The notes under the pieces were generated by a model. It saw nothing but the letters and a program-made list of their open reading frames with translations, ran no database searches and was not told where the DNA came from. 64,000 nucleotides of DNA from positions 248,001 through 312,000 of the forward strand of contig NZ_NPML01000013.1 in the NCBI RefSeq assembly GCF_002252565.1. The letters run 5' to 3'. Numbering within the stretch: the first letter of the stretch is position 1; each line of letters begins with the position of its first letter. Positions 1 through 64,000 of the stretch are shown here, piece by piece. This stretch comes from Petroclostridium xylanilyticum (GTDB taxonomy: Bacteria; Bacillota; Clostridia; SK-Y3). The translations under genes were made by a program, and so were the position numbers.

Positions 1-82
1 TTATTATTAGAGAAGCAGAGAGCGATGATCTATTACTATGCGATTTGTACTCCATTAAATTCGTAAGGTTCTATTATTGATG

Positions 83-113
83 AAAAAATCGGCTTGGCAA
101 GCCGATTTTTTTA
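83..113 (-). terminator. Rho-independent terminator after the SASP gene
   Basis: A 13-bp stem (AAAAAATCGGCTT with its complement) closes on a 3-nt loop and ends in a T-run in both directions. It lies just downstream of the spore-protein stop codon, so it most likely terminates that transcript; the A/T symmetry would also let it act on the plus strand. Nothing else recognisable lies in the first 120 bases. Confidence 0.85.
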
Positions 114-121
114 TTATTATC

Positions 122-349
122 TTACTTCATCTGCTGTTCATACATTTGGACCATTCTTTTTACCATTTCTCCACCAATAGGTCCACCCTGTTGTCCATTA
201 ATTTTTGCCGGAACGTCTCCCTTATAGTGGTCATTATTTTCCTTTACAAATTGTAAATGTCCTATCTCCTGAGCTACTTCCATCTTAAATCTTGTCATGG
301 CATCATAGCTCTCTGGGACTAACAATCTTGATTTTCTTGATCCAGGCAT
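122..349 (-). CDS. Alpha/beta-type small acid-soluble spore protein
   Basis: This 75-residue protein is the size and type of the alpha/beta SASPs that coat DNA in dormant spores and protect it from UV and hydrolysis. Visible family features are the helix-forming N-terminal stretch with MKMEVAQEIG-like sequence (FKMEVAQEIG), the following GDVPAKINGQQGGPIGGEMV segment with the conserved Gly-Gly-x-x-Gly turn, and the basic start RKSRLLVPE. The Glu in the MEVAQEIG region is where the germination protease normally cuts. The gene is monocistronic with its own terminator. Expression by a forespore sigma factor is expected from the family; I could not pick out a convincing sigma-G promoter. It indicates an endospore former. 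Confidence 0.93.
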   Translation of the reverse strand: MPGSRKSRLLVPESYDAMTRFKMEVAQEIGHLQFVKENNDHYKGDVPAKINGQQGGPIGGEMVKRMVQMYEQQMK

Positions 350-508
350 GATTTATCACCTCAATTGTATATCTTTTCACTAGTTAAAATTCATTTTTCT
401 AATGTTATTTTTTTATCGCTGCGATTATAGTATTTGCGAATTTTGGACTTTTTTACATAGTAAATACTGTCGTATTTCCCGGGAAATTCACACATAACGT
501 TTTTCTGC

Positions 509-1471
509 CTATTTTTTTGTCAACAATTGAGTGACCTCTTCCGGCGAAATAGTAGTGATGCAGGTTCCGGTAGCTATCTCAAATCCTGCATGGTGAGACA
601 CTCGAGGAACCAATTCTATATGCCAGTGGTAATGCTTGCCTGTAAATTTGTATGGGGCAGTATGTAGAACAAGGTTATAGGGAAATTCTCCCAATGTCTT
701 TATCATCATTTGCATTGTATTTTTAAAAATATCCGCGAGCGACATTAATACTTGATCACTTGCAAAACAAAACATTTCCTGGTGCTCTAAAGGAATCATC
801 CACATTTCATAAGAAAACCGGGGTGCAAAAGAAGCTACGGCAACAAAATGATCATTTCTACAAATCATTCTTTCCCGGCAGTCCAATTCTTTTTTTATAA
901 CATCGCAAAATATGCACCTGCCTTCATTTTGATAATATTTTAGAGCTCCCTCCATTTCCTGCTCTATCCTTTGAGGTACAAAGGGAAGTGCTACAATCTG
1001 GGAGTGAGAATGCCGGAGGGAAGCGCCGCCGTTTTTGCCATGATTTTTAAAAATCTGGACATACTTTATGTCATTTAGCTGCGAAAGTTCAATAAATCTT
1101 TTTTTGTATACAGACAGTACATCAAATATTTTGTCGGTATTTAGATGATGTAGTGCTTCGCTGTGGAAACGTGTTTCTATCACAACCTCGTGTATACCCG
1201 TCGCTTCGCATGTCGAATAAAATAATGTATTCTCATCCATTAAACCATCCTGCGCACATACCGCAGGATATTTGTTGGGAACCACCCGCAATTCCCATTC
1301 ACCGTCATTTTCTATCCTCATGATTTCATTGGGCGTCATATGTTCATTTCCGGGACAAAAGGGACAAAGGCTCTTATCATCCTGTTCACCAAATTGATAA
1401 GGCCGTCCGACCCTCTCCTGTGCAATAATCATCCATTCCCCGGTCACTACATCTCGTCGGAATTGTGACAC
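509..1471 (-). CDS. galT: Galactose-1-phosphate uridylyltransferase
   Basis: GalT exchanges UMP between UDP-glucose and galactose-1-phosphate in the Leloir pathway. The 320-residue product has the zinc-binding start CPFCPGNEH (Cys36, Cys39) and the histidine-triad active site HSHSQ (His154 to Gln158) in the usual context NGGASLRHSHSQ; the second His is the expected UMP-carrying nucleophile. The C-terminal half repeats the HIT fold with HYHWHIELVPR. The start is a GTG at 1469-1471 with a GGAGG site about 8 nt before it. There is no galK or galE nearby, so it stands as a single gene; it may serve nucleotide-sugar supply for the glycosylation genes, but that is inference. Length is typical of bacterial class I GalT. 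Confidence 0.93.
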   Translation of the reverse strand: MSQFRRDVVTGEWMIIAQERVGRPYQFGEQDDKSLCPFCPGNEHMTPNEIMRIENDGEWELRVVPNKYPAVCAQDGLMDENTLFYSTCEATGIHEVVIETRFHSEALHHLNTDKIFDVLSVYKKRFIELSQLNDIKYVQIFKNHGKNGGASLRHSHSQIVALPFVPQRIEQEMEGALKYYQNEGRCIFCDVIKKELDCRERMICRNDHFVAVASFAPRFSYEMWMIPLEHQEMFCFASDQVLMSLADIFKNTMQMMIKTLGEFPYNLVLHTAPYKFTGKHYHWHIELVPRVSHHAGFEIATGTCITTISPEEVTQLLTKK

Positions 1472-1504
1472 AGCAAAACCTCCAGTTTAGATCAATTAAT
1501 AATT

Positions 1505-1580
1505 GTTCACAGTTCACGGTTCACAGTAAAAGCTATTAAATCGTTTACTACTGTGAACTGAGAACTGTTAACTGTGAACT
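1505..1580. repeat. Heptamer tandem repeat, GTTCACR type, copy A
   Basis: Three plus-strand heptamers (GTTCACA, GTTCACG, GTTCACA) are followed by a 27-nt spacer and four complementary-type heptamers (GTGAACT, GAGAACT, GTTAACT, GTGAACT), so the unit is both tandem and inverted and would fold into a hairpin. Copies of the same design lie at 39278 and 50249; copy A and the 39.3-kb copy even share the spacer with few changes. Confidence 0.9.
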
Positions 1581-1585
1581 ATAGA

Positions 1586-1676
1586 ATGTGACTTGGGGAC
1601 GGGTATCACGCACATTTGATTTTTAATGTGACATGAGAACCGTCCGAAACCACTGAAAAAGTCCGATTTAACAGGA
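1586..1676. repeat. REP-like GGGGACGG element plus 32-bp shared module
   Basis: This gap between galT and the flagellar gene has no ORF. It holds a GGGGACGG motif at about 1594 with a facing ACCGTCC at about 1640, then a 32-bp module (1645-1676, starting CGAAACCACTG) that recurs at 47554-47585 with four mismatches. The same modules sit in a different order at 47.5 kb. The stretch from 1677 to 1807 is A/T-rich with nothing I can name. Confidence 0.65.
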
Positions 1677-1807
1677 TTCTGTAAAATCTTTTTTGCAACA
1701 TATATATTTATTAGTATAGCATTTGGTAAAGGGAAATAAAACTATAAAGTTTGATTATTATATCCGTAATAAGGCGAGAATATTTATTTAACTAAAAGCA
1801 ACAAGTA

Positions 1808-1840
1808 AAAAACCCCGATGTAAATAACATCTCAGGGTTT
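1808..1840 (-). terminator. Terminator of the fliD-fliS operon
   Basis: An imperfect hairpin (AAACCCCGATGT facing ACATCTCAGGGTTT) overlaps the stop codon of the last operon gene and is followed on the minus strand by a T-rich run. It marks the end of the fliD to fliS transcript. Confidence 0.75.
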
Positions 1841-2296
1841 GTTCTTTTTATAATCATTCATTCTCTTGTACCGGGTAATTTGATCCTGCTTGCTAGCCAT
1901 AGACTGATTTAATGAAACCATCATGTCAAGGAGCATCTTTTTATATGCATCTTTATTTTGCAGTTCCATAAGCTTTATTTTTTCTGCTATTTCCTGTATC
2001 GCTTTTATTGTTTCCTGCATTATCTTTAAATCCATATGTTTAGAAAGAATTTGTGGAAAACTGCTCCCTATAGGAGACTTTTTAGCTAACTCGTAATGCT
2101 TATTAAACAATTCATCCAGTTGGTTGGTTTTTTCAATAAGTGCCTGTTTATCCTGGCTTAAGGATAAAAAATCATTCAGCTGTTTTTTAGCGATAGCCTC
2201 TGACTGTTGGTAGGTCAATTGATATATCTTCTGTAAAGCCACATGCTTTTCTTTTATAATATCTAATAGTTGATGTGAAAGGGATTGAATATCCAT
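1832..2296 (-). CDS. Putative flagellar export chaperone (FliT/FlgN-like coiled coil)
   Basis: No specific motif identifies this 154-residue protein. It is almost entirely helical and charged with long heptad-like stretches, no signal peptide and no membrane segment, and ends in a basic tail. It follows fliS by 10 bases and closes the operon, the position occupied by fliT in B. subtilis and many clostridia. FliT-type chaperones hold FliD or other late substrates before export. Function by position and shape only; a general FlgN-like fold is equally possible. Confidence 0.6.
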   Translation of the reverse strand: MDIQSLSHQLLDIIKEKHVALQKIYQLTYQQSEAIAKKQLNDFLSLSQDKQALIEKTNQLDELFNKHYELAKKSPIGSSFPQILSKHMDLKIMQETIKAIQEIAEKIKLMELQNKDAYKKMLLDMMVSLNQSMASKQDQITRYKRMNDYKKNKP

Positions 2297-2306
2297 GGCC
2301 TATCTT

Positions 2307-2834
2307 TTAACCTTTTTTGGCTGATTTCATTGCTTTTGCCCATGTGTCACGAAGTTCACGGGCCAATGAGATCATTTCCCTTATAATATTGGGATCTTTC
2401 TTAGTATTTGCCTGCAATAAGGAATTAAATATAAAATCATAGATACTGTATAAATTTTGGGCTATAGGGTACTCCATATTCAACGTGCTCATTAGCTCAG
2501 TAAAAATGTCTTGTGCTCTTACAACAGCATTATGGGCTTTTTCAACCTGTTTCATTTGTATAAAAATAATTGCCTGATTCATAAATTTAATAGCACCATC
2601 ATAAAGCATTAATGTGAGCTCCTCAGGAGTTGCTGTCATCACGGCAGACTCGAGATATTGGTTAGGCTTGACAACATTCGTGCTGGATGGCCTGCTTTGT
2701 ACACCATTTGGCAATACAGTATTTATGATAGGCGCAGCCTGATTTTCACTCTTGTCATTTCCCTTTATTTCCTTTTTGATCTGTGAATTTTTAGCAAACT
2801 TTTGGTAAGCAGCATAAGGGTTGTTCATTGCCAT
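2307..2834 (-). CDS. fliS: Flagellin export chaperone FliS with an inserted linker
   Basis: FliS binds the C-terminal tail of newly made flagellin and keeps it from polymerising before secretion; it also contacts FliW in the FliW-CsrA circuit. The signature TATPEELTLMLYDGAIKF lies at residues 67-84 and the rest of the helical bundle follows. The conserved N-terminal piece NPYAAYQKF is at residues 5-13, but about 45 polar residues (14-58, rich in Lys, Asn, Ser and Pro) separate it from the core; normally the two are adjacent. Total length is 175 against roughly 125-135 in the family. It follows the 2845-3288 gene closely and precedes a FliT-like gene. Start has GAGGTG upstream. Confidence 0.93.
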   Translation of the reverse strand: MAMNNPYAAYQKFAKNSQIKKEIKGNDKSENQAAPIINTVLPNGVQSRPSSTNVVKPNQYLESAVMTATPEELTLMLYDGAIKFMNQAIIFIQMKQVEKAHNAVVRAQDIFTELMSTLNMEYPIAQNLYSIYDFIFNSLLQANTKKDPNIIREMISLARELRDTWAKAMKSAKKG

Positions 2835-2844
2835 TCATTACACC

Positions 2845-3288
2845 TCATTTTCCAATTTTCTTATCAAAAAAATACCCATAAGCTTGTATACCAGATTTGA
2901 AATAACCTTCTGTCAGTGCTTTTTTCCCGATATTCATTTGATGAATAGATTGCTCGGCTTCCCTTTTCTGTTTCTTTAACTTATCAATATTTTCCTGATC
3001 TATTACATATATTTCTTTTAATTTTGATTGAATTCTTTCTTTTATCCCGCATATTTCCATGTATTCTTCAGTATCATGCCTGATGCCGGACTGGTATTCG
3101 GTCATGACATTATCAATCACGTCAATTTGATCCATCAGGATTTGTCTGCCTTCCAGCAGGGAAGCCAAAAGAGATTGATCGCTGTTGGCAATTGCAGCAG
3201 CCTGATCGTTTGTATTGTCAGCCATTTGTTCTAATAGGTTCATTTTTTGTATTAACAAATTAAGATATTGGTTATTTTTTGATTCCAA
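2845..3288 (-). CDS. Unknown flagellar-operon protein, coiled coil
   Basis: I do not recognise a named family. The product is about 147 residues, strongly helical, with a long charged coiled coil in the centre and a short aromatic C terminus (AYGYFFDKK). It sits between fliD and fliS in one transcription unit. Two in-frame TTG codons are possible starts; the one at 3288 has GGTGG at proper distance, the one at 3297 is too close to it. Its shape resembles FlgN/FliT-type export chaperones, so a second chaperone of the cap or hook-junction proteins is a reasonable guess, not more. Confidence 0.65.
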   Translation of the reverse strand: MESKNNQYLNLLIQKMNLLEQMADNTNDQAAAIANSDQSLLASLLEGRQILMDQIDVIDNVMTEYQSGIRHDTEEYMEICGIKERIQSKLKEIYVIDQENIDKLKKQKREAEQSIHQMNIGKKALTEGYFKSGIQAYGYFFDKKIGK

Positions 3289-3331
3289 GATACACAACCA
3301 CCCATGCCATCATTTATTGTTATATTAGTCA

Positions 3332-4972
3332 TCAGCCCATCTGCTGGCTAATCCATGCCGATTGGCTGTTCATCCTGCTTAACGCTTCTTCCATTGCCGC
3401 AAATTTTTGATAGTACCTCTCTTCTTTTTCCTGCAATTTCACAAGCAATGTGTCTATTAATGAATCTTTTTCTGCAATAGCGGTGTTCATAAGATTGTTT
3501 GTATCTGTCAAATCACCGGCAATTCCGGCTTTTTCAAGCAGTATCCCTTTTTTGCCACTGCTGTCCCTTGTTGTTCTTATATTATTTTCAATGATATCAT
3601 ACAATCTGTATATAATCCCGTTTTCCTCATACCTCTCTTTTCTTTGTACAGCTGTCAAATCCGGAGAATAAGCAACATCCGACTCTTGTGTAAAAAGTTG
3701 GATCACCTGTTCCGGCGAATTTTTAATAGCCTCTTTCAATTTATTTTCATCAATGATAAGTTTGCCCATATCCTGGTATGACCCAGTGGTAATACCAATC
3801 GAGGCCAAATTATAGGACAGTTTTGTGTTTGAATCGCCGGAAGTGGTATATATGCTATCATACATGGCTCTTCGCATGTCATTTGTGATATTCCCCAATA
3901 TGCTGTCACGATAAAGCATCCCGGCTTTTGCTTTTTCTTCCCACAGTTTTATGTCATTTTCAGTCATTTCTTCTTTTTGCGCATCGGTAAGCGGCGGATA
4001 ATCCCTGTTTCTTTTCTCGTTATACTCATTGTTAATGGTACTTATAATTTCATTATATTTATCCACAAAGCCCTTGATAAGATTATAGATTCCATCGGTA
4101 TCCTGTTCCAATGTAATGGTAGTACTTGCCCCGGTTTTACCTTTTAACGTATAAGTAACGCCGTCGATTGTAAAAGTATTGCTCTTGCTGGTGGACGTTT
4201 TGCCGTCCAGAGTAAAACTGGCATCCTTTCCTCCGGTAAGCTTATTATCTACGAGGTTAAGCCGGGTCGCCGAAACAAATCCGCTCCCGTTATCTGTGAC
4301 AGTGATGTTATTCCCTGAAAGCCCCGTTTCCTTTGCATTAATGGTAAATTTATCCAAAAATGGGCTATAACTCATTTTAACGCCTGCATTGCTGGAATTG
4401 ACCCGGTTAATGAGTGTATTCAGCGTCTCATTTTTTTTGGCGGTAATGGTTACTCCATTAATGGTAAGTGTCAGTTCATCATTATTAGCACCGCCAAAAG
4501 TAATCGAACCGGCAGTCAATTTTGCACTTACCGTTTCCAATGTGTCATTCAGGCTGATTGTACCGTTGGCCCCTCCACTGACCGCCGCACTGCTCTCAGC
4601 TTTTGCCGCCTCTGCAATTTCACTAACGGTAAGCGTGTGACTTGTACTGATAACTCCGGCGCCTCCTATGGCTGTAGCCACATCAGGATCTGAAGAAGTC
4701 TCATCATATTTTGCATAAGCAGACTGGGATCTCATATTCGTCTCAGGCTTTAATATGTCAAAGTATTCATCTTTAAAACTTCTTAAAAGATTTGTAATAG
4801 ACCGGTAATCCTCTTTTTTCCATTCAAGAAGCTGCTTCTCCTGCTTAACCTTGTCCACCTTCATCTGTTCAATCTGCATTAGTTGTTTAATGATGCTTTC
4901 AGTATCTATTCCTGATGAAAGTCCCGTAAGCCTGAGCGTTGTATTATACACACTGGATATGCTGCTTGCCAT
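3332..4972 (-). CDS. fliD: Flagellar filament cap protein FliD
   Basis: FliD (HAP2) forms the distal cap under which flagellin subunits fold onto the growing filament. The N terminus carries the family start with TGLSSGIDTESIIKQLMQIE, followed by a large Thr/Ser/Gly-rich variable region with repeated immunoglobulin-like segments (about residues 110-280) and a helical C-terminal domain ending in NSQSAWISQQMG. At 546 residues it is ordinary in length. An upstream in-frame ATG at 5005 exists, but AAGGAGGGG lies 7 nt before the ATG at 4972, so that start is preferred. A sigma-28-type promoter at 5046-5072 precedes it, making it the first gene of the fliD-fliS operon. Confidence 0.96.
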   Translation of the reverse strand: MASSISSVYNTTLRLTGLSSGIDTESIIKQLMQIEQMKVDKVKQEKQLLEWKKEDYRSITNLLRSFKDEYFDILKPETNMRSQSAYAKYDETSSDPDVATAIGGAGVISTSHTLTVSEIAEAAKAESSAAVSGGANGTISLNDTLETVSAKLTAGSITFGGANNDELTLTINGVTITAKKNETLNTLINRVNSSNAGVKMSYSPFLDKFTINAKETGLSGNNITVTDNGSGFVSATRLNLVDNKLTGGKDASFTLDGKTSTSKSNTFTIDGVTYTLKGKTGASTTITLEQDTDGIYNLIKGFVDKYNEIISTINNEYNEKRNRDYPPLTDAQKEEMTENDIKLWEEKAKAGMLYRDSILGNITNDMRRAMYDSIYTTSGDSNTKLSYNLASIGITTGSYQDMGKLIIDENKLKEAIKNSPEQVIQLFTQESDVAYSPDLTAVQRKERYEENGIIYRLYDIIENNIRTTRDSSGKKGILLEKAGIAGDLTDTNNLMNTAIAEKDSLIDTLLVKLQEKEERYYQKFAAMEEALSRMNSQSAWISQQMG

Positions 4973-5045
4973 TTGATACCCCTCCTTGCGGTCGTATTTT
5001 TCCATTGATTGTCTGGAAATTTTAAAATTTTTCCTCTTGATTTAT

Positions 5046-5072
5046 TTATCGGAAATTGTCATAAAAAGTTTA
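5046..5072 (-). promoter_or_regulatory. Sigma-28 (SigD) promoter of fliD
   Basis: On the minus strand a TAAA box (complement of 5069-5072) is followed after 15-16 nt by a CCGATAA box (complement of 5046-5052). This matches the SigD consensus TAAA-N15-GCCGATAA well and sits about 75-100 nt before the preferred fliD start. Confidence 0.85.
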
Positions 5073-5166
5073 GTACATATTAACCCCTATGTTCCCATGA
5101 GTTCTGCCCGTGACTTCTAGTCTTTACAGGATTTTTTCACTGGAGTGATGTTTGAATATGGAGTAC

Positions 5167-5355
5167 TCATAATTCCTGTTCGTCCTTATCGTCAACATCT
5201 CTACCGTTAGAAATGTTACTTGCGTTCTTGCTAATCTCAACATATCTTGAAAGCTCCTCCTCAAGATACTGCAAAATCAAAAAAATCATCTCAGACGGGT
5301 TCTTGCCGTTGGTGTGATAGCTTGTAAAGCAATCATAATAAAGCTCATATTTCAT
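5167..5355 (-). CDS. Short hypothetical protein
   Basis: A 62-residue ORF with aromatic N-terminal and acidic C-terminal halves. I recognise no family. A weak ribosome site (CTGGAG) is about 30 nt upstream and a small palindrome (CTGCATA...TATGCAG, 5365-5383) lies between it and the ATG, which would have to be bypassed or melted. It lies between the HEPN/MNT pair and the fliD promoter. It may be a remnant; coding status is uncertain. Confidence 0.35.
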   Translation of the reverse strand: MKYELYYDCFTSYHTNGKNPSEMIFLILQYLEEELSRYVEISKNASNISNGRDVDDKDEQEL

Positions 5356-5436
5356 TAGTACTGCATAAATATATGCAGTTACTCCAGAGGCTTACCCGGA
5401 ATCATTAATACTATCAACAATTCCGTTTTTATCCCG

Positions 5437-5760
5437 TCATTTTAAGTCGGTGTGAATATTTTCGTAAAATGTTCTACCATAAGTGTCGATGTGAGCCTTT
5501 AATGAATCATGTTTTAAAGATTCATAATGGACTACGTCAAAATAATAAGGCAAGGGCAATTCTTCATTAAGCATAATACTTAAAGCATTTACTGTATCTA
5601 TTGTTATGTTTGTACCATATATAACCAAGTCTATATCTGAACCCCTTTTATAATTTCCCATAGCTCGACTCCCAAAAATCGCAGCCTTTTCAATCTCTGG
5701 CCATCTAGACAAGGCATGAATGATTAATTCAAAACTCTTTTGTGATATACCAAATCTCAT
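5437..5760 (-). CDS. mntA: MNT-domain nucleotidyltransferase, antitoxin of a HEPN/MNT pair
   Basis: Minimal nucleotidyltransferases of this kind neutralise a partner HEPN ribonuclease by transferring AMP to it. The 107-residue protein shows exactly the MntA pattern GS-x10-DxD: Gly30-Ser31 in FGSRAMG and Asp42, Asp44 in GSDIDLVIYG, the metal-binding acidic pair. Its ATG overlaps the stop of the upstream hepT-like gene by 4 bases, so the two are translated in coupling. The order toxin-antitoxin is usual for this family. There is no membrane or secretion signal. Function is inferred from the known Shewanella system; substrate RNA in this host is unknown. Confidence 0.85.
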   Translation of the reverse strand: MRFGISQKSFELIIHALSRWPEIEKAAIFGSRAMGNYKRGSDIDLVIYGTNITIDTVNALSIMLNEELPLPYYFDVVHYESLKHDSLKAHIDTYGRTFYENIHTDLK

Positions 5761-6158
5761 ATTTTCTCTCCCAAATCCTTGTATACCTGAGTTATAGCTT
5801 TGTAATAACTATTTTTAATTTTTGTAACTGCTAATTTAAAACGCTCTTCATCATATGTATGAGCCATGAGATTTCGTTTTTCTAACATATCCATCCAAAC
5901 ATCTCCATCTTCAATTAATCCATAGTGAAAAGCTGCTTTGATAACTTCTCTAGGGAAGTTTGCTGAAACCTCTTGGGATTCCAGATAATCCTTTAATGTT
6001 TTCCATGCTAATTCAAAGGTATACTCAAATCTCTGGATAAGTCCTTCCTTTTCAAGAACACTTAAGTTTTCAAAATCCAAAATTGCTGAATGGAACTGAC
6101 TATATGCCTTTTTAAAATTTTCAAATCTCTGTCTCCATCGGATATCTTTTTGGTTCAT
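5757..6158 (-). CDS. hepT: HEPN-domain RNase toxin (HepT/HI0074 type)
   Basis: A 133-residue helical protein of the HEPN family formerly annotated as nucleotidyltransferase substrate-binding protein HI0074. It carries the complete RX4HXY motif as RNLMAHTY (Arg95, His100, Tyr102): Arg and His are the RNase pair and the Tyr is the residue adenylylated by the partner in the studied systems. An ATG at 6224 is in frame, but AAAGGAG precedes the ATG at 6158 and alignment of family starts favours the shorter form. It is coupled to the MNT gene and lies at the border between the glycosylation island and the fliD operon, so it may have come with mobile DNA. Confidence 0.85.
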   Translation of the reverse strand: MNQKDIRWRQRFENFKKAYSQFHSAILDFENLSVLEKEGLIQRFEYTFELAWKTLKDYLESQEVSANFPREVIKAAFHYGLIEDGDVWMDMLEKRNLMAHTYDEERFKLAVTKIKNSYYKAITQVYKDLGEKI

Positions 6159-6377
6159 TCTTTTTTCTGCTCCTTTACCAATATTAACGACCCATTGCGT
6201 TTTACTAGATGGGTGTTTAGCCATCAGCCCCCTATTCTACTCGGTTTTCAGAAAGAGTTTTTACAACTTATTCTTGTCATCATCAAGAATTATATAAATT
6301 TTACATAAAAGCCCTGACAAGTCATGTGAAATATCTAGTGCGTTCCATATAGATTTGTATTTATTATATACAAAATT

Positions 6378-6395
6378 GGCTTGCTAACGCAAGCC
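6378..6395. repeat. Small hairpin beside a tnpB remnant
   Basis: A perfect 7-bp inverted repeat, GGCTTGC-TAAC-GCAAGCC. It stands 50 bases from a broken tnpB fragment in a 390-base stretch otherwise without genes, so it may be a leftover transposon-end hairpin. No T-run follows closely on the minus strand, which argues against a terminator. Confidence 0.4.
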
Positions 6396-6447
6396 TACCA
6401 TTATTACTCTTGGATTAGAATATTACCTTTGTGGTATTCTGTCTTTT

Positions 6448-6549
6448 TATCCCTTAAAAAAATCCTTTATTGCATTACAAGCATCTTTTAATGCTTTCTT
6501 AGGTATTTGTGCTAAAACTTCATTTAGCCATTGATATTTTTTATTACAT
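6448..6549 (-). pseudogene. Fragment of a tnpB gene
   Basis: Read on the minus strand this stretch encodes a 33-residue piece with WLNEVLAQIPKKALKDA, which matches residues 68-84 of the intact TnpB encoded at 45773-46987 (WLNEVSAQIPKQAIKDL) and continues to a stop after FFKG. Nothing of the RuvC domain remains. It is a degraded relic of an IS605/IS607-type element, presumably from an earlier insertion at this island border. Confidence 0.75.
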
Positions 6550-6616
6550 TCCTTACTTCAAGAATTTTGCCGGATTTTTAGCAAAATTCAAGAACTGTCC
6601 CCGGTTTAATACATAT

Positions 6617-7564
6617 CTAAATAAGCTTATAATTTTCTTTTATCCATCGTTCTGTCTTATAAATCCCTTCTTCCAAACTTACCTGCGGTTCCCAGTTCAA
6701 AAGTTTTTTAGCCTTCTCATAGTTACAAAGAAGTTTCATAATCTCACTTTGAGGATGTATATGAGGAACATGTGTTATTTTCTCTCTATCCTTTGCAATA
6801 AGCATTGCAAGCTCATTGATAGATATGTCTCTTCCCAAACCTGCATTGAGAATTTCTCCATTTGCTTTATCCGAGTAACCTGCTTCCACTACAAACCGTG
6901 CACAGTCTTCTACATATAAGAGATCTCTTGTCTGGGTCCCGTCACCATAAATATTTAATACTTCTCCCGATAAATATCTTTTGATAAAGATAGCCACCAC
7001 ACCACCTTCACCACCTGTTTTCTGGAATGGTCCATATGTATTAAAGGGTCTTACAACTACTGCAGGTAATTTGTATGCATACCAGTAAGAAAGCACCATA
7101 TTTTCTCCTGCAATCTTGCTTCCGGCATAAGGAGAAACCGGCTTTATGGGATGTCTTTCTGTAATCCCATTTTCGTCGGTGGCCCTGTCATATACCATAC
7201 ATGTACTCATAAACACTATCTTTGCATCATATTTTCTGCACTGTTCCAGTACGTTAAATGTCCCTACCGCATCGTTTTCAAATGTAGTCCTGGGGTCATC
7301 AATACTATCCTGTACATTAATACTGGCTCCCAGGTGGTAACAAATATCAAACCGGTTTGTAAATAACTTGTCCAGTACATTGATATCTTTAATATCACCT
7401 TTTACAAACTCCATAAAATTTTTATGATTCATGAATTCCGAAATATTTTCAATCCTGCCGTTGGATAGGTCATCTAATATCCAGACCTTATGTCCATCAT
7501 CTAAAAGTTTTTTAACAACCCATCGTCCGATAAATCCTGCACCACCGGTTACTAATATATTCAA
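6617..7564 (-). CDS. NAD-dependent sugar-nucleotide epimerase/dehydratase
   Basis: An extended short-chain dehydrogenase: Rossmann motif GGAGFIG close to the N terminus, then the catalytic region with STCMVYD and the YAGSK pair (Tyr, Lys) in SPYAGSKIAGE, and a C-terminal substrate domain. The family includes UDP-glucose 4-epimerase and 4,6-dehydratases; the exact substrate cannot be read. It is the last gene of the pse block, 91 bases after pseC, so it probably acts on a sugar of the flagellin glycan. A GTG at 7603 is in frame, but AAGGAAG precedes a TTG at 7564 that begins directly with the Rossmann strand, giving 315 residues. Confidence 0.85.
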   Translation of the reverse strand: MNILVTGGAGFIGRWVVKKLLDDGHKVWILDDLSNGRIENISEFMNHKNFMEFVKGDIKDINVLDKLFTNRFDICYHLGASINVQDSIDDPRTTFENDAVGTFNVLEQCRKYDAKIVFMSTCMVYDRATDENGITERHPIKPVSPYAGSKIAGENMVLSYWYAYKLPAVVVRPFNTYGPFQKTGGEGGVVAIFIKRYLSGEVLNIYGDGTQTRDLLYVEDCARFVVEAGYSDKANGEILNAGLGRDISINELAMLIAKDREKITHVPHIHPQSEIMKLLCNYEKAKKLLNWEPQVSLEEGIYKTERWIKENYKLI

Positions 7565-7655
7565 GCTTATCTTCCTTTCTATCACTAAATTTCTTAAATT
7601 CACAGGCGACCTGCAATTGCGAATTACAAACTATTTTATTCTAAAAAAACAGGTA

Positions 7656-8813
7656 TTACCCTATTCTATATTTACCGACGATTTCTTTTACACTCTGTAT
7701 AACATATTCTACATCTTCGCTTTGCATCTTAGGAAACAAAGGAAGGGTTATCATCCTATCGTAAAGCTTTTCGGCATGAGGACATAGACCCTTTTGATAG
7801 CCGAGTTTTTGGTAATAGGGATGGTAATATACTGGAATGTAATGCACATTTACCCCTATATTTCTACTCCGTAACTCTTGAAAAATCTCTTTTCTTCCTA
7901 CTGCTAACTTTTGTAATTCCAGCTGTATAATATATAAATGCCAGGCAGAAATAGTCTGTGGAAGTTGATAAGGGATAACGATTCCTTCTATATCTTTAAA
8001 AGCATCGTTATATTGTTTTACATACTTCCTTCTCTTTTCCAAAAATAATTCCAGCTTTTTCAACTGACTTATACCTAAAGCAGCCTGGAAATCTGTAATC
8101 CTGTAATTATATCCTAAAAAATGCTGTTCATAATACCATGGCCCTTCATCCTTCGTCATTTTTTCAACATCTCGCGTAATTCCATGGGTTCTAAATATTA
8201 GTAATTTCTCATATAATTCTTTACTATTTGTTGTAATAGCTCCACCTTCACCCGTCGTGATGTGCTTAACAGGGTGGAAGCTAAAAGTAGTCATATCTCC
8301 GATGCTGCCGATTTTTTTTCCTTTATATTCGGCACCTAGTGCATGGGCGCCATCTTCAATTACCATTAAATCATATTCTTTTGCAATCTTTATAATCTCG
8401 TCCATGTCACAGGGTTGCCCGGTAAAATGCACTGGAATAATTGCCTTTGTCTTCTTGGTAATCTTTTTTCTAATTTCATCAGGATGAATATTATATGTAG
8501 CGGGATCAATATCTGCAAAAACAGGTTTTGCTCCCATATATAGGACACAATTGGCTGAAGCTGCAAATGTTATAGGTGAAGTAATTACCTCATCCCCTTC
8601 TTGAATGCCCGCTGCAAAACAAGCCGCATGAAGTGCTGCAGTACCATTGGCTATGGCTACTGCATACTCAGCTCCTGCCACCTCTTTAAGCTTTTCTTCA
8701 AATTGCTTTATCTTAGGGCCAGTAGTGAGATAATCACTCTTTAATGTTTTAATCACCGCCTGAACATCATCCTCATCAATCCACTGTTGTCCATAAGGAA
8801 TAAAACTTCTCAT
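7656..8813 (-). CDS. pseC: UDP-4-keto-6-deoxy-sugar aminotransferase, PseC type
   Basis: A DegT/DnrJ/EryC1 PLP aminotransferase of 385 residues. The PLP lysine is Lys183 in SFHPVKHITTGEGG, the wording typical of PseC, which puts an amino group on C4 of UDP-2-acetamido-2,6-dideoxy-4-keto-altrose in pseudaminic acid synthesis. Upstream motifs include NGTAALHAA and EDGAHALGA. Reading frames extend to 8942, but GGAG 8 nt before the ATG at 8811-8813 and the family start RSFIPYGQQ fix the start there. It follows pseG by 35 bases. LegC-type activity is less likely because the neighbours are PseG and PseI. Confidence 0.9.
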   Translation of the reverse strand: MRSFIPYGQQWIDEDDVQAVIKTLKSDYLTTGPKIKQFEEKLKEVAGAEYAVAIANGTAALHAACFAAGIQEGDEVITSPITFAASANCVLYMGAKPVFADIDPATYNIHPDEIRKKITKKTKAIIPVHFTGQPCDMDEIIKIAKEYDLMVIEDGAHALGAEYKGKKIGSIGDMTTFSFHPVKHITTGEGGAITTNSKELYEKLLIFRTHGITRDVEKMTKDEGPWYYEQHFLGYNYRITDFQAALGISQLKKLELFLEKRRKYVKQYNDAFKDIEGIVIPYQLPQTISAWHLYIIQLELQKLAVGRKEIFQELRSRNIGVNVHYIPVYYHPYYQKLGYQKGLCPHAEKLYDRMITLPLFPKMQSEDVEYVIQSVKEIVGKYRIG

Positions 8814-8848
8814 ACTTTTTCTCCTTACCAAATTAAACTTAAGATGCA

Positions 8849-9901
8849 TCAATCTACTATAGCTCGTGCCAGAATTTCTCTTGCAACCCGCTGCGTGCCG
8901 TAGCCGTCTACCACCTTTTGATTTTGATTGGCTAAATAACATCTTCTATTATAATCATTGCATAAGGACTTTAATTGATTTATAAAAGGTTTCTCTTTCA
9001 GTTGATGATACCAGCCTAAAGATTGCATATAACCGAGTTCATCAAATTTTTGGACTAACTGCTCCTGGTTGTCTGCCATGATCAATGCAAGAGCAGGTGT
9101 ACCGCAGGCACATAGCTCATAAAGTGTACTTCCTCCTGCGGATATGGCTATATCAGAACAGAGCATAATCTCTGACATGTATTTTACATTCTGATATAAA
9201 ACTAAATTGGAATAATGCTTACTCAATTCTTCCAATTGCTCAATATTTTTAAATCCTCCGCCAATGACCACATTTAATTTAATATTTTTAAAATATTCAT
9301 CCCTTAGAATCCACTGTGCTATTTTGAGACTCAGATGATATGGATCTGTTCCACCCGTGGTAATCATAATTTCTTTTACTTCATGATTTATAATTCTTTT
9401 AGGAAGATTCCTGAATTCATCCCGTATAAGGTTATATTTCAGTCCTAAAAGCATTAATTCATTGTCGGAATATTTTATATATTTTTCATATTCCCCGGTA
9501 AGATTTCCATTGATAAGAATATCCACAGGATATACAAATCTGTTTAAATCATCGATGTATGCTATTCTCTTAAGATGAGGCCTTAAAGCTTGAAAATACA
9601 TCTCGTCTACCAAATAAGTATCGACAATTAATAACTCTATATCATACTTGGCGATAAGACAGATTAGTGCGGATGTTTCCCAATAAAAGTCCGATATTCC
9701 TATGTCATTTGAAGACGTTTCATGAGCTAACCGAATAACGTTAAAGCTCTCATCCGATATCTTGTTAATACCTTCCTGTATCCTGCTAAAAAAATATATT
9801 GCACATCCTGCATTTCTAAACTCTTTCGCCAGGGATATACAACGCATGACATGCCCCATCCCGATTTCAATGCCGCCATCTACTCTAAAAGCGATATTCA
9901 T
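8849..9901 (-). CDS. pseG: UDP-2,4-diacetamido-trideoxy-altropyranose hydrolase, PseG
   Basis: PseG removes UDP to free the 2,4-diacetamido-2,4,6-trideoxy-altropyranose that PseI condenses with PEP. It has the GT-B fold motifs of the family: GIEIGMGHVMRC with His17 at the position of the catalytic His of the Campylobacter enzyme, TGGTDPYHLSL in the middle and SAGGSTLYELCACGTPAL in the nucleotide site. At 350 residues it is a little longer than the shortest homologues but no PseH acetyltransferase domain is fused to either end. Start at 9901 follows GGGTGA; an upstream in-frame ATG lacks a site. Confidence 0.9.
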   Translation of the reverse strand: MNIAFRVDGGIEIGMGHVMRCISLAKEFRNAGCAIYFFSRIQEGINKISDESFNVIRLAHETSSNDIGISDFYWETSALICLIAKYDIELLIVDTYLVDEMYFQALRPHLKRIAYIDDLNRFVYPVDILINGNLTGEYEKYIKYSDNELMLLGLKYNLIRDEFRNLPKRIINHEVKEIMITTGGTDPYHLSLKIAQWILRDEYFKNIKLNVVIGGGFKNIEQLEELSKHYSNLVLYQNVKYMSEIMLCSDIAISAGGSTLYELCACGTPALALIMADNQEQLVQKFDELGYMQSLGWYHQLKEKPFINQLKSLCNDYNRRCYLANQNQKVVDGYGTQRVAREILARAIVD

Positions 9902-9920
9902 AGGCTTCACCCGCTGACTG

Positions 9921-10658
9921 CTATACATGCTTTTGTACAATATCCTGATTAATAGACGCTACCTCCGGATGGGCATCAAGATATCGAATAATTTCATCAA
10001 CGGTAAAGTAGCTTCCTTCTTCATAAAGACCATTATAAATATTAGAAACTACCTCAAAATCTTCAGGAGTATCTACACATAAGCGATAATGTGGTCTTCT
10101 CCATTCTTCCTTGGCCACCAACTTTGAAACTGAAAATATCTCAGGATGTCTATACATATACAAAGTCACATGCTCCCTATACATCTCTTTATGAGCAAGT
10201 TGGTTAGCTTTCATTAAAGCTTCTTTAGTGAAAATCTCTGCATCAAACCCCCTTGCAAAAGTGTCAGGAACATCTACTCTCATGTAATCTACGTTACTAC
10301 TTACAAATTTTTCTGCCAGTTCATCAATTACTTCCGCTGAAACCAACGGACAATCACCTGTTACACGAATGATGTAATCTCCTCCAATAGCTTTTACTGC
10401 GTCTACATATCTTCTTAGGACATCTTCCTCATTTCCGCGGAACAAAACAGCATCTGTATTTTGAATTTTTTGAGCTAAAATATCATTTTCAGTATTTGCA
10501 GATGTTGCGACTATAATTTTATCAATGGTTCTAGCCTTTTTTAACCTTTTAACAATGTGTTCAATCATCGGGATTCCGCAAAGTTCCTTAATAACCTTTC
10601 CTGGTAAACGCTCTGATCCTATTCTAGCCTGTATAATACATACTACCTCTTTTTTCAT
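9921..10658 (-). CDS. pseF: CMP-nonulosonate cytidylyltransferase (PseF/SpsF family)
   Basis: A 245-residue nucleotidyltransferase with the N-terminal signature QARIGSERLPGKV, metal-binding VTGDCPLV and the later DTPEDFEVV. The family activates pseudaminic or related nonulosonic acids with CTP to give the CMP-sugar used by transferases. The start at 10658 is supported by AAGGGGG before it and by the position of the first beta strand; a longer frame reaches 10700. It lies between pseI and pseG in the same transcription unit, which supports PseF rather than another SpsF-type role. Confidence 0.85.
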   Translation of the reverse strand: MKKEVVCIIQARIGSERLPGKVIKELCGIPMIEHIVKRLKKARTIDKIIVATSANTENDILAQKIQNTDAVLFRGNEEDVLRRYVDAVKAIGGDYIIRVTGDCPLVSAEVIDELAEKFVSSNVDYMRVDVPDTFARGFDAEIFTKEALMKANQLAHKEMYREHVTLYMYRHPEIFSVSKLVAKEEWRRPHYRLCVDTPEDFEVVSNIYNGLYEEGSYFTVDEIIRYLDAHPEVASINQDIVQKHV

Positions 10659-10766
10659 GCTAGCAGCCCCCTTACGCTTATGTATTGAACTACTTCCCAA
10701 TCGTTTTTAGTAACTCTTCAAATCTATGTTCATATTCCACTTGCTATCCATTTATATAAAAATCAT

Positions 10767-11813
10767 TCATATCTTATCCCATGTAATTGGCTCATTTTTT
10801 TTAATATCATTTTGTGCTACTCTTCCTACCACGATATCAAAATATTTGGGCATAAGCCCTATTCCTGGCCGTAAAACAGCAAGCATATCTTCTGTAATGA
10901 TAGTACCTTTTGGAATGTCTGTCTTTGCAAAGATGCTTCTTCTTCCTCGTCGATGATGTATTTCTTCTACTTGTGCTAATGCTTTGACAGGGGAACCGAT
11001 AGCTTTTTCCGTATCCCTGATGGCTTTTACCATAGCCTTTAACTCATGCGGTTCTATGGCAAATTTATGGTCCGGTCCTTTCAGTTTGCGGTCCAGTGTA
11101 AAATGTTTTTCAATCACTTTAGCCCCCCTGGCAACTGCAGCAATGGGAACGGTCATGCCTAAAGTATGATCTGAATACCCTATAGGGACCTGAAATGCTT
11201 GTTTCATAGTATCCATCGCTGCAAGATTGACTTCTTCCACAGGCATAGGATAGCTGATACCGCAATGAAGCAATACGACTTGTTCATTCCCCTGTCCATA
11301 AATAGCCTGTAATGCCTCTTCAATTTCCCCCATTGCAGCCATTCCTGTTGATAAGATAATTGGCTTTTGTTTTTTGGCAATATATTTTAAAAAAGGAATA
11401 TCCACCATCTCAAAAGAAGCAATTTTGTAACATTCCATACCTAATGCGTCCAATTCTTCTACTGCATCATAATCAAAAGGTGTGGATAAAAACATGATTC
11501 CTTTTTCATCTGCATACCTTTTCAGTTCGGTCTGCCATTCTCTCGGAAGTTCCAACCCTTTATACAACTCAAAAAGGGTAGGTACTCCTTCATATTCCTG
11601 TCCCAATTGCATAATAGGATGAGAAATATTCGCCGCTATCTTGTCTGCCGTAAAGGTCTGAAACTTCACAGCATCCGCCCCCGCTTCTACAGCCACATCG
11701 ATGAGCTTCTTAGCCTGTCCCAGATCCCGGTCATGATTGCTGCCTGCTTCGGCAATGATAAAACAGGGATAAGTGTCTCCTATGAATCTATTACCAACTT
11801 TTATCTTTCTCAT
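10767..11813 (-). CDS. pseI: Pseudaminic acid synthase (NeuB family)
   Basis: PseI condenses a 2,4-diacetamido-trideoxy hexose with phosphoenolpyruvate to make pseudaminic acid. The 348-residue protein has the NeuB TIM barrel (IIAEAGSNHDRDL, DAVKFQTF, STPFD, IILSTGMA, HCGISYPMP, GYSDHT, EKHFTLDRKLKGPDH) and a C-terminal SAF antifreeze-like domain (RRGRRSIFA onward). Length and wording fit PseI better than sialate or legionaminate synthases, in line with the adjacent PseG. A degenerate HAD fragment and an ATP-grasp gene precede it in the transcript. Confidence 0.9.
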   Translation of the reverse strand: MRKIKVGNRFIGDTYPCFIIAEAGSNHDRDLGQAKKLIDVAVEAGADAVKFQTFTADKIAANISHPIMQLGQEYEGVPTLFELYKGLELPREWQTELKRYADEKGIMFLSTPFDYDAVEELDALGMECYKIASFEMVDIPFLKYIAKKQKPIILSTGMAAMGEIEEALQAIYGQGNEQVVLLHCGISYPMPVEEVNLAAMDTMKQAFQVPIGYSDHTLGMTVPIAAVARGAKVIEKHFTLDRKLKGPDHKFAIEPHELKAMVKAIRDTEKAIGSPVKALAQVEEIHHRRGRRSIFAKTDIPKGTIITEDMLAVLRPGIGLMPKYFDIVVGRVAQNDIKKNEPITWDKI

Positions 11814-11875
11814 ATATTCTCTCTCCTATCATAAGTTCCTTTAAAATATATCTCGTACTACAAAATTACTTTAGC

Positions 11876-12005
11876 TTATTTTAAAAATTTTTCTACCTCA
11901 TACAGGTTTCGAACTATAAAATCAGCCTCATAATCTTCATTTAAAAAAATATTTACAAAATTCATTATATAAAGTATCATCCAGGTCAAATACAATTCCT
12001 TTCAT
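11876..12005 (-). pseudogene. HAD-family phosphatase remnant
   Basis: An ATG at 12003-12005 overlaps the ATP-grasp stop codon (ATGA), then opens with MKGIVFDLDDTLYNEF, the DxDxT motif of haloacid-dehalogenase phosphatases, and stops after 22 codons. One base out of frame, sequence reading EDYEADFIVRNLYEVEKFL runs to a stop at 11876-11878 and looks like a normal C-terminal end. The centre of the gene, including the other HAD motifs, has been deleted. The intact ancestor was probably translationally coupled to the ATP-grasp gene. Confidence 0.75.
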
Positions 12006-12919
12006 ATAAATACCGCCTCATCATATCTGAGCATGGTAATTTCTTTGAACTGACCAATCAAAGGTTCTACCTTTTCCCCCATTGCCATCTTCTTTAAAAT
12101 CGTTCCATAATCCACTCCTGCCTCAAAGGTTAAAGGAACCCCTCCACCTACTCTGGGATTAATCTCTATAAACTTAATATCTCCCTGTGCTGTCTTGATA
12201 CACTGTATTGTAATAGGGCCTATCGCCCCCAGTTTCTCACATACATCTACTGCTGCATCAATGATTGCAGCATCCTTGCATGTCCTGGATTTTGATACTT
12301 CTCCAGCCCTGACTTCCAACCGTTCTCTTGGAACAACTGAAACCGGCCTGCCGTCCATGCCGCAAATGCAGTCTATTGTGTACTCTTTCCCTTCTACAAA
12401 TTCCTGAACAATAGGGTTTTTTATCCTGTTAAAATAAAAATACAATTCCTCCGTATTGTTTGCCTTAAAAGCTTGCTGGCTTCCCATTCCTGTTCTGGGC
12501 TTTATAAACAGGGGAAAATTATATCCTTCTTCCAAGGATATATAACTTTTGGGAGTGTTGATATCATTATCTAAAAAGAATTTATATGTTGCCCATTTGT
12601 CGTTGCATGTAGCCAATACGGTTTTATTAGATAACATTAAAAAAGTTCCTATAGCTTTTAACTGCTTGCGATAAGCATCTAATAAAATAAATTCTTGCTC
12701 ATATAATGGAAGTATAATATTAACTTTTTCTTTTTGACAAATGTCAAGTAATTTATCAATGTATGAGTCCTCACTAAATCTTACAGTCTGATAAAAACTA
12801 CTTACAAAAAATCTTGCAGGTACAAGTTCAGAACAATCTATTCCAATCACTTCAAAGTGCTTTCTTAAATGTTTTATAAGCTGAACCCTTTTCCCTATAG
12901 CAGTAACCAATAATCGCAT
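12002..12919 (-). CDS. ATP-grasp domain protein of the nonulosonic acid cluster
   Basis: A 305-residue ATP-grasp enzyme: N-terminal Rossmann-like pre-domain (LLVTAIGKRVQLIKHL), ATP-binding core with KPRTGMGSQQAF, the QEFVEGKEYTID strand and the metal site FIEINPRVGGG. Such proteins ligate a carboxylate to an amine or thiol through an acyl phosphate. It resembles the carbamoyl-phosphate-synthase-like proteins often found beside sialic and legionaminic acid genes. Here it precedes pseI and once had a HAD partner. A role in acylating or amidating the nonulosonic acid is plausible; the substrate cannot be read from the sequence. Confidence 0.85.
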   Translation of the reverse strand: MRLLVTAIGKRVQLIKHLRKHFEVIGIDCSELVPARFFVSSFYQTVRFSEDSYIDKLLDICQKEKVNIILPLYEQEFILLDAYRKQLKAIGTFLMLSNKTVLATCNDKWATYKFFLDNDINTPKSYISLEEGYNFPLFIKPRTGMGSQQAFKANNTEELYFYFNRIKNPIVQEFVEGKEYTIDCICGMDGRPVSVVPRERLEVRAGEVSKSRTCKDAAIIDAAVDVCEKLGAIGPITIQCIKTAQGDIKFIEINPRVGGGVPLTFEAGVDYGTILKKMAMGEKVEPLIGQFKEITMLRYDEAVFI

Positions 12920-12950
12920 ATAAAATCCTCTATTCTTAACGAAAGGTTAT

Positions 12951-14087
12951 TTATCTGGAAACTAAATCCAAATACAAATTATTATAATTTTCTATCATTG
13001 CTTTTGTCGAAAAACATTTTTCATAAAACCCATAGGCAACCTCTACTAAAAAGTTAGTATCTTTTTTTAAAGTAGATAGAACTTGTCCTAAAATTGACAT
13101 TAGCGAAGTAGCATCATTAGCTTTAAACAAATATCCAGTATGTCTATCATCAATAATCTCTTTAAATATAGGAATATTACTTGCAATAACAGGCACTTTT
13201 TCTCTAAAAGCTTCTAATACGGTAAGTGGTAACCCTTCACTATTGGAAGGCAAGACAAGGCAATCAAATTCTCTTAAATATTTGCTTGCATTTTGTTTAT
13301 AACCATAGAACTTTACAAATTGTTCTACTCCATATTGTGCTGCACGTTCTTCTAAAACAGGAATTAAATCGCCTTCACCAATAAAAACACACACTGCCTT
13401 ATGCGTCTTAACAATTTGATTAAACACATCTAATAAAAGAGATTGGTTTTTTCGTTCACAAACCGTACCGATACATCCAATAACCTTAAACCCTTTTTCT
13501 TTAAAACTTTTTATCTCTAATAATGTTTCATCACTGCCGCCAACATCTACATTACTTTCAGTTACACCATTATAAATAACTTTAATTTTTTCCCTATCTA
13601 CTCCTTTTTCTTCTAAAAGATTTTTATCACTTTTGGAGACAGCCACAATCTGATCCAATCCGTTCATAATGATTATATCCATTTTTTCATGTAAAAGAGA
13701 TTTATTAGTTCCCCAACCGTGCATTGTCTGGAGTACAGGAATATATTTCCTTTTGCCGGACCTTGCAATTACCCCGACAAACCCAGGAATTGCTGCATGA
13801 GCATGAATTATATCAATATTATTTTTATAAATTATATCTCTTGCTGCTCCGGCGACTTCAAGATTAAGATGAAGTTCCCGTTTGAACATAGAATCTATTT
13901 GATATATGCATACACCATTATCTTTTAGACCTTCTATGTATTCATCGTAATTACAATATCCGGGCTCTGAAGTTTTGCCTGTAATGACCGTTACATGATA
14001 CCCCATATTATGTTGGGCAAGTGCCAGTTCATAGATAATCCTGCCGGCCCCCCCCTGTAAAAAGGTTGTTAAATGTAATATATTCAA
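12951..14087 (-). CDS. Family 4 glycosyltransferase
   Basis: A 378-residue GT-B enzyme. The N-terminal domain starts NILHLTTFLQGGAGRI and the C-terminal nucleotide domain has the GT4 sequence GCIGTVCERKNQSLLL and the E-x7-E acidic motif in SNSEGLPLTVLEAFREK. No membrane helix. It is one of six glycosyltransferases in the island and follows the GT2 gene at 14164 by 77 bases. The donor is unknown; in this setting candidates are UDP-diacetamido-uronic acid and other nucleotide sugars made by neighbouring genes. Confidence 0.88.
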   Translation of the reverse strand: MNILHLTTFLQGGAGRIIYELALAQHNMGYHVTVITGKTSEPGYCNYDEYIEGLKDNGVCIYQIDSMFKRELHLNLEVAGAARDIIYKNNIDIIHAHAAIPGFVGVIARSGKRKYIPVLQTMHGWGTNKSLLHEKMDIIIMNGLDQIVAVSKSDKNLLEEKGVDREKIKVIYNGVTESNVDVGGSDETLLEIKSFKEKGFKVIGCIGTVCERKNQSLLLDVFNQIVKTHKAVCVFIGEGDLIPVLEERAAQYGVEQFVKFYGYKQNASKYLREFDCLVLPSNSEGLPLTVLEAFREKVPVIASNIPIFKEIIDDRHTGYLFKANDATSLMSILGQVLSTLKKDTNFLVEVAYGFYEKCFSTKAMIENYNNLYLDLVSR

Positions 14088-14163
14088 TGGTAGACCTCCA
14101 AATACATAAATATAATTAACCCATAGTTCCTAACTGCAGTTTACCAACTCTATAATAAATTCG

Positions 14164-15195
14164 TTATGAAAAAACGAAATAGTTTTTGTTTCTTTTTAGT
14201 CCATTCTCATTTAAAAAGCTTATTATCCGTTCTCTCTCTATATTCCACATAGTAATAATTATATCATCACTTGTTATATTTCTCATAACTTCCTCAGGAG
14301 AAATAATAGGCAATCCATTCTTATTTTTCCCCCATGAGGTTTCATCAAAGTCAGTGAAGCATTTTACTATAGCTTGGTATTTTGGATCCCTCAATTCTTC
14401 TTCTAAATATCCTGCAAATTCTTTTATCCCCCAAATAATAACATTCTTTCTATTTTGAACATTTAAAAAGTTATTTTTTATAAATTCTAATTTGATTCTT
14501 AAAGAGACTTTGACTTGTTCTGTTCTTTTGACTTGACTTATTCCTTCATTTGGCGTAAATCTACATTTTACTAATATTTCCGGTATTTTATGCACTTTAA
14601 AGTTTCGAGTTAGCAGCCTACTAACAATCTCATAATCTTCTGCAGGGTAATACTTTTCATCATAGACTCCAATGATGTTAAAAATAGCTTTCCTAAACAT
14701 TAATGTAGGATGGGCAAACATTGCCATAACGGTATAATTCTCTTTAATATCTTCATAGTTGCAAATACAATTGGAATAGTCCTGAAATCTTAATATCCCT
14801 TCGCCAAGGTTACCTTCTTCACAAAACATTTCAAACTGTGAACCCACAGCAACATAATTCATATTTGAATCCAGAAATTTTACCTGTTTCTCGATTCTAT
14901 TTAATGTACATATATCACCACAGTCCATTCGTGCCACATATTCACAATCATTATCCAAATGATTAATTCCTTCATTTAGTGCAGCAACAATTCCTTTTTT
15001 GTTAGTGGAATTAACAATTTTTATCTTTTCAGTTCTGTCCCTGTGACTGTTCAATATATTTAAAGTATTGTCATCAGAATGGTCATTTACAATAATAAAC
15101 GTGAAATCTTTATAAGTTTGATTTAAGATATTATTTATAGTGCAATTCAATAGATTTTCACCATTATATACCGGCATAAGTATATTAACCTTCAA
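14164..15195 (-). CDS. GT2 glycosyltransferase with C-terminal Rossmann-like module
   Basis: The first 240 residues are a GT-A fold family 2 transferase: NILMPVYNGENLL, NDHSDDNTL, the ARMDCGD metal site and the AEDYEIVSRL acceptor region. From about residue 250 a separate module begins KNVIIWGIKEFAGYL, followed by a turn with DFDE and a second half ending in NYFVFS; it resembles the nucleotide-binding part of PglD-like proteins, though its glycine motif is degraded. A similar tail is on the GT2 encoded at 16892 and as membrane-anchored proteins at 19124 and 20899. Start chosen at the TTG at 15195, 6 nt after AAGGTG. Confidence 0.87.
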   Translation of the reverse strand: MKVNILMPVYNGENLLNCTINNILNQTYKDFTFIIVNDHSDDNTLNILNSHRDRTEKIKIVNSTNKKGIVAALNEGINHLDNDCEYVARMDCGDICTLNRIEKQVKFLDSNMNYVAVGSQFEMFCEEGNLGEGILRFQDYSNCICNYEDIKENYTVMAMFAHPTLMFRKAIFNIIGVYDEKYYPAEDYEIVSRLLTRNFKVHKIPEILVKCRFTPNEGISQVKRTEQVKVSLRIKLEFIKNNFLNVQNRKNVIIWGIKEFAGYLEEELRDPKYQAIVKCFTDFDETSWGKNKNGLPIISPEEVMRNITSDDIIITMWNIERERIISFLNENGLKRNKNYFVFS

Positions 15196-15228
15196 AAATA
15201 TCACCTTACTTTTTAGTTGTTTATAAAG

Positions 15229-16785
15229 CTAATGTATTAAATTATTTATATCTTTAATGATTACATTTATGTCAAATTTATTTTTAATAGTATCATACGC
15301 AGTTTCCTGCATCTTTTGAAGCATATTTTCGTTATTGACACATATAGTTATGTAATGGGCTAGTTCTTTGTAATTACCATCTTCAAATAAGAAACCATTT
15401 TTATCATGCTCAATTATCTCAGGAATCCCACCTACATTTGAACATATGCATACTTTTGACATTGCCATCGATTCAAGTATACACAGCGGCAAACCTTCTG
15501 TATGTGAAGATAACACAGTAATATAACTGCTATTTAATATATTATCTATATCGTTCCTAAATCCCATAAAACTTACATACTTGCCCACACTAAGCTTTTG
15601 ACTTAATTCTATCAATGTATTTTTTTCAGGGCCATCTCCTATTATAAAAAATCTTAATTGGTCTAAAGTATCTTTATCTATACAGCTGATTGCTTTTATA
15701 AAAACATCCACACCTTTTTCAGCAGATAATCTGCTTATACACACTACGTTCTTTTTATCTGTATTCATTTCATCTATTACCTCATAATTTTTTCTTTTTA
15801 TATTGTTGACATCTATAGAGGATCCATAGATTACTCTTATTAAATGTTCTTTTATTCCTAATTCATGTATATTATTCCTGACCGAATTACTTACCGCAAT
15901 AATGGAATGGTAAAAATCTGAGAATAATCTCAACTGCATGCCTACAGGCTTATTATTCATCACTTCGTAAAACACACCATTATTTATTTTTATGATTTTC
16001 GGCACTTTAGCGAAGATTGAAGCTAAGGTAGCAGGCAAAATTGTATCTGCACCTGCTATTATAACAGCATCTGGCTTTTCTTTCTTCATTACTTTTTTGA
16101 TATAATAATAAAAATTAAAGCTGCAAGCTTCATTATAAACTTTTTCCCTATGCAAATATGTTACTATATTACTCTCTCTGTACATATTATATATTTCACC
16201 ATTAGTATCACATACACAAATAACTGTATAGGCTTTGGATAAACAATTTCCCCATTCATACAATAAAGTCTCTACTCCACCCATCCCATAGGTGTTATTG
16301 ATAAACATAATCTTCTTAATTTGTTCAGGTTGAGTTTTAGTACACTTTCGATATAATTTAAGAAAAGCATTCAATACTGGTAAGATTTTTATTTCATAAG
16401 TATAATAAAATTCTATAAGCTTTTCTTTAAAGGTACACTTATAAGTTACTTTTTCAAGCCGCCGATTATATATCTCTTTTTGGTAAACTTTTATCTTTGA
16501 AAATAATACCCTTAAATTTTCATAATTGGTTCCGTAATTATTACTGTATGCACCTATTAAATAATCTATTTTTTTCTCCTTTATTATTTTTCGAACCTGC
16601 CCAACTACTTTATAAGCACTAATTCTTATATCGTCTTTTTCAAAATAAAGTTCTTTGGCAATACTAGAAAATGTACCTCTATTTTTGGGAAAGGTCAATA
16701 CATATACATTATCTTTATTTGCAATTTGTGATACTACCTTCTTAATCACTTGACTTGAAGCTGAATGAATAACCAACACATTCAA
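15229..16785 (-). CDS. Family 4 glycosyltransferase, long form
   Basis: A 518-residue protein with a roughly 150-residue N-terminal extension before a standard GT4 enzyme. The GT-B part shows INNTYGMGGVETLLYEW at its start, the donor-domain strand VVCISRLSAEKGVDVFIKA and the motif SSHTEGLPLCILESMAMSK. The extension has its own Rossmann-like beginning (NVLVIHSASSQVIKKV) and may be a second, incomplete GT-B half. A TTG start is used with AAAGGATG upstream. It lies between the two GT2 genes that carry Rossmann tails. Confidence 0.86.
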   Translation of the reverse strand: MNVLVIHSASSQVIKKVVSQIANKDNVYVLTFPKNRGTFSSIAKELYFEKDDIRISAYKVVGQVRKIIKEKKIDYLIGAYSNNYGTNYENLRVLFSKIKVYQKEIYNRRLEKVTYKCTFKEKLIEFYYTYEIKILPVLNAFLKLYRKCTKTQPEQIKKIMFINNTYGMGGVETLLYEWGNCLSKAYTVICVCDTNGEIYNMYRESNIVTYLHREKVYNEACSFNFYYYIKKVMKKEKPDAVIIAGADTILPATLASIFAKVPKIIKINNGVFYEVMNNKPVGMQLRLFSDFYHSIIAVSNSVRNNIHELGIKEHLIRVIYGSSIDVNNIKRKNYEVIDEMNTDKKNVVCISRLSAEKGVDVFIKAISCIDKDTLDQLRFFIIGDGPEKNTLIELSQKLSVGKYVSFMGFRNDIDNILNSSYITVLSSHTEGLPLCILESMAMSKVCICSNVGGIPEIIEHDKNGFLFEDGNYKELAHYITICVNNENMLQKMQETAYDTIKNKFDINVIIKDINNLIH

Positions 16786-16891
16786 AGATAGCTACATCCT
16801 TTCAACTTAATTCATAAGAAAGTCATTTTTCTTTAATTCGATTAAGAAATTATCCGATAAATAACAATTTTATGCTATTATATTTCTAAAA

Positions 16892-17902
16892 CTATATAAG
16901 ATGAATATAATTTTTAATACTAATTAACCCTAATTTGTTTAGATATTCTTCTGCCTCTTCCCTTCCTGGTACAGTCGCTATAAACACATAATCGAAATTT
17001 ATTTTTTTGATTTCATCGGGCTTGTAAATACTTATATTATTTAAAATACCTTTTTTGTATTTATCTATATAGCCAACAAGTTTAGAGTTAGGGATCCTGT
17101 ATTTTAAAATATTTTCAGCAATCGCTCCTCCGTTACCTGCTCCCCATATTATGTAATTCATATTTTTATTTCCTATCATATTTTGTACATAATCTAATTT
17201 TATATTTATGACGTCTTTAATAGCACTATAATCTTGATTATCTTTGTATGATTTCGATTCAGTGTGTACCCTATATTTAATAAGCTTTTCTTCTAACTGT
17301 GCTAATTTATAGCCTTTTTTAATAGCCCTTAACCAAAGATCATAATCTTCAGCACATTTATACTTATAACTATATCCATTCAAATCCTGTAAAACTTTCT
17401 TCCTCATCATAACTGACGGATGGCATATAACACATCTCTTTAAAAAAATTTCTTCAATATTTTTAGTGTCGAATTTAAAATTAAACCATCTCTCATATTT
17501 TGTCTTTATTTGCTCATCTAGAATACCAAATGTTTGTATAAATGTTCCTATTATAGATACTTCTCTGTTTTGTTCCATATATTGAACTTGTTTTCCAAAT
17601 CTTTCAGGCATAGAAACATCGTCACAATCCATTCTTGCAACATATTCCCCTTTAGCAATTGCTAAGCCCTCATTTAATGAATATACTAGTCCTTTGTTTT
17701 TTCTAGAAATTACTACTATTCTATTATCTTTTTTAGCATATTCATTTATTATGTGTAGAGAATTATCTGTTGAACCATCGTTGATTATTATAAATTCAAA
17801 ATTATTATAAGTTTGATTTAAAATGCTTTCTATTGATTCTTTTAAATATTTTTCACCATTAAATACAGGCATAAGAACAGAGACTTCAGTTAAATAGTTC
17901 AT
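16892..17902 (-). CDS. GT2 glycosyltransferase with C-terminal Rossmann-like module
   Basis: Residues 1-235 form a GT-A enzyme (SVLMPVFNGEKYL, INDGSTDNSL, VARMDCDDVSMP, AEDYDLWLRA). The C-terminal 90 residues start NYIIWGAGNGGAIAENIL and contain YIDKYKKG after the second strand, i.e. a GxGxxG-type nucleotide-binding fold with an acidic residue after beta 2. This is the best-preserved fused copy of the module that also occurs at 14164, 19124 and 20899. The transferase probably adds one sugar of the flagellin glycan; the tail could sense a nucleotide sugar or tie the enzyme to the anchored copies. Confidence 0.88.
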   Translation of the reverse strand: MNYLTEVSVLMPVFNGEKYLKESIESILNQTYNNFEFIIINDGSTDNSLHIINEYAKKDNRIVVISRKNKGLVYSLNEGLAIAKGEYVARMDCDDVSMPERFGKQVQYMEQNREVSIIGTFIQTFGILDEQIKTKYERWFNFKFDTKNIEEIFLKRCVICHPSVMMRKKVLQDLNGYSYKYKCAEDYDLWLRAIKKGYKLAQLEEKLIKYRVHTESKSYKDNQDYSAIKDVINIKLDYVQNMIGNKNMNYIIWGAGNGGAIAENILKYRIPNSKLVGYIDKYKKGILNNISIYKPDEIKKINFDYVFIATVPGREEAEEYLNKLGLISIKNYIHLI

Positions 17903-17974
17903 ATGAGGATTTCCTCTCTATATACTGAAATGGACAGTACAAAAATTTAATTTTATATTACAATATATAAGTAT

Positions 17975-19090
17975 TTATACTTTATTACATATCTGATCGA
18001 TAATAGGCTTCATCTTAATTTCCCAAGTGAGGTTCTTTACCGCATAATCCCGCATTTTTTGCTTATAATCAGGATTTTGATATACTTTTTTGTAAAATGT
18101 TATTATTTCCTCAACACTAATAGGATCTTCATTATTTTCTATGTTTAATACATATTCAAATTTATCTGAAAAATCACGGTCTTTATATCCTATAACAAAA
18201 GGAATGCCCCTAGCACAATATTCTCTTACTTTCAAGGGTGCACCATATTTTAATCCTATCCTGTGCATGCCAAGACTACCTATTCCAATATGGCATTTTT
18301 CATAAATATCATCTAATTCTCTTTTTTCCTTTGACCCCCAGAAAATAACATACTCATCTAAACCATACTGTTTGACTATTTGCTGAAGTTTACTTAACTC
18401 ACTACCCGAGCCAACAATATGAAAATAAACTTTAAATTTATCATTACTTTTCTTGTAATACCTATTTAATCCTTCTAATAATCTATCATATCCATGCCAT
18501 TTGGATATGCTTCCCACTGCTATTAAATGTAAACTATTTTCATCATATTTTTTATATTCTGCAATCCTGACTTTTTCTACTTCAATTCCATTAGTTATGC
18601 TAATAGCTGGTATTCCCAAAATAGATTTATATTCATCGTAACAAACACAAACATCAACATATAGGAATAACAATCTCCTATAAATTCTATCTATATACAA
18701 CCCTAGTTCATCATTTTTTAATTCTGCATCATAAGGAAATGTAGGAAACTCAACAACTACCTTGATTTTTTTAGATTTCTTCTTAATATTTCTTAAAAAA
18801 TCTATGAATCTGTAGTTGGATAAAGGATATCTTATATATAATGCTTCAACTTCTTTAATATCCACATTTTCAATAATTTTAGTATATATATCTTTTCTAC
18901 TTCTTGGTTTAATAATACTTTCATTTTTGTAGTTTATATTATGTATAACTATAGAATGATCTTTCATGTAAACAAAATTTACTATACTATTATGTTGTAT
19001 AAGTGCTCGAGCCTGGGCAAACATCTTTTTAAAGATACCTAAACACGATTTATCTAAAATATTTGCATTAGTTATCATCATTATATTCAT
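17975..19090 (-). CDS. Family 4-like glycosyltransferase
   Basis: A 371-residue GT-B protein. The C-terminal donor domain shows LIAVGSISKWHGYDRLLEG, HIVGSGSELSKLQQ and a degenerate acidic motif around LKVREYCARGIPFV, where the usual E-x7-E is shortened. N-terminal half has NIMMITNANILDKSCLG. It lies in the A/T-rich core of the island and follows a membrane-anchored Rossmann protein. The donor cannot be read from sequence. Confidence 0.82.
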   Translation of the reverse strand: MNIMMITNANILDKSCLGIFKKMFAQARALIQHNSIVNFVYMKDHSIVIHNINYKNESIIKPRSRKDIYTKIIENVDIKEVEALYIRYPLSNYRFIDFLRNIKKKSKKIKVVVEFPTFPYDAELKNDELGLYIDRIYRRLLFLYVDVCVCYDEYKSILGIPAISITNGIEVEKVRIAEYKKYDENSLHLIAVGSISKWHGYDRLLEGLNRYYKKSNDKFKVYFHIVGSGSELSKLQQIVKQYGLDEYVIFWGSKEKRELDDIYEKCHIGIGSLGMHRIGLKYGAPLKVREYCARGIPFVIGYKDRDFSDKFEYVLNIENNEDPISVEEIITFYKKVYQNPDYKQKMRDYAVKNLTWEIKMKPIIDQICNKV

Positions 19091-19123
19091 GCTACCTGTC
19101 TCCTATATTTTATTTATGCGTTT

Positions 19124-19627
19124 CTATAGACCTGCAATATCATAGATAATATCATCTATACATAGTACAATTTTAATACCTTTATCTATTAAAAAATTTT
19201 TTATATCTTCATAAACATAAATAGGTGTAACAACTATAGCGTCAATTTTATCCATTAAATCAATTTGATCAATATTGATTACAGGTAGATTACCAAACTT
19301 ATCGTTAACAGTATTCCTGTCTATGATATACTTGATTTTTACTAAACTAGCATTTTTAAGTTCTTCATATAATAACTCTCCCAACTTTCCAGCTCCATAA
19401 ACAGCAATGTATTTAATCCCTTTATTTGCAAGATATGCTTCAATATTTTTATTTTTATTCTTATTTCTAATCCATAAACTTGTAACATTATAATAAGCTT
19501 CATATATGAAGCTCAGAGACTCATATTTGTCTGCAGTTTTTTTATAAAGTTTTAGCAAAATATTTATAAAATAAATATATACTATTAGTACACTAATAAC
19601 AAAAAGTATTATTATAAAATATACCAT
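19124..19627 (-). CDS. Membrane-anchored Rossmann-like protein, copy 1
   Basis: A 167-residue protein with one N-terminal transmembrane helix (about residues 2-28, very rich in Ile, Val and Tyr), a short basic linker with LWIRNKNKNKNIEAYL, and a cytosolic module beginning IAVYGAGKLGELLYEEL, with IIDRN after the second strand and VVTPIYVYEDI later. It is a clear paralogue of the protein at 20899 and the two flank the wbpI-like gene. An in-frame TTG lies at 19648, but AAGGTG sits 6 nt before the ATG at 19627. I know the module from exopolysaccharide clusters but no function is established to my knowledge. Confidence 0.8.
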   Translation of the reverse strand: MVYFIIILFVISVLIVYIYFINILLKLYKKTADKYESLSFIYEAYYNVTSLWIRNKNKNKNIEAYLANKGIKYIAVYGAGKLGELLYEELKNASLVKIKYIIDRNTVNDKFGNLPVINIDQIDLMDKIDAIVVTPIYVYEDIKNFLIDKGIKIVLCIDDIIYDIAGL

Positions 19628-19783
19628 TCTTATCACCTTGATACACAAACAGCCTTTTATAAATCTTTCTTAAACATACATTTCTTCTTAAATGATTCAA
19701 GCATTTTCCTATACTAAACAATTTATTTTGACATAAAAATACCAAGTAAAATTGGATTTTTCAATTCACTTTCCTTAGCAAAC

Positions 19784-20857
19784 CTACAGCATTTTAGTCA
19801 TCTTTTCTACAATTTTATTAGCAGCTGAACCATCGCCAAAAAGATTCTCTTTATAATCTTTTACTTCGAAAGATTCAATTGCACTTTTTATAGCCTCTTT
19901 ATTCTTACCAACAACAATTGCATTTCTCGTATTCACAAGGACAGGCCAAGGACTTAATTCTAGTAATGTAATACATGGTTTTTTTAGAAAATATGCTTCC
20001 CTTTGAACTCCTCCTGAATCTGTAATAATTTTATTACTATATAATTGTAGGTGTAATGTTTCTATATAACCTAAAGGAGGTAAAAGCTTAATATATTGAG
20101 ATTTTTCTAAAATTTCCATTAAACCAAATTCTTGAAGTCTACTTTTTGTCCTAGGATGAATAGGGAATACCGTATTTATCTTGCTTTCTAATATTGCGTT
20201 TATAATGTCAGAAAGTGCTTGCCGAGAATCTACATTTTCCTGGCGATGTACTGTAAAAAAATTATAATCTCCTTTTTTAAAAGGAAAATATAACTCTTCA
20301 CCCTTAAATCCTTTAACAGCTATAAACATTTTTTGAAAAATATCATACATAACATCGCCTGTAAAAAATACATTGCTGGCTATTCCCTCATTTTTCAAAT
20401 TTTGAATACAATACTCCGTGCATCCAAACAATAAACTCGCAACATGATCTGTTATCTTTCTGTTGACTTCCTCAGGCGAATGACTATCACCGCTTCTCGC
20501 TCCGGCTTCCACATGTATTACTGGTATTCCAAGCTTTACAGCTGTCAATGCACCTGCTAATGTGGAATTGGTATCTCCATATACTAAGACATAATTGGGC
20601 TTTTCTTTTAAAAGAATTTCTTCTACCTTTATCATCATAAGACCTGTAAGTTTTCCATGACTAAATGAATGTAAATTTAAATTATAATCAGGCGCAGGAA
20701 TATTTAGCTGCTGAAAAAATACATCTGACATATTTGGGTCAAAGTGTTGACCCGTATGAATGATAATCTCATTAAAATGTTGCCTTAATTTTTCTGAAAT
20801 AGCTGCAGCTTTTATAAATTGCGGTCTTGCACCAATTACTGTAACAATTTTTTTCAT
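19784..20857 (-). CDS. wbpI: UDP-N-acetylglucosamine-type 2-epimerase, WbpI-like
   Basis: A 357-residue non-hydrolysing UDP-sugar 2-epimerase of the WecB/WbpI family: TVIGARPQFIKAAAI at the N terminus, HTGQHFDPNMSD, VYGDTNSTLAGAL, HVEAGARSGD and the C-terminal ITDSGGVQREAYFLKKP. Because WbpA, WbpB, WbpE and WbpD homologues follow in the same island, the likely substrate is UDP-2,3-diacetamido-2,3-dideoxy-glucuronic acid, converted to the manno form. Simple UDP-GlcNAc to UDP-ManNAc epimerisation is the alternative. Start at 20857 has AGGAG upstream. Confidence 0.88.
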   Translation of the reverse strand: MKKIVTVIGARPQFIKAAAISEKLRQHFNEIIIHTGQHFDPNMSDVFFQQLNIPAPDYNLNLHSFSHGKLTGLMMIKVEEILLKEKPNYVLVYGDTNSTLAGALTAVKLGIPVIHVEAGARSGDSHSPEEVNRKITDHVASLLFGCTEYCIQNLKNEGIASNVFFTGDVMYDIFQKMFIAVKGFKGEELYFPFKKGDYNFFTVHRQENVDSRQALSDIINAILESKINTVFPIHPRTKSRLQEFGLMEILEKSQYIKLLPPLGYIETLHLQLYSNKIITDSGGVQREAYFLKKPCITLLELSPWPVLVNTRNAIVVGKNKEAIKSAIESFEVKDYKENLFGDGSAANKIVEKMTKML

Positions 20858-20898
20858 TAACCTATCTTCTCCTATATTATTAATATCCACACTGTTAA

Positions 20899-21381
20899 TT
20901 ATAAGTCATAAATAATATTTTCTAGAGATATAATATTAGTTTTTACACCACCATTAACAAGAGTTTCCTTAATCTTATCATAATCATAAATAGGTGTTAC
21001 TATAATTGCATCTACTTCCTCCTGTGCAGAAACTTCATCAACATTTATGAGATGACTTTCGTTAACACCATAATAAATATGATTTGCATTTTTATCTACT
21101 AAATAAATAATCCTTATGTCTGTATCTTTCAATTCTTCATATAGGGCTATACCAAGTTCCCCCATACCATAAATTGCAATAGAATTTATATTCTTATTCT
21201 TTAAATAAGAACTTATATTCCTATTTCTATTCTTATTTTTTATCCATTGAGTAAGTATATTGTAATATTGTTTATACCTACTTCCCATATAATGTTTTTT
21301 TATTATATTCTTATTTAGAATATAAATAACTATTGCCATAACAAAAATAACTATAATTAGAAAAGTTATTAATATAATCAT
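20899..21381 (-). CDS. Membrane-anchored Rossmann-like protein, copy 2
   Basis: A 160-residue paralogue of the 19124 protein: one N-terminal transmembrane helix, a basic linker QWIKNKNRNRNISSYL, then IAIYGMGELGIALYEEL with LVDKN after the second strand and IIVTPIYDYDKI. GGAGGT 7 nt upstream marks the ATG at 21381. It lies directly before the wbpI-like gene and after a GT4 gene. The pair could dock the glycosyltransferases that carry the same fold, or bind nucleotide sugars; this is inference from recurrence only. Confidence 0.8.
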   Translation of the reverse strand: MIILITFLIIVIFVMAIVIYILNKNIIKKHYMGSRYKQYYNILTQWIKNKNRNRNISSYLKNKNINSIAIYGMGELGIALYEELKDTDIRIIYLVDKNANHIYYGVNESHLINVDEVSAQEEVDAIIVTPIYDYDKIKETLVNGGVKTNIISLENIIYDL

Positions 21382-21401
21382 CAGTTCTACCTCCATTTAG
21401 A

Positions 21402-22658
21402 TTATTTTAATTTAAAGATGCTATTTATAAACTTGTTATAATTAACATCTGCGTTATACCATTTACTCCATGTTTGATAAGCATTTTCTCTGTATCTTTG
21501 TATATCAGATTGAGAGGAGAATTTTATTTTATTAATAGCTTCTGTAATTTCATTAATAGAAGGATTCGGTGAAAGCAAAACTCCATTATTATCATTTACT
21601 ATTTCAGAAACTCCTCCAACCGAAGTAGCAATAATAGGTATACTAAAAGAACATGCTTCCATAATAGACACGGGTATGCCTTCTGACGCACTAACATTTA
21701 TAAAAACATCAATCATCCTATTTGTGTAGTAGTTATATATTTCTTTATTCTCCAAATACCCTAAAAACTCATAAGAGATGTTAGATTTATTACTGAGCAA
21801 TGCATTTGCTAATTCTTTCAACTCCTTTAATTTTGGTCCATCTCCTATATGAGTCCAATATACATCATAATTCTTTATTTGAGCAATAGCTTTAATAATT
21901 AAATCAATCCTCTTAACATCTACAGCAAATGAACAACTAATAATTCTTAAAATATTATCATTAGAAGGTTTTGATACTTTTAAATCGTTTCTTATACCAA
22001 GCTTCGACACTTTTAATTTATTTTCGGTATTTAACAATAGCTTTTTCTTAAAATATTCTTTGCCATGGTCTGAAATAAAAAATAATACATCTAATTTTTT
22101 TATAATTTGTTTACGTAAAGGTAAATAGTGCAAACAGTTTCTTTCAAAATATAAATCATAACCATGAGTTCTTGAAAAAACCTTAACTGATTCATTTTGC
22201 CTTTTATACTGAATAATAGCATATGTAGCAGCATTAAACCAGTATGTATATAAGAACAATTCATCATTATTATTTAGAATCTTATTTTCTTGAATTATAT
22301 CATCTATATAACGCTTAATACTTAAACCCTTTACCATCATACTTAATAATTCTCTTAAAATTTCTATATTTAATTTTAAATGATAAGTAAATAGTATATC
22401 CTTTATTTCCATCAAAAAATCTTTAATAAAAGTTAAAGAAATACATTTAAAAATCTCCAGTTGAATCATATTTTCACTAAACCTATAAACTTTTATACCA
22501 GACGGAATTTTTCTTGTTCTCAAATGCCTATCATTTTCAGATATTATTATGATATTTTTAAAATTAGCTTTTAAGTAATTAATTTCTGTCTCTAGAAATT
22601 CCTCACCTTTCCCAAAAGGATAATTTGCTGTTATAAGAATTAAATTTTTTTTAGTCAT
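21402..22658 (-). CDS. Family 4 glycosyltransferase
   Basis: A 418-residue GT-B transferase. The N terminus reads NLILITANYPFGKGEEFLE, typical of capsule and exopolysaccharide enzymes; the C-terminal half has the strand RIISCSFAVDVKRIDLIIKA, HIGDGPKLKEL and the acidic motif VSASEGIPVSIMEACSF. No membrane segment. The ATG at 22658 has GGTGGAG about 8 nt before it, and choosing it removes an otherwise 10-base overlap with the upstream methyltransferase gene. Confidence 0.87.
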   Translation of the reverse strand: MTKKNLILITANYPFGKGEEFLETEINYLKANFKNIIIISENDRHLRTRKIPSGIKVYRFSENMIQLEIFKCISLTFIKDFLMEIKDILFTYHLKLNIEILRELLSMMVKGLSIKRYIDDIIQENKILNNNDELFLYTYWFNAATYAIIQYKRQNESVKVFSRTHGYDLYFERNCLHYLPLRKQIIKKLDVLFFISDHGKEYFKKKLLLNTENKLKVSKLGIRNDLKVSKPSNDNILRIISCSFAVDVKRIDLIIKAIAQIKNYDVYWTHIGDGPKLKELKELANALLSNKSNISYEFLGYLENKEIYNYYTNRMIDVFINVSASEGIPVSIMEACSFSIPIIATSVGGVSEIVNDNNGVLLSPNPSINEITEAINKIKFSSQSDIQRYRENAYQTWSKWYNADVNYNKFINSIFKLK

Positions 22659-22672
22659 ACTTCGACTCCACC

Positions 22673-23428
22673 TTACCTGCATGTCTTACACACTGCAACA
22701 ATGGTATCTCTAAAAGCAGGGTATTTTTTCAGCTTCTGGACTAAGATAAAATTTTGAAATCTATTTTTAGAGACAGGTTTATATGATTGACATAACTCAA
22801 GACTTTCAAGCTCACCACCAGCAGAATGAATTACTTTCCATAAAGTATATGGTGTAAACCAATACCTATGATCAGTATTAATTAATTCAATATTTCGATA
22901 AGCATTTTTAAAATTTTCTATTCTGAATGCATTAGGAACAGAAATTATAACTTTATTAATGTTATTTTTATAGTTATTAATGTTATTTTTATAGTTAGTT
23001 AAAATCTTTCCTAGAAATAATGCAGGATTATCTACATGTTCTAAAATTTCTCCGATTATCATGTAGTCCCATGTTTTTTGTTTTATTTCCGCAATATCTG
23101 TCCCAAGAATATCGCCATAAATAACATTATGAAACCTTAATTCATTGATTACATAATCTACGCCTTTTTCATTAATATCAATACCCAGACATTCACTACT
23201 CACATTAGTCAGTCTTTTGTGAAACCACAAATTTAATTTTATTTTATCTTTTATCAAAGGAACATGGTCAACACATCCAAGATGAATTACTTTTTTATCT
23301 CTAATAATATCTTCTATGTATTCCATTCGGTATTTAATACTAGATTCTTTATGTGCAATATCAACATTTAATCCACTTGAAAATTTACAACCCTTTATAT
23401 ACTGATATGTATTCATATCAATTTTCAT
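22673..23428 (-). CDS. SAM-dependent methyltransferase (class I)
   Basis: A 251-residue protein with the SAM-binding opening VIHLGCVDHVP, an acidic residue after the second strand (CLGIDINEKG) and the DYMIIGEILEHVDNP motif of class I methyltransferases; later SVPNAF and a WFTPYTL loop are as in sugar and lipid methylases. Probably O- or N-methylates a residue of the glycan. A 21-bp in-frame tandem duplication near 22955-22999 doubles the heptapeptide NYKNNIN in a loop after the fifth helix. Confidence 0.83.
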   Translation of the reverse strand: MKIDMNTYQYIKGCKFSSGLNVDIAHKESSIKYRMEYIEDIIRDKKVIHLGCVDHVPLIKDKIKLNLWFHKRLTNVSSECLGIDINEKGVDYVINELRFHNVIYGDILGTDIAEIKQKTWDYMIIGEILEHVDNPALFLGKILTNYKNNINNYKNNINKVIISVPNAFRIENFKNAYRNIELINTDHRYWFTPYTLWKVIHSAGGELESLELCQSYKPVSKNRFQNFILVQKLKKYPAFRDTIVAVCKTCR

Positions 23429-23434
23429 TTAAAA

Positions 23435-24400
23435 TTAACTCCTATCCTTTAAAATAAACATCTTATAAATTTTATCTCCATTATGCATGCTAATTCTTAA
23501 TTGAACTTGATGATTAAGTTTTAATAATCGATTATCCTCTATAATTTTCCATTGACGACTGACTTCACAAAAAAATTCTAAAGTTGGTCTTCCAGAGCAC
23601 TCCATTAATATGTGAATTTTTTCATTATCGTAATTCAAAGGTTTTAAATAGATGTATCCATTTTCATTACCATAAATTAATTTATTTATAGTCATTTTAG
23701 CATTTCTATTACATGAAAAATACAAATATTGATCTTCTTTTTGAATTAATTCATTATAATATACATACGAAGATTGTAAATTTGCTTTAAAAAATCCTTT
23801 CTTCAGATTTAAAATTTGGTATATGTTTTTGTCATTAATAGGAAGTAAAATATAATTATTCCTACTAATTTGTGAACCTGCTAGTGATTTTACAGATAAA
23901 ACTTTATTATTAAAGCAATAAGCTATACACCTACTACTTATATCTGGATTATATAACATTGTTTTTTCTTTTAACTTACACATCCAATTATAATAATCTT
24001 GATTACAAAGTCTAATGTGAAAATCATGTTGAAAATCACTAACCATAAAACTGATTAAGACAATATCAACTTCATTCAATTTAATAGGCTTTCGAATTAA
24101 AGTAATCGCTCTTTTAATAGAATCTTCAAATATTTGTAAATTACTATTTGAAGGTATAATAACCACATCTTTTTCTTGTTCGTGAGTTCGTCCAATTATA
24201 GAAATATAATCATTAAAAAGTATTTGCTCTTTAACCTTACATACAAATTCTAAATATTTTTTTTCTGAATGCACAAAGTATATTCCGGAACGTTCCATAT
24301 CTATATCTTTTGTAAAATCTAGTTCTCTTAAAAGATGATATTTATTTAACATATTTTTTCCCCATGCTTCTATATCAAAAACACTAAATTTTTGCACCAA
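23435..24400 (-). CDS. Unknown island protein
   Basis: I do not recognise this 321-residue protein. It has no signal peptide, no transmembrane segment and no nucleotide-binding motif. Predicted content changes from mixed helix/strand in the first 110 residues to mostly strand afterwards, with aromatic-rich repeats that could form a beta-sandwich (for example YLYFSCNRNAK and GYIYLKPLNYD). Base composition is as A/T-rich as the adjoining transferase genes. It is located between the methyltransferase and the WbpB-like oxidoreductase, so a glycan-related role is likely. The start codon (GTG or TTG near 24400) is uncertain. Confidence 0.7.
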   Translation of the reverse strand: MVQKFSVFDIEAWGKNMLNKYHLLRELDFTKDIDMERSGIYFVHSEKKYLEFVCKVKEQILFNDYISIIGRTHEQEKDVVIIPSNSNLQIFEDSIKRAITLIRKPIKLNEVDIVLISFMVSDFQHDFHIRLCNQDYYNWMCKLKEKTMLYNPDISSRCIAYCFNNKVLSVKSLAGSQISRNNYILLPINDKNIYQILNLKKGFFKANLQSSYVYYNELIQKEDQYLYFSCNRNAKMTINKLIYGNENGYIYLKPLNYDNEKIHILMECSGRPTLEFFCEVSRQWKIIEDNRLLKLNHQVQLRISMHNGDKIYKMFILKDRS

Positions 24401-24493
24401 TTACACCAAACTTCCGTTCATAGATTTTAAAGTTTAATTGTACCATAAATAATCAACTTATGACACTTTCGTTCAACAAACATAATTACTTGC

Positions 24494-25507
24494 TTAACAC
24501 AGGGACGATTGCTTATATATGTCTAAAATCAATTTCAGCGATCGTCTGCCTTCTCTTCCATCAGTTCCTGCATTTAAACCGTTTTTTAGCACGTCAATAA
24601 TATTGTGATAATAACCTGAATGTCCAAACCCATAAACGTTGGGAGGAGTATAGTTTACCTGTTCTACATATTGGTCATCATTATCATACTCAGTAAATTC
24701 CCACTTTTCAATCTTGTTAACTGCAGTTCCTCCCACTTTAACAGTTCCCTTTTCTCCAATGATAGTAAGACTACCTTCAAGATTCTTAGGATAGGTTAGC
24801 ATCGTAACATTTATACTACCAATTGCTCCATTTTTAAACTGAATAATCGCACTTCCTGTATCTTCTGTCTCAATGTTACGTGCCAATGTTCCGGTAATCG
24901 CCTTAACCTTTTCAACATCACCAAAAAGCCAGAGAAGCATATCCACATAATGACTTGCTTGATTCATAAAAGCTCCACCGTCAAGCGCCCACGTTCCTCG
25001 CCATTTAGCCATATCATAATACTCTTGCGGTCTTGTCCAGAAAACATTGACGACAACCATATATATTTTCCCAAAACGACCTTTATCAATAGCTTTTTTG
25101 ACAAGCTGCAAAGTACTATTGAGACGATTCTGTTTAACCACAAAGAGTTTAACACCCTTTTGCTCACAAGTCTTAATTAGTTCATCTGCTGCTTCAAGGG
25201 TTGTCGCCATTGGTTTTTCACAAACTACATGGTAACCTTTTTGTGCTGCCATAATACCATGTATCGGATGCAATCCACTAGGCGTACAAACTGAAACAAC
25301 ATCAATATCTTTCCGTTCAAGCATTTTTTCATAAGAAGTGTAAAAATCTACCCGATTTTCTATTCCAGCCTTTTGAGCCCTTTCCTCTATCTCATCACAA
25401 ACTGCTACAAGTTGTGCCTCAGGGTTATTTCTAATTGCTTCAAAGTGATTTCTTGAAATTCGTCCACAACCAATAAGAGCAAAACGGATAGAGTTTAAAT
25501 TATTCAT
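24494..25507 (-). CDS. wbpB: UDP-diacetamido-uronate pathway oxidase, WbpB-like (Gfo/Idh/MocA)
   Basis: WbpB/WlbA oxidises the C3 hydroxyl of UDP-N-acetyl-glucosaminuronic acid to a ketone so that WbpE can aminate it. The protein has the Rossmann start GCGRISRNHFEAI, the EKPMATTLEAAD motif with the family Lys, and the long central segment KQNRLNSTLQLVKKAI that is highly typical of WlbA/WbpB rather than other family members. 337 residues. GGTGTG precedes the ATG at 25507. It immediately follows the wbpA-like gene. Confidence 0.9.
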   Translation of the reverse strand: MNNLNSIRFALIGCGRISRNHFEAIRNNPEAQLVAVCDEIEERAQKAGIENRVDFYTSYEKMLERKDIDVVSVCTPSGLHPIHGIMAAQKGYHVVCEKPMATTLEAADELIKTCEQKGVKLFVVKQNRLNSTLQLVKKAIDKGRFGKIYMVVVNVFWTRPQEYYDMAKWRGTWALDGGAFMNQASHYVDMLLWLFGDVEKVKAITGTLARNIETEDTGSAIIQFKNGAIGSINVTMLTYPKNLEGSLTIIGEKGTVKVGGTAVNKIEKWEFTEYDNDDQYVEQVNYTPPNVYGFGHSGYYHNIIDVLKNGLNAGTDGREGRRSLKLILDIYKQSSLC

Positions 25508-25556
25508 TATCACACCATCCCTTTGTTGTTGAATCTAAATTCAATCTTAAGTATAA

Positions 25557-26867
25557 TTATAGTTTTATAATCTTATCTCTGTTTTGTTTTACGTTTCTGG
25601 TAGCGTTTTTAGTATCAAATAATACTTTAGAATGCTCAACAATAAATTCATAATCATAGCTGGTGTGCTGTGTAGTGATAATAACAAGGTCAGCATCTTG
25701 TAGATTTTGTTGAGTAATTGGTGAAGAAGTATACTTTTTATTACTATGCTCAAATCTCGGAACATAGGGATCATTGTAAATCACTTGTGCACCCTGTTTT
25801 TCAAGATGTTCAATAACTTTTAAAGCAGGAGACTGCCTAATATCGTCGATGTCCTGTTTATAAGCAACACCCAAAACAAACACTTTAGCGCCGTTTAATG
25901 CCTTTCTATATTGATTAAGAATTTTCATAGACCTCTCCACTACATATTCCGGCATATAGTTATTAATCTCACCTGCAATTTCTATGAGCCTGGTGTGATA
26001 ATCATATTCTCTTACTTTCCATGTAAGATAGTATGGATCAATTGGAATACAATGTCCTCCAACACCTGGTCCCGGATAAAATGCCATAAAACCGTAAGGT
26101 TTGGTCTTAGCAGCCTCAATGACTTCCCATACATCAATACCCATTTTGTTGCATATGATAGCCATCTCATTCGCCAAAGCAATATTAATATTTCGAAATG
26201 TATTTTCTAAAATTTTTTCCATCTCAGCCACAGCAGGACTTGAAACTTCAAAGACTTCCCCCTCAAGTACACTGCGATAAAGTTCTGCAGCTACTTGTGT
26301 ACTATCTGGTGTAGTTCCCCCCACAACCTTTGGTGTGTTCTTAGTATTATAGAGCTTATTACCAGGATCTACCCGTTCCGGAGAAAACGCAAGGTAAAAA
26401 TCACGTCCATCCTTAAGTCCTGTTTCCTCCAATATTGGTTTGATTACTTTTTCCGTAGTACCCGGATATGTTGTACTCTCCAGTACAATTAACATTCCTT
26501 TATGAAGATACTTTGCAATATCCTTCGTAGAATTCTCAACATAGCTAATGTCTGGCTGATAATATCGATCCAGAGGTGTCGGTACACAAATTGCCACACA
26601 GTCAACCTTACTGATAAAACTAAAATCTTTTGTAGCTGATAATTTACCTGATGCTACTACCTGCTGAAGTTCTCCGTCAATAATATCTCCAATATAATTT
26701 TGTCCTCTGTTTACCATATCTACTTTTTGGTCCTGTATATCAAATCCAATTGTTTTATACCCCGCTTTTGCTTTTTCTACGGCTAGTGGAAGCCCTACAT
26801 ATCCAAGCCCTACAACTCCTACAATAGCAGTTCTGTCTTTTATTTTTTGTAGTAATTGCTCTTTCAT
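25557..26867 (-). CDS. wbpA: UDP-N-acetyl-D-glucosamine 6-dehydrogenase, WbpA-like
   Basis: A 436-residue nucleotide-sugar dehydrogenase with the NAD motif GLGYVGLPLA, CVPTPLD, the SPERVDPGN substrate motif and the catalytic Cys273 in PGVGGHCIPIDPYY. WbpA-type enzymes convert UDP-GlcNAc to the uronic acid in two oxidations. SPERxDPGN and GGHCIPIDPYYL are the forms seen in UDP-HexNAc dehydrogenases rather than UDP-glucose dehydrogenase. It abuts the wbpD gene (2-base gap) and is followed by wbpB, giving a compact pathway block. Confidence 0.9.
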   Translation of the reverse strand: MKEQLLQKIKDRTAIVGVVGLGYVGLPLAVEKAKAGYKTIGFDIQDQKVDMVNRGQNYIGDIIDGELQQVVASGKLSATKDFSFISKVDCVAICVPTPLDRYYQPDISYVENSTKDIAKYLHKGMLIVLESTTYPGTTEKVIKPILEETGLKDGRDFYLAFSPERVDPGNKLYNTKNTPKVVGGTTPDSTQVAAELYRSVLEGEVFEVSSPAVAEMEKILENTFRNINIALANEMAIICNKMGIDVWEVIEAAKTKPYGFMAFYPGPGVGGHCIPIDPYYLTWKVREYDYHTRLIEIAGEINNYMPEYVVERSMKILNQYRKALNGAKVFVLGVAYKQDIDDIRQSPALKVIEHLEKQGAQVIYNDPYVPRFEHSNKKYTSSPITQQNLQDADLVIITTQHTSYDYEFIVEHSKVLFDTKNATRNVKQNRDKIIKL

Positions 26868-26869
26868 TT

Positions 26870-27442
26870 CTATCGCTCCATCACCGATTCTTCTTGCTTA
26901 ACATATTCTTTTTTGCATACTTTACACTGTCCAACTTTATCATTAAAAATAATCCTATTTCCACAACTGCATATCCATCCTGCAATCCTGGCAGGATTTC
27001 CTACAACTAATGCATAATCAGGTACATCTTTTGTCACTACCGCACCAGCTCCTATGAACGCATATTTCCCAATAACATGTCCACAAATGATGGTAGCATT
27101 AGCACCAATAGATGCCCCTTTTTTCACCAGCGTTTTTTTATATTCATTACGACGACTAATATGACTTCTAGGATTAATTACATTTGTAAAAACACAGGAT
27201 GGTCCTAAAAATACATCATCTTCACAAACAACTCCCGTGTAAAGTGATACATTATTTTGAATCTTCACGTTATTTCCAATGATAACATGAGGTGAGATAA
27301 CGACATTTTGACCAATATTACAGTTCTGTCCAATTTTACATTTCTGCATAATATGACAAAAATGCCATATTTTTGTTCCGTTACCAATCTCACAGGGTTC
27401 ATCTATATAACTGGATTCATGAACATAATATTGTGTATCCAA
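26870..27442 (-). CDS. wbpD: Left-handed beta-helix N-acetyltransferase, WbpD-like
   Basis: A 190-residue hexapeptide-repeat acetyltransferase: repeats begin with [15 protein letters not shown] and run through [15 protein letters not shown] to [23 protein letters not shown]-type coils. WbpD/WlbB acetylates the 3-amino group of UDP-GlcNAc3NA. The C-terminal end has four cysteines (CSCG and CKVC) forming a probable zinc ribbon, whose counterpart in proteobacterial WbpD is not cysteine-rich as far as I recall. Located between wbpE and wbpA genes. Confidence 0.88.
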
Positions 27443-27474
27443 TAATCAGTTCCTCCTTAAGTATATAGGTTAAG

Positions 27475-28695
27475 TTACAAGGTACATTGGCTATTATGCT
27501 TAGTATTTAATTTTTCAAATTCATATATTACACCAACAATGTAATCCTGTTCTTCCTTTGTTAGTTCAGGATATAAAGGTAGTGCAAAAGTCCTCTTGGA
27601 CAAATATTCCGCTACCAGTAAATCACCTTTGCTATAGCCTAGATGTTCATATGCCTTTTGTAGGTGCAAAGGAACTGGATAATAAATCCCTGCTGAGATA
27701 CCTTTTTGTTTTAAGTAACTAACTATTTCATCTCTGCGGTCAGTTTGGAGGATGTATAAATGATATACACTATCTGCATCAGTTAAAACTTCCGGTAATA
27801 TGAGAGAAGTATTCTTTAATTTCTCATTATAATAAATCGCATGTTGTCTTCGCATTGCATTCCACTGCTCTAAATATTTAAGTTTTACTCTTAATATGGC
27901 TGCCTGTATTTCATCAAGCCTTGAGTTATAACCAATAAGATAGTTATAATATTTTGTAGGATTATAGATTGTTTCTCTAGTCTCTATTTCTTGAGACTCT
28001 TCCTGTATACCATTCATTATATCAAAAGCATTTTTACCTGCATTACCGCTGCCGTGCATCCGAAGAGCTCTCACTATCTTATTTAATCTTTCATTATTTG
28101 TGGTAATAATTCCTCCATCACCAAATGCACCTAGATTTTTAGTTGGAAAGAATGAAAAACAGGCAATATCTCCTATACTGCCTACTCTTTGACCTTTATA
28201 TCTTGCACCAATTGCCTGACAGGCGTCTTCAACAATATATAAATCATATTTTTCTGCTATGGCCACAATGCTATCCATTTCCGCAGGCTGTCCAAATATA
28301 TGAACCGGTATTATAGCCTTGGTTTTTGATGTGATCTTATTTTCTATTTTTGATGAGTCAATATTATATGTATCTTTTCTTACATCAACAAATACCGGAA
28401 TTGCCCCTACTCGTGAAATAGCTTCAGCTGTGGCAAAAAAAGTAAAGGGTGTTGTAATTACCTCATCATCTTTCCCTATCCCAAGCGCGTGAAGTGCAAG
28501 TACCAATGCATCGGTACCATTGGCACAGGAAATTGCATATTTACAACCGACAAACTGCGCTACTTCCTGTTCAAAATATTTTACTTCAGGACCCATAATA
28601 TATTGTCCAGAAGAAAGAACATTTTTAATTGCTGCATCTATCTCCTTTTTTATACTATTGTACTGTTTTTGCAAATCCAGTAAAGGAATTGTCAT
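27475..28695 (-). CDS. wbpE: UDP-3-keto-uronate aminotransferase, WbpE-like
   Basis: A DegT/DnrJ/EryC1 aminotransferase of 406 residues with the PLP lysine at Lys186 in FFPTKNLGAFGDGG, the wording of the WbpE/WlbC/VioA branch and distinct from the PseC enzyme in the same island. It would transfer an amino group to C3 of the ketone made by WbpB. About 25 residues (roughly 222-247, rich in Glu and Ile) appear inserted relative to the 360-residue enzymes. It opens the wbpE-D-A-B block. Confidence 0.88.
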   Translation of the reverse strand: MTIPLLDLQKQYNSIKKEIDAAIKNVLSSGQYIMGPEVKYFEQEVAQFVGCKYAISCANGTDALVLALHALGIGKDDEVITTPFTFFATAEAISRVGAIPVFVDVRKDTYNIDSSKIENKITSKTKAIIPVHIFGQPAEMDSIVAIAEKYDLYIVEDACQAIGARYKGQRVGSIGDIACFSFFPTKNLGAFGDGGIITTNNERLNKIVRALRMHGSGNAGKNAFDIMNGIQEESQEIETRETIYNPTKYYNYLIGYNSRLDEIQAAILRVKLKYLEQWNAMRRQHAIYYNEKLKNTSLILPEVLTDADSVYHLYILQTDRRDEIVSYLKQKGISAGIYYPVPLHLQKAYEHLGYSKGDLLVAEYLSKRTFALPLYPELTKEEQDYIVGVIYEFEKLNTKHNSQCTL

Positions 28696-28778
28696 ATATC
28701 AAAACTCCTTATTCCGTGTTCCAATAAAGCCATCAAAATATAAATTTTAAGAATTGAACTTTTTATAAAAATTTAATA

Positions 28779-29789
28779 CTATAATAGATTCTCATTCCTG
28801 ATTATTTTTTTAATTTTTTCTTTCATTAAAAATTCTTGCGCTTTTGAAGAGTCAGTAATATATGCCTGGAGAGAATCATTAGTATTATAAGATATTACTT
28901 GCCTAATAGGACTAATTCGAAACATCTCATCTAACTCTTCTGCCCTCGAATATTCATCATCTGTCATCAACTCTTCATACATTTTCTCACCAGGACGTAA
29001 CCCCATTTGTTTGATTTGTACATTACTTTTTGGTATATGATACTTTTCACAAACTTCTTCTATCACTGCTTCCGCCAGTTCCCCCAACCGAACTACAGGC
29101 ATTTTGAGTACAAATACTTCTCCTCCGGTAGCATATAAAGAAGCTTTTAATACAAGATTCACCGCTTCAGTAATACTCATCATAAACCTTGTCATTTCTG
29201 GATCAGTGACTGTTATATATCTATACTTAAGAATTTGTTCTTTAAATAGAGGTACAACCGACCCGCGTGACCCCATTACATTTCCAAACCGGACAGCAGC
29301 AAAAATCGGCCTCTTTCCGCCTTTTGAATAATCTGCAGCGGCAATCAACCGTTCTGCCAGCAATTTCGTAGCTCCCATTGTATTTGTAGGGTTGATAGCT
29401 TTATCGGTGCTGGTATAAATAACTCTTTCCACCTGTTCATTAATTGCACAATCTATGACATTTTGTGTACCCATTACATTTGTTTTAACAGCCTCAAAGG
29501 GGTTGTATTCACAGGCCGGAACATGCTTAAGGGCGGCCAAATGGAAAACTATGTCTATTCCGTGCATGGCACGTCCCAGCCTTTCCTTGTCCCGGATATC
29601 TCCCAATAAAAATCTGATATTACTATGTTGTCCCAGCTTTTGCTGCATGATAAACTGTTTATATTCATCCCTGCTGTAAATACGGACCACTTTAGGGTTA
29701 TATTTCAGGATTTCCAAGGTTAACGCCTGTCCTATCGTACCTGTCCCGCCAATAACAAGTATATTTTTATCCTGGAGTAATTGTTTCAC
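28779..29789 (-). CDS. pseB: UDP-N-acetylglucosamine 4,6-dehydratase, PseB/FlaA1-like
   Basis: An extended short-chain dehydrogenase with GGTGTIGQ, GDIRDKERL, HLAALKHVP and the catalytic region TSTDKAINPTNTMGATK, where Met replaces the usual Tyr of the YxxxK pair, as in CapE, FlaA1-long and PglF enzymes. It should make UDP-4-keto-6-deoxy-HexNAc, the substrate of the PseC enzyme encoded 20 kb further down. Whether it inverts C5 (pseudaminic route) or not (legionaminic or bacillosamine route) cannot be decided by eye. GTG at 29789 is better spaced from AAAGGAAG than the ATG at 29795. Confidence 0.85.
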   Translation of the reverse strand: MKQLLQDKNILVIGGTGTIGQALTLEILKYNPKVVRIYSRDEYKQFIMQQKLGQHSNIRFLLGDIRDKERLGRAMHGIDIVFHLAALKHVPACEYNPFEAVKTNVMGTQNVIDCAINEQVERVIYTSTDKAINPTNTMGATKLLAERLIAAADYSKGGKRPIFAAVRFGNVMGSRGSVVPLFKEQILKYRYITVTDPEMTRFMMSITEAVNLVLKASLYATGGEVFVLKMPVVRLGELAEAVIEEVCEKYHIPKSNVQIKQMGLRPGEKMYEELMTDDEYSRAEELDEMFRISPIRQVISYNTNDSLQAYITDSSKAQEFLMKEKIKKIIRNENLL

Positions 29790-29866
29790 GCACATCTTCC
29801 TTTAATCGTAAATTGACTATCCATAATATATTTCGACATAATTCTATAAAATATTAATAGTATTTT

Positions 29867-31888
29867 CTAGGAAAAAATCTTAAAGGTACATTCAAAGACT
29901 TTAATATAGAATTCCTGTTCTACTTCTTTTATATTATGTTCTACCTGTTCCCTCAGTTCTTTTGCCGCTTCTCCCAGGCCTCCGTATATCAGCGCAGATT
30001 TTTCGGCATTTTTCCGTCCCTTCGCCTTTTCATCATCCTCTGCCCGGATTTGAAACTCCGGCATATTTTCCGTCCTTAACAGCACGGGCTGGGCAAGTAT
30101 GTTTAGAAGAGACAGGGCCGGCTCCTTGCCAATCTGTTCATCAATCCTTCCGCTTTTTTCAACCAGACTCTTAAGATTGTAATGGGCTTTTCCCGTATAA
30201 TAATTGAATAGCCGTTCAGCATTTTGCAAGCCTTTTTCACAAAGTATTTCAATATTGTGCAGGGAATTTTTTATCTTTGACAACTCGTTTAACAGGTTTC
30301 CATAATCGTGTTTTTCCATGGTAGCCCGGGCTAAAACTTCTTTGACCCTTTCTCCCGGATTAAAAGTTTCGATACAGTACTCCTCAATTGCCTGCCGGAA
30401 AGTGATGTGCGTTGCACCATCAATATAGGCCCCGCCTTCGGTGGCATTGATATATTCGACCGGTGCAGCAGCAATGATCTGCTTAAACCACGCCAGATAA
30501 GTGTACAATTGGTGCGTGGTAGGCACAATATCTCCATCATATCCTCTCACCAGTTCGTAATATTCTATTTCTTCGTCAGGAATTTTCCTGCTGTTTTCTG
30601 AAAATTCATAGGTGTATACAATTTTCTTTTGGGTTTGAAAAATATTTGCTTTCACCCTGCATATTTCCTTGGTATCGGTATGGCAGTATATGGTCTCATT
30701 CTCCCGTTCATCAACAAGTTTCCACTGTTCTCCCAACCGGTGTGCCGCATCGCTGCAATGGCTTTTTAAGCCGGTATAGGCCAGATCCTGCCCGATTAGG
30801 ATAATGGGGCTGCAGCCCATAAATTCCGCCAATACAGCGGAACAACACGCCACTGATGGAGTATCGGGCAATTCCATCAGCGGCTGGCCGATGGCCGTCC
30901 TGAATATGTGCGTTACCTTATTTTGAAAAGAACCGACAATTTTGGGCCCCTCATAATATTGGAGAATCATGGGATGGACTTGTCCATTAAAAACCAGGGG
31001 AATATCTTCCTGCAGATACCTGTGGAATAATTGAAAATTTGCTATCCCCGGGTCTATACTTACTAACAAATCAGGTTTTACACCCTGCTTTAGCAATGGT
31101 GGCAGTGTCCTCGCACCGGCAATAATGACCGCTTTCCCTTTCGCCCTTTTGATCAAATGTATATTTTTATCCAAAGATGGTCCGCCTGAAACAATAATTG
31201 CAGGTTTTCCTGCGAAGAGCTGATACAGACAGTTTACACCGGGATTGCTGACAATGGGTACAATGTTCTTAAATGGATTATAAATCCATTCTTTATTGAA
31301 GCCGAGAACCGTGCAGATTTGCACCGTCTGTCTATGCAGCAGGTCTTTAAGTTGCTTATAAACATCAACAACTTCATTTTGAAAAAGGGTACTGTATGTT
31401 TTGAATTCTAAAATCTCAGCATCTTTTATCTCTTTATAATTTTGTAGGTATTTCATAAGTTTATCAAACAATGCTTGTCCCTGGCAGCCTACAATAAAAA
31501 TGATGTTCTTTTTGTTTTGCCATTCACTAATATCAACTACTCTAAGAGCAGCTTCAAAAATCTTTATATTCGGCTCAACTACAATCAATTTTGAAATACA
31601 AGAGATTTGTTCTACTAACACGGCAGTGTGATATCCCAATCCGAAACCTACCTGTATGCAAATCTTCTCATCCTGTAATTGAAGCTGCTCTGCCCAATTG
31701 ATAGCTTCCTGTATGGGATTATATTTGCTGTGCAAATACATATTTTTACCATTGGCGTGAATTCTTACCGTGTAATTGCCATCTTTTGCTGGCTCCAAGA
31801 TTAAAGTCTCCTTTAAGCTTAGTATCTGCTGGTAAATTTCGGGATAATTTTTTTCAAGGAAGCACATATTCTTTTCATATACTAGCAT
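29867..31888 (-). CDS. maf: Motility accessory factor (Maf) flagellin glycosyltransferase, DUF115
   Basis: Maf enzymes transfer nonulosonic acids from CMP to Ser or Thr of flagellin in the cytoplasm. The central domain (6-hydroxymethylpterin pyrophosphokinase MptE-like, DUF115) has AIIVSGGPSLDKNIHLI, a following VKPDLLVSIDP and IILIGQDLAYTG, all diagnostic. The N-terminal domain contains VGFGLGYHTAVLVEQ. 673 residues is normal for the long form; the C-terminal 150 residues are helical. It lies directly after a second Maf gene (9-base gap) and before the pseB-like gene. Confidence 0.93.
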   Translation of the reverse strand: MLVYEKNMCFLEKNYPEIYQQILSLKETLILEPAKDGNYTVRIHANGKNMYLHSKYNPIQEAINWAEQLQLQDEKICIQVGFGLGYHTAVLVEQISCISKLIVVEPNIKIFEAALRVVDISEWQNKKNIIFIVGCQGQALFDKLMKYLQNYKEIKDAEILEFKTYSTLFQNEVVDVYKQLKDLLHRQTVQICTVLGFNKEWIYNPFKNIVPIVSNPGVNCLYQLFAGKPAIIVSGGPSLDKNIHLIKRAKGKAVIIAGARTLPPLLKQGVKPDLLVSIDPGIANFQLFHRYLQEDIPLVFNGQVHPMILQYYEGPKIVGSFQNKVTHIFRTAIGQPLMELPDTPSVACCSAVLAEFMGCSPIILIGQDLAYTGLKSHCSDAAHRLGEQWKLVDERENETIYCHTDTKEICRVKANIFQTQKKIVYTYEFSENSRKIPDEEIEYYELVRGYDGDIVPTTHQLYTYLAWFKQIIAAAPVEYINATEGGAYIDGATHITFRQAIEEYCIETFNPGERVKEVLARATMEKHDYGNLLNELSKIKNSLHNIEILCEKGLQNAERLFNYYTGKAHYNLKSLVEKSGRIDEQIGKEPALSLLNILAQPVLLRTENMPEFQIRAEDDEKAKGRKNAEKSALIYGGLGEAAKELREQVEHNIKEVEQEFYIKVFECTFKIFS

Positions 31889-31896
31889 TGGACCAC

Positions 31897-33294
31897 CTAA
31901 TTTCTATCTATAAATTGAATGGTACAAGTAAAAATACTCACTTCTTCTATTAGCCTGTTTTTAGCTACAATTTCTTTTAATTTCTCATTATATTTTTGTG
32001 ACCAATTAGGCAAGTCGGATAATACCTTATCCACCGGTATAGTCCTGGTACCTGCAATGGCTGCCCCGCGCGCAGTGCTGTTAATAAATTGTACCTCAGG
32101 GTGTTTTGCTATCTTTCGCTCAAACCATCTTAAAAAACTATATAAACTGGGTGTAGTATAATACTGTCTGCCATCTATACCTTCTATCCACTTGCCTTCT
32201 CCCGTTTGCAACACATTGGCTGCCGTATCATAATGGGTCTGTGTATCAGTATAACAAAGGTCCTGACCTATCAATATGATAGGATTGCATCCCATCTCAA
32301 CTGCAAGGCTCAATGCGGCCGTTGCTACCGAACCGCCGCTCTCTATCGCAAAATCCTTTTCTTTTTCAGGGCAAAAGGAACTGTCGTACAACAAAAGCTT
32401 GTCTCCTTCATATCCATAATTCAGGGTATACGCTGCTGTTGCCATCATGGCTAATGGTACAGATTGATTTTTTAATCCAATTAGATGATTTACTACAAAC
32501 GATTGACAGTCTGTTTCTATGAGGAGATCCGACATGATATTACAATCTTCCAGCAGCTTGGCTGCTCTGCCAATGACAATAATTAGCGCCTTGTCTTTCG
32601 CCAGTTTTAATTCTTTTACATTGTCATTGAGTGAAGGTCCTGCTGATACAATAATGCATGGTACATTCTTAAATTGGTTATTAAAGATTCTTGCAGCATT
32701 TGGATAATTCTGGTCAATATTCATATTATAATTAGTACGCATGATGTCCTTAAATTTGTTATAACTCTTAGTGTCTACCAGCCAGCTTTCCAATACATCC
32801 TTCAATTTTAGCAGCTTTTGAGGGACAGCCTTTAGACATGGTTCATAGATAATAAATTCCATGTCTTCCAATTTAGAGATATAATTAATAATTTCAGAAA
32901 TTTCATTTATATCTTCAGAAGCGTAAAGAACCACATTTCGTTTTTTGAATAATGACAAAATATCCGTGTTTTCAAAGGCTATTTTTATAAGTTCCATGTT
33001 ACATTCCATTACATGCAATATCTGTCCTTCTTGTAACATCTCTGCCATGGCATGTACATGGTATCCCAGTCCCAACCCATAAAGCACCAGATTTTTGCAC
33101 ATAACAAATTTCTCCATAGCAAACCGCCTCCCCTGCACCCAGGGAGCCATCTTACTATGGAGATAATATGTATTTCCCAATGTAGTTATCTTTACCGTTG
33201 GTTCATTTTTACCATTCCATTGAATTTCACATTGAGCATTTGAAATTTTTTTATTTTGCAGCTGCTCTAATAATGTACATTCATTCCAAATCAT
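31897..33294 (-). CDS. Second Maf-type (DUF115) glycosyltransferase, short form
   Basis: A 465-residue homologue of the neighbouring Maf with the same architecture: GLGLGYHVHAMAEML near residue 75, CIIVSAGPSLNDNVKEL in the DUF115 core, then DLLIETDC and IILIGQDLCYTDTQTHYD. The C-terminal helical domain of the longer protein is mostly missing. Two Maf genes in tandem suggest two sugar types or two flagellin sites. Its start overlaps the stop of the preceding small gene by 14 bases. Confidence 0.92.
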   Translation of the reverse strand: MIWNECTLLEQLQNKKISNAQCEIQWNGKNEPTVKITTLGNTYYLHSKMAPWVQGRRFAMEKFVMCKNLVLYGLGLGYHVHAMAEMLQEGQILHVMECNMELIKIAFENTDILSLFKKRNVVLYASEDINEISEIINYISKLEDMEFIIYEPCLKAVPQKLLKLKDVLESWLVDTKSYNKFKDIMRTNYNMNIDQNYPNAARIFNNQFKNVPCIIVSAGPSLNDNVKELKLAKDKALIIVIGRAAKLLEDCNIMSDLLIETDCQSFVVNHLIGLKNQSVPLAMMATAAYTLNYGYEGDKLLLYDSSFCPEKEKDFAIESGGSVATAALSLAVEMGCNPIILIGQDLCYTDTQTHYDTAANVLQTGEGKWIEGIDGRQYYTTPSLYSFLRWFERKIAKHPEVQFINSTARGAAIAGTRTIPVDKVLSDLPNWSQKYNEKLKEIVAKNRLIEEVSIFTCTIQFIDRN

Positions 33295-33667
33295 CGGTAT
33301 ATACGCCCTTTATCTTGCCAATTTCACCCTGCCACTGCTCTAATATCGGTAAAATCTCATATTCTAAAATATCACTGATTAAAATATAGTCACTATTTTC
33401 CCAACCCTCTAACAGCTGAGGCAACACATCTTCTAATTCCTGTGTAGAAACATGAATGTCATATTCCTCCTGCATGGATTTAGTAAGTGTAATAGCATCC
33501 AGCAGCCATTGCATCGCCTCTGTAAAAGGCCCAAATACCTCTATCGCCTGCTGTTCATTTCCCCCTTGAAAATACGATACCATACTTTGAACAGCATGCA
33601 TCACTTTTGGAAGATAGTTATCTATTTCTTGCAATGTTTCAATCATTAGCTTTTTATTATTATTCAT
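33281..33667 (-). CDS. Unknown protein between flaG and maf
   Basis: A 128-residue acidic, helical protein with no motif I recognise (pieces such as FQGGNEQQAIEVFGPF and YDIHVSTQELEDVLPQLLEGW). No signal peptide or membrane helix. Its place between flaG and the Maf genes and the overlap with the first Maf suggest a glycosylation partner or export-associated chaperone. GGAGA 7 nt upstream supports the ATG at 33667; further in-frame ATGs near 33697 lack a site. Confidence 0.72.
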   Translation of the reverse strand: MNNNKKLMIETLQEIDNYLPKVMHAVQSMVSYFQGGNEQQAIEVFGPFTEAMQWLLDAITLTKSMQEEYDIHVSTQELEDVLPQLLEGWENSDYILISDILEYEILPILEQWQGEIGKIKGVYTDDLE

Positions 33668-33680
33668 CGGCCTGTCTCCA

Positions 33681-34085
33681 TTATACTTTTTCATCAATTA
33701 GCATACCCACATATTCCCGTATTCTCGAACGCATTTCAAGAACTTCCCTAGGTGGTATTTCTTTTATAACTTTTTGCGTCTCTTTATCAATGAGTACTAC
33801 ATATAATTCTCTATTAGATATTGCATTCTCGCTTTTATTTTCAAAAACCTTAAAAGTAATTTTGCGGTCCAAAACATCAAAGATCTCATTTAACTCATCT
33901 ACTGCCGTATTAATCTTAGCGCGATCTATATCGTTATTATTCTTTTCTTTATTTTTTTCCAGATCTTCAGATTTTTTTAAGTCTTCAATTCCTTTAACAA
34001 TATTTTTGGATTCCTGCATCGATGCCTGTCTAAGCTCCATTTTTGAATAAACTCTGTTACCTGTTTGTGCATCTTTTACCTGCAT
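33681..34085 (-). CDS. flaG: Flagellar protein FlaG
   Basis: A 134-residue FlaG-family protein: a variable charged N-terminal half and a conserved C-terminal domain with AVDELNEIFDVLDRKITFKVFE, ELYVVLIDKETQKVIKEIPP and a final helix MRSRIREYVGMLID (here given in parts). FlaG influences filament length in other species. It follows fliC after a terminator and normally precedes fliD directly; here 29 kb of glycosylation genes separate the two. ATG at 34085 preferred over a GTG at 34100. Confidence 0.88.
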   Translation of the reverse strand: MQVKDAQTGNRVYSKMELRQASMQESKNIVKGIEDLKKSEDLEKNKEKNNNDIDRAKINTAVDELNEIFDVLDRKITFKVFENKSENAISNRELYVVLIDKETQKVIKEIPPREVLEMRSRIREYVGMLIDEKV

Positions 34086-34129
34086 TAAAACCACACCCAC
34101 CCTTCATTATATGGATAACACCAATATTA

Positions 34130-34170
34130 AAGAAGGCCTGCCGGACAGTGGCCGGCCGGCCTTCTTTTTG
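34130..34170 (-). terminator. Strong terminator between fliC and flaG
   Basis: A GC-rich hairpin (AAGAAGGCCTGCCGG facing CCGGCCGGCCTTCTT) followed on both strands by T-runs lies between the fliC stop and the flaG start. It should end most fliC transcripts, which allows abundant flagellin mRNA and only low read-through into flaG and the island. Confidence 0.85.
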
Positions 34171-34185
34171 TAGATATACTAATTA

Positions 34186-35058
34186 TTATCCTAATAACTG
34201 TAACACGGATTGTGGTTTTTGGTTTGCCTGGGCAAGCATTGCTGTACCAGCCTGGGTCAGAATGTTCAGCTTGGTAAATTCCATCATCTCTTTTGCCATA
34301 TCTACATCTCGGATACGAGATTCGGATGCCTGCAGATTTTCTGCTGAAGTATCAAGGTTTGCAATAGTATGCTCCAATCTATTTTGAACAGCACCCAGTT
34401 TTGCTCTTTCCTCAGATACTTTCTTAATCGCATCGTCTATTGTTGTAATTGCACTGTTAGCCGCTGTAGCACTTGAAATTGAAATGGCTTTAACACTTGC
34501 GCCATTCAATGCAGTACCGGTATCAGTTACACTTAAACCGGTAGCAGTCATTGTACCGATATTCAATGAAATACTCTGTCCTGCATTTGCACCTACATGG
34601 AATGTAAGAGCATTAGAAGAACTACTTAATGTGCCGTCTAATAACTTACGTGTGTTAAACTCCGTAGTGTTAGCAATTCTTGTTAATTCACTTGCTAATT
34701 GATCCATTTCAGCTTGGAGCTTATCTCTATCACTTGCGCCGGAAGTAGATACCAATGTGGAGTTTGCAGATTGAACCGCTAATTCTCTCATTCTTTGAAG
34801 AATTGAATGAGATTCAGCAAGAGCACCTTCAGCAGTTTGTACTAAGGAGATAGCATCCTGCGCATTTCTGGAAGCCATTTGAAGACCTCTGATCTGTCCT
34901 CTCATTTTTTCAGAAATTGCAAGACCTGCAGCATCATCGCCGGCTCTGTTGATTCTGTAGCCGGATGATAATTTTTCCAAAGACTTAGAAGCACCAAACT
35001 GAGTTATACCTAATTGCCTATGGGCATTCATAGCCATTAAGTTGTTGTTAATTCTCAT
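34186..35058 (-). CDS. fliC: Flagellin
   Basis: The filament subunit. N-terminal D0/D1 helices begin RINNNLMAMNAHRQLG and include SGYRINRAGDDAAGLAISEK; the C-terminal D1/D0 part has VQNRLEHTIANL, RIRDVDMAKEMM and ends ANQKPQSVLQLLG. Only about 90 residues lie between, rich in Ser, Thr and Ala (such as the run KAISISSATAANSAITT), giving many possible O-glycosylation sites for the Maf enzymes. 290 residues total. AAGGAGGATG precedes the ATG at 35058. A sigma-28 promoter and a GGA-containing leader precede it. Only one flagellin gene is in the window. Confidence 0.96.
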   Translation of the reverse strand: MRINNNLMAMNAHRQLGITQFGASKSLEKLSSGYRINRAGDDAAGLAISEKMRGQIRGLQMASRNAQDAISLVQTAEGALAESHSILQRMRELAVQSANSTLVSTSGASDRDKLQAEMDQLASELTRIANTTEFNTRKLLDGTLSSSSNALTFHVGANAGQSISLNIGTMTATGLSVTDTGTALNGASVKAISISSATAANSAITTIDDAIKKVSEERAKLGAVQNRLEHTIANLDTSAENLQASESRIRDVDMAKEMMEFTKLNILTQAGTAMLAQANQKPQSVLQLLG

Positions 35059-35184
35059 AAGTTCATCCTCCTTGAATTTTATTTCAAAATCATCCATGAT
35101 TTTGAATTTTTATGGTTTGTAATCATTACCATGTAAAGGCATTTCCTGTCCGGCCGGTCCGAAAAATGTCTTTACTGTTTTCTA
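35059..35184 (-). promoter_or_regulatory. fliC leader with candidate CsrA sites
   Basis: The expected 5' untranslated leader of fliC has three GGA triplets within 17 bases (complement of 35144-35160) beside a CCGGCCGG palindrome, and two more GGA in the Shine-Dalgarno sequence (complement of 35066-35071). CsrA recognises GGA in loops and represses flagellin translation in B. subtilis; csrA and fliW are the next genes upstream. Binding itself is inference. Confidence 0.6.
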
Positions 35185-35190
35185 TTATAT

Positions 35191-35218
35191 GTATCGGAAA
35201 TATCTTCCCTATACTTTA
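35191..35218 (-). promoter_or_regulatory. Sigma-28 (SigD) promoter of fliC
   Basis: On the minus strand TAAA (complement of 35215-35218) is followed 16 nt later by TCCGATAC (complement of 35191-35198), close to the SigD consensus. It would start a transcript with a leader of about 125 bases. Confidence 0.83.
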
Positions 35219-35237
35219 GCATAAAAATAAAATTTTT

Positions 35238-35456
35238 TTATTTTTTCAGCAAATTTTTTAGTGAGATGTTGTTTACTTGGGCCGCTTTTTGGTTTTCGTG
35301 CTGTATTTCTACAAATACTTCCTTGCGGTGAATGGGCAGATTTTTTGGGGCGTCAATACCGATCCGGACCTGGTCTCCCTGAATATCCACCACCGTAATT
35401 TCTATATTGTCTCCAATCATGATGGTTTGGTCTTTTTTTCGTGTCAGCACCAGCAT
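35238..35456 (-). CDS. csrA: Translational regulator CsrA
   Basis: A 72-residue CsrA: starts MLVLTRKKDQTIMIGD, then VRIGIDAPKNLPIHRKEV with the RNA-contacting Arg and the C-terminal extension IQHENQKAAQ typical of FliW-regulated CsrA proteins. It represses flagellin translation unless sequestered by FliW. AGGAGG 7 nt upstream fixes the start at 35456; a longer frame to 35519 overlaps fliW and is not used. It is 4 bases from the fliW stop. Confidence 0.95.
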   Translation of the reverse strand: MLVLTRKKDQTIMIGDNIEITVVDIQGDQVRIGIDAPKNLPIHRKEVFVEIQHENQKAAQVNNISLKNLLKK

Positions 35457-35460
35457 TTTG

Positions 35461-35907
35461 TCAGCCTCCTGTCTTTTGGAGTTGTTGCAGGATATAGTAT
35501 TTGATGGGATAATCTTCATTATTTAGTATGACCTGTTTTCCCTTATTATTTTCAGTGTTGATTAAGACAGGGGCTTTAAGGTTGGCCGTCATTTTTGAGA
35601 GATCCTCAGGTACTACTACAATTGAGTAAATAAGCACCTTGCCGGTATCCCGGATGTCCAATATTGCTACTTCTGCATCTTCTACATCTACCACATAATC
35701 TTCTTTGCACAGTCTTGGGTCAATAACTACAAAAGCAAGGTGTGGGTTGTCCACTCCCTGGAGCCATTGAAAGGGTGAGTCTTGGTCTTCATGATGTAAC
35801 AGTACAAATTTTTTTACATTTTCAAAACCCGGTATTCCTTCGGGAAAATCAATGATGTTTTTGGGATCTATTTCAATTTGTCCAAAATATCTTGTGTTCA
35901 GCAGCAT
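35461..35907 (-). CDS. fliW: Flagellar assembly factor FliW
   Basis: FliW binds either flagellin or CsrA and so links flagellin secretion to its translation. The 148-residue protein has the family segments FGQIEIDPKNIIDFPEGIPGF, split here as FGQIEID and FPEGIPGFE, FQWLQGVDNPHLAFVVIDP and LKAPVLINTENNKGKQVIL. It is adjacent to csrA, as in most clostridia, and upstream of fliC. AGGAGG precedes the start. Confidence 0.95.
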   Translation of the reverse strand: MLLNTRYFGQIEIDPKNIIDFPEGIPGFENVKKFVLLHHEDQDSPFQWLQGVDNPHLAFVVIDPRLCKEDYVVDVEDAEVAILDIRDTGKVLIYSIVVVPEDLSKMTANLKAPVLINTENNKGKQVILNNEDYPIKYYILQQLQKTGG

Positions 35908-35985
35908 ATTTCAATCCTCCTTCTACATTCCATTGTGCAGATTTTAACTCATATACCGATTGTTCCAACCATCTATAATATCACG

Positions 35986-36540
35986 CTAAATATGTATATC
36001 TATATTCTCTCCTACATACTGGATTTGAACAGACGGTACTTGCCTCAAATATATTTTTATTTCGGGACGAGTCGCGTGAATATCCAACTGTCCTGATTCA
36101 TAATCGGTTTGCACACTGCCAGAATGTGCATTTATCCACAGACTGCCCGTTACCTCGATCTTAGGTCTGCTTTTTGGAATCACACCGATGTTAAACTCTT
36201 TTTCAGAATAAGCATCCCGTTCCACAATGTCAACAATAGGATTCCCGCCATTTTCTATAGCAGCTAATCTGTCTCCATCGGCTGCTGTTTTTGCAATGTA
36301 CTGCATTGCCTGCTGCTTTCCTATCTGTGCCGCTTCTCTCAATAAATCCATATTATTTTTCAATCCTGCTTCTGCAAAACACTGGTATTGGTCGATATGT
36401 ACGCGGGGCAGTTCAGATTGTATCCTCAGTTCCGTATGCTTCTGTTGTATGCTAAGCGTGGGTCGTGCTGATTGTAATATTAATTGTGCATTTTGCGTCT
36501 GTATGCCTATTTGTGCAAATATTTGGGATATGCGAAGCAT
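35986..36540 (-). CDS. yviE: DUF6470 family protein (YviE-like)
   Basis: A 184-residue protein with the DUF6470 hallmarks: N-terminal LRISQIFAQIGIQTQNA and repeated short beta segments with alternating polar residues (ARPTLSIQQ, PKIEVTGSLWI, RPEIKIYLRQVPSVQIQYVG). The family has no defined biochemical role but is found almost always between flgL and fliW, as here and in B. subtilis. No signal peptide or membrane helix. Confidence 0.85.
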   Translation of the reverse strand: MLRISQIFAQIGIQTQNAQLILQSARPTLSIQQKHTELRIQSELPRVHIDQYQCFAEAGLKNNMDLLREAAQIGKQQAMQYIAKTAADGDRLAAIENGGNPIVDIVERDAYSEKEFNIGVIPKSRPKIEVTGSLWINAHSGSVQTDYESGQLDIHATRPEIKIYLRQVPSVQIQYVGENIDIHI

Positions 36541-36667
36541 TTTTAATCACCACCGATGTTAATTGTTAATTGACAATTTAACTGTCATGAAGATGTACAG
36601 AACAAAAATGATAAAAAAGTGCATGCGACAGACGAGCCGTCCCAAATATTTCTCCCTGAAAATTCCC

Positions 36668-36702
36668 ATTATTCATTGTTAATTATTCATTATTCATTAA
36701 CG
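36668..36702. repeat. Heptamer repeat, ATTATTC type, over the flgL stop
   Basis: Five consecutive 7-mers (ATTATTC, ATTGTTA, ATTATTC, ATTATTC, ATTAACG) run into the flgL stop codon at 36697-36699. Upstream of them (36605-36645) is a piece with GACAGACGAGCCGTCCC that belongs to the REP-like family also seen at 47.6 kb. The remainder of this 156-base gap has nothing else recognisable. Confidence 0.8.
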
Positions 36703-37611
36703 TAAAAAGTCTACCAGCGTTGGCTGAATAATTCTTGCCCCGGCAGATAATGAAGCCCGGTATACATTTTCTTCACTCTTAAGTCTCATAATCACTTCTG
36801 CCATGTCAACGTCTTCATTCTTGCTCATTAGTGAAGTAAAATTAACATAGTCATCCTGGAGGCGGTTTTCGGTCAATTCTATATAGTTCATTCTCCCTCC
36901 TACATCGGCCCTTATTGTAAGCAGTTGGTTCATATCCCTGTCAAACTTTTCTATGCAGCTGTTTATTTGTGCCTGGTCACCACTGTCTATGGCTGCTTCC
37001 AGGTCGGTGAAGGTTTTGAATATCCTTTCATCCGTCCCATCCCAAAAAAGTTTATAGCCTTCCACATTGACTTGCATACGATTGCCTACACTAATCTCAT
37101 AAAAAATTTCCTGCCCTGTAGGTGCACTATTGACAGCACTTCCCTGATAGGTAAGGTTTCCAGCCCCGTCAACAGCAAAAGGGGCAGTATCGGTCTTAAA
37201 ACCGGCAAAAATATATCTTCCTGCGTAAGTAGTATTACCGATTTCTACGATACTCTGTTTGAGCTGGCCGAGCTCTGCCTTAATTTTCTGCCTGTCTTCA
37301 TCGGTCAAAGTGCCGTTGGAAGCCTGTACCGTCAATTCCCTTGCCCGCTGAAGAACATCACCCATATTAGCTAATGCTGTTTCGGTAACTTCCAGCCATG
37401 ACATGGCATCGCTGGTATTCTTTTGGAACTGCTCTATCTCGGCTACATCGGTCCTGAACTTTAATGCCCTGGCTGCAATAATAGGGTCATCGGAAGGCAC
37501 GCGTATTTTTTTCCCTGTTGCCATCTGCTGCTGCACCTTATCCATTCTTGCCAGGTTACTGTTCAGATTAAGCATCATTGTTCTGATTAACATAGTATTG
37601 GTTACACGCAT
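36697..37611 (-). CDS. flgL: Hook-filament junction protein FlgL
   Basis: HAP3, which joins the hook to the filament. The 304-residue protein has the flagellin-like N-terminal helix (RVTNTMLIRTMMLNLNSNLARMDKVQQQMATGKKI, quoted in parts: NTMLIRTMM and QMATGKKIRVPSDDP) and the C-terminal DVDMAEVIMRLKSEENVYRASL equivalent, ending QPTLVDFLR. It follows flgK by 10 bases in the flgM-flgL operon. Ordinary length. Confidence 0.93.
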   Translation of the reverse strand: MRVTNTMLIRTMMLNLNSNLARMDKVQQQMATGKKIRVPSDDPIIAARALKFRTDVAEIEQFQKNTSDAMSWLEVTETALANMGDVLQRARELTVQASNGTLTDEDRQKIKAELGQLKQSIVEIGNTTYAGRYIFAGFKTDTAPFAVDGAGNLTYQGSAVNSAPTGQEIFYEISVGNRMQVNVEGYKLFWDGTDERIFKTFTDLEAAIDSGDQAQINSCIEKFDRDMNQLLTIRADVGGRMNYIELTENRLQDDYVNFTSLMSKNEDVDMAEVIMRLKSEENVYRASLSAGARIIQPTLVDFLR

Positions 37612-37621
37612 TCTAAAAACC

Positions 37622-39184
37622 TCACGCTCCCATTCTATTAATAGTTACATCATAAATCTGGTCTATTACACTAATCATCTTTGCCGCCGCATTATAGGCA
37701 TGCTGGTATTTTACCATATTGGCCATTTCTTCATCTATAGATACCCCGGATACTGATAGCCGGCGGTTTTCAATTTGCTGCACAATACTGTCCTGGTTTT
37801 CAGAGATTCGAACAGCCTGCTGGGCATCTATACCGAGGTTGGATACAAGAGATTTCATGAAATCTTCGGGTGCACCCTCATCGAACATTCTGGTATCATG
37901 CCGCAAACGCAGCAATTGATTGATGTTTTCATTATTTTCGCTTTCTCCCCCGGAAGAAGCCGCCGCAATCTTGTAGATTCCATTATTTGCGTCCAGGATA
38001 TCCGAAGAAAGCGTGATATTGAAAGCAGTAATATTTTTGTACACAGAATCCATATCTGCACCGCTTGCCATCAACTCTGCAGAAGATTTGGCAGTTCCAT
38101 TTTCTTCATAAGAGAAAAATCTTATCCCTGTAGAACCATCCAGCCCTACCCCGCCGGCGTGTCCGGCATAATATTGATTACCATCCTTGAATATACCTTC
38201 ATTAAAGGCTTTTGCAAAATTACGTGCAAATTCGTTCAATCTATCAATATAGTAAGGCACACCCTTATATTCTCCATTAATCCCGCGCCCATCTCTAACA
38301 TCCATATAGCCTTTTAGTTCTCCACCTTTAGGCTCTACAGGATTTTTACTGTCTTTCCATCTTACATCATACATGCCGTCTTTAGGTGAAGTCGCATCAT
38401 TTACTTCGAAATACTCTAATTCATAAGCTCTAAAATGATTAACCAGATAAGAGCCATTTAGCGTCACCTGAAAACGCCGGTCCTCTTTGCCATTTGGAAG
38501 CTTCCCAACTACCACTTCACTCGCTTGAATGTTAATCAACTTTGAAAGCTTGTCTAATAACACTGTCCTTTCATCACGCAAATCATTTGCAGTATTTCCA
38601 TCCAGTTCCGATTTGTAAATTTGTTCATTAAGATTGCTGATTTGTTTGGCATAGGAATTTATTTCATCCACCTTTATTTTAAATGCATAATTATTGTCGC
38701 TTCTAATTTTTTGGAGTTGGGCAGCAGTCGAATTAAAATACTTAGATACCGTTATCCCTTTTGATTTAACTAATTCACGTGTCTGCAGGCTTCCCGGATT
38801 TTTAGAAAGCTCTTGAAGAGCAGAAAAAAATTCATCCAATACTTTATTGAATCCACTGTCTGAGGGTTCATTGAAAATAGCCTCCATATCTTCCATAATT
38901 ATTTTTTTTGTTTCCCACTCTCCAAAAGATACATTTTCACTCCAGTATTTATAATCCAAAAAGTCATCCCTGATTCTTTTTACAGCAGTAATTTCCGAAC
39001 CAGTACCAATCATTCCGGTTCCGTCAAACAATCCAATTGGCCGGGATGCCTTCTGAATACCTACTTGCCGGGAGTATCCCGGGGTGTTTACATTATTTAT
39101 GTTATGATTCGTTATATCCAATGCTCTCTGGCTTGTAAACAACCCCCTGGCAGCAATCTCCAATCCAAAAAACGACGAACGCAT
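37622..39184 (-). CDS. flgK: Hook-associated protein FlgK, second copy in operon order
   Basis: HAP1, 520 residues. Begins RSSFFGLEIAARGLFTSQRAL, with NHNINNVNTPGYSRQ (the conserved flagellar rod-hook motif) and ends with GVSIDEEMANMVKYQHAY and MISVIDQIYDVTINRMG. GGAGG is 7 nt before the ATG at 39184. A homologue of nearly equal length lies just upstream in the operon; this copy is next to flgL. Which one forms the true junction cannot be told from sequence. Confidence 0.93.
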   Translation of the reverse strand: MRSSFFGLEIAARGLFTSQRALDITNHNINNVNTPGYSRQVGIQKASRPIGLFDGTGMIGTGSEITAVKRIRDDFLDYKYWSENVSFGEWETKKIIMEDMEAIFNEPSDSGFNKVLDEFFSALQELSKNPGSLQTRELVKSKGITVSKYFNSTAAQLQKIRSDNNYAFKIKVDEINSYAKQISNLNEQIYKSELDGNTANDLRDERTVLLDKLSKLINIQASEVVVGKLPNGKEDRRFQVTLNGSYLVNHFRAYELEYFEVNDATSPKDGMYDVRWKDSKNPVEPKGGELKGYMDVRDGRGINGEYKGVPYYIDRLNEFARNFAKAFNEGIFKDGNQYYAGHAGGVGLDGSTGIRFFSYEENGTAKSSAELMASGADMDSVYKNITAFNITLSSDILDANNGIYKIAAASSGGESENNENINQLLRLRHDTRMFDEGAPEDFMKSLVSNLGIDAQQAVRISENQDSIVQQIENRRLSVSGVSIDEEMANMVKYQHAYNAAAKMISVIDQIYDVTINRMGA

Positions 39185-39277
39185 ATCCAAACCTCCAGTT
39201 TTTTTATACTTCATAATGAATTATTGAATTTAATATATTTGCTGATAATGATTTTACATGGCAGGACAAGCAAATAA

Positions 39278-39360
39278 GTTCACGGTTCACAGTTCACGGT
39301 TCACAGCAAAAGCTGTTAAATCGTTTACTGCTGTGAACTGAGAACTGTTAACTGTGAACT
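39278..39360. repeat. Heptamer tandem repeat, GTTCACR type, copy B
   Basis: Four plus-strand heptamers (GTTCACG, GTTCACA alternating) and, after a spacer nearly identical to that of the 1.5-kb copy, four of the opposite type (GTGAACT, GAGAACT, GTTAACT, GTGAACT). It fills the gap between the two flgK genes, inside the operon, and would be transcribed as a hairpin. Confidence 0.9.
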
Positions 39361-39441
39361 ATATAGCTGTTAATAATCTTATAATTTCTACCAAAGCATT
39401 TATCTGTCCAGCTCATAAGCTGCTTCCCTTAAATAATGATG

Positions 39442-39476
39442 TAATTATTAATTGTTAATTATTCATTATTAATTAG
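39442..39476. repeat. Heptamer repeat, TAATTAT type
   Basis: Five 7-mers (TAATTAT, TAATTGT, TAATTAT, TCATTAT, TAATTAG) end one base before the stop codon of the upstream flgK. Its sequence is close to the array at 36668. Confidence 0.75.
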
Positions 39477-39477
39477 T

Positions 39478-41004
39478 TTATCGTCCTACAATTCCCATCC
39501 TATTTACTATCTGATCTATCATCTGGTCAATAACATTAATAACCCTTGCACTGGCATTGTAAGCGTGCTGGTATTTCATCATATTGGTCATTTCTTCATC
39601 CATTGAAACACCGGATAAGGCTTCTTTTCTGTTTTGGATTTCATTCACAAGCTTGTTCTGGTTTTCGACAGCACGTGCCGTCTCCTGTCCGGTTGTGCCT
39701 ATCCATGTGATAATGGAATTATAAAAGTCATCGATATTCACCGTAAGATTTCCGGTTCTCAAAAATTCTTTCCTGCGTAAATCCACAACCTGCTGTGCAA
39801 CCGTATTATCACCCGGCAGGCCTGCCGTAGCTGCCGCTGCAATTTTGTTAAGGCCGTCATCGCCGTCAAGGACGGGATTGACTTGTATATTTCCAATTTC
39901 AAAAGGCAGCGTATCATCTATTTTGCTAAAAAAATCAATTCCTGTGCTGCCGTCAATTCCCACGCCGTTTTTATGTATTTCATTTATTTTTCTTACCATT
40001 AGATTGACTAAAATATTCAGTCCTTTTCGGATTTCGGGAATTAAATTTTTAGTAGCGGGATCAAATTTATAACTGTCTAATGCCGCATCGCTGTCTGCAT
40101 CCATTCCTTCTGCTACAGAACCGTTTTCCACACTTCCTTTAAACCCTGCAACATCCCCCCGTACTTCTATTAATCCTTTTAATGTACCACTTGCAACGTC
40201 AACTATTTTATCAGTTTTTTCCCATTTTGCAGTAAGAAAATAACTGTTAGGGCTGTTAAAATCAGCTTTTATTTTTTCGGTTTTTTCTCCATGAACAAGA
40301 TAAGTCCCACCTATGGCTATATATACCATCCCGTTAGGTCTTTCAGTAATATCTGTATTTACTAATTTTGATAAGTCATCCAACAAGAGATTTCTTTGGT
40401 CTCTAAGGTCATTTGCTTTGTCTCCGGTTGCTTCATTTTGAGCAATCTGTACATTTAATTGAGCAATTTGTTGTGCAATGGAGTTAATTTCACCTATCTT
40501 AATCTTTATTTCATTGTTAATGTCCTGCTGCAACTTGTCTAATTGGGCAGCTATATGGTTGACAGCATTAGTAAATGCAACTCCTCTCTGTCTTACCATT
40601 GCACGGACGGTAAGACTCTCCGGGTCTTTTGACAGTTCCTGCCACGATTGAAAAAACTGGTCTATTACTGCATTAAGCCCCATATCAGAAGGCTCGCCAA
40701 AAACTGTTTGTACCTCTTCGATTATTTTATTCTTGGCCTCCGAGTAGCCTAACAGCTGGCTCTCATCCCGATACATATTATCAAGGAATTGATCCCTTAT
40801 CTGCCTCGTCTGCTGTATATACGCTCCTATTCCTACTTGGAAATTGCCTGACTTCATAGGATTGTATTCGGCAATGATTGACTGCTGCCGGACGTACCCC
40901 GGCGTATTGACATTCGATATATTATGTCCGGTAGTAAATAAGCCTCTCTGGCTGACATACATACCGGATCTTGCAATTTCATAGCTTGAAAAAGTAGACC
41001 CCAT
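39478..41004 (-). CDS. flgK: Hook-associated protein FlgK, first copy
   Basis: A 508-residue FlgK with GSTFSSYEIARSGMYVSQRG, HNISNVNTPGYVRQQ and the C-terminal GVSMDEEMTNMMKYQHAY and VIDQMIDQIVNRMGI. GGAGG precedes the ATG at 41004; the frame extends further upstream but without a site. It shares both conserved ends with the next gene but the middle differs strongly, so this is an old duplication or two distinct junction proteins rather than a recent copy. Confidence 0.92.
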   Translation of the reverse strand: MGSTFSSYEIARSGMYVSQRGLFTTGHNISNVNTPGYVRQQSIIAEYNPMKSGNFQVGIGAYIQQTRQIRDQFLDNMYRDESQLLGYSEAKNKIIEEVQTVFGEPSDMGLNAVIDQFFQSWQELSKDPESLTVRAMVRQRGVAFTNAVNHIAAQLDKLQQDINNEIKIKIGEINSIAQQIAQLNVQIAQNEATGDKANDLRDQRNLLLDDLSKLVNTDITERPNGMVYIAIGGTYLVHGEKTEKIKADFNSPNSYFLTAKWEKTDKIVDVASGTLKGLIEVRGDVAGFKGSVENGSVAEGMDADSDAALDSYKFDPATKNLIPEIRKGLNILVNLMVRKINEIHKNGVGIDGSTGIDFFSKIDDTLPFEIGNIQVNPVLDGDDGLNKIAAAATAGLPGDNTVAQQVVDLRRKEFLRTGNLTVNIDDFYNSIITWIGTTGQETARAVENQNKLVNEIQNRKEALSGVSMDEEMTNMMKYQHAYNASARVINVIDQMIDQIVNRMGIVGR

Positions 41005-41025
41005 AAATAAACCTCCGGTTTTATG

Positions 41026-41057
41026 AATTGAGAATTGACACTCTCCATTCTCAATTG
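41026..41057. repeat. Heptamer/inverted repeat, AATTGAG type
   Basis: AATTGAG and AATTGAC in tandem face ATTCTCAATTG 12 bases later, giving both a heptamer phase and a palindrome. It fills the short space between flgN and flgK. Confidence 0.65.
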
Positions 41058-41061
41058 CCAT

Positions 41062-41562
41062 CTATAGTTTTACATCAAATATACTCTTCGTCCCTCTAGA
41101 TTCTCTGGTATTTCCTTTACCCTCGTACACATTTCCAGGCACAGATGCATTTGTGATTACATTCATGGAAAATTCTATATATTCCAATGAGTGTTTTATG
41201 AGCTTGGCATTTAGATCATTCGTGTTTTTTAACTCATCTAGAATTTTTGTCATCTTCTGCTCGTAGCTTTTTAAAAATTCTTGCTGGGATTTGTCTAAAT
41301 GTTTCATTAGGGTTGATATGGTCAAACTTTGCTTATCCAGTTTCAATATGGCAGCAATTTTACCGGCAATTACTTCCCTTTGCTGTTCCAGCCGTCCTAT
41401 TTGCACCACTAATGCCTGCTCTAACTTTACAAGATTCTCGAGTTCAGCAACCTTTCCGGCAACGATTATTTCGGTCTTATCCTTTGACAATTTTAAGATG
41501 TTTTCATATACCCGTACCTGCTGTCCAAGAATATCAAACAATTCATTAAGCATATTTTGCAT
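41062..41562 (-). CDS. flgN: Flagellar export chaperone FlgN
   Basis: A 166-residue all-helical protein with a long central coiled coil (for example LVKLEQALVVQIGRLEQQRE and KSYEQKMTKILDELKNTNDL) and a polar C-terminal tail. FlgN chaperones FlgK and FlgL for export; the gene sits between flgM and flgK as in B. subtilis (yvyG). Sequence conservation in this family is low, so position carries much of the evidence. Confidence 0.85.
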   Translation of the reverse strand: MQNMLNELFDILGQQVRVYENILKLSKDKTEIIVAGKVAELENLVKLEQALVVQIGRLEQQREVIAGKIAAILKLDKQSLTISTLMKHLDKSQQEFLKSYEQKMTKILDELKNTNDLNAKLIKHSLEYIEFSMNVITNASVPGNVYEGKGNTRESRGTKSIFDVKL

Positions 41563-41650
41563 ACATAACCACCATATCCTTTATTCTCATCAAATATTTT
41601 TCTTTATATGACATATGATGGTCAGTGAATGGCAGACAGCTTATTCTCGA

Positions 41651-41692
41651 CCCACTACCCACTACCCACTACCCGCTATCCACTACCCACGC
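41651..41692. repeat. Heptamer tandem repeat, CCCACTA type
   Basis: Six contiguous 7-mers: CCCACTA three times, then CCCGCTA, TCCACTA and CCCACGC. It occupies the gap between flgM and flgN; two bases follow before the flgM stop codon. Confidence 0.9.
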
Positions 41693-41693
41693 T

Positions 41694-41981
41694 TCATACT
41701 TTTTTATCTAGAAATTTACTTACTATTTTATCCGCTACATCTTCACTGGAGATATTGTATGTTCCGCTCGAATACTTTTGCTCCATCTCTCTTACCTTTT
41801 CTTCCCTTATATCCGGCACTTGACGTACTGCTTTGAGAGCTAACTGGTAGTCCTTTGCCTGGCTGGATATGGATATAGTATCCTTCTTACCTTCTACTCC
41901 TTGTATATTATTTGCCTTTTCAATCTTTTTGTTTTTATTATAGACACCTATTATTTTAGAAAAATCACCGGGTATGCGCAT
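41694..41981 (-). CDS. flgM: Anti-sigma-28 factor FlgM
   Basis: A 95-residue FlgM: disordered N-terminal half (MRIPGDFSKIIGVYNKN) and a C-terminal sigma-binding region with KKDTISISSQAKDYQLALKAV, quoted in parts as DTISISSQAKDYQ and ALKAVRQVPDIRE, and the final helix EDVADKIVSKFL. It holds SigD inactive until the hook is complete and FlgM is lost. The gene has its own sigma-28 promoter, so it is autoregulated. Confidence 0.92.
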   Translation of the reverse strand: MRIPGDFSKIIGVYNKNKKIEKANNIQGVEGKKDTISISSQAKDYQLALKAVRQVPDIREEKVREMEQKYSSGTYNISSEDVADKIVSKFLDKKV

Positions 41982-42024
41982 AATTTTTCACCTTCTCCAC
42001 ATTGCTTTTATCATGTCAATATTA

Positions 42025-42052
42025 TTATCGGCAGCTAGAGAGAAATAATTTA
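42025..42052 (-). promoter_or_regulatory. Sigma-28 (SigD) promoter of flgM
   Basis: On the minus strand TAAA (complement of 42049-42052) is followed 16 nt later by a perfect GCCGATAA (complement of 42025-42032). It is about 45-70 bases before the flgM start and would drive flgM-flgN-flgK-flgK-flgL. Confidence 0.87.
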
Positions 42053-42072
42053 CACAATAATTGCAAAAAAAG

Positions 42073-42092
42073 AAAAGCCCTTGGGCTTTCCT
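42073..42092 (-). terminator. Terminator after yvyF
   Basis: AAAAGCCC-TT-GGGCTTT hairpin with A/T-rich flanks, ending in a T-run on the minus strand just past the yvyF stop codon. It separates the comFC-yvyF transcript from the SigD-driven flgM operon. Confidence 0.75.
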
Positions 42093-42104
42093 TCATTCTT
42101 ATAA

Positions 42105-42527
42105 TTATCTTATATTATCCCTGCTTAAATATCGCATCTTTTCTGCTTTCTTATATCCATCAGCTTCATCCGGCCGTTTATCCTTTACCTGGCTTGCAAC
42201 ACCCTTTAATTCATCGGCTAATTCCTTGGAACATGCATCACAGTACTGCCCGCTTCTTATAGAAGCCCCACACCTTTCACATTGCAGTACAAAATTTGAA
42301 TCTTCCATTATTTCTATTCGTCCTTCTTTAAGAAAGCGTTTTAATTTGGATATCGAGATATTCAATGCCTCGGAAACTTCCGTCATGCTGGCTCCCCGAT
42401 GATCGTATAAATATTCTTTTACTCTTTTAAAGTCCTTTTCATCTTCTTCCCGGCATGCAGGACACAGCGGCGGTCCTGAAAGATGAGCAAACATCTTACC
42501 GCACCTTGCACAATTTTTTGCATACAT
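42105..42527 (-). CDS. yvyF: Flagellar operon protein YvyF (TIGR03826 type)
   Basis: A 140-residue protein with an N-terminal zinc finger (CARCGKMF and CPACREED), a helix-turn-helix-like centre (MTEVSEALNISISKLKRFL) and a second zinc finger (CERCGASIRSGQYCDAC). The family is found next to flgM in Bacilli and Clostridia and is thought to regulate flagellar genes. It follows comFC by 16 bases. Confidence 0.87.
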   Translation of the reverse strand: MYAKNCARCGKMFAHLSGPPLCPACREEDEKDFKRVKEYLYDHRGASMTEVSEALNISISKLKRFLKEGRIEIMEDSNFVLQCERCGASIRSGQYCDACSKELADELKGVASQVKDKRPDEADGYKKAEKMRYLSRDNIR

Positions 42528-42543
42528 TGATTATCCCCCCGAT

Positions 42544-43293
42544 CTAATATGTACCCTTTCCTATCGCTGCAGTAACAACAAATATTTCTTTTGCGCCTGC
42601 TTTTTTTAATAATTTGGAACACTCATTTACCGTCATTCCGGTGGTATATACATCATCTACTAATAGTACTTTCATACCCTGTACTATATTTTTATCACTA
42701 ATTTGAAAGACATTCTTGATATTTTCTTGTCTTTGCTGCCGGGTTAATTTGCTCTGAGGTAAGGTCTCTTTTACTTTTAAGAGGATATTTTCTCCCAGGC
42801 GGCACCCTAACTCCTGTGAAATTATCTCTGCCAGCAGTTTTGCCTGATTGAATCCTCTTTCCGATAATCTTTTCTCATGGAGAGGTGTGTATATAATTAT
42901 ATCAAAAGTCGGTAAATTTGTCATTTGTTTTATTTTTTTCAACATTAATTGACCTAAAGTTTTTGCATAGTGCTTTTTTCCAAAAAATTTGAATTTGACA
43001 ATTGCCTCTCTTATAATTCCTTTATACTCGCAAGGAGAAATATTCTGCTTGAAATAATGATGTGCATCCCTGCAGTCCATACATTGTTCAGGACCATAGG
43101 GAGTATCGATAGGCTGGCTGCATGTATTACAAACTTTTCCCTGGATAAAAGGGATTTTGTCATAGCATTCCATACATATTTCCAGTTCCACACCCGGAGA
43201 TAGAATAGTATTGCAGAAAATACATTTGGGTGGGAAAATGAGGTCCAAAATAAAGTCAGTAACACGTCTTATGTACGATGCTTCATTCGGCAT
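42544..43293 (-). CDS. comFC: ComF family phosphoribosyltransferase-like protein
   Basis: A 249-residue ComFC homologue: N-terminal zinc-binding CIFCNTI...CMECYDK and CNTCSQP...CMDCRDA, then a PRTase fold with IIYTPLHEKRLSERGFNQA and the PRPP motif VLLVDDVYTTGMT. The family takes part in DNA uptake for transformation in Bacilli; in clostridia its role is unproven. No comFA helicase gene is adjacent; recD2 takes that place. The ATG at 43293 has GGAG 9 nt upstream. Confidence 0.9.
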   Translation of the reverse strand: MPNEASYIRRVTDFILDLIFPPKCIFCNTILSPGVELEICMECYDKIPFIQGKVCNTCSQPIDTPYGPEQCMDCRDAHHYFKQNISPCEYKGIIREAIVKFKFFGKKHYAKTLGQLMLKKIKQMTNLPTFDIIIYTPLHEKRLSERGFNQAKLLAEIISQELGCRLGENILLKVKETLPQSKLTRQQRQENIKNVFQISDKNIVQGMKVLLVDDVYTTGMTVNECSKLLKKAGAKEIFVVTAAIGKGTY

Positions 43294-43392
43294 AGTCTCA
43301 CACTCCATTTTTTGTGATTGTCCCATCCGCCAGAATTTCAAGGTATAGAATTTCCAAGGCTTGTATCAAATCTTTATCTTTATCTCAAAAAA

Positions 43393-45597
43393 TCAAAGCT
43401 GTTTTCTAAGCTTCTCCGCCAACCCCGAATATCTCTTCATCTCTCTATTATTATCTATCATCATCTTGATGGTACCTTCTTTACCCACAAGTACTACAAG
43501 CTCCCGGGCCCTGGTGAGGGCGGTGTACAAGAGATTTCTTGACATGAGCATGGGAGGACCTGGGAACATGGGCATTACAACAACCGGGAATTCGCTTCCC
43601 TGGCTTTTGTGTACCGTAATTGCATAGGCCAGTTCCAGTTCATCCAGCTGATTGTAGTCGTATTCTACTTTTTTATCATCGTCAAAAATAATGGTCATAG
43701 TGCTTTCTTCGTCATTAATCTTCTGGATATACCCTACATCTCCGTTGAATACTCCCGTACCTTCCTCTTGGTCACTTATTCTTTCCCATCTTATATTATA
43801 ATTGTTTTTAATCTGCATCACCTTGTCGCCTTCACGGAATAGGCAATCACGAAAAACTTTCTCCTTTTTGTCTTTCGACGGAGGATTGAGCACTTTTTGC
43901 AGTTCCGCATTTAAATTTATTATGCCCACCGGAGATTTGCGCATAGGAGTAAGTACCTGAATACTCTGGATGGAATCGTAACCGTAAAATGCCGGAAGCC
44001 TGTGTTTGCAGAGTTCCACAATGGAAGATACAATTTCCGGTGCAGTATCCCTTGCCATAAAGTAAAAATCCTTGTCTTTTACATTAAGTAGAGGGTAGTC
44101 CCCTTTATTAATCCTGTGTGCATTGACAATAATCATGCTTTCCTGGGCCTGCCGGAATATTTCAGTGAGCCTGACAACCTTCACCATACCGCTCTCTATG
44201 ATATCTCTTAAAACATTTCCAGGTCCAACGGAAGGTAATTGGTCTACATCTCCTACCATGACCAGGCGTGCGCCAGGGGTAATTGCTTTTAAAAGACCAT
44301 TCATCAAAAGGATATCTACCATGGAAGTTTCATCAATAATCACTACATCTATATCCAGCGGATTGGACTCATCTCTGGCAAACTGCAACTGGTCTCCCTC
44401 ATCCATATAACCGATCTCCAATAGCCGGTGTATAGTCTTGGCTTCTTTCCCGGTCATTTCTGACATTCTTTTTGATGCTCTCCCTGTGGGAGCTGCCAGC
44501 GCAATAGAGTAACCCCTTTTTTCCATCAGTTTAATAATAGTATTAATTGTTGTAGTCTTACCTGTTCCCGGCCCTCCGGTTATTACCAATACACCATTGC
44601 ACAATGCTTCCTTAACTGCTTCTCTTTGCTGGTCAGCCAGAGTAATACCTATCTCCTGTTCTATATCCGCGATTTCTCTATCAATATCCTGTAATTCTGT
44701 TTGCATTTGTGCAAATGCAATATTCATAAGCCGCCGGGCAACACTCATTTCTGCATGATGGAAAGGAGCAAGATATACCGCTTCCATATCCTTCATTTTC
44801 TCTACATAAACCGATTTATCCACCATCATGGAAATAATGGCATACTCTATCTCCTGGACTGAGACCTGCAATAACTCTGCCGATAATTGTACAAGGACAT
44901 TTTTGGGCAGAAATGTGTGGCCTCCAGAGCTATTATTATAGGTAAGTACATACTTTACCCCGGCTTTTACCCGCTCCACATCATTAAGTTCTATTCCCAT
45001 ACTTAATGCAATCTTGTCAGCAGTCTTGAATCCAATCCCGTATATTTCTTCTGATAATATATAGGGGTTCTTTTTGATTTGGTCTATTGCATCGTTACCA
45101 AATTTTTTATATACTTTTACCGCATAATTCGGGGTAACCCCATACTGCTGCAAAAACATTACAACCTTGCGGACTTCCCTCTGTTCCCAAAAGCTCTGGC
45201 CTATCTCAGCCGCCCTTTTTACACTGATTCCCTTTATCTCCGCCAGACGCTCTGGTTCATTCTCAATAATTTCCAATGTTTTTTCTCCGAACTTGTCCAC
45301 AATTTTCTGGGCAGTAGCTTCACGAATTCCTTTAATAACCCCGGAAGCCAGATATTTCTGGATCATTGCAACGGTGCACGGCAGCACCCTCTCGTAATAT
45401 TCTACCTTGAACTGTTCACCATAGTCATGGTGGGTAACCCAGTTTCCTACCAGCTTGACAGTTTCTCCTACACTAAGATAGGGCATATATCCTACAGCAG
45501 TGACCAGTTCCTTATTATAGTTAATGTCACACACGGTAAAACCGTTGCCTTCATTTACAAAAACTATCTCTTCTACCGTTGCTTCAATCGTTTCCAA
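43393..45597 (-). CDS. recD2: RecD2-type ATP-dependent DNA helicase
   Basis: A 734-residue 5'-3' helicase of superfamily 1B. N-terminal OB-like region (TIEATVEEIVFVNEGNGFTV), helix-hairpin-helix segments (IKGISVKRAAEIG, YGIGFKTADKIA), Walker A ITGGPGTGKTTT near residue 340, Walker B VVIIDETSMVD and the final VHKSQGSEFPVVV and LLYTALTRARELV. RecD2 works in mismatch repair and replication stress in species without RecBC. The start is a TTG with no proper ribosome site; an IS607 element ends about ten bases upstream and may have displaced the native promoter and site. Confidence 0.94.
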   Translation of the reverse strand: METIEATVEEIVFVNEGNGFTVCDINYNKELVTAVGYMPYLSVGETVKLVGNWVTHHDYGEQFKVEYYERVLPCTVAMIQKYLASGVIKGIREATAQKIVDKFGEKTLEIIENEPERLAEIKGISVKRAAEIGQSFWEQREVRKVVMFLQQYGVTPNYAVKVYKKFGNDAIDQIKKNPYILSEEIYGIGFKTADKIALSMGIELNDVERVKAGVKYVLTYNNSSGGHTFLPKNVLVQLSAELLQVSVQEIEYAIISMMVDKSVYVEKMKDMEAVYLAPFHHAEMSVARRLMNIAFAQMQTELQDIDREIADIEQEIGITLADQQREAVKEALCNGVLVITGGPGTGKTTTINTIIKLMEKRGYSIALAAPTGRASKRMSEMTGKEAKTIHRLLEIGYMDEGDQLQFARDESNPLDIDVVIIDETSMVDILLMNGLLKAITPGARLVMVGDVDQLPSVGPGNVLRDIIESGMVKVVRLTEIFRQAQESMIIVNAHRINKGDYPLLNVKDKDFYFMARDTAPEIVSSIVELCKHRLPAFYGYDSIQSIQVLTPMRKSPVGIINLNAELQKVLNPPSKDKKEKVFRDCLFREGDKVMQIKNNYNIRWERISDQEEGTGVFNGDVGYIQKINDEESTMTIIFDDDKKVEYDYNQLDELELAYAITVHKSQGSEFPVVVMPMFPGPPMLMSRNLLYTALTRARELVVLVGKEGTIKMMIDNNREMKRYSGLAEKLRKQL

Positions 45598-45604
45598 TCC
45601 TTAG

Positions 45605-45800
45605 TCCCGTTATAAGAAACTTATAAAAAGTTATAAATTTTATAGCTTTTATGTTCTTTTCCTTATTCCTAGAGTCCGCTTTCGGAATCCTACTTGCGTT
45701 TGGTATGACTCTCCAAAGGCTTAAATTCCGATGTAACGACACCGTACATACCAACATAATTCGTTAAGTGAATTATGCTGATTTTCCATATTTCATTAGA
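45605..45800 (-). ncRNA. Candidate omega RNA (right-end RNA) of TnpB
   Basis: TnpB nucleases use an RNA made from the 3' end of tnpB and the transposon right end as guide. This stretch covers the tnpB 3' end and 160 bases beyond it, is markedly more GC-rich than the gene and has paired segments (for example GAATCCT...AGGATTC-type pieces around 45680). The guide would be the first 15-20 bases past the element end, i.e. into recD2. No sequence test of the RNA was possible. Confidence 0.4.
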
Positions 45801-46987
45801 TTTATAGCTGCATTTATATCTCTGTCATGCATTATTCCACATTCAGGACACACCCATTTTCTTGTTGATAAAGACATCTTATCTAAAATATATCCACATT
45901 CACTACATGTCTTGCTTGATGGATAATACCTGTCTGCTACTATAAACCTAATATGATTCCATTTACATTTATATTCCATTATTCTACGAAACTCGCTAAA
46001 CATTTGTTCTTGTACGGATTTTGCTAATTTATGGTTTTTAACCATACCTTTAATATTTAAATTTTCCATACACACAAACTCTGGCTTGGCTTTCACCAGT
46101 TTAGCAGTTTCTTGATGTAAATAATTTGTACGAATGTCTTTTATTTTTTTATGGACTTTACGAATAAGGCACTCCAACTTAATAATGTTTTTAGTTTTCT
46201 TATAACGGTTTACACCTCCTTCTTTTTGTTTTTCATATTTTCTTGATAATTTACGTTGGAGTCTTTTTAATTTTTTATTTAATCTTCTTATTTCTTGACT
46301 CTTATTAATATTAGGTATTTTTCTACCATCATTAATTACTGCTAAATCTTTAACTCCTAAGTCAATGCCTATTCCATCTGAATACTTTTGGTTGTTGGTA
46401 GGTTTATAATCAATACTTACGGTTATAAACCAATTAAAACCATCAAATTTTATTCTTGGATTATAAAATTTTTCCGCTGTTTGTAATTCGATTCTATTTT
46501 CAGATAGTTTAATCCATCCTATCTTTTCAAGTTTTACTTTATCACCTTTAAATTTTAAATGTCCTAAATCTTCTCTGTGATAAAACCCTTGTTGTACATC
46601 TTTTTTGCTTTTAAATTTTGGATGTCCTTCTAAATCATAAACTGTCAATTGTCTACCTTGTCTTAATGCTTTTTTCTTAGTTTTTTCAGAATAATGTTTA
46701 TTTTCTATTCTGAAAAAGTTTTTATAAGCTATGCATAAATCCTTTATTGCTTGTTTTGGTATTTGTGCTGAAACTTCATTTAACCAATTATATTCAGGAT
46801 TTTTCTTTAGTTGTGTTAGTTCCTTTCTTAACTCTTCATCGTTTATAAACTTGCCACCGTTTTTAAAATTTTCTAATTGCTTAGATAAAGCCCAATTATA
46901 AGCCCATCGTGCTACATCTGCACATTTCTTTAATAAAGTCTTTTGTTTATTGTTAGGTAATAATTGTACTCTAATTGTCTTTATCAT
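45773..46987 (-). CDS. tnpB: RNA-guided endonuclease TnpB
   Basis: A 404-residue TnpB, the compact ancestor-type relative of Cas12. N-terminal helix-turn-helix region, then split RuvC with Asp209 in GIGIDLGVKDLAV, Glu308 in FVCMENLNIKGM and Asp390 in HDRDINAAINL, and a four-cysteine zinc finger (CSEC...CPEC, Cys361, 364, 380, 383). All catalytic residues are present and the frame is intact. TnpB cuts the empty donor or target site and keeps the transposon in the genome. It overlaps the 3' end of the broken tnpA. Confidence 0.93.
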   Translation of the reverse strand: MIKTIRVQLLPNNKQKTLLKKCADVARWAYNWALSKQLENFKNGGKFINDEELRKELTQLKKNPEYNWLNEVSAQIPKQAIKDLCIAYKNFFRIENKHYSEKTKKKALRQGRQLTVYDLEGHPKFKSKKDVQQGFYHREDLGHLKFKGDKVKLEKIGWIKLSENRIELQTAEKFYNPRIKFDGFNWFITVSIDYKPTNNQKYSDGIGIDLGVKDLAVINDGRKIPNINKSQEIRRLNKKLKRLQRKLSRKYEKQKEGGVNRYKKTKNIIKLECLIRKVHKKIKDIRTNYLHQETAKLVKAKPEFVCMENLNIKGMVKNHKLAKSVQEQMFSEFRRIMEYKCKWNHIRFIVADRYYPSSKTCSECGYILDKMSLSTRKWVCPECGIMHDRDINAAINLMKYGKSA

Positions 46988-47366
46988 CTTCGGTCAACTC
47001 CTCAATCATTTTACGTGCTTTGTTTGCTCTTTTACCTTGAAGTTTACAAGAAAATACAGTTATTATTTGCACTAAATCTTCAACAAGTTCTTGTTGTTCA
47101 GTTTTTTCTGTACTATCTATTACTTCAATTTCACATCCATACAGATTAGATATATATTCCACCAATTCAAAACCAAATCTTAACAATCTATCTTTTTTAA
47201 TATTTAATACTTGTTTTAATTGGTCATGCGAATAATATCTATATCCATTAGCACCTGTATGATGTGGAATAAGTAATCCTTTTTTGTCCCAGTTTCTTAA
47301 TGTTTGAGGAGTTTTTCCAACTAATTTAGAAAACTCATGTATAGTATAATACTTCACATTAACCAC
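46971..47366 (-). pseudogene. tnpA: IS607 TnpA serine recombinase lacking its catalytic core
   Basis: The 131-residue product keeps the MerR-like DNA-binding start (YYTIHEFSKLVGKTPQTLRNW) in parts, up to VLNIKK, and then jumps directly to DRLLRFGFELVEYI and the C-terminal QELVEDLVQIITVF. Full-length IS607 recombinases are about 200-215 residues; the missing 80 residues contain the YCRVSS catalytic serine. The deletion is in frame, so a protein may still be made that could bind the ends but not recombine them. Confidence 0.85.
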
Positions 47367-47523
47367 CTCTAATTGTATTAGACTATACTAAATTATAAAT
47401 GTCAACATTAATTTATGACTTTTTATAACTTTTTATTAACTGTTGTCAATCCCTATAAAACAGGCTTATTTGTTTTAAGTATACATCATTTGAAGGCTGG
47501 AGTGAAGGAGTTTTTATATAAAT

Positions 47524-47700
47524 ATGAAAATAGTGGGGAGTGAGGAGTAAAACCGAAACCACAAAAAAAGTCCGTTTTAGCAGGAAGAAGGGATGCGACT
47601 TGGGGACGGTTCGTCTGTCGAATGCGCTTTTCATGCGACTGAGGAACCGTCCCCATGTCGAAGCCCTGAGCAATCAAGCATATTTTCATCATTATTTGTG
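47524..47700. repeat. Composite dispersed repeat
   Basis: No gene lies in 47451-47712 apart from this element. It starts ATGAAAATAGT, continues with heptamers GGGGAGT and GAGGAGT, then the 32-bp module also found at 1645-1676 (47554-47585), then a REP-like inverted pair (GGGGACGGTTC at about 47602 facing GGAACCGTCCCC at 47643), and ends ATATTTTCATCATTATTTGTG. Both ends recur in the insertion at 56114-56218 within the PMT gene. Short ORFs here are accidental. Confidence 0.8.
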
Positions 47701-47712
47701 CCGTTTACTTTA

Positions 47713-48066
47713 TTAATGTATTATTTTCTGTAGTATTTTCATATACCCTTCACTATCAGTAACCTGAATGAAATCATATTCTCCACAGAGTTTATTCAGT
47801 ATTTTCAACGTATCGTCGGTTGAACCCATGTCGACTACTAAAATATTGGGTACGGTCCCCCCGTGATGATTATTCAAGCTCCGCCATACAATCGACCGGA
47901 TGATCCCCTCTATTGTGTCTTGCTGATTTTTAACGGTAACAATTATGTATATATCATCTTTTTTATACTGTATGCCAGTTAAAGTATTATAGATATTAAA
48001 TCCCATCTGGATTGCACCGTACACAGCAAAGAAACAAACCAGGGATTGAATAAGAATGTCCAGCAT
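47713..48066 (-). CDS. Small membrane-associated glycosyltransferase-fold protein
   Basis: A 117-residue protein with one N-terminal hydrophobic helix (residues 5-25) and a GT-A-like half domain: DIYIIVTVKNQQDTIEG followed by VPNILVVDMGSTDDTLKIL. It lacks the second half of a GT2 enzyme, so transfer activity is doubtful. Similar short proteins are known to me near metK in other clostridia, without function. It begins about 200 bases downstream of the metK stop. Confidence 0.7.
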   Translation of the reverse strand: MLDILIQSLVCFFAVYGAIQMGFNIYNTLTGIQYKKDDIYIIVTVKNQQDTIEGIIRSIVWRSLNNHHGGTVPNILVVDMGSTDDTLKILNKLCGEYDFIQVTDSEGYMKILQKIIH

Positions 48067-48155
48067 GTTGCATCACCCCACTACTACTATATGCGGATGC
48101 TGTTGTTTTGGTGAAACCTTGTTTTTTGTACTTTATTTGCAGTATGGGCGTTTGT

Positions 48156-48210
48156 AAAAAAATAAACAAAAACCTATCATTGGAGTTATCAAAAAAATTC
48201 CAATGATAGG
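48156..48210 (-). terminator. Terminator of metK
   Basis: A 12-bp stem CCTATCATTGGA facing TCCAATGATAGG with an A-rich loop, followed on the minus strand by a long T-rich run (complement of 48156-48172). Confidence 0.85.
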
Positions 48211-48270
48211 CTTAGTTATGTTTCTGAAATTACATGGAACGCACCAAGTATTTTACATATCTCAATTCTA

Positions 48271-49461
48271 TTAAAGGCTTGCTTCCTTCTTAAGTATTTC
48301 CGCCTTATCTGTTCTCTCCCATGGAAGATCTACGTCTGTTCTTCCGAAGTGTCCGTAAGCAGCGGTTTGTTTGTATATTGGTCTTCTCAGGTCAAGAGTC
48401 TTGATAATGCCGGCAGGTCTCAGGTCAAAATGCTTAACAATGAGCTCTTGGATCTTTTCTTCCGGAATCTTTGCAGTTCCGAAGGTTTCTACCAATACTG
48501 AAACAGGCTTTGCTACACCGATAGCATATGCAAGCTGTACTTCACATTTTCTTGCCAATCCGGCAGCTACAACGTTCTTTGCAACATATCTTGCAGCATA
48601 GGCAGCAGATCTGTCAACTTTTGTAGGATCTTTTCCTGAGAAAGCGCCGCCTCCGTGACGAGCATATCCACCATAAGTATCTACGATAATCTTTCTTCCT
48701 GTTAAGCCTGCATCTCCCTGTGGTCCTCCTACAACAAACCTTCCGGTTGGGTTGATAAAATATTTGGTCTGCGCATCCAATAACTCTGCAGGAACAGAAG
48801 GCTTAACTACATGCTCCATGATATCCTTTTCAATTGTATCATGATCCACTTCAGGACTGTGTTGGGTGGATACGACAATTGTATCTATTCTAACAGGTCT
48901 GTCATCTTCATATTCAACAGTTACCTGAGTCTTTCCATCCGGACGGAGATATTCAAGAGTACCATTCTTTCTTACTTCAGCCAGTTTTCTTGCCATTCTA
49001 TGTGCAAGTGCAATAGGCATAGGCATTAATTCAGGGGTTTCATCACAAGCGAAGCCAAACATCATTCCCTGATCTCCTGCACCTATCGCAGCTATCTCTT
49101 CTTCACTCATTTCACCTTTTTTAGCTTCCAACGCTCTATCAACCCCCATAGCAATGTCAGGGGATTGCTCGTCTATTGCAGTCAAAACAGCACACGTATC
49201 ACAGTCAAAGCCATATTTTGCTCTATCATAACCTATTCCACGAATTGTTTCTCTTACGATTTTGGGGATATCTACATAACAGCTGGTGGTAATTTCTCCT
49301 GCTACCAATACCAGCCCGGTAGTAACAGATGTTTCGCAGGCTACTCTTGCCATTGGGTCCTTTTCAAATATTGCGTCCAAAACAGCATCAGAAATTTGAT
49401 CGCAGATTTTATCTGGATGTCCCTCAGTAACAGATTCTGATGTAAATAACTTTCTCGACAT
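48271..49461 (-). CDS. metK: S-adenosylmethionine synthase
   Basis: MetK makes SAM from methionine and ATP. The 396-residue protein has [20 protein letters not shown] at the start, [16 protein letters not shown] (the GAGDQG loop) and [19 protein letters not shown] in the C-terminal domain, the P-loop-like methionine adenosyltransferase motif. Full length. AAAGGAGAG precedes the start. The upstream SAM-I riboswitch with terminator controls it by its own product. Confidence 0.97.
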
Positions 49462-49490
49462 ATAACGTTCTCTCCTTTTATAAAAATATT

Positions 49491-49519
49491 AAACCCCTCT
49501 TGCTGACAGTAAGAGGGGG
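49491..49519 (-). terminator. Riboswitch-controlled terminator before metK
   Basis: CCCCTCTT and AAGAGGGG form a stem of 8 or more pairs between the SAM aptamer and the metK ribosome site, followed by TTTAATATTTTT on the minus strand. It is the expression platform of the S-box. Confidence 0.85.
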
Positions 49520-49529
49520 TAATTAACCA

Positions 49530-49640
49530 CACTTTCTCCTCATCTCTCAGAACATTTATTCTGAAGGAATTGGCACCTTCGCTGACGCAGGTTGCCGGGT
49601 TTCACAGGGCCCTGTCCCTCCACCTCTCTTGATAAGGAAA
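49530..49640 (-). promoter_or_regulatory. SAM-I (S-box) riboswitch
   Basis: On the minus strand the S-box consensus is nearly complete: CTTATCAAGAGAGGTGGAGG, then GGGCCCTGTGAAACCCGGCA, AAGGTGCCAATTCC and the closing AGAGATGAG. P1 pairs CCTTATC with GATGAGG. SAM binding should stabilise the downstream terminator and switch metK off. Confidence 0.96.
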
Positions 49641-49699
49641 CAATTATTATTAATTTAATTCGAGTATAATATAGCATATATCGACAAAATAGTCAACCA

Positions 49700-50170
49700 T
49701 TAAAATATATGATAGCTTATACTCATTACCAAAATACCGGCAGCAATTACCCCTAAGGATATAGCCGGTATCGCATATTTCATTCTCATATCCAGCATCG
49801 CTGCTATCATAGCCCCCGTCCATGCCCCGGTACCCGGAAAAGGAATTGCAACAAATATAAACAATCCAAAAGCACTATACTTCATTACCGTTTCAGCTTT
49901 CTTCATGGTTCTCTGCTCAATCCGTTGTATTATTCCTTGAAAGTATTTGGTTTTCCTTAAAAATGAGAACAGCGGCCGCATATATATAATAATAAATGGT
50001 ATTGGTATTAGATTTCCCAACACACTTAATATATATACTACTTTCCAGTCCATATTCATCGCCATACCTACCGGAATGGCTCCTCGCAATTCCAATACAG
50101 GCACTGCAGCTATTGCGAGAACTGTTAACTCATTACGTAATTGTCCAAAGATTTCAGAAATAAACTCCAT
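49700..50170 (-). CDS. Small multidrug export family membrane protein
   Basis: A 156-residue integral membrane protein of the PF06695 (Sm_multidrug_ex) family. Residues 20-35 have ELRGAIPVGMAMNMDWK, a central charged loop (RKTKYFQGIIQRIEQRTMKKAE, in parts) and PFPGTGAWTGAMIAAML, the family signature, followed by two further helices. Four membrane segments in all. The name reflects an early report; function is not established. Single gene between the riboswitch and a repeat. Confidence 0.85.
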   Translation of the reverse strand: MEFISEIFGQLRNELTVLAIAAVPVLELRGAIPVGMAMNMDWKVVYILSVLGNLIPIPFIIIYMRPLFSFLRKTKYFQGIIQRIEQRTMKKAETVMKYSAFGLFIFVAIPFPGTGAWTGAMIAAMLDMRMKYAIPAISLGVIAAGILVMSISYHIF

Positions 50171-50248
50171 GTACTGTACCTCTTTATAAAATGATAAAAA
50201 TATTTTTACTATATAAGTATTACTAAGTACTTTACATTGTCTATTTTA

Positions 50249-50317
50249 GTTCACAGTTCACGGTTCACGGTATTTTCTTGGCTAATTTCTGTGAACTGAG
50301 AACTGTGAACCGTGAAC
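50249..50317. repeat. Heptamer tandem repeat, GTTCACR type, copy C
   Basis: GTTCACA, GTTCACG, GTTCACG and, after a 21-nt spacer of different sequence from copies A and B, GTGAACT, GAGAACT, GTGAACC, GTGAAC. It lies in the gap between the exporter gene and phoU. Confidence 0.88.
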
Positions 50318-50438
50318 AAAATAACAATAATGTAACATACTTAGTGTTATTTATATATTAAACTGTGTAATGATTTCCGCCTATTTTCCCTCACTATTTT
50401 AATATATACGCAAATAAAAAGCAAATGTTTATTTAAAC

Positions 50439-51098
50439 TCACGTATTTAAACTCTCATGCCTTCCGGTAATAATATAAATTACCCATTCCCCCAGGTTTG
50501 TTGCATGGTCAGCGATTTTTTCTATATATTTGACTATAAATATAAAGGTGGTAGCCTGATTGATATTCTGAGGGTTTTTTCTCATAAGTTCCTGCAAATC
50601 GTTAATAATGGACTCAAAATAATTATCTACGGTACTATCCTTGGAACAAACATCCTCTGCCATTTTTATATCATTATTGATGTATGCATCTATAGCGCTC
50701 CTAACCATATCACGGGCTACGGATGCCATTTTAGGAATATTTACCAACGGTTTTATATATTCTTCATCTGCAATCTTTAGTATAAGTTCGCTAATATCTG
50801 CAGAATGGTCAGCAATTCTCTCCAGGTCAGTGATCATTTTCAATATGGATGTAATCAGTCTTAAATCCTTTGCCAGGGGCTGCTGGGTAGCTATCAACCT
50901 GATGCACTTTTTTTCTATGGCTCTTTCCATCTCATCTATTTCGTCATCCTGTTGTATTACCTTTTGTGCCAGTTCTTTATCTTTTTGTTTTAAAGCAAGA
51001 ATAGCTTCTTCAATAGACTTCTCTACCAAACTTGCCATACGTACAACATCATAGTGCAAATCCCGCAAACTTTCATCAAATCCATGCCTTGTACTCAT
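50439..51098 (-). CDS. phoU: Phosphate signalling protein PhoU
   Basis: A 219-residue two-fold helical bundle with the PhoU metal-binding pattern in each half (DEIDEMERAIEKKCIRLIAT... and ...DSTVDNYFESIINDL). PhoU links Pst transporter state to PhoR and represses the pho response when phosphate is plentiful. It is the last gene of the phoP-phoR-phoU set; no pst genes lie in the window, which is unusual since phoU normally closes a pst operon. Confidence 0.93.
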   Translation of the reverse strand: MSTRHGFDESLRDLHYDVVRMASLVEKSIEEAILALKQKDKELAQKVIQQDDEIDEMERAIEKKCIRLIATQQPLAKDLRLITSILKMITDLERIADHSADISELILKIADEEYIKPLVNIPKMASVARDMVRSAIDAYINNDIKMAEDVCSKDSTVDNYFESIINDLQELMRKNPQNINQATTFIFIVKYIEKIADHATNLGEWVIYIITGRHESLNT

Positions 51099-51132
51099 GC
51101 CTTTCCCCCCTTATGCTAAATTTGTTAAATAA

Positions 51133-52899
51133 CTATATCGCAATAGGCAATCTAATTATGAACTCTGTTCCTTTTCCAACTTCACTTTTCACCTGAATAT
51201 CTCCATTATATAAGTTTACAATATGTTTCACAATCGAAAGACCTAATCCCGTCCCCCCTTGGTTTCTGGAACGCCCTTTGTCTACCCTGTAAAATCTTTC
51301 AAACAGTCGTGGAATATGTTCGTTCGCAATTCCTATACCGTTATCACAAACATGAAACTCTATATTTTTGTTGAATCTTTTACATACAATCTGCACTTCG
51401 CCACCGGGGTTGTTGTATTTGATTCCATTATCCACAAGGTTAATCAACATTTGTTTTAACCGGTCCCTATTGACATGTACCTGTGAGATGGAGGGTTCCA
51501 TATCATAATATACCTGTACATTTTTCTTCTCTGCATTCTGCGAAACAATATCAATGACTTCTTTTATAATATCCTCTAAATTGTAATCATCTATGCGTAC
51601 ATCCTGTTTCATTGTTTCTATCTCTGAAAGTTCAAGAATATCCTCAATAAGCACGGTAAGTCTTTCTGCTTCTATGTCAATAATATCAAGAAAGCGCTCT
51701 GCAACTTCCTCATCATGTATGGCTCCACTCTTTAAAGTATCAATAAATCCTTTAATAGAAGTGAGAGGAGTTTTTAATTCATGAGTAACGTTAGATACAA
51801 ATTCACTTCGGATCTGTTCCAATTTTCGGATGTTAGTTACATCCTGTATGATAAAGAGCGTCCCTATAACACTATTTTTTTCTGCTTTGGTTTCTATGGG
51901 TGAACGGTAAATCTTATAATATTTATCATCATATTGAATATCAAGAACCTGCTGTTTCTCAGGCGTTAAAACATCACTGTATTCCTTTAGAAATTGATTG
52001 AAAGCATGGTTGCGGACTACCAGAAGGATATTTTCTCCTATAATCTTTTTATTTTTAATATTAAACATCTTTATAGCAGTATTGTTTATTAAAATGATGC
52101 GATTATCGTTATCTAACGCAATTAATCCACCGATCATGCTGTTAATGATGGTTTCCATTTCAACATTTTTCTGCCATAGTTCCGTAATGGTCTTATCCAG
52201 TTCATTCTTCATGTGCATAAAGGAATGCGCAAGTTCACCAATTTCATTGTTGACATCAATGTTTATACTTCCCTTAAAATTTCCCTTTGCAATACTTCTA
52301 ACAAAGTTTGTTAACTGCTTTACAGGTTTGGTGAATTTATTGGTGAATTGTATTCCCAAAAGACCTGCAATAACAAATGCAACAAAAATTCCCAGGGCAA
52401 TATAGGAAACCATTTTTTCCCTTATATTGTTGATATCCTCAATAGGAATGGACAACCTAAGCACGATAGGTTCAGGCTCTCCCTCTACTCTTATAGCCAC
52501 ATATTTCAGATAATTTCCTATAGAAGTACTATAGCGGGTACTCTCACCAATGCCATATTCAAAAGCCTCTATAATTTCCGGACGATTTGCATGGTTTTCA
52601 AGAGTTGTATAATCTGTAGATGAGTCCCCCAAGACTTCCCCCTGTTTATTAATAAAAGTTACCCGGATTTTTGTTGTTGCTCCATAATCCACAGCAAGCT
52701 CATTTAATTTATCTGTATTGCGAGTTCCATTTATCAACTGGACTTCTTTTTTTATCAAATGCCCTACAACCAACAGCTTATTTTCTACTTCGGAGACATA
52801 ATGTTTTTGGGCTACTTGATAGGAAAATACCCCGGTGATTAGCGTGCCAAGCAATACTATTAGGATATAATTAATCATGATCTTTTTCTGCATGACCAT
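51133..52899 (-). CDS. phoR: Sensor histidine kinase PhoR
   Basis: A 588-residue kinase: N-terminal transmembrane helix, an extracellular region of about 130 residues, a second helix near 165-185, HAMP domain, PAS domain (LDNDNRIILINNTAIKMFN), HisKA with the phospho-acceptor His in FVSNVTHELKTPLTSIKG and a HATPase domain (NLVDNGIKYNNPGG, GIGIANEHIPRLFERFY, GTGLGLSIVKHIV). Directly after phoP with a 7-base gap. Assignment to PhoR rests on architecture plus the phoP and phoU neighbours. Confidence 0.92.
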   Translation of the reverse strand: MVMQKKIMINYILIVLLGTLITGVFSYQVAQKHYVSEVENKLLVVGHLIKKEVQLINGTRNTDKLNELAVDYGATTKIRVTFINKQGEVLGDSSTDYTTLENHANRPEIIEAFEYGIGESTRYSTSIGNYLKYVAIRVEGEPEPIVLRLSIPIEDINNIREKMVSYIALGIFVAFVIAGLLGIQFTNKFTKPVKQLTNFVRSIAKGNFKGSINIDVNNEIGELAHSFMHMKNELDKTITELWQKNVEMETIINSMIGGLIALDNDNRIILINNTAIKMFNIKNKKIIGENILLVVRNHAFNQFLKEYSDVLTPEKQQVLDIQYDDKYYKIYRSPIETKAEKNSVIGTLFIIQDVTNIRKLEQIRSEFVSNVTHELKTPLTSIKGFIDTLKSGAIHDEEVAERFLDIIDIEAERLTVLIEDILELSEIETMKQDVRIDDYNLEDIIKEVIDIVSQNAEKKNVQVYYDMEPSISQVHVNRDRLKQMLINLVDNGIKYNNPGGEVQIVCKRFNKNIEFHVCDNGIGIANEHIPRLFERFYRVDKGRSRNQGGTGLGLSIVKHIVNLYNGDIQVKSEVGKGTEFIIRLPIAI

Positions 52900-52906
52900 T
52901 ATTCTC

Positions 52907-53602
52907 CTATCCCTTCAACTTATAACCAACGCCCCGGACCGTTTCGATATAATTTTCCGCCTCGTCCTCAATCAATTTCCTTAAATGCCTGATATGAACA
53001 TCTACAGTTCTTGTTTCACCGCAGTAATCATAACCCCAAATCTTATCCAGTAAGACATCCCTGGACAATACATGCCCTTTATTGAGTGCAAGTATTTTCA
53101 AAAGTTCAAACTCCTTAAGTGTTAACTGAAGCAGTTTATCCCCTTTGTAAACTTCCCGCTTATTTAGATTAATGGTAATATCCTTTATATGAATGGTTCC
53201 CGTTTCAGTCTGCGCCTCCGGTTCATAATTTGTCCTACGAAATACGGCCTTGATTCGTGCGACCAGTTCCCGAACACTAAATGGTTTGGTAATATAATCG
53301 TCCGCTCCCATTTCCAGGCCTAAAACCCTGTCAAATTCTTCACTTTTTGCAGTAAGCATAATAATGGGTATGTGCTTGGTTTCATCCATAGAACGCAGTG
53401 TCCTGCAAACATCCAACCCGTCCATTCCCGGAAGCATTAGATCCAACAAAATCATATCCGCCGGGCTTTGCTTAAGCTTTTGCAGGAGATCCTCACCCTT
53501 TTCAAAGGTAGTTACTTCATAGCCATGCTTTTGAAGATTATATTGAATCAATTCACGAATATGCATTTCATCATCAACTACAAATATTTGTTTTTTATCC
53601 AT
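52907..53602 (-). CDS. phoP: Response regulator PhoP (OmpR family)
   Basis: A receiver domain with FVVDDEMHIRELI, the phospho-acceptor Asp in DMILLDLMLPGMDGLDV, PIIMLTAKSE and DYITKPFSVREL, and a winged-helix domain ending VDVHIRHLRKLIEDEAENYI and TVRGVGYKLKG. 231 residues. GAGGTG precedes the ATG at 53602. First gene of the phoPRU unit. Confidence 0.94.
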   Translation of the reverse strand: MDKKQIFVVDDEMHIRELIQYNLQKHGYEVTTFEKGEDLLQKLKQSPADMILLDLMLPGMDGLDVCRTLRSMDETKHIPIIMLTAKSEEFDRVLGLEMGADDYITKPFSVRELVARIKAVFRRTNYEPEAQTETGTIHIKDITINLNKREVYKGDKLLQLTLKEFELLKILALNKGHVLSRDVLLDKIWGYDYCGETRTVDVHIRHLRKLIEDEAENYIETVRGVGYKLKG

Positions 53603-53695
53603 CCTATTCACCTCTAACTTTTAGGTCCCTACTATTTACTTATCATTATTGTAACATAATACCTATACAAACTTAATACTTTTTTTAATAAAACA

Positions 53696-53737
53696 AGGCT
53701 AAGTTCATATTTTCCAGATTCAATACAAACTTAGCCT
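53696..53737 (-). terminator. Terminator after gtrA
   Basis: AGGCTAAGTT faces AACTTAGCCT across a 22-nt loop; it overlaps the gtrA stop codon and is followed by a T-rich stretch on the minus strand. It separates the gtrA operon from phoP. Confidence 0.75.
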
Positions 53738-54138
53738 GAAGGAATACTAAAAACCCAGAACTTACTTCCAAAAAAATTGATTGTCATAGAGAAAAAAGTA
53801 GAAATTATTTTGCTGGCTAAAATATTGATACCTGCATAATCCCGAAATATATATAGGAATGCAAGCGATATCCCCAATGATAATAGATTCACTCCTAAAA
53901 ACTTAAAAATGGTAAAGTGATGTGATATTCCTTTATAATTAAATGTCCAATACCTGTTAAGTATATAGCTGTTCATAATACCGCAGCCGTAAGATATCAC
54001 CTGGGCATAAATATAAAATACTCCCATTATATTTAAGATAACAAATATTCCAAAATCTACCAATGTATTGGACACACCTACAATATTAAATTTTATAAAC
54101 TGCCGGATGAATTTTTTGTACTCACTGATGAGTCTCAT
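53731..54138 (-). CDS. gtrA: GtrA family membrane protein
   Basis: A 135-residue, four-helix membrane protein of the GtrA family (FIRQFIKFNIVGVSNTLVDFG at the start, in parts; YGCGIMNSYILNRYWTF in the middle). GtrA-like proteins are thought to flip or present polyprenyl-linked sugars made by a partner GT2. It overlaps the upstream GT2 gene by 17 bases, a normal arrangement for the pair. AGGA precedes the ATG at 54138. Confidence 0.9.
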   Translation of the reverse strand: MRLISEYKKFIRQFIKFNIVGVSNTLVDFGIFVILNIMGVFYIYAQVISYGCGIMNSYILNRYWTFNYKGISHHFTIFKFLGVNLLSLGISLAFLYIFRDYAGINILASKIISTFFSMTINFFGSKFWVFSIPSG

Positions 54139-55120
54139 TATTCCTTTTATCATAATCAAAGCCTACTTTATTTTTTATAATATATAGCGGTCTATCTTTT
54201 GATTCATCATAGATTCTCCCTACATATTCACCAATTATTCCTAACACCAATAATATGGCAGCATTAAAAACCAGATTTATCGCTATGGCACCTTTAAAAA
54301 TCAGGTTTGCCATACCGATAGATACCGATGGCGCCACTGCAGTTTGGACAAATTGCGTCTGATTAAACACAATCATCAGATAAAGAAAACTTGTAATACC
54401 CAGCGTTAGCCCTAGATAGGTTGCAGCCTTTAAAGGCTTATAGGAAAAGGATGTTATGGCATCCAGGGCAAACCGTATCATCTTTTTCAGGGGATATTTT
54501 GTTTCTCCTGCCCACCTTTCCTCTCTTATATATTCAACTGCTGCCTGGCGAAATCCTACCCAACTTACCAATCCTCGTACATATCTATTTTTTTCTTTTA
54601 ATCCTTTCATCACATCACATACCCTGCGGTCAATCAATCTAAAGTCACCCGTATCAACAGGAATATCAACATTGGTTAAGCTCCTGAGCAGCCTGTAAAA
54701 AACAACTGCTGTAAATTTCTTAAAAAAGCTCTCACCTTTTCTTTTCATTCTCTTGCCATATACAACCTCATAACCCTGTTTCCACTTTTCTGCCATCTTA
54801 AGAATCACTTCAGGGGGGTCCTGTAAGTCTGCATCAATTACTACAACAGCCCGCCCTGCTGCATTGTCCATCCCCGCACTAATCGCAATCTGGTGTCCAA
54901 AGTTTCTTGAAAAATTTATAAGCTTGACATTTGTGTCTTTCCTGCATAAATCCTGTATGATTTGGGCAGTATCATCCTTGCTGCCGTCATTTATAAAAAT
55001 CAACTCATAACTTTCACCGGTAGTATCCATGACTTGCTTTAATCTTTTATATGTCTCGTTAACTACCTTCTCTTCATTATACACTGGAATAATGATTGAA
55101 TATTGTATATCTGATTTCAT
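54122..55120 (-). CDS. GT2 polyprenyl-phosphate sugar transferase (DPM1/GtrB-like)
   Basis: A 332-residue family 2 transferase with IIIPVYNEEKVVNETYKRL, FINDGSKDDTAQII, VVIDADLQDPPEVI (the DADLQDPP donor motif) and, after residue 230, two transmembrane helices near the C terminus. Such enzymes load glucose or mannose onto undecaprenyl phosphate. With gtrA and the PMT-type mannosyltransferase upstream it forms a plausible membrane glycosylation route: lipid-linked sugar, flip, transfer to exported protein. Confidence 0.92.
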   Translation of the reverse strand: MKSDIQYSIIIPVYNEEKVVNETYKRLKQVMDTTGESYELIFINDGSKDDTAQIIQDLCRKDTNVKLINFSRNFGHQIAISAGMDNAAGRAVVVIDADLQDPPEVILKMAEKWKQGYEVVYGKRMKRKGESFFKKFTAVVFYRLLRSLTNVDIPVDTGDFRLIDRRVCDVMKGLKEKNRYVRGLVSWVGFRQAAVEYIREERWAGETKYPLKKMIRFALDAITSFSYKPLKAATYLGLTLGITSFLYLMIVFNQTQFVQTAVAPSVSIGMANLIFKGAIAINLVFNAAILLVLGIIGEYVGRIYDESKDRPLYIIKNKVGFDYDKRNNETHQ

Positions 55121-55140
55121 CTAAATTACCTCCTTTTTTA

Positions 55141-55168
55141 GTTCATAGTCCGTAGTTTGTAGTTCATG
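55141..55168. repeat. Heptamer repeat, GTTCATA type
   Basis: GTTCATA, GTCCGTA, GTTTGTA, GTTCATG in tandem, between the GT2 start and the PMT stop codon. A degenerate piece of the 32-bp module (CGAAACTGCTGAAAAAGT, about 55177-55194) follows and runs up to the PMT stop. Confidence 0.75.
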
Positions 55169-55196
55169 GAATTTGCCGAAACTGCTGAAAAAGTGC

Positions 55197-57797
55197 CTAA
55201 TAGAATATCCAACTCGGCAGCCATCTCAAAAATCTTGTTACGTAGGCTTTGTCTACTACTGTACCCGATAGAACGGGATAGAACATGACAAACACACCAA
55301 GCACTACAGTCATGTATCCGTAAATTATATATCCATAATGGGGATACCTTTCTTTTATTCTCATAATTACATACGCTATACACAGAATAACAAAAGGCAC
55401 ACTGGCAAAAAAATGATACATAAATGTCAGCCTCGGCACCAGCACCCATGGTATGTATTGTGAAGCAAGCCCTACCAATACAATATACATACGGCTATCC
55501 CTATTTTTCATACTCATAACCGCTGCTGCAAATACTGCCGGAATACCTGTCCACCAAATTGCCGGATTTCCCATTGCCACAATACTGGACATCTTATCTG
55601 CGCCTAAATGTTCCTGCCCTCCATAATACCATACAGGCCTTATAATAAGCGGCCACTGCCACCATGGGGAAGAAAACGGATGGCTCGCCTTCAGCGTTTT
55701 ATGATAGTTATACATATGTATCTGGTAGGTTACTACATCCATAGGCCCGTGGCCTGGTCCCGGTACTATCATAAAGGGTATATAGGATAAAAAGTAAATG
55801 ATGAATGGTATCACGATAAAAAACAACATGCACCATAGTATAGTATTTCTACTATATGATGGAAATATTCTTACGACATATCTTAATCTTTCTACAGCCG
55901 GCTTGCCTGCTTTTACAGAAGCATCTCTCAAGCGTCGCTTTGCATAGCTGTATTCTTTATATCTTTTATATAGTGTTGTGAAAAATATGAGCGCCAACCC
56001 TACTCCCCCATAAAGACAAATCCATTTACTTGCTATCCCTAAACCAAAAGACAAGCCTGAAAGTCCCAAAGGAATTAAAGTCCTCCTGAATTCAATACTG
56101 TAAAAGTTCATATGAAAATAGTGAGGAGTAAATAGTGGGGAGTGGGGAGTAAAACCCGTGAAGCCGCTGCTCAAACTATTTTCATTATTATTTGTGATAT
56201 ATAGAAACAGTTCTTGGCAGTTCATATAATAATATCTGTACATAAAATAATACATTAATATAATAAAAAATACCCCGTATACATCTATAGTCGCAATTCT
56301 TGTCTGGGTAAAATGCATAAAATCAAAAGCCATTAAAAATGCTGCAAAAAAGGCATATTCAGTTTTATTAAAAAGTTCTTTTGCAAACACATACATCAGG
56401 GGAATCATCCCTATTCCGAATAAGGTACCGACAACCCTCCACCCCAAGGGGGTCATTCCAAACAAAGCGATGCCAATAGCAATAAAAATTTTACCAAGAG
56501 GTGGATGGGTTGATTCATAAGGTTCAATTTGATACAGATGCTCATAAGCTGTTCTCGCATGATATATCTCATCAAAATACATCCCGTTCATGAATGATGG
56601 TTCATATGTAACTGTATTCTGCTCATCAAATAGTTTTCCAGGATTCCCTGCAGTTGTCGGGTCTGTATCTGTTATTATAATAGACTTAACTTCTAAAGGC
56701 TTGCGGCTATTCTTTTCAAAAAAAACAAGCTCATTAAGCCTGGCCCCTGCTTCTGTAACTGTCAACTTTACATATCTTGCACGAAAGCTTTTCTTTAAAA
56801 TATTCCAAATATATATTTTTGAATCTTCATGATAGATATTCGTAATATTCTCCCATATTCGAGCATCTTCCGAAAAATCAACTTCATACTTTCCCTTTCC
56901 AATGCCTCCAAAATAGTAGACCCTTTCAATATTTTTTGTTTCTCCGAAATCAACATAAAAACTCTCTCCCATCCTGGCCGGCTTCCAAAAGGTTTGAGGA
57001 GCTCTAAAGGAACCCAGGTTATAAAATGCTATGACTGAATATATTAGAGTGAGAATTCCCAATAATAAAAAATCCTTTCTATTAAGTATCCCTCTTTGTT
57101 TTTCTCTCTTTTCTACAAAATTAGTATCCAAAATCAGGTACTTTCGTTTTATATAAATATCTAATCCTACTTTAGCCATGCAGGCCAAAAAAATTACATT
57201 CACCGCTGATATAAACATCAGTACACCATCAAACCGTGGAATCTGGTAAACCCCTTTTGCATTGCATAGCAGCACATAAGCTACATTTACAAAATGGGTA
57301 AAACTAAGTCCAGCTAGTAAGTATAAAATCCTCTTATCCCTTGTATATATATAGGTTATAACAGCAAGTACTACTGCAGGGAACAGATAGCGTTCGTGCA
57401 TCTTTGCTATTATGACAAATACAGCAGTAATAATAAACATACTTATAAAATAAAACCTGGATACATCTTCACTTTTGAAATAGATATATAAAGAAAAAGC
57501 AACGATTCCTACTATAAATATGTAGCCCCATATCTCATAGGAGAGAAACATCACTTTTGTAGAGCCGGACACCCAGTTTCCACCAAACAACGCAAATAAA
57601 TTAAACGCATTGACAGTAGCATAGGGATAGGATGCCTTAGATAATCCTACTGATGCTGCATGGTTTGCCCATGATTTAAATTTAAAACAGTAAATATCTG
57701 TAGGATGGCCTTGAATAACAGGTGCTATTAATAACCTCAGAAAAAATGCAGATAGAAGGATGTATACCAGTTTCCATTTATTCTTTATTATCTTCAT
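55197..57797 (-). CDS. PMT-type membrane mannosyltransferase with inserted repeat
   Basis: An 866-residue GT-C protein. The C-terminal half is a protein O-mannosyltransferase-like domain (DEIYHARTAYEHLYQIEPYE with the catalytic acidic residues, STHPPLGK, FGLGIASKWI). Residues 270-375 look like a discoidin/F5-8C-type beta domain (VYYFGGIGKGKYEVDF...ARYVKLTVTEAGARLNEL). The N-terminal GT-C module seems incomplete: HPTDIYCFKFKSWA is followed within 12 residues by SYPYATVNAFNLFALFGGNW, which in homologues comes a few hundred residues later. Residues 524-561 come from a 114-bp in-frame repeat insertion. Likely partner of the upstream lipid-sugar genes; activity may be altered. Confidence 0.85.
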   Translation of the reverse strand: MKIIKNKWKLVYILLSAFFLRLLIAPVIQGHPTDIYCFKFKSWANHAASVGLSKASYPYATVNAFNLFALFGGNWVSGSTKVMFLSYEIWGYIFIVGIVAFSLYIYFKSEDVSRFYFISMFIITAVFVIIAKMHERYLFPAVVLAVITYIYTRDKRILYLLAGLSFTHFVNVAYVLLCNAKGVYQIPRFDGVLMFISAVNVIFLACMAKVGLDIYIKRKYLILDTNFVEKREKQRGILNRKDFLLLGILTLIYSVIAFYNLGSFRAPQTFWKPARMGESFYVDFGETKNIERVYYFGGIGKGKYEVDFSEDARIWENITNIYHEDSKIYIWNILKKSFRARYVKLTVTEAGARLNELVFFEKNSRKPLEVKSIIITDTDPTTAGNPGKLFDEQNTVTYEPSFMNGMYFDEIYHARTAYEHLYQIEPYESTHPPLGKIFIAIGIALFGMTPLGWRVVGTLFGIGMIPLMYVFAKELFNKTEYAFFAAFLMAFDFMHFTQTRIATIDVYGVFFIILMYYFMYRYYYMNCQELFLYITNNNENSLSSGFTGFTPHSPLFTPHYFHMNFYSIEFRRTLIPLGLSGLSFGLGIASKWICLYGGVGLALIFFTTLYKRYKEYSYAKRRLRDASVKAGKPAVERLRYVVRIFPSYSRNTILWCMLFFIVIPFIIYFLSYIPFMIVPGPGHGPMDVVTYQIHMYNYHKTLKASHPFSSPWWQWPLIIRPVWYYGGQEHLGADKMSSIVAMGNPAIWWTGIPAVFAAAVMSMKNRDSRMYIVLVGLASQYIPWVLVPRLTFMYHFFASVPFVILCIAYVIMRIKERYPHYGYIIYGYMTVVLGVFVMFYPVLSGTVVDKAYVTRFLRWLPSWIFY
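56105..56227. repeat. In-frame dispersed repeat inserted in the PMT gene
   Basis: A 105-bp insert (56114-56218) flanked by the 9-bp direct repeat AGTTCATAT at 56105-56113 and 56219-56227. It begins ATGAAAATAGT, has heptamers GAGGAGT, AAATAGT, GGGGAGT, GGGGAGT and then ACTATTTTCATTATTATTTGTG, as in the composite repeat at 47524-47700. Total added length is 114 bases, a multiple of three, with no stop codon in the gene frame. Confidence 0.88.
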
Positions 57798-57891
57798 ATA
57801 TTTTCAGCAGCTTCCTTTAAATAGTAATAATATATATACACATCTATATTCATTTTATTAGTATAACCCGTAACCTCTTCTTTTATTGCAT

Positions 57892-57924
57892 AAAAAATGG
57901 ATGCGCTGCGCGCACCCATTTTTT
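57892..57924 (-). terminator. Terminator after the sugar isomerase
   Basis: A hairpin of AAAAAATGG and CCATTTTTT around GC-rich inner pairs (ATGCGC...GCGCAC), symmetrical in both directions. It overlaps the isomerase stop codon and separates it from the PMT gene. Confidence 0.8.
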
Positions 57925-58735
57925 AGATTTGATTCCACATGTCTCTTATATAGTTTTCAAACTGCATAAATACGATACCCGGTTCTTCAAGGTCTGCATA
58001 CCATCGCTTTACCCACTCAAGGGAGATAAATCCTCCATACCCGTCTCTCTTCAACAGGGTCAGGCACTCCTTTATAGGGATATCCCCTTGTCCCATCATC
58101 TTATACTGTATCTTTCCTTGCCGGACAATGGAATCCTTGATATGTATATGCTTAATATATTCTTTTAACGTATTATAGGTTTGTTCTAAAGGTTCATTCA
58201 TAAACCTATAGGGGTGATGGATGTCCCACAGTACTCCCACGCCATCGTTATTTACTTTCTGCACAACCTCTTTCAATACATCTGAACTGGCAAAAACACC
58301 ATTGGTCTCTATGAGTACCATAACCTTCTTTGATAATCCGTACTCTCCAATCTCTTTTAATGCTGCAATAACACCTTGAACATCAACATTTTCTCCCGGC
58401 TGAGGGTCTGTGTCGCCTAACACTCTTACATAAGGTGCGCTAAGCTGTGCAGCGAGGTCTATGTATTCCTTTGCTTCATGAATATACTGTTCCCTTTTTT
58501 CACTGACGTGCAAATAACAGGACGAGGTAATGCAGGATATACTCAATCCCAGTTCATCAAGATGTTTTTTAGTACCCGCAAGTTCACCGGGTAAAAAAGG
58601 TTTTGCTTTAGGAACATAAAGCTCTTTTTCGATACCTCTAACTTCAATACCATCATAGCCAAAATCTTTAGCAGTGGCTACAATATCCTCCCAGGACCAC
58701 TCAGGACAACCTAATGTAGAAAAACTAATCTTCAT
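57923..58735 (-). CDS. Sugar phosphate isomerase/epimerase (AP endonuclease 2 fold)
   Basis: A 270-residue TIM-barrel of the xylose-isomerase-like family: STLGCPEWSWEDIV, GYDGIEVRGI, VMVLIETNGVF, GVLWDIHHPYRF, IKHIHIKDSI and GFISLEWVKRWY with metal-binding Glu, Asp and His in the usual order. Substrate unknown (keto-sugars or inosose in relatives). GGGGG 7 nt before the second of two close ATGs supports the start at 58735. Monocistronic. Confidence 0.87.
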   Translation of the reverse strand: MKISFSTLGCPEWSWEDIVATAKDFGYDGIEVRGIEKELYVPKAKPFLPGELAGTKKHLDELGLSISCITSSCYLHVSEKREQYIHEAKEYIDLAAQLSAPYVRVLGDTDPQPGENVDVQGVIAALKEIGEYGLSKKVMVLIETNGVFASSDVLKEVVQKVNNDGVGVLWDIHHPYRFMNEPLEQTYNTLKEYIKHIHIKDSIVRQGKIQYKMMGQGDIPIKECLTLLKRDGYGGFISLEWVKRWYADLEEPGIVFMQFENYIRDMWNQI

Positions 58736-58760
58736 GCTCATGCCCCCAATTTATAAAATT

Positions 58761-58788
58761 GAGAATGCAGAATGGAAAATGCAGAATT
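58761..58788. repeat. Heptamer repeat, GAGAATG type
   Basis: GAGAATG, CAGAATG, GAAAATG, CAGAATT in tandem upstream of the isomerase gene. The rest of 58789-58974 is A/T-rich and I see nothing in it. Confidence 0.78.
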
Positions 58789-59133
58789 TTTAATTCTCTT
58801 AAATTAACAATAAAATATATTCTGACTGCCACCATTCTTAATCCTTCATTATCATTATACCTTTTTATGGATAAATAATCTACTGTTTTTTAATAAATAT
58901 AACCACAGACCTCCAGTTAATAGGTTTAATTTTATTATTGACCACAAATTTTTATTGTGATAAATTGGTATTAATTATATTTGGTAGTGTCAAAAGTTCT
59001 ATGAAAACATGAAGTTGAGCTACCAATAATAACAAAAATTGTAATGTTGTACATTGAGATTTAAATACTGAAGATTTGCACGAAGAAGGAATGTGCCATG
59101 GCATGTTCCTGAATGGCGAGGTACTATCTAATA

Positions 59134-59278
59134 GACCTATGGAGTTTATGGATAACCCGCCCGGGGCATGGATAACCTGTGCACAAAGCATTGACAACGA
59201 AAAGCATGTTGCCAACACTTTGCACACAGGTTACCCACACCCCTAAAAGCAGCGGGTTACCCACAAACTCCACAGGTC
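59134..59278 (-). ncRNA. Long hairpin downstream of the IS transposase
   Basis: Two arms of about 65-70 bases (59134-59198 and 59208-59278) around a 9-nt loop, with a small bulge. Arm 1 has GACCTATGGAGTTTATGG where the complement of arm 2 has GACCTGTGGAGTTTGTGG. I count 11 substitutions between arm 1 and the complement of arm 2, all of the kind (A/G or C/T in one direction) that gives G-U pairs on the minus strand and A-C mismatches on the plus strand. The transposase-sense RNA should therefore fold nearly perfectly. Confidence 0.7.
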
Positions 59279-59328
59279 CGGTGACTACTGCTATATCATT
59301 TTTTGATTTATTTATATAGAGAAAATGA

Positions 59329-60759
59329 TTAAGCTGATTGTTGTGTTTTAATATAGGCCTGTGACATCTTAATAAGTATCTGCCATCTGGCAGGCATATT
59401 GGGAAGTGCAGATAGTTCTTCCAATACTACTGGAACTTTACCTTCCAATGTTGAGTGTGGCCTTAGAAAATTAAAATAGGCAACAAATAGGGTTAAGAAC
59501 GACACAGAACCATCAAAACTATTGAAACCATTGGTAGGCCTGTAATCACGTTTGAAGGTGCGGTTGAGTCTCTCAATAATTTGTTTGAGAGGGCGGTATT
59601 CCTCAGAGACAGGATCATCATTAGAAAGGCCGATAACCTGCTTGATATCAAAGTGAATACCGTATTGGGCGAAGTAATGCTGAGCTAGTATATAGATGGG
59701 GTTACCATCAAAGATTAGAGTAAGATCATCAGGTATGTTTTCAAATTTGGATAGGGTATCGTCCAATGCCTTGATAGCAGTAACAGTATCTCGATTAGGA
59801 GATACCGGATAAGAGAGAATAATCTTTTTTACCGCATCAAAGATGAAGAACACATAATGCCATTTACCATTAACCTTGATATACGTCTCGTCGCCACAGA
59901 TGGAGCCAGACGGGCTATACTTGTAGTTGTCGATAAAAGGCTTAATATTACGGGCAACAGCATCTGCGTAGTTTAGTACCGATTGGTGGGAAACACTTAC
60001 ACCATGGACTTCACGCATCAATGCAGCAGTCTGCCTTGAAGACATACCGAAGTTTACGTAGTAGGTAAGGATAAGACCAAGAATGTGAGGAGAAACAGAT
60101 AATCTTGATAAATTCACAGTATTGGGCTGCGAGGCTTTCTTTGCAAGAGGTTCAAAATCAATATTAAACTCTCTATAGATGTAGTGCAGCTTAAAGTCAT
60201 GGGGATTAGCTTCATAACGTAGCTTTTCTTCAGCAGACATTGAGTTAAGTTTGTTAAGGTAATATGGACATTTAGGATTCTTACACTTATGGATATTAAA
60301 GTCCTTACGCTGCTTTTGTTGAGTAAGAACCTTACCACAGTGAGGGCAGCAGAATAAAAGGTTTTTGAGATAGTAGTTCTTCTTATTGAAGGTACACTCA
60401 CAAACCTTGCATAAATACTGACCTCTGCCACCTGTATTATCGTACAGGTAATCATGAGGGGCATTACATCTGGGGCAGGTTATAGTTTCAGGGACAGTAG
60501 AAGGTTTCCTTCTCTTCACTGGGGTAATGAGTTTGCCAGTAGCTTTAAGCTGATCAGCAATAAGCTTTTTGTAATCAAGTTTCTCAAGGGTTTTAATAAT
60601 AGGCATTTCATCTACCACAAGCTTACGGTAGGGTTTTTTAACAGGCTCATCGTAATACTTGCGGGGAGAGTGTTTGCCAAGAACGCAACACATAAGATAT
60701 ATAATAATTTGATATTGTAATTGAATGTATAGTAGTAAAACTGATATAATGTTGTTCAA
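59329..60759 (-). CDS. DDE transposase with N-terminal zinc ribbons
   Basis: A 476-residue transposase. Two cysteine clusters (CPRCNAPH...CKVC and CCPHCGK...CKNPKCPYY) form zinc ribbons before an rve-type DDE core: Asp290 in CGDETYIKV, Asp351 in LIFDGNPIY, Glu396 in LKQIIERLNRTFKRDYRP. The core recalls the IS6/IS240 group but Asp-to-Glu spacing is 44 rather than 34, so I assign only the broader class. The frame is intact. The true start could be a Met about 22 codons in. No programmed frameshift is needed. Confidence 0.9.
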   Translation of the reverse strand: MNNIISVLLLYIQLQYQIIIYLMCCVLGKHSPRKYYDEPVKKPYRKLVVDEMPIIKTLEKLDYKKLIADQLKATGKLITPVKRRKPSTVPETITCPRCNAPHDYLYDNTGGRGQYLCKVCECTFNKKNYYLKNLLFCCPHCGKVLTQQKQRKDFNIHKCKNPKCPYYLNKLNSMSAEEKLRYEANPHDFKLHYIYREFNIDFEPLAKKASQPNTVNLSRLSVSPHILGLILTYYVNFGMSSRQTAALMREVHGVSVSHQSVLNYADAVARNIKPFIDNYKYSPSGSICGDETYIKVNGKWHYVFFIFDAVKKIILSYPVSPNRDTVTAIKALDDTLSKFENIPDDLTLIFDGNPIYILAQHYFAQYGIHFDIKQVIGLSNDDPVSEEYRPLKQIIERLNRTFKRDYRPTNGFNSFDGSVSFLTLFVAYFNFLRPHSTLEGKVPVVLEELSALPNMPARWQILIKMSQAYIKTQQSA

Positions 60760-60809
60760 AGGTACTTATCTCCTTTCTGGGGTGTTAGTCTTCACAACAA
60801 CATTATACC
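60746..60809. repeat. Inverted repeat in the transposase leader
   Basis: TATAATGTTGTT (60746 region) and AACAACATTATA (about 60797-60808) face each other, and AAAGGTACTT with AAGTACCTTT repeat the pattern slightly further out. It covers the transposase start region and could be an operator or a site masking translation. Confidence 0.5.
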
Positions 60810-60963
60810 AGATAAAAGGGGGAAAGTACCTTTCTCTTTTCAAATCTATACATTCTCAATTTCCAATTTTATAGGGGTAAGATAAATTTTAAATAAAAGT
60901 CAATAAAATCAAAGGGTACAGGTCAAAAGTTGATAAAATTTTTGACACTACCTTATATTTTTA

Positions 60964-61086
60964 GACCAGCTAATTGTTGTCAATAGTTTTTTAAAAAATT
61001 TTTTAGAAAGACTTCAAAGCAATGGACATTAAAAAAAGGCATGACAACAAAACCACCTACTATTAGTAAACATAAAATAGCTGGTC
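60964..61086. repeat. Inverted sequence pair beside the IS110 element
   Basis: GACCAGCTA (60964-60972) and TAGCTGGTC (61078-61086) are perfect complements, and so are GTTGTCA (60976-60982) and TGACAAC (61042-61048), nested inside. The remaining 160-base gap between the two transposase genes is A/T-rich. It may be a subterminal part of the IS110 right end or an older small element. Confidence 0.45.
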
Positions 61087-61124
61087 GGCTGGACATTGAA
61101 AACTAAACATTGAGCATGTACGTA

Positions 61125-62414
61125 TTAAGCTGCCGAATTCTTTGCTACAAGCATTTTTGCATGTTCCTCGGGCTTTCTTAAAACAAACGGCTTTCTGTCT
61201 CTTAAAACAGCAAAGATGATTGTAACCAGTTTATGCATTACAGCACCCAGAGCCACCTTTTTAGGCTTGCTAAGGCACTTTTTGCGGTAGAATTCATACA
61301 ATATCGGATTATGCTCCTGGCCATTGCGTTTCTTACGTACATTTGCCAGGGCGGTTGTGAAAACTACCCTTCTAAGCAGCCTCGGACCCCGTTTGGACAT
61401 TTTGTTTTCAGTGCCTTCAAATTGGCCTGATTGTGTAACTGACGGGTCTATACCGAAGTAAGCAACCAATTTGTCTGGCTTGGGGAAAGCACTAAAATCT
61501 CCGATTTCAGCCACTATAGTAGCTGCAGTCAGAAGTCCGATTCCGGGGATTGAGCACAGTAGTTCGATAGTCAGAGATAGAACCGGCATGTCCTTTGAGG
61601 CATCCTTGTCCAAGAGCTCGTGAATAGCCTCAACTGCCTCATCCAGAGATTGCATCAAGGTTTTAATCATTGCGATGTTGGCTTTAAGCATTGCAACATT
61701 GGCAATGGAATTAATGCTCAAGGGGTTGAAATTGCTAGCCTTGGAACAAAGCGATTCATATTTACGTGTAGCCCATTTAATGTTTTTCCTGGCGGTCTTC
61801 TGTATAAGAGAAATCAGTTCCTGTCTATCGGCTTTGAGGATATCCTCAGGTGTGGGATACTTCTCAAGAATCGCCAGTGCAGTACAGGAAGAAATATCCT
61901 TGAAGACATCGGTAAAGCTTAAGAAAAGTTGATCAACAATACCCAAGAGCCTGTTCTTATAGGCAGTAAGCTGGTCAGAAAGCTTGTAGTAGTGGCGGCA
62001 AAGACTTCTTAGGCAATCGACATCTTCATGAGGAATATTAGTGGTTTTAAGCTGTTCGAAACGATACAGTAAAGCAATTTTTCTGGCATCCACCTTATCA
62101 TTTTTTACTTTCCTAACCCTGATATTTTTGATAGAATCAGATTGGATGGGGTTTATGACGCAAACCTCATATCCATTCTTATTAAGGGCTTGGAAAAGGA
62201 TTTTGTGGTAATGGCCGGTGGATTCCATGACGACGACAGGCTTTGCTGCAAACTCCTTTTCCGCTTTTCTAAGGAGTTCGAAAGCTCTGTCAAAGTTGGA
62301 ATATGCGTCATGGTTAATCCTAATGCGGGCATAGACTTGGTTGGAAGGCGAGAGAATCGCCATCTCTGAAAATCTCTTACCAACATCGATCCCGGCAACA
62401 GGTACTTGATTCAT
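61125..62414 (-). CDS. IS110-family DEDD transposase
   Basis: A 429-residue enzyme. N-terminal RuvC-like DEDD domain with Asp10 in AGIDVGKRF, Glu64 in VVMESTGHYH and Asp106/Asp109 in KNDKVDARKIA; C-terminal Tnp_20 domain with CSIPGIGLLTAATIV and the catalytic Ser of SVTQSGQFEG around residue 328, then SKRGPRLLRRVVFTTA. Intact. GAAGGAGG precedes the ATG. Members of the IS110 group use a bridge RNA transcribed from the leader to choose target and donor. Confidence 0.94.
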   Translation of the reverse strand: MNQVPVAGIDVGKRFSEMAILSPSNQVYARIRINHDAYSNFDRAFELLRKAEKEFAAKPVVVMESTGHYHKILFQALNKNGYEVCVINPIQSDSIKNIRVRKVKNDKVDARKIALLYRFEQLKTTNIPHEDVDCLRSLCRHYYKLSDQLTAYKNRLLGIVDQLFLSFTDVFKDISSCTALAILEKYPTPEDILKADRQELISLIQKTARKNIKWATRKYESLCSKASNFNPLSINSIANVAMLKANIAMIKTLMQSLDEAVEAIHELLDKDASKDMPVLSLTIELLCSIPGIGLLTAATIVAEIGDFSAFPKPDKLVAYFGIDPSVTQSGQFEGTENKMSKRGPRLLRRVVFTTALANVRKKRNGQEHNPILYEFYRKKCLSKPKKVALGAVMHKLVTIIFAVLRDRKPFVLRKPEEHAKMLVAKNSAA

Positions 62415-62760
62415 AAAAAGCCTCCTTCATTGTAATAATTTTGGACTTGTGGAGCATCCATTCCTTCTCCAGTAAGTATGCAACCTAGCATGTGACACGA
62501 GGAACCAGCTAAAAAGCCGGCCTCAACCAGCCAAATCATGTAAACTTACCGGAATGGATAGATAGTCTAAACTACGGGTAGTCGTCTCCTAAAGGAGCCG
62601 TCCCAGGAGGTGGTACATCAACCCTCCGCGTCCGAAAGCTATTATACATGATTGTCAAGGTACAGGCCAGCCAGAAACTGGTACATGGCTAAGGTGGGAA
62701 GCCAGTGAAGTGAAGATGATGGCGGGCGCCGCCTTCCCCCTGGGGGAAGGCATATATGAT
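62415..62760 (-). ncRNA. Candidate IS110 bridge RNA region
   Basis: The non-coding leader between the transposase start and the presumed element end is GC-rich and paired. ATCCATTCC (about 62457-62465) faces GGAATGGAT (about 62550-62559), enclosing GTAAGT/ACTTAC; further hairpins are CTCCT-AA-AGGAG (62586-62597) and GCCTTCCCC-CT-GGGGAAGGC (62731-62750). This is where the bridge RNA of IS621-type elements lies, but the guide loops were not identified. Bases 62761-62879 hold only the leader of the next gene. Confidence 0.45.
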
Positions 62761-62879
62761 GATATGCTTGATGTTTAGAAAGTGACTAACAATATTATGT
62801 AGACTATTAAAAACTGGTAATTACAGTAGCTGTTTGGCTACTGATTGATTACAACTATATTGTACTAGGAGGTCTGTTT

Positions 62880-64000
62880 ATGAAAAAATTTATTCTATGT
62901 TTTTCTCTATGTTTACTTGTCCTATTTTTTGCTGCACCCTTTAGTTATGCAGCGGATGACATCCTTGAAAGTCCAAATGTAAAGATAATTATTGATGGAA
63001 AAACCGATACATATACAGATGTCCCTATTATACTAAATGGTAGGACATTATTGCCTCTGAGGGCTGTCTTAACCAATCTCGGTGTTCAAAATGATGACCA
63101 GCATATTATATGGAATGGTTCTGAACAAAGTGTAACCATCTATAAGAATTCTGCAAAAATATATCTGAAAGTGAACAGTAAAGAGGCATATGTTAATGAT
63201 GCTCCAGTAATCCTGGATGTCTCCCCTATCCTTTACAAGGGTAGGACCTATATTCCTGCAAGATTCGTTGCCCAGAGCCTTGGTAAAAAGGTTGTTTGGG
63301 ACGGTTCCCTAAATGCAGTATTAATCAGGGATGAGAGTGAGTTTAATAAAATAAAGGAAATCCTTGATAAATCGGATGCTGCTATGAATTCACTAAAAAA
63401 AGCCAAGTTTAATATGGATATGAACATGTCAATGGCTCAAACAGGATTCAATATGAATTTTGATATTGGCATGAGAGGCGAAGTAGATAAGACAAAGAAA
63501 GTAATGTACCTCTCCATGAATATGCCTTTCTTTGGCCAGGACAAAAATATAGAATCATACTTCAGCGATAACATGCAATATACAATGAACCCCTTGACCG
63601 GTGAGTGGGAGGCTGAAACACTTCCCCCGGAAGAATATGAAGAATTGTTCAACGAAAATGACAATACATCAGTTCTAGATGTCAATGATGCCCTTTGTGC
63701 CGGTCTACTCATAGCAAATGGGGCAAATACTGATGAAATCCTGTTAAAAGGTAATGTCTATATGGATGAAATCCTTAATAAAGCTAATAAGGACAAAAAT
63801 ATATCTGAATATAAGATAGTCCAATCCTATATTGAAATCTCTATTAATAAAAATACCTACCTGGTAAACAAATTATACATGGATATGAATGGAACAATGG
63901 TTGCTGAAAATGCAGAACTGCAATTTTCAGCAAAGGTTACCTGCACCTACAGTGATTTAAACGGAGATTTTGAGATAATACTTCCTGATTTTGATGGAAT
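62880..64000 (+). CDS. Secreted copper-amine-oxidase-type stalk domain protein (partial)
   Basis: The only clear plus-strand gene; it runs off the window end, with 373 codons visible. AGGAGG precedes the ATG at 62880-62882. Residues 1-25 are a signal peptide (KKFILCFSLCLLVLFFAAP, in part, ending near SYAA). Residues 35-140 hold two stalk repeats: VPIILNGRTLLPLRAVLTNL and SPILYKGRTYIPARFVAQSL with WDG motifs after each. The rest (from about residue 165) is a beta-rich region with many Met and Asn, resembling LppX-like lipoprotein folds (MNMSMAQTGFNMNFDIGM). Such proteins are surface or cell-wall attached in clostridia; a function is not known to me. Confidence 0.88.
   Translation, partial: MKKFILCFSLCLLVLFFAAPFSYAADDILESPNVKIIIDGKTDTYTDVPIILNGRTLLPLRAVLTNLGVQNDDQHIIWNGSEQSVTIYKNSAKIYLKVNSKEAYVNDAPVILDVSPILYKGRTYIPARFVAQSLGKKVVWDGSLNAVLIRDESEFNKIKEILDKSDAAMNSLKKAKFNMDMNMSMAQTGFNMNFDIGMRGEVDKTKKVMYLSMNMPFFGQDKNIESYFSDNMQYTMNPLTGEWEAETLPPEEYEELFNENDNTSVLDVNDALCAGLLIANGANTDEILLKGNVYMDEILNKANKDKNISEYKIVQSYIEISINKNTYLVNKLYMDMNGTMVAENAELQFSAKVTCTYSDLNGDFEIILPDFDG

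Follow-up and report, generated by a model that had tools for sequence, protein, structure and literature searches.

Elements of the IS200/IS605 type carry hairpins near their ends, enter targets that resemble one of these ends and leave no target duplication. Small palindromic repeats standing in frame in protein genes have been described as Rickettsia palindromic elements (RPEs), and in-frame insertion was also reported for other MITEs (PMC10969869). GTAG and CGTC REPs have likewise been described (PMC3733652). QMITE2 of Coxiella is 150-190 bp long, occurs in about 50 copies, contains a REP and shows direct repeats of 7-11 nt (PMC5896051), and the pneumococcal BOX elements have modular ends and variable internal modules, one repeat being found inside another (PMC3049150). 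Proteins with in-frame repeats are already known, and the case presented below is on its own one more example. The repeat family to which it belongs is more interesting than the case itself.

The stretch of DNA analysed here (64,000 nucleotides, referred to as the window) contains a gene for a protein O-mannosyltransferase (PMT) with a repeat inside it; the features are listed in Table 1. The two copies of AGTTCATAT, the 105-bp insert between them and the in-frame gain of 38 codons reported by the initial annotation are all present in the sequence, the insert and one AGTTCATAT copy making up 114 bp; the reading frame stays open for 500 codons on one side and 304 on the other. The Pfam matches to PMT and PMT_2 end at residues 525 and 523, and the insert starts at residue 526. 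PMT-like proteins were found in 28 genomes in a search of 60 relatives. The spacing from the conserved motif MYYFMYR to the conserved motif LSG is 67 residues in the window protein and 29 residues, which is 67 minus 38, in 21 of the 28 homologues, exactly the length left when the insert is taken out. In the other homologues the spacing was 28 (two proteins), 30, 25 and 21 (one each) or 40 (two), the last two being near-identical to each other and unrelated in sequence to the insert. Alignment of the homologues, a check that had been proposed at the outset, found the 38 residues missing from all 28. By the alignment and these lengths, the insertion is specific to the lineage of the window, with a net gain of exactly 114 bp. 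With the frame intact and the insert missing from every homologue, the claim that the repeat is tolerated inside a membrane protein is supported as well. Since solved PMT structures gave no sequence match, the insert site, which is probably a short loop between membrane segments, was placed by the alignment. The copy may have survived through a net gain that is a multiple of three, an open antisense frame and the short-loop site. The C22 copy of the repeat, which matches the insert over nearly its full length (81% over 112 bp), is by eye also stop-free when read in the PMT frame, and an open frame through this subfamily is therefore not exceptional. Hairpin 2 of the PMT copy has decayed. Judged from its sequence, the insert belongs to a genome-wide repeat family, of which it represents a decayed copy in antisense orientation.

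Table 1. Features of the PMT insert and of the second family member, in window coordinates
Feature	Position	Strand	Basis
PMT gene, GT39-type protein O-mannosyltransferase, 866 aa, insert-bearing	55197..57797	(-)	ORF; Pfam PMT, PMT_2, PMT_4TMC
Left AGTTCATAT, made up of target sequence and the left end TTARTAT of the family	56105..56113	(+)	Sequence, left-end alignment, end comparisons
105-bp insert between the AGTTCATAT copies; repeat on + strand, antisense to PMT	56114..56218	(+)	Sequence; C22 homology
Right AGTTCATAT, coincident with the family's own right end CAGTTARTAT	56219..56227	(+)	Sequence, right-end comparison
Stem 1 left arm ATGAAAATAG	56112..56121	(+)	Sequence, arm-pairing test
Heptamer cargo, AGTGAGG / AGTGGGG type	56122..56150	(+)	Sequence
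Stem 1 right arm CTATTTTCAT, perfect complement of left arm	56176..56185	(+)	Sequence, arm-pairing test
Right-end module: TTTCATNATTATTTGTG, decayed hairpin 2, GGCAGTTCATAT	56177..56229	(+)	Covariance-model match, 36.6 bits
Second family member, right-truncated (composite at 47524 of the initial annotation)	47522..47705	(+)	Sequence, pattern match
Nested GGGGACGGTTC...GAACCGTCCCC palindrome of the RAYT-flank kind, missing from the PMT insert	47589..47667	(+)	Inverted repeat I1; RAYT flanks

Copies of the family were collected from the genome of the window (the window genome) by sequence searches and from retrieved stretches, and amount to about 50-70 copies or pieces. The insert as query gave 50 BLAST matches in the genome, and patterns for the left and the right end gave 37 and 47 matches, against none for the reversed control of either. 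For the right end a covariance model (R1) was built from 25 training sequences with the PMT copy excluded; it found 54 right-end places at E<=1 and gave the right end in PMT a score of 36.6 bits (genome-wide E 0.0027). No Rfam match was found at the element. Read side by side, the copies share a frame of TTARTATGAAAATAGY, cargo, YTATTTTCATCATTATTTGTG, a hairpin such as GCCGGGTGCGCCCGGC and then GTGGCAGTTARTATGA; the cargo is variable and consists of heptamers (GTGGGGA/GTGGACA), other repeats and GGGGACGGTTC palindromes. The element consists of a left end TTARTATGAAA, a covarying stem 1 of ATGAAANNNN and NNNNTTTCAT around the cargo, a block NATTNTTTGTG, a second hairpin and a right end GTGGNNGTTARTATGA. 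The arms of stem 1 paired better within units than between them. In 18 units 164 pairs were counted where 151 were expected, and in the seven units that differ most from one another 62 where 53 were expected (p 0.0006); the test set was hand-made, with units of varied cargo from this and three other genomes and with arms picked by position. Across genomes stem 1 covaries (p<0.001; L111, two units of L168, and L170); in L111 it is ATGAAACGTA/TACGTTTCAT, and in most units ATGAAAATAG/CTATTTTCAT. The right-end alignment by itself gave pair counts only moderately above shuffles. L111 (1000-1550) also belongs, with L214 (410-450), to a subfamily with the left end ATGAAACGTAGTCTTGCCTGAAAC; with its cargo of about 430 bp, it may be the closest to a full-length parent element. 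GTGGGGA/GTGGACA heptamers were also seen on their own, with no hairpin frame around them, between genes in other genomes of the taxonomic family (G003: L123, L129, L132, L135; G004: L124, L130, L133), those of L123 apparently between ribosomal protein genes.

The PMT copy is the only clear case inside a long reading frame among 71 copies or pieces examined; a second candidate, L142, proved to be a chance match inside a gene. By crude ORF calls at 45 right ends, both neighbouring ORFs run along the element in 23 and both against it in eight; in PMT the repeat lies antisense. The dominant subfamily of the window genome carries GTGGCAG and lies mostly away from start codons. Two copies of this genome do sit at start codons, one at an rbgA-like gene and one at a radical-SAM-like gene beginning MKVLLTTLNAKYIHS, and these carry GTGGTGG and GTGGAGG, not GTGGCAG. 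A pair of loci considered as an orthologous insertion, L122 (G001:C76) and L141 (G000:C13), was set aside, being 100% identical over 1001 bp in genomes assigned to different genera, probably through a misassigned contig or a very recent transfer.

The initial annotation had described the composite at 47524 as sharing both ends and the heptamers with the insert. The left end, the heptamers and TATTTTCATNATTATTTGTG are indeed shared, but the composite ends after TTTGTGCCG and has no terminal GTGGCAGTTARTAT; it scored only 22 bits with the covariance model and, having another repeat nested inside it, cannot be taken as a simple relative. Several other features were observed in the window. An RAGATH-18 RNA (66 bits, 45659-45719, minus strand) lies beside an IS607-like TnpB gene (45773-46987), with a short MerR-like/serine-recombinase-like ORF nearby (46971-47366). 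A second repeat family, of GTTCACA/GTGAACT heptamers, is found at 1505-1583, 39285-39363 and 50249-50324, two of its copies being 96% identical over 79 bp. A SAM riboswitch (49537-49638, minus strand) lies upstream of an S-adenosylmethionine synthetase gene (48271-49461).

The two AGTTCATAT copies, read in the initial annotation as a 9-bp duplication from a staggered cut, were compared with the ends of the family. Conservation of the left end starts sharply at -7 and is at background level beyond TTARTAT, and the right end carries CAGTTARTAT, that is, the same TTARTAT, so that most of the nine AGTTCATAT bases are element consensus. The 7-mers and 9-mers of the copy ends were read off by hand. 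For the 7-mers of 32 two-ended copies, left and right matched at 173 positions against 167 for shuffled ends (p=0.036), and this signal was gone without three copies, L001, L010 and L021 (p=0.59). In each of these three, left and right end agree in a non-consensus base (position 3, p=0.0001), as would be expected from a short duplication. At the first position the left and right ends differ in 16 of the 32 copies, and their A/G position is not correlated (p 0.24). For the 9-mers of 28 copies, a copy's own ends share 6.04 bases on average and ends of different copies 5.80; the left 9-mer of PMT matches eight unrelated right ends at eight of its nine positions. With TTARTAT in both family ends and hardly any excess of identity within copies, there is no support for a general duplication of 9 bp, and the other copies, at which such duplications were to be counted, largely lack them. 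A duplication of one to three bases is conceivable. The case is also a warning that direct repeats bordering a repeat may be something other than target duplications.

Relatives of the element were found in a small number of other genomes. The family consensus matched six of 245 genomes of the class, model R1 matched eight of 291 genomes, and an exact scan of genome contigs for the right end gave matches in a Clostridiales MAG, Ruminiclostridium sufflavum and a Bacillota MAG. Genome G063 is most likely R. sufflavum, and the tentative Ruminiclostridium label used here for the other genomes of its genus (g31) follows from that. A second model, R2, found 48 places in G063, 22, 12 and 9 in three congeners and 0-2 in the remaining seven; it was trained on sequences ending in ATGA and so favours an ATG, not a gene behind it. 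The left ends in these genomes (TTAGCTTGAAAG) differ from those of the window genome, and the common descent of the two groups therefore rests on the right end and stem 1. Their right end is GTGGAGGTTANNATG in the Ruminiclostridium-type genomes, and its ATG (or TTG) is the start of a gene, such as those for superoxide dismutase, KhpA and a pyruvyl-transferase-like protein, among others named by eye from their first residues. In all 22 loci read in genus g31 outside G063, the right end stands between a Shine-Dalgarno sequence and a start codon, and that very ATG opens an ORF of 75 codons or more at each locus; the loci include two pairs of mutual orthologues. In G063, 16 of the 20 right ends outside array interiors are at the start of an ORF of 40 or more codons. 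The GGAGG of the Shine-Dalgarno sequence is supplied by the element itself. Before the start codon of a thpR-like gene, the sister genomes G291 and G296 have right ends that belong to different subfamilies (L311, L310). Head-to-tail arrays of the element were also seen (L258, at G063:C10:159211-159536; L228; L168), L258 having four right ends at 92-bp spacing and each unit a possible 31-residue peptide ending LCPNWAWRL. The idea that the element forms a mini-gene, a leader peptide running from a start on the left to a TGA overlapping the gene's ATG, was abandoned, as only about half of the copies allow it and this is partly expected by chance.

Insertion in the Ruminiclostridium-type relatives is proven by empty sites, and the mobility claimed for the repeat family is thereby borne out in related elements. 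In the genes compared, the sister genomes G291 and G296 show 94-99% identity. At a hydF-like gene, G291 has the empty site GGCTTAGGAGGTTAATATGAGTC and G296 the filled site GGAGGTTA-GCTTGAAAG...CATGGAGGTTA-ATATGAGTC. At L336/L341 the empty site TTGGGAGGTTAATATGAAA corresponds to GGGAGGTTA-GCTTGAAAG...CATGGAGGTTA-ATATGAAA, and at L337/L342 the empty site CAGGAGGAAGTTAATATG corresponds to CAGGAGGAAGTT-GCTTTGAAGG...GAATGATAGTT-AATATG. The hydF-like site and that at L336/L341 are already preceded by an older right end. The repeats at the junctions of the three pairs are 8, 8 and 4 bp long and coincide with the end of the element. In three further pairs both genomes were occupied or the flanks were too different to read.

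These data bear on the reading of the initial annotation, that of a conventional MITE moved by a DDE transposase with target duplications of 8-9 bp. The exact 9-bp repeat at PMT, the 8-bp repeat of GGAGGTTA at two of the empty/filled pairs and the three copies with a matching non-consensus base speak for it, but the repeated bases equal the element's own ends, the third pair has only 4 bp (AGTT), and both the mismatched first position and the uncorrelated A/G position described above argue against it. No target-site duplication of constant length was found in the 32 copies, the 9-mer comparison or the three pairs. Nor are the terminal sequences mutual inverted repeats: the left end TTARTATGAAAATAG and the right end GTGGCAGTTARTATGA are direct, and the inverted arms are internal (stem 1). 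We consider a DDE-type MITE unlikely. Because of the folded ends, the end-like target, the lack of a constant duplication and the tandem units, a Y1 enzyme that transposes a single strand, or joining at G|TT in a cassette-like manner, fits better than a DDE transposase. In the cassette-like form, a unit TT...G would enter at G|TT by site-specific recombination, as attC cassettes do, and give rise to tandem arrays. A cut at G|TT is consistent with all three empty/filled pairs and the PMT site, and the arrays of G063 with their 92-bp spacing and the folded ends agree with it; in the window genome, however, a G precedes TT in only about a fifth of left flanks, which is near background, and this reading also seems improbable. 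A spread into PMT that needed no dedicated enzyme, through slippage of replication between repeats or recombination at short homologies, would suit the mosaic, nested cargo, the tandem copies and the junction microhomology of 4-9 bp, but is very unlikely given the precise ends at dozens of unrelated loci and the precise start-codon placement, which need a directed process.

The explanation we favour is that of a small non-autonomous mobile element which joins its ends at targets like its own right end, the PMT copy being a decayed off-site insertion; taken as a whole, we regard it as moderately probable, the enzyme step being inferred. The element is likely to be REP/MITE-like, and a Y1 transposase may have moved it in single-stranded form. 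It would join its ends at targets resembling GTTARTATG, without a target duplication of fixed length, its folded single strand being handled most likely by an IS200/IS605/RAYT-type transposase of the Y1 (HUH) class. The usual target in the Ruminiclostridium-type genomes would be the stretch from the Shine-Dalgarno sequence to the start codon, where the right end (GTGGAGGTTA) may restore the ribosome-binding site, so that insertions should be nearly harmless. One copy of the window genome would then have struck a site in PMT that looks like this target, AGTTCATATAA. Twelve matches to Y1_Tnp were found in the window genome, RAYT-like genes among them. None was found next to a family end in this genome, and no transposase-bearing copy was seen upstream of single right ends or inside elements; in the absence of a transposase gene between ends of this kind, the enzyme class named here is conjectural.

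Among the systems described, the PMT copy resembles an RPE in being an in-frame repeat with an open frame that adds a few tens of residues. RPEs, however, occur in many genes with the frame kept, whereas of the roughly 70 copies or pieces seen here only one is a clear case. The short folded repeats in composite arrays, in a genome with RAYT-like genes, recall REP/BIME and RAYT systems, and the RAYT-flanking palindrome (GGGGACGGTTC) is nested inside many copies of the element, although not in the PMT insert. No unpaired GTAG was found at the palindrome end, the element consensus being CGTGGCAG or CGTGGAGG, and none of the RAYT-like genes of the window genome was found flanked by this element; they are flanked by GGGGACGG palindromes or others. 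By its description QMITE2 is similar in size, in copy number, in a nested REP-like palindrome and in direct repeats, but it belongs to an unrelated organism, and the direct repeats here are the element's own ends. The modular ends, the variable cargo and the nesting of repeats are like those described for BOX, for which the available part of the account gives no start-codon placement. Placement between a Shine-Dalgarno sequence and a start codon is likewise absent from the accessible portions of PMC10969869, PMC5896051, PMC3733652 and PMC3049150. A literature search for start-codon-targeting repeats and for the ATGA site of HEARO, mostly excluding subscription journals, gave nothing usable, which is weak evidence of novelty. 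In its hairpin ends and its lack of a fixed target duplication the element agrees with IS200/IS605, but no tnpA or tnpB was found between family ends. We see evenly balanced grounds for and against an undescribed class of clostridial element which brings its own Shine-Dalgarno sequence, inserts between Shine-Dalgarno and start codon and multiplies there with little damage, the PMT insertion having arisen off target in a subfamily no longer bound to such sites. If true, this would be a clear solution to the spread of a selfish repeat in a compact genome, and it predicts expression effects on dozens of genes. The unusual feature is a mobile hairpin family with relatives that select the starts of translation and replace the ribosome-binding site that they displace.
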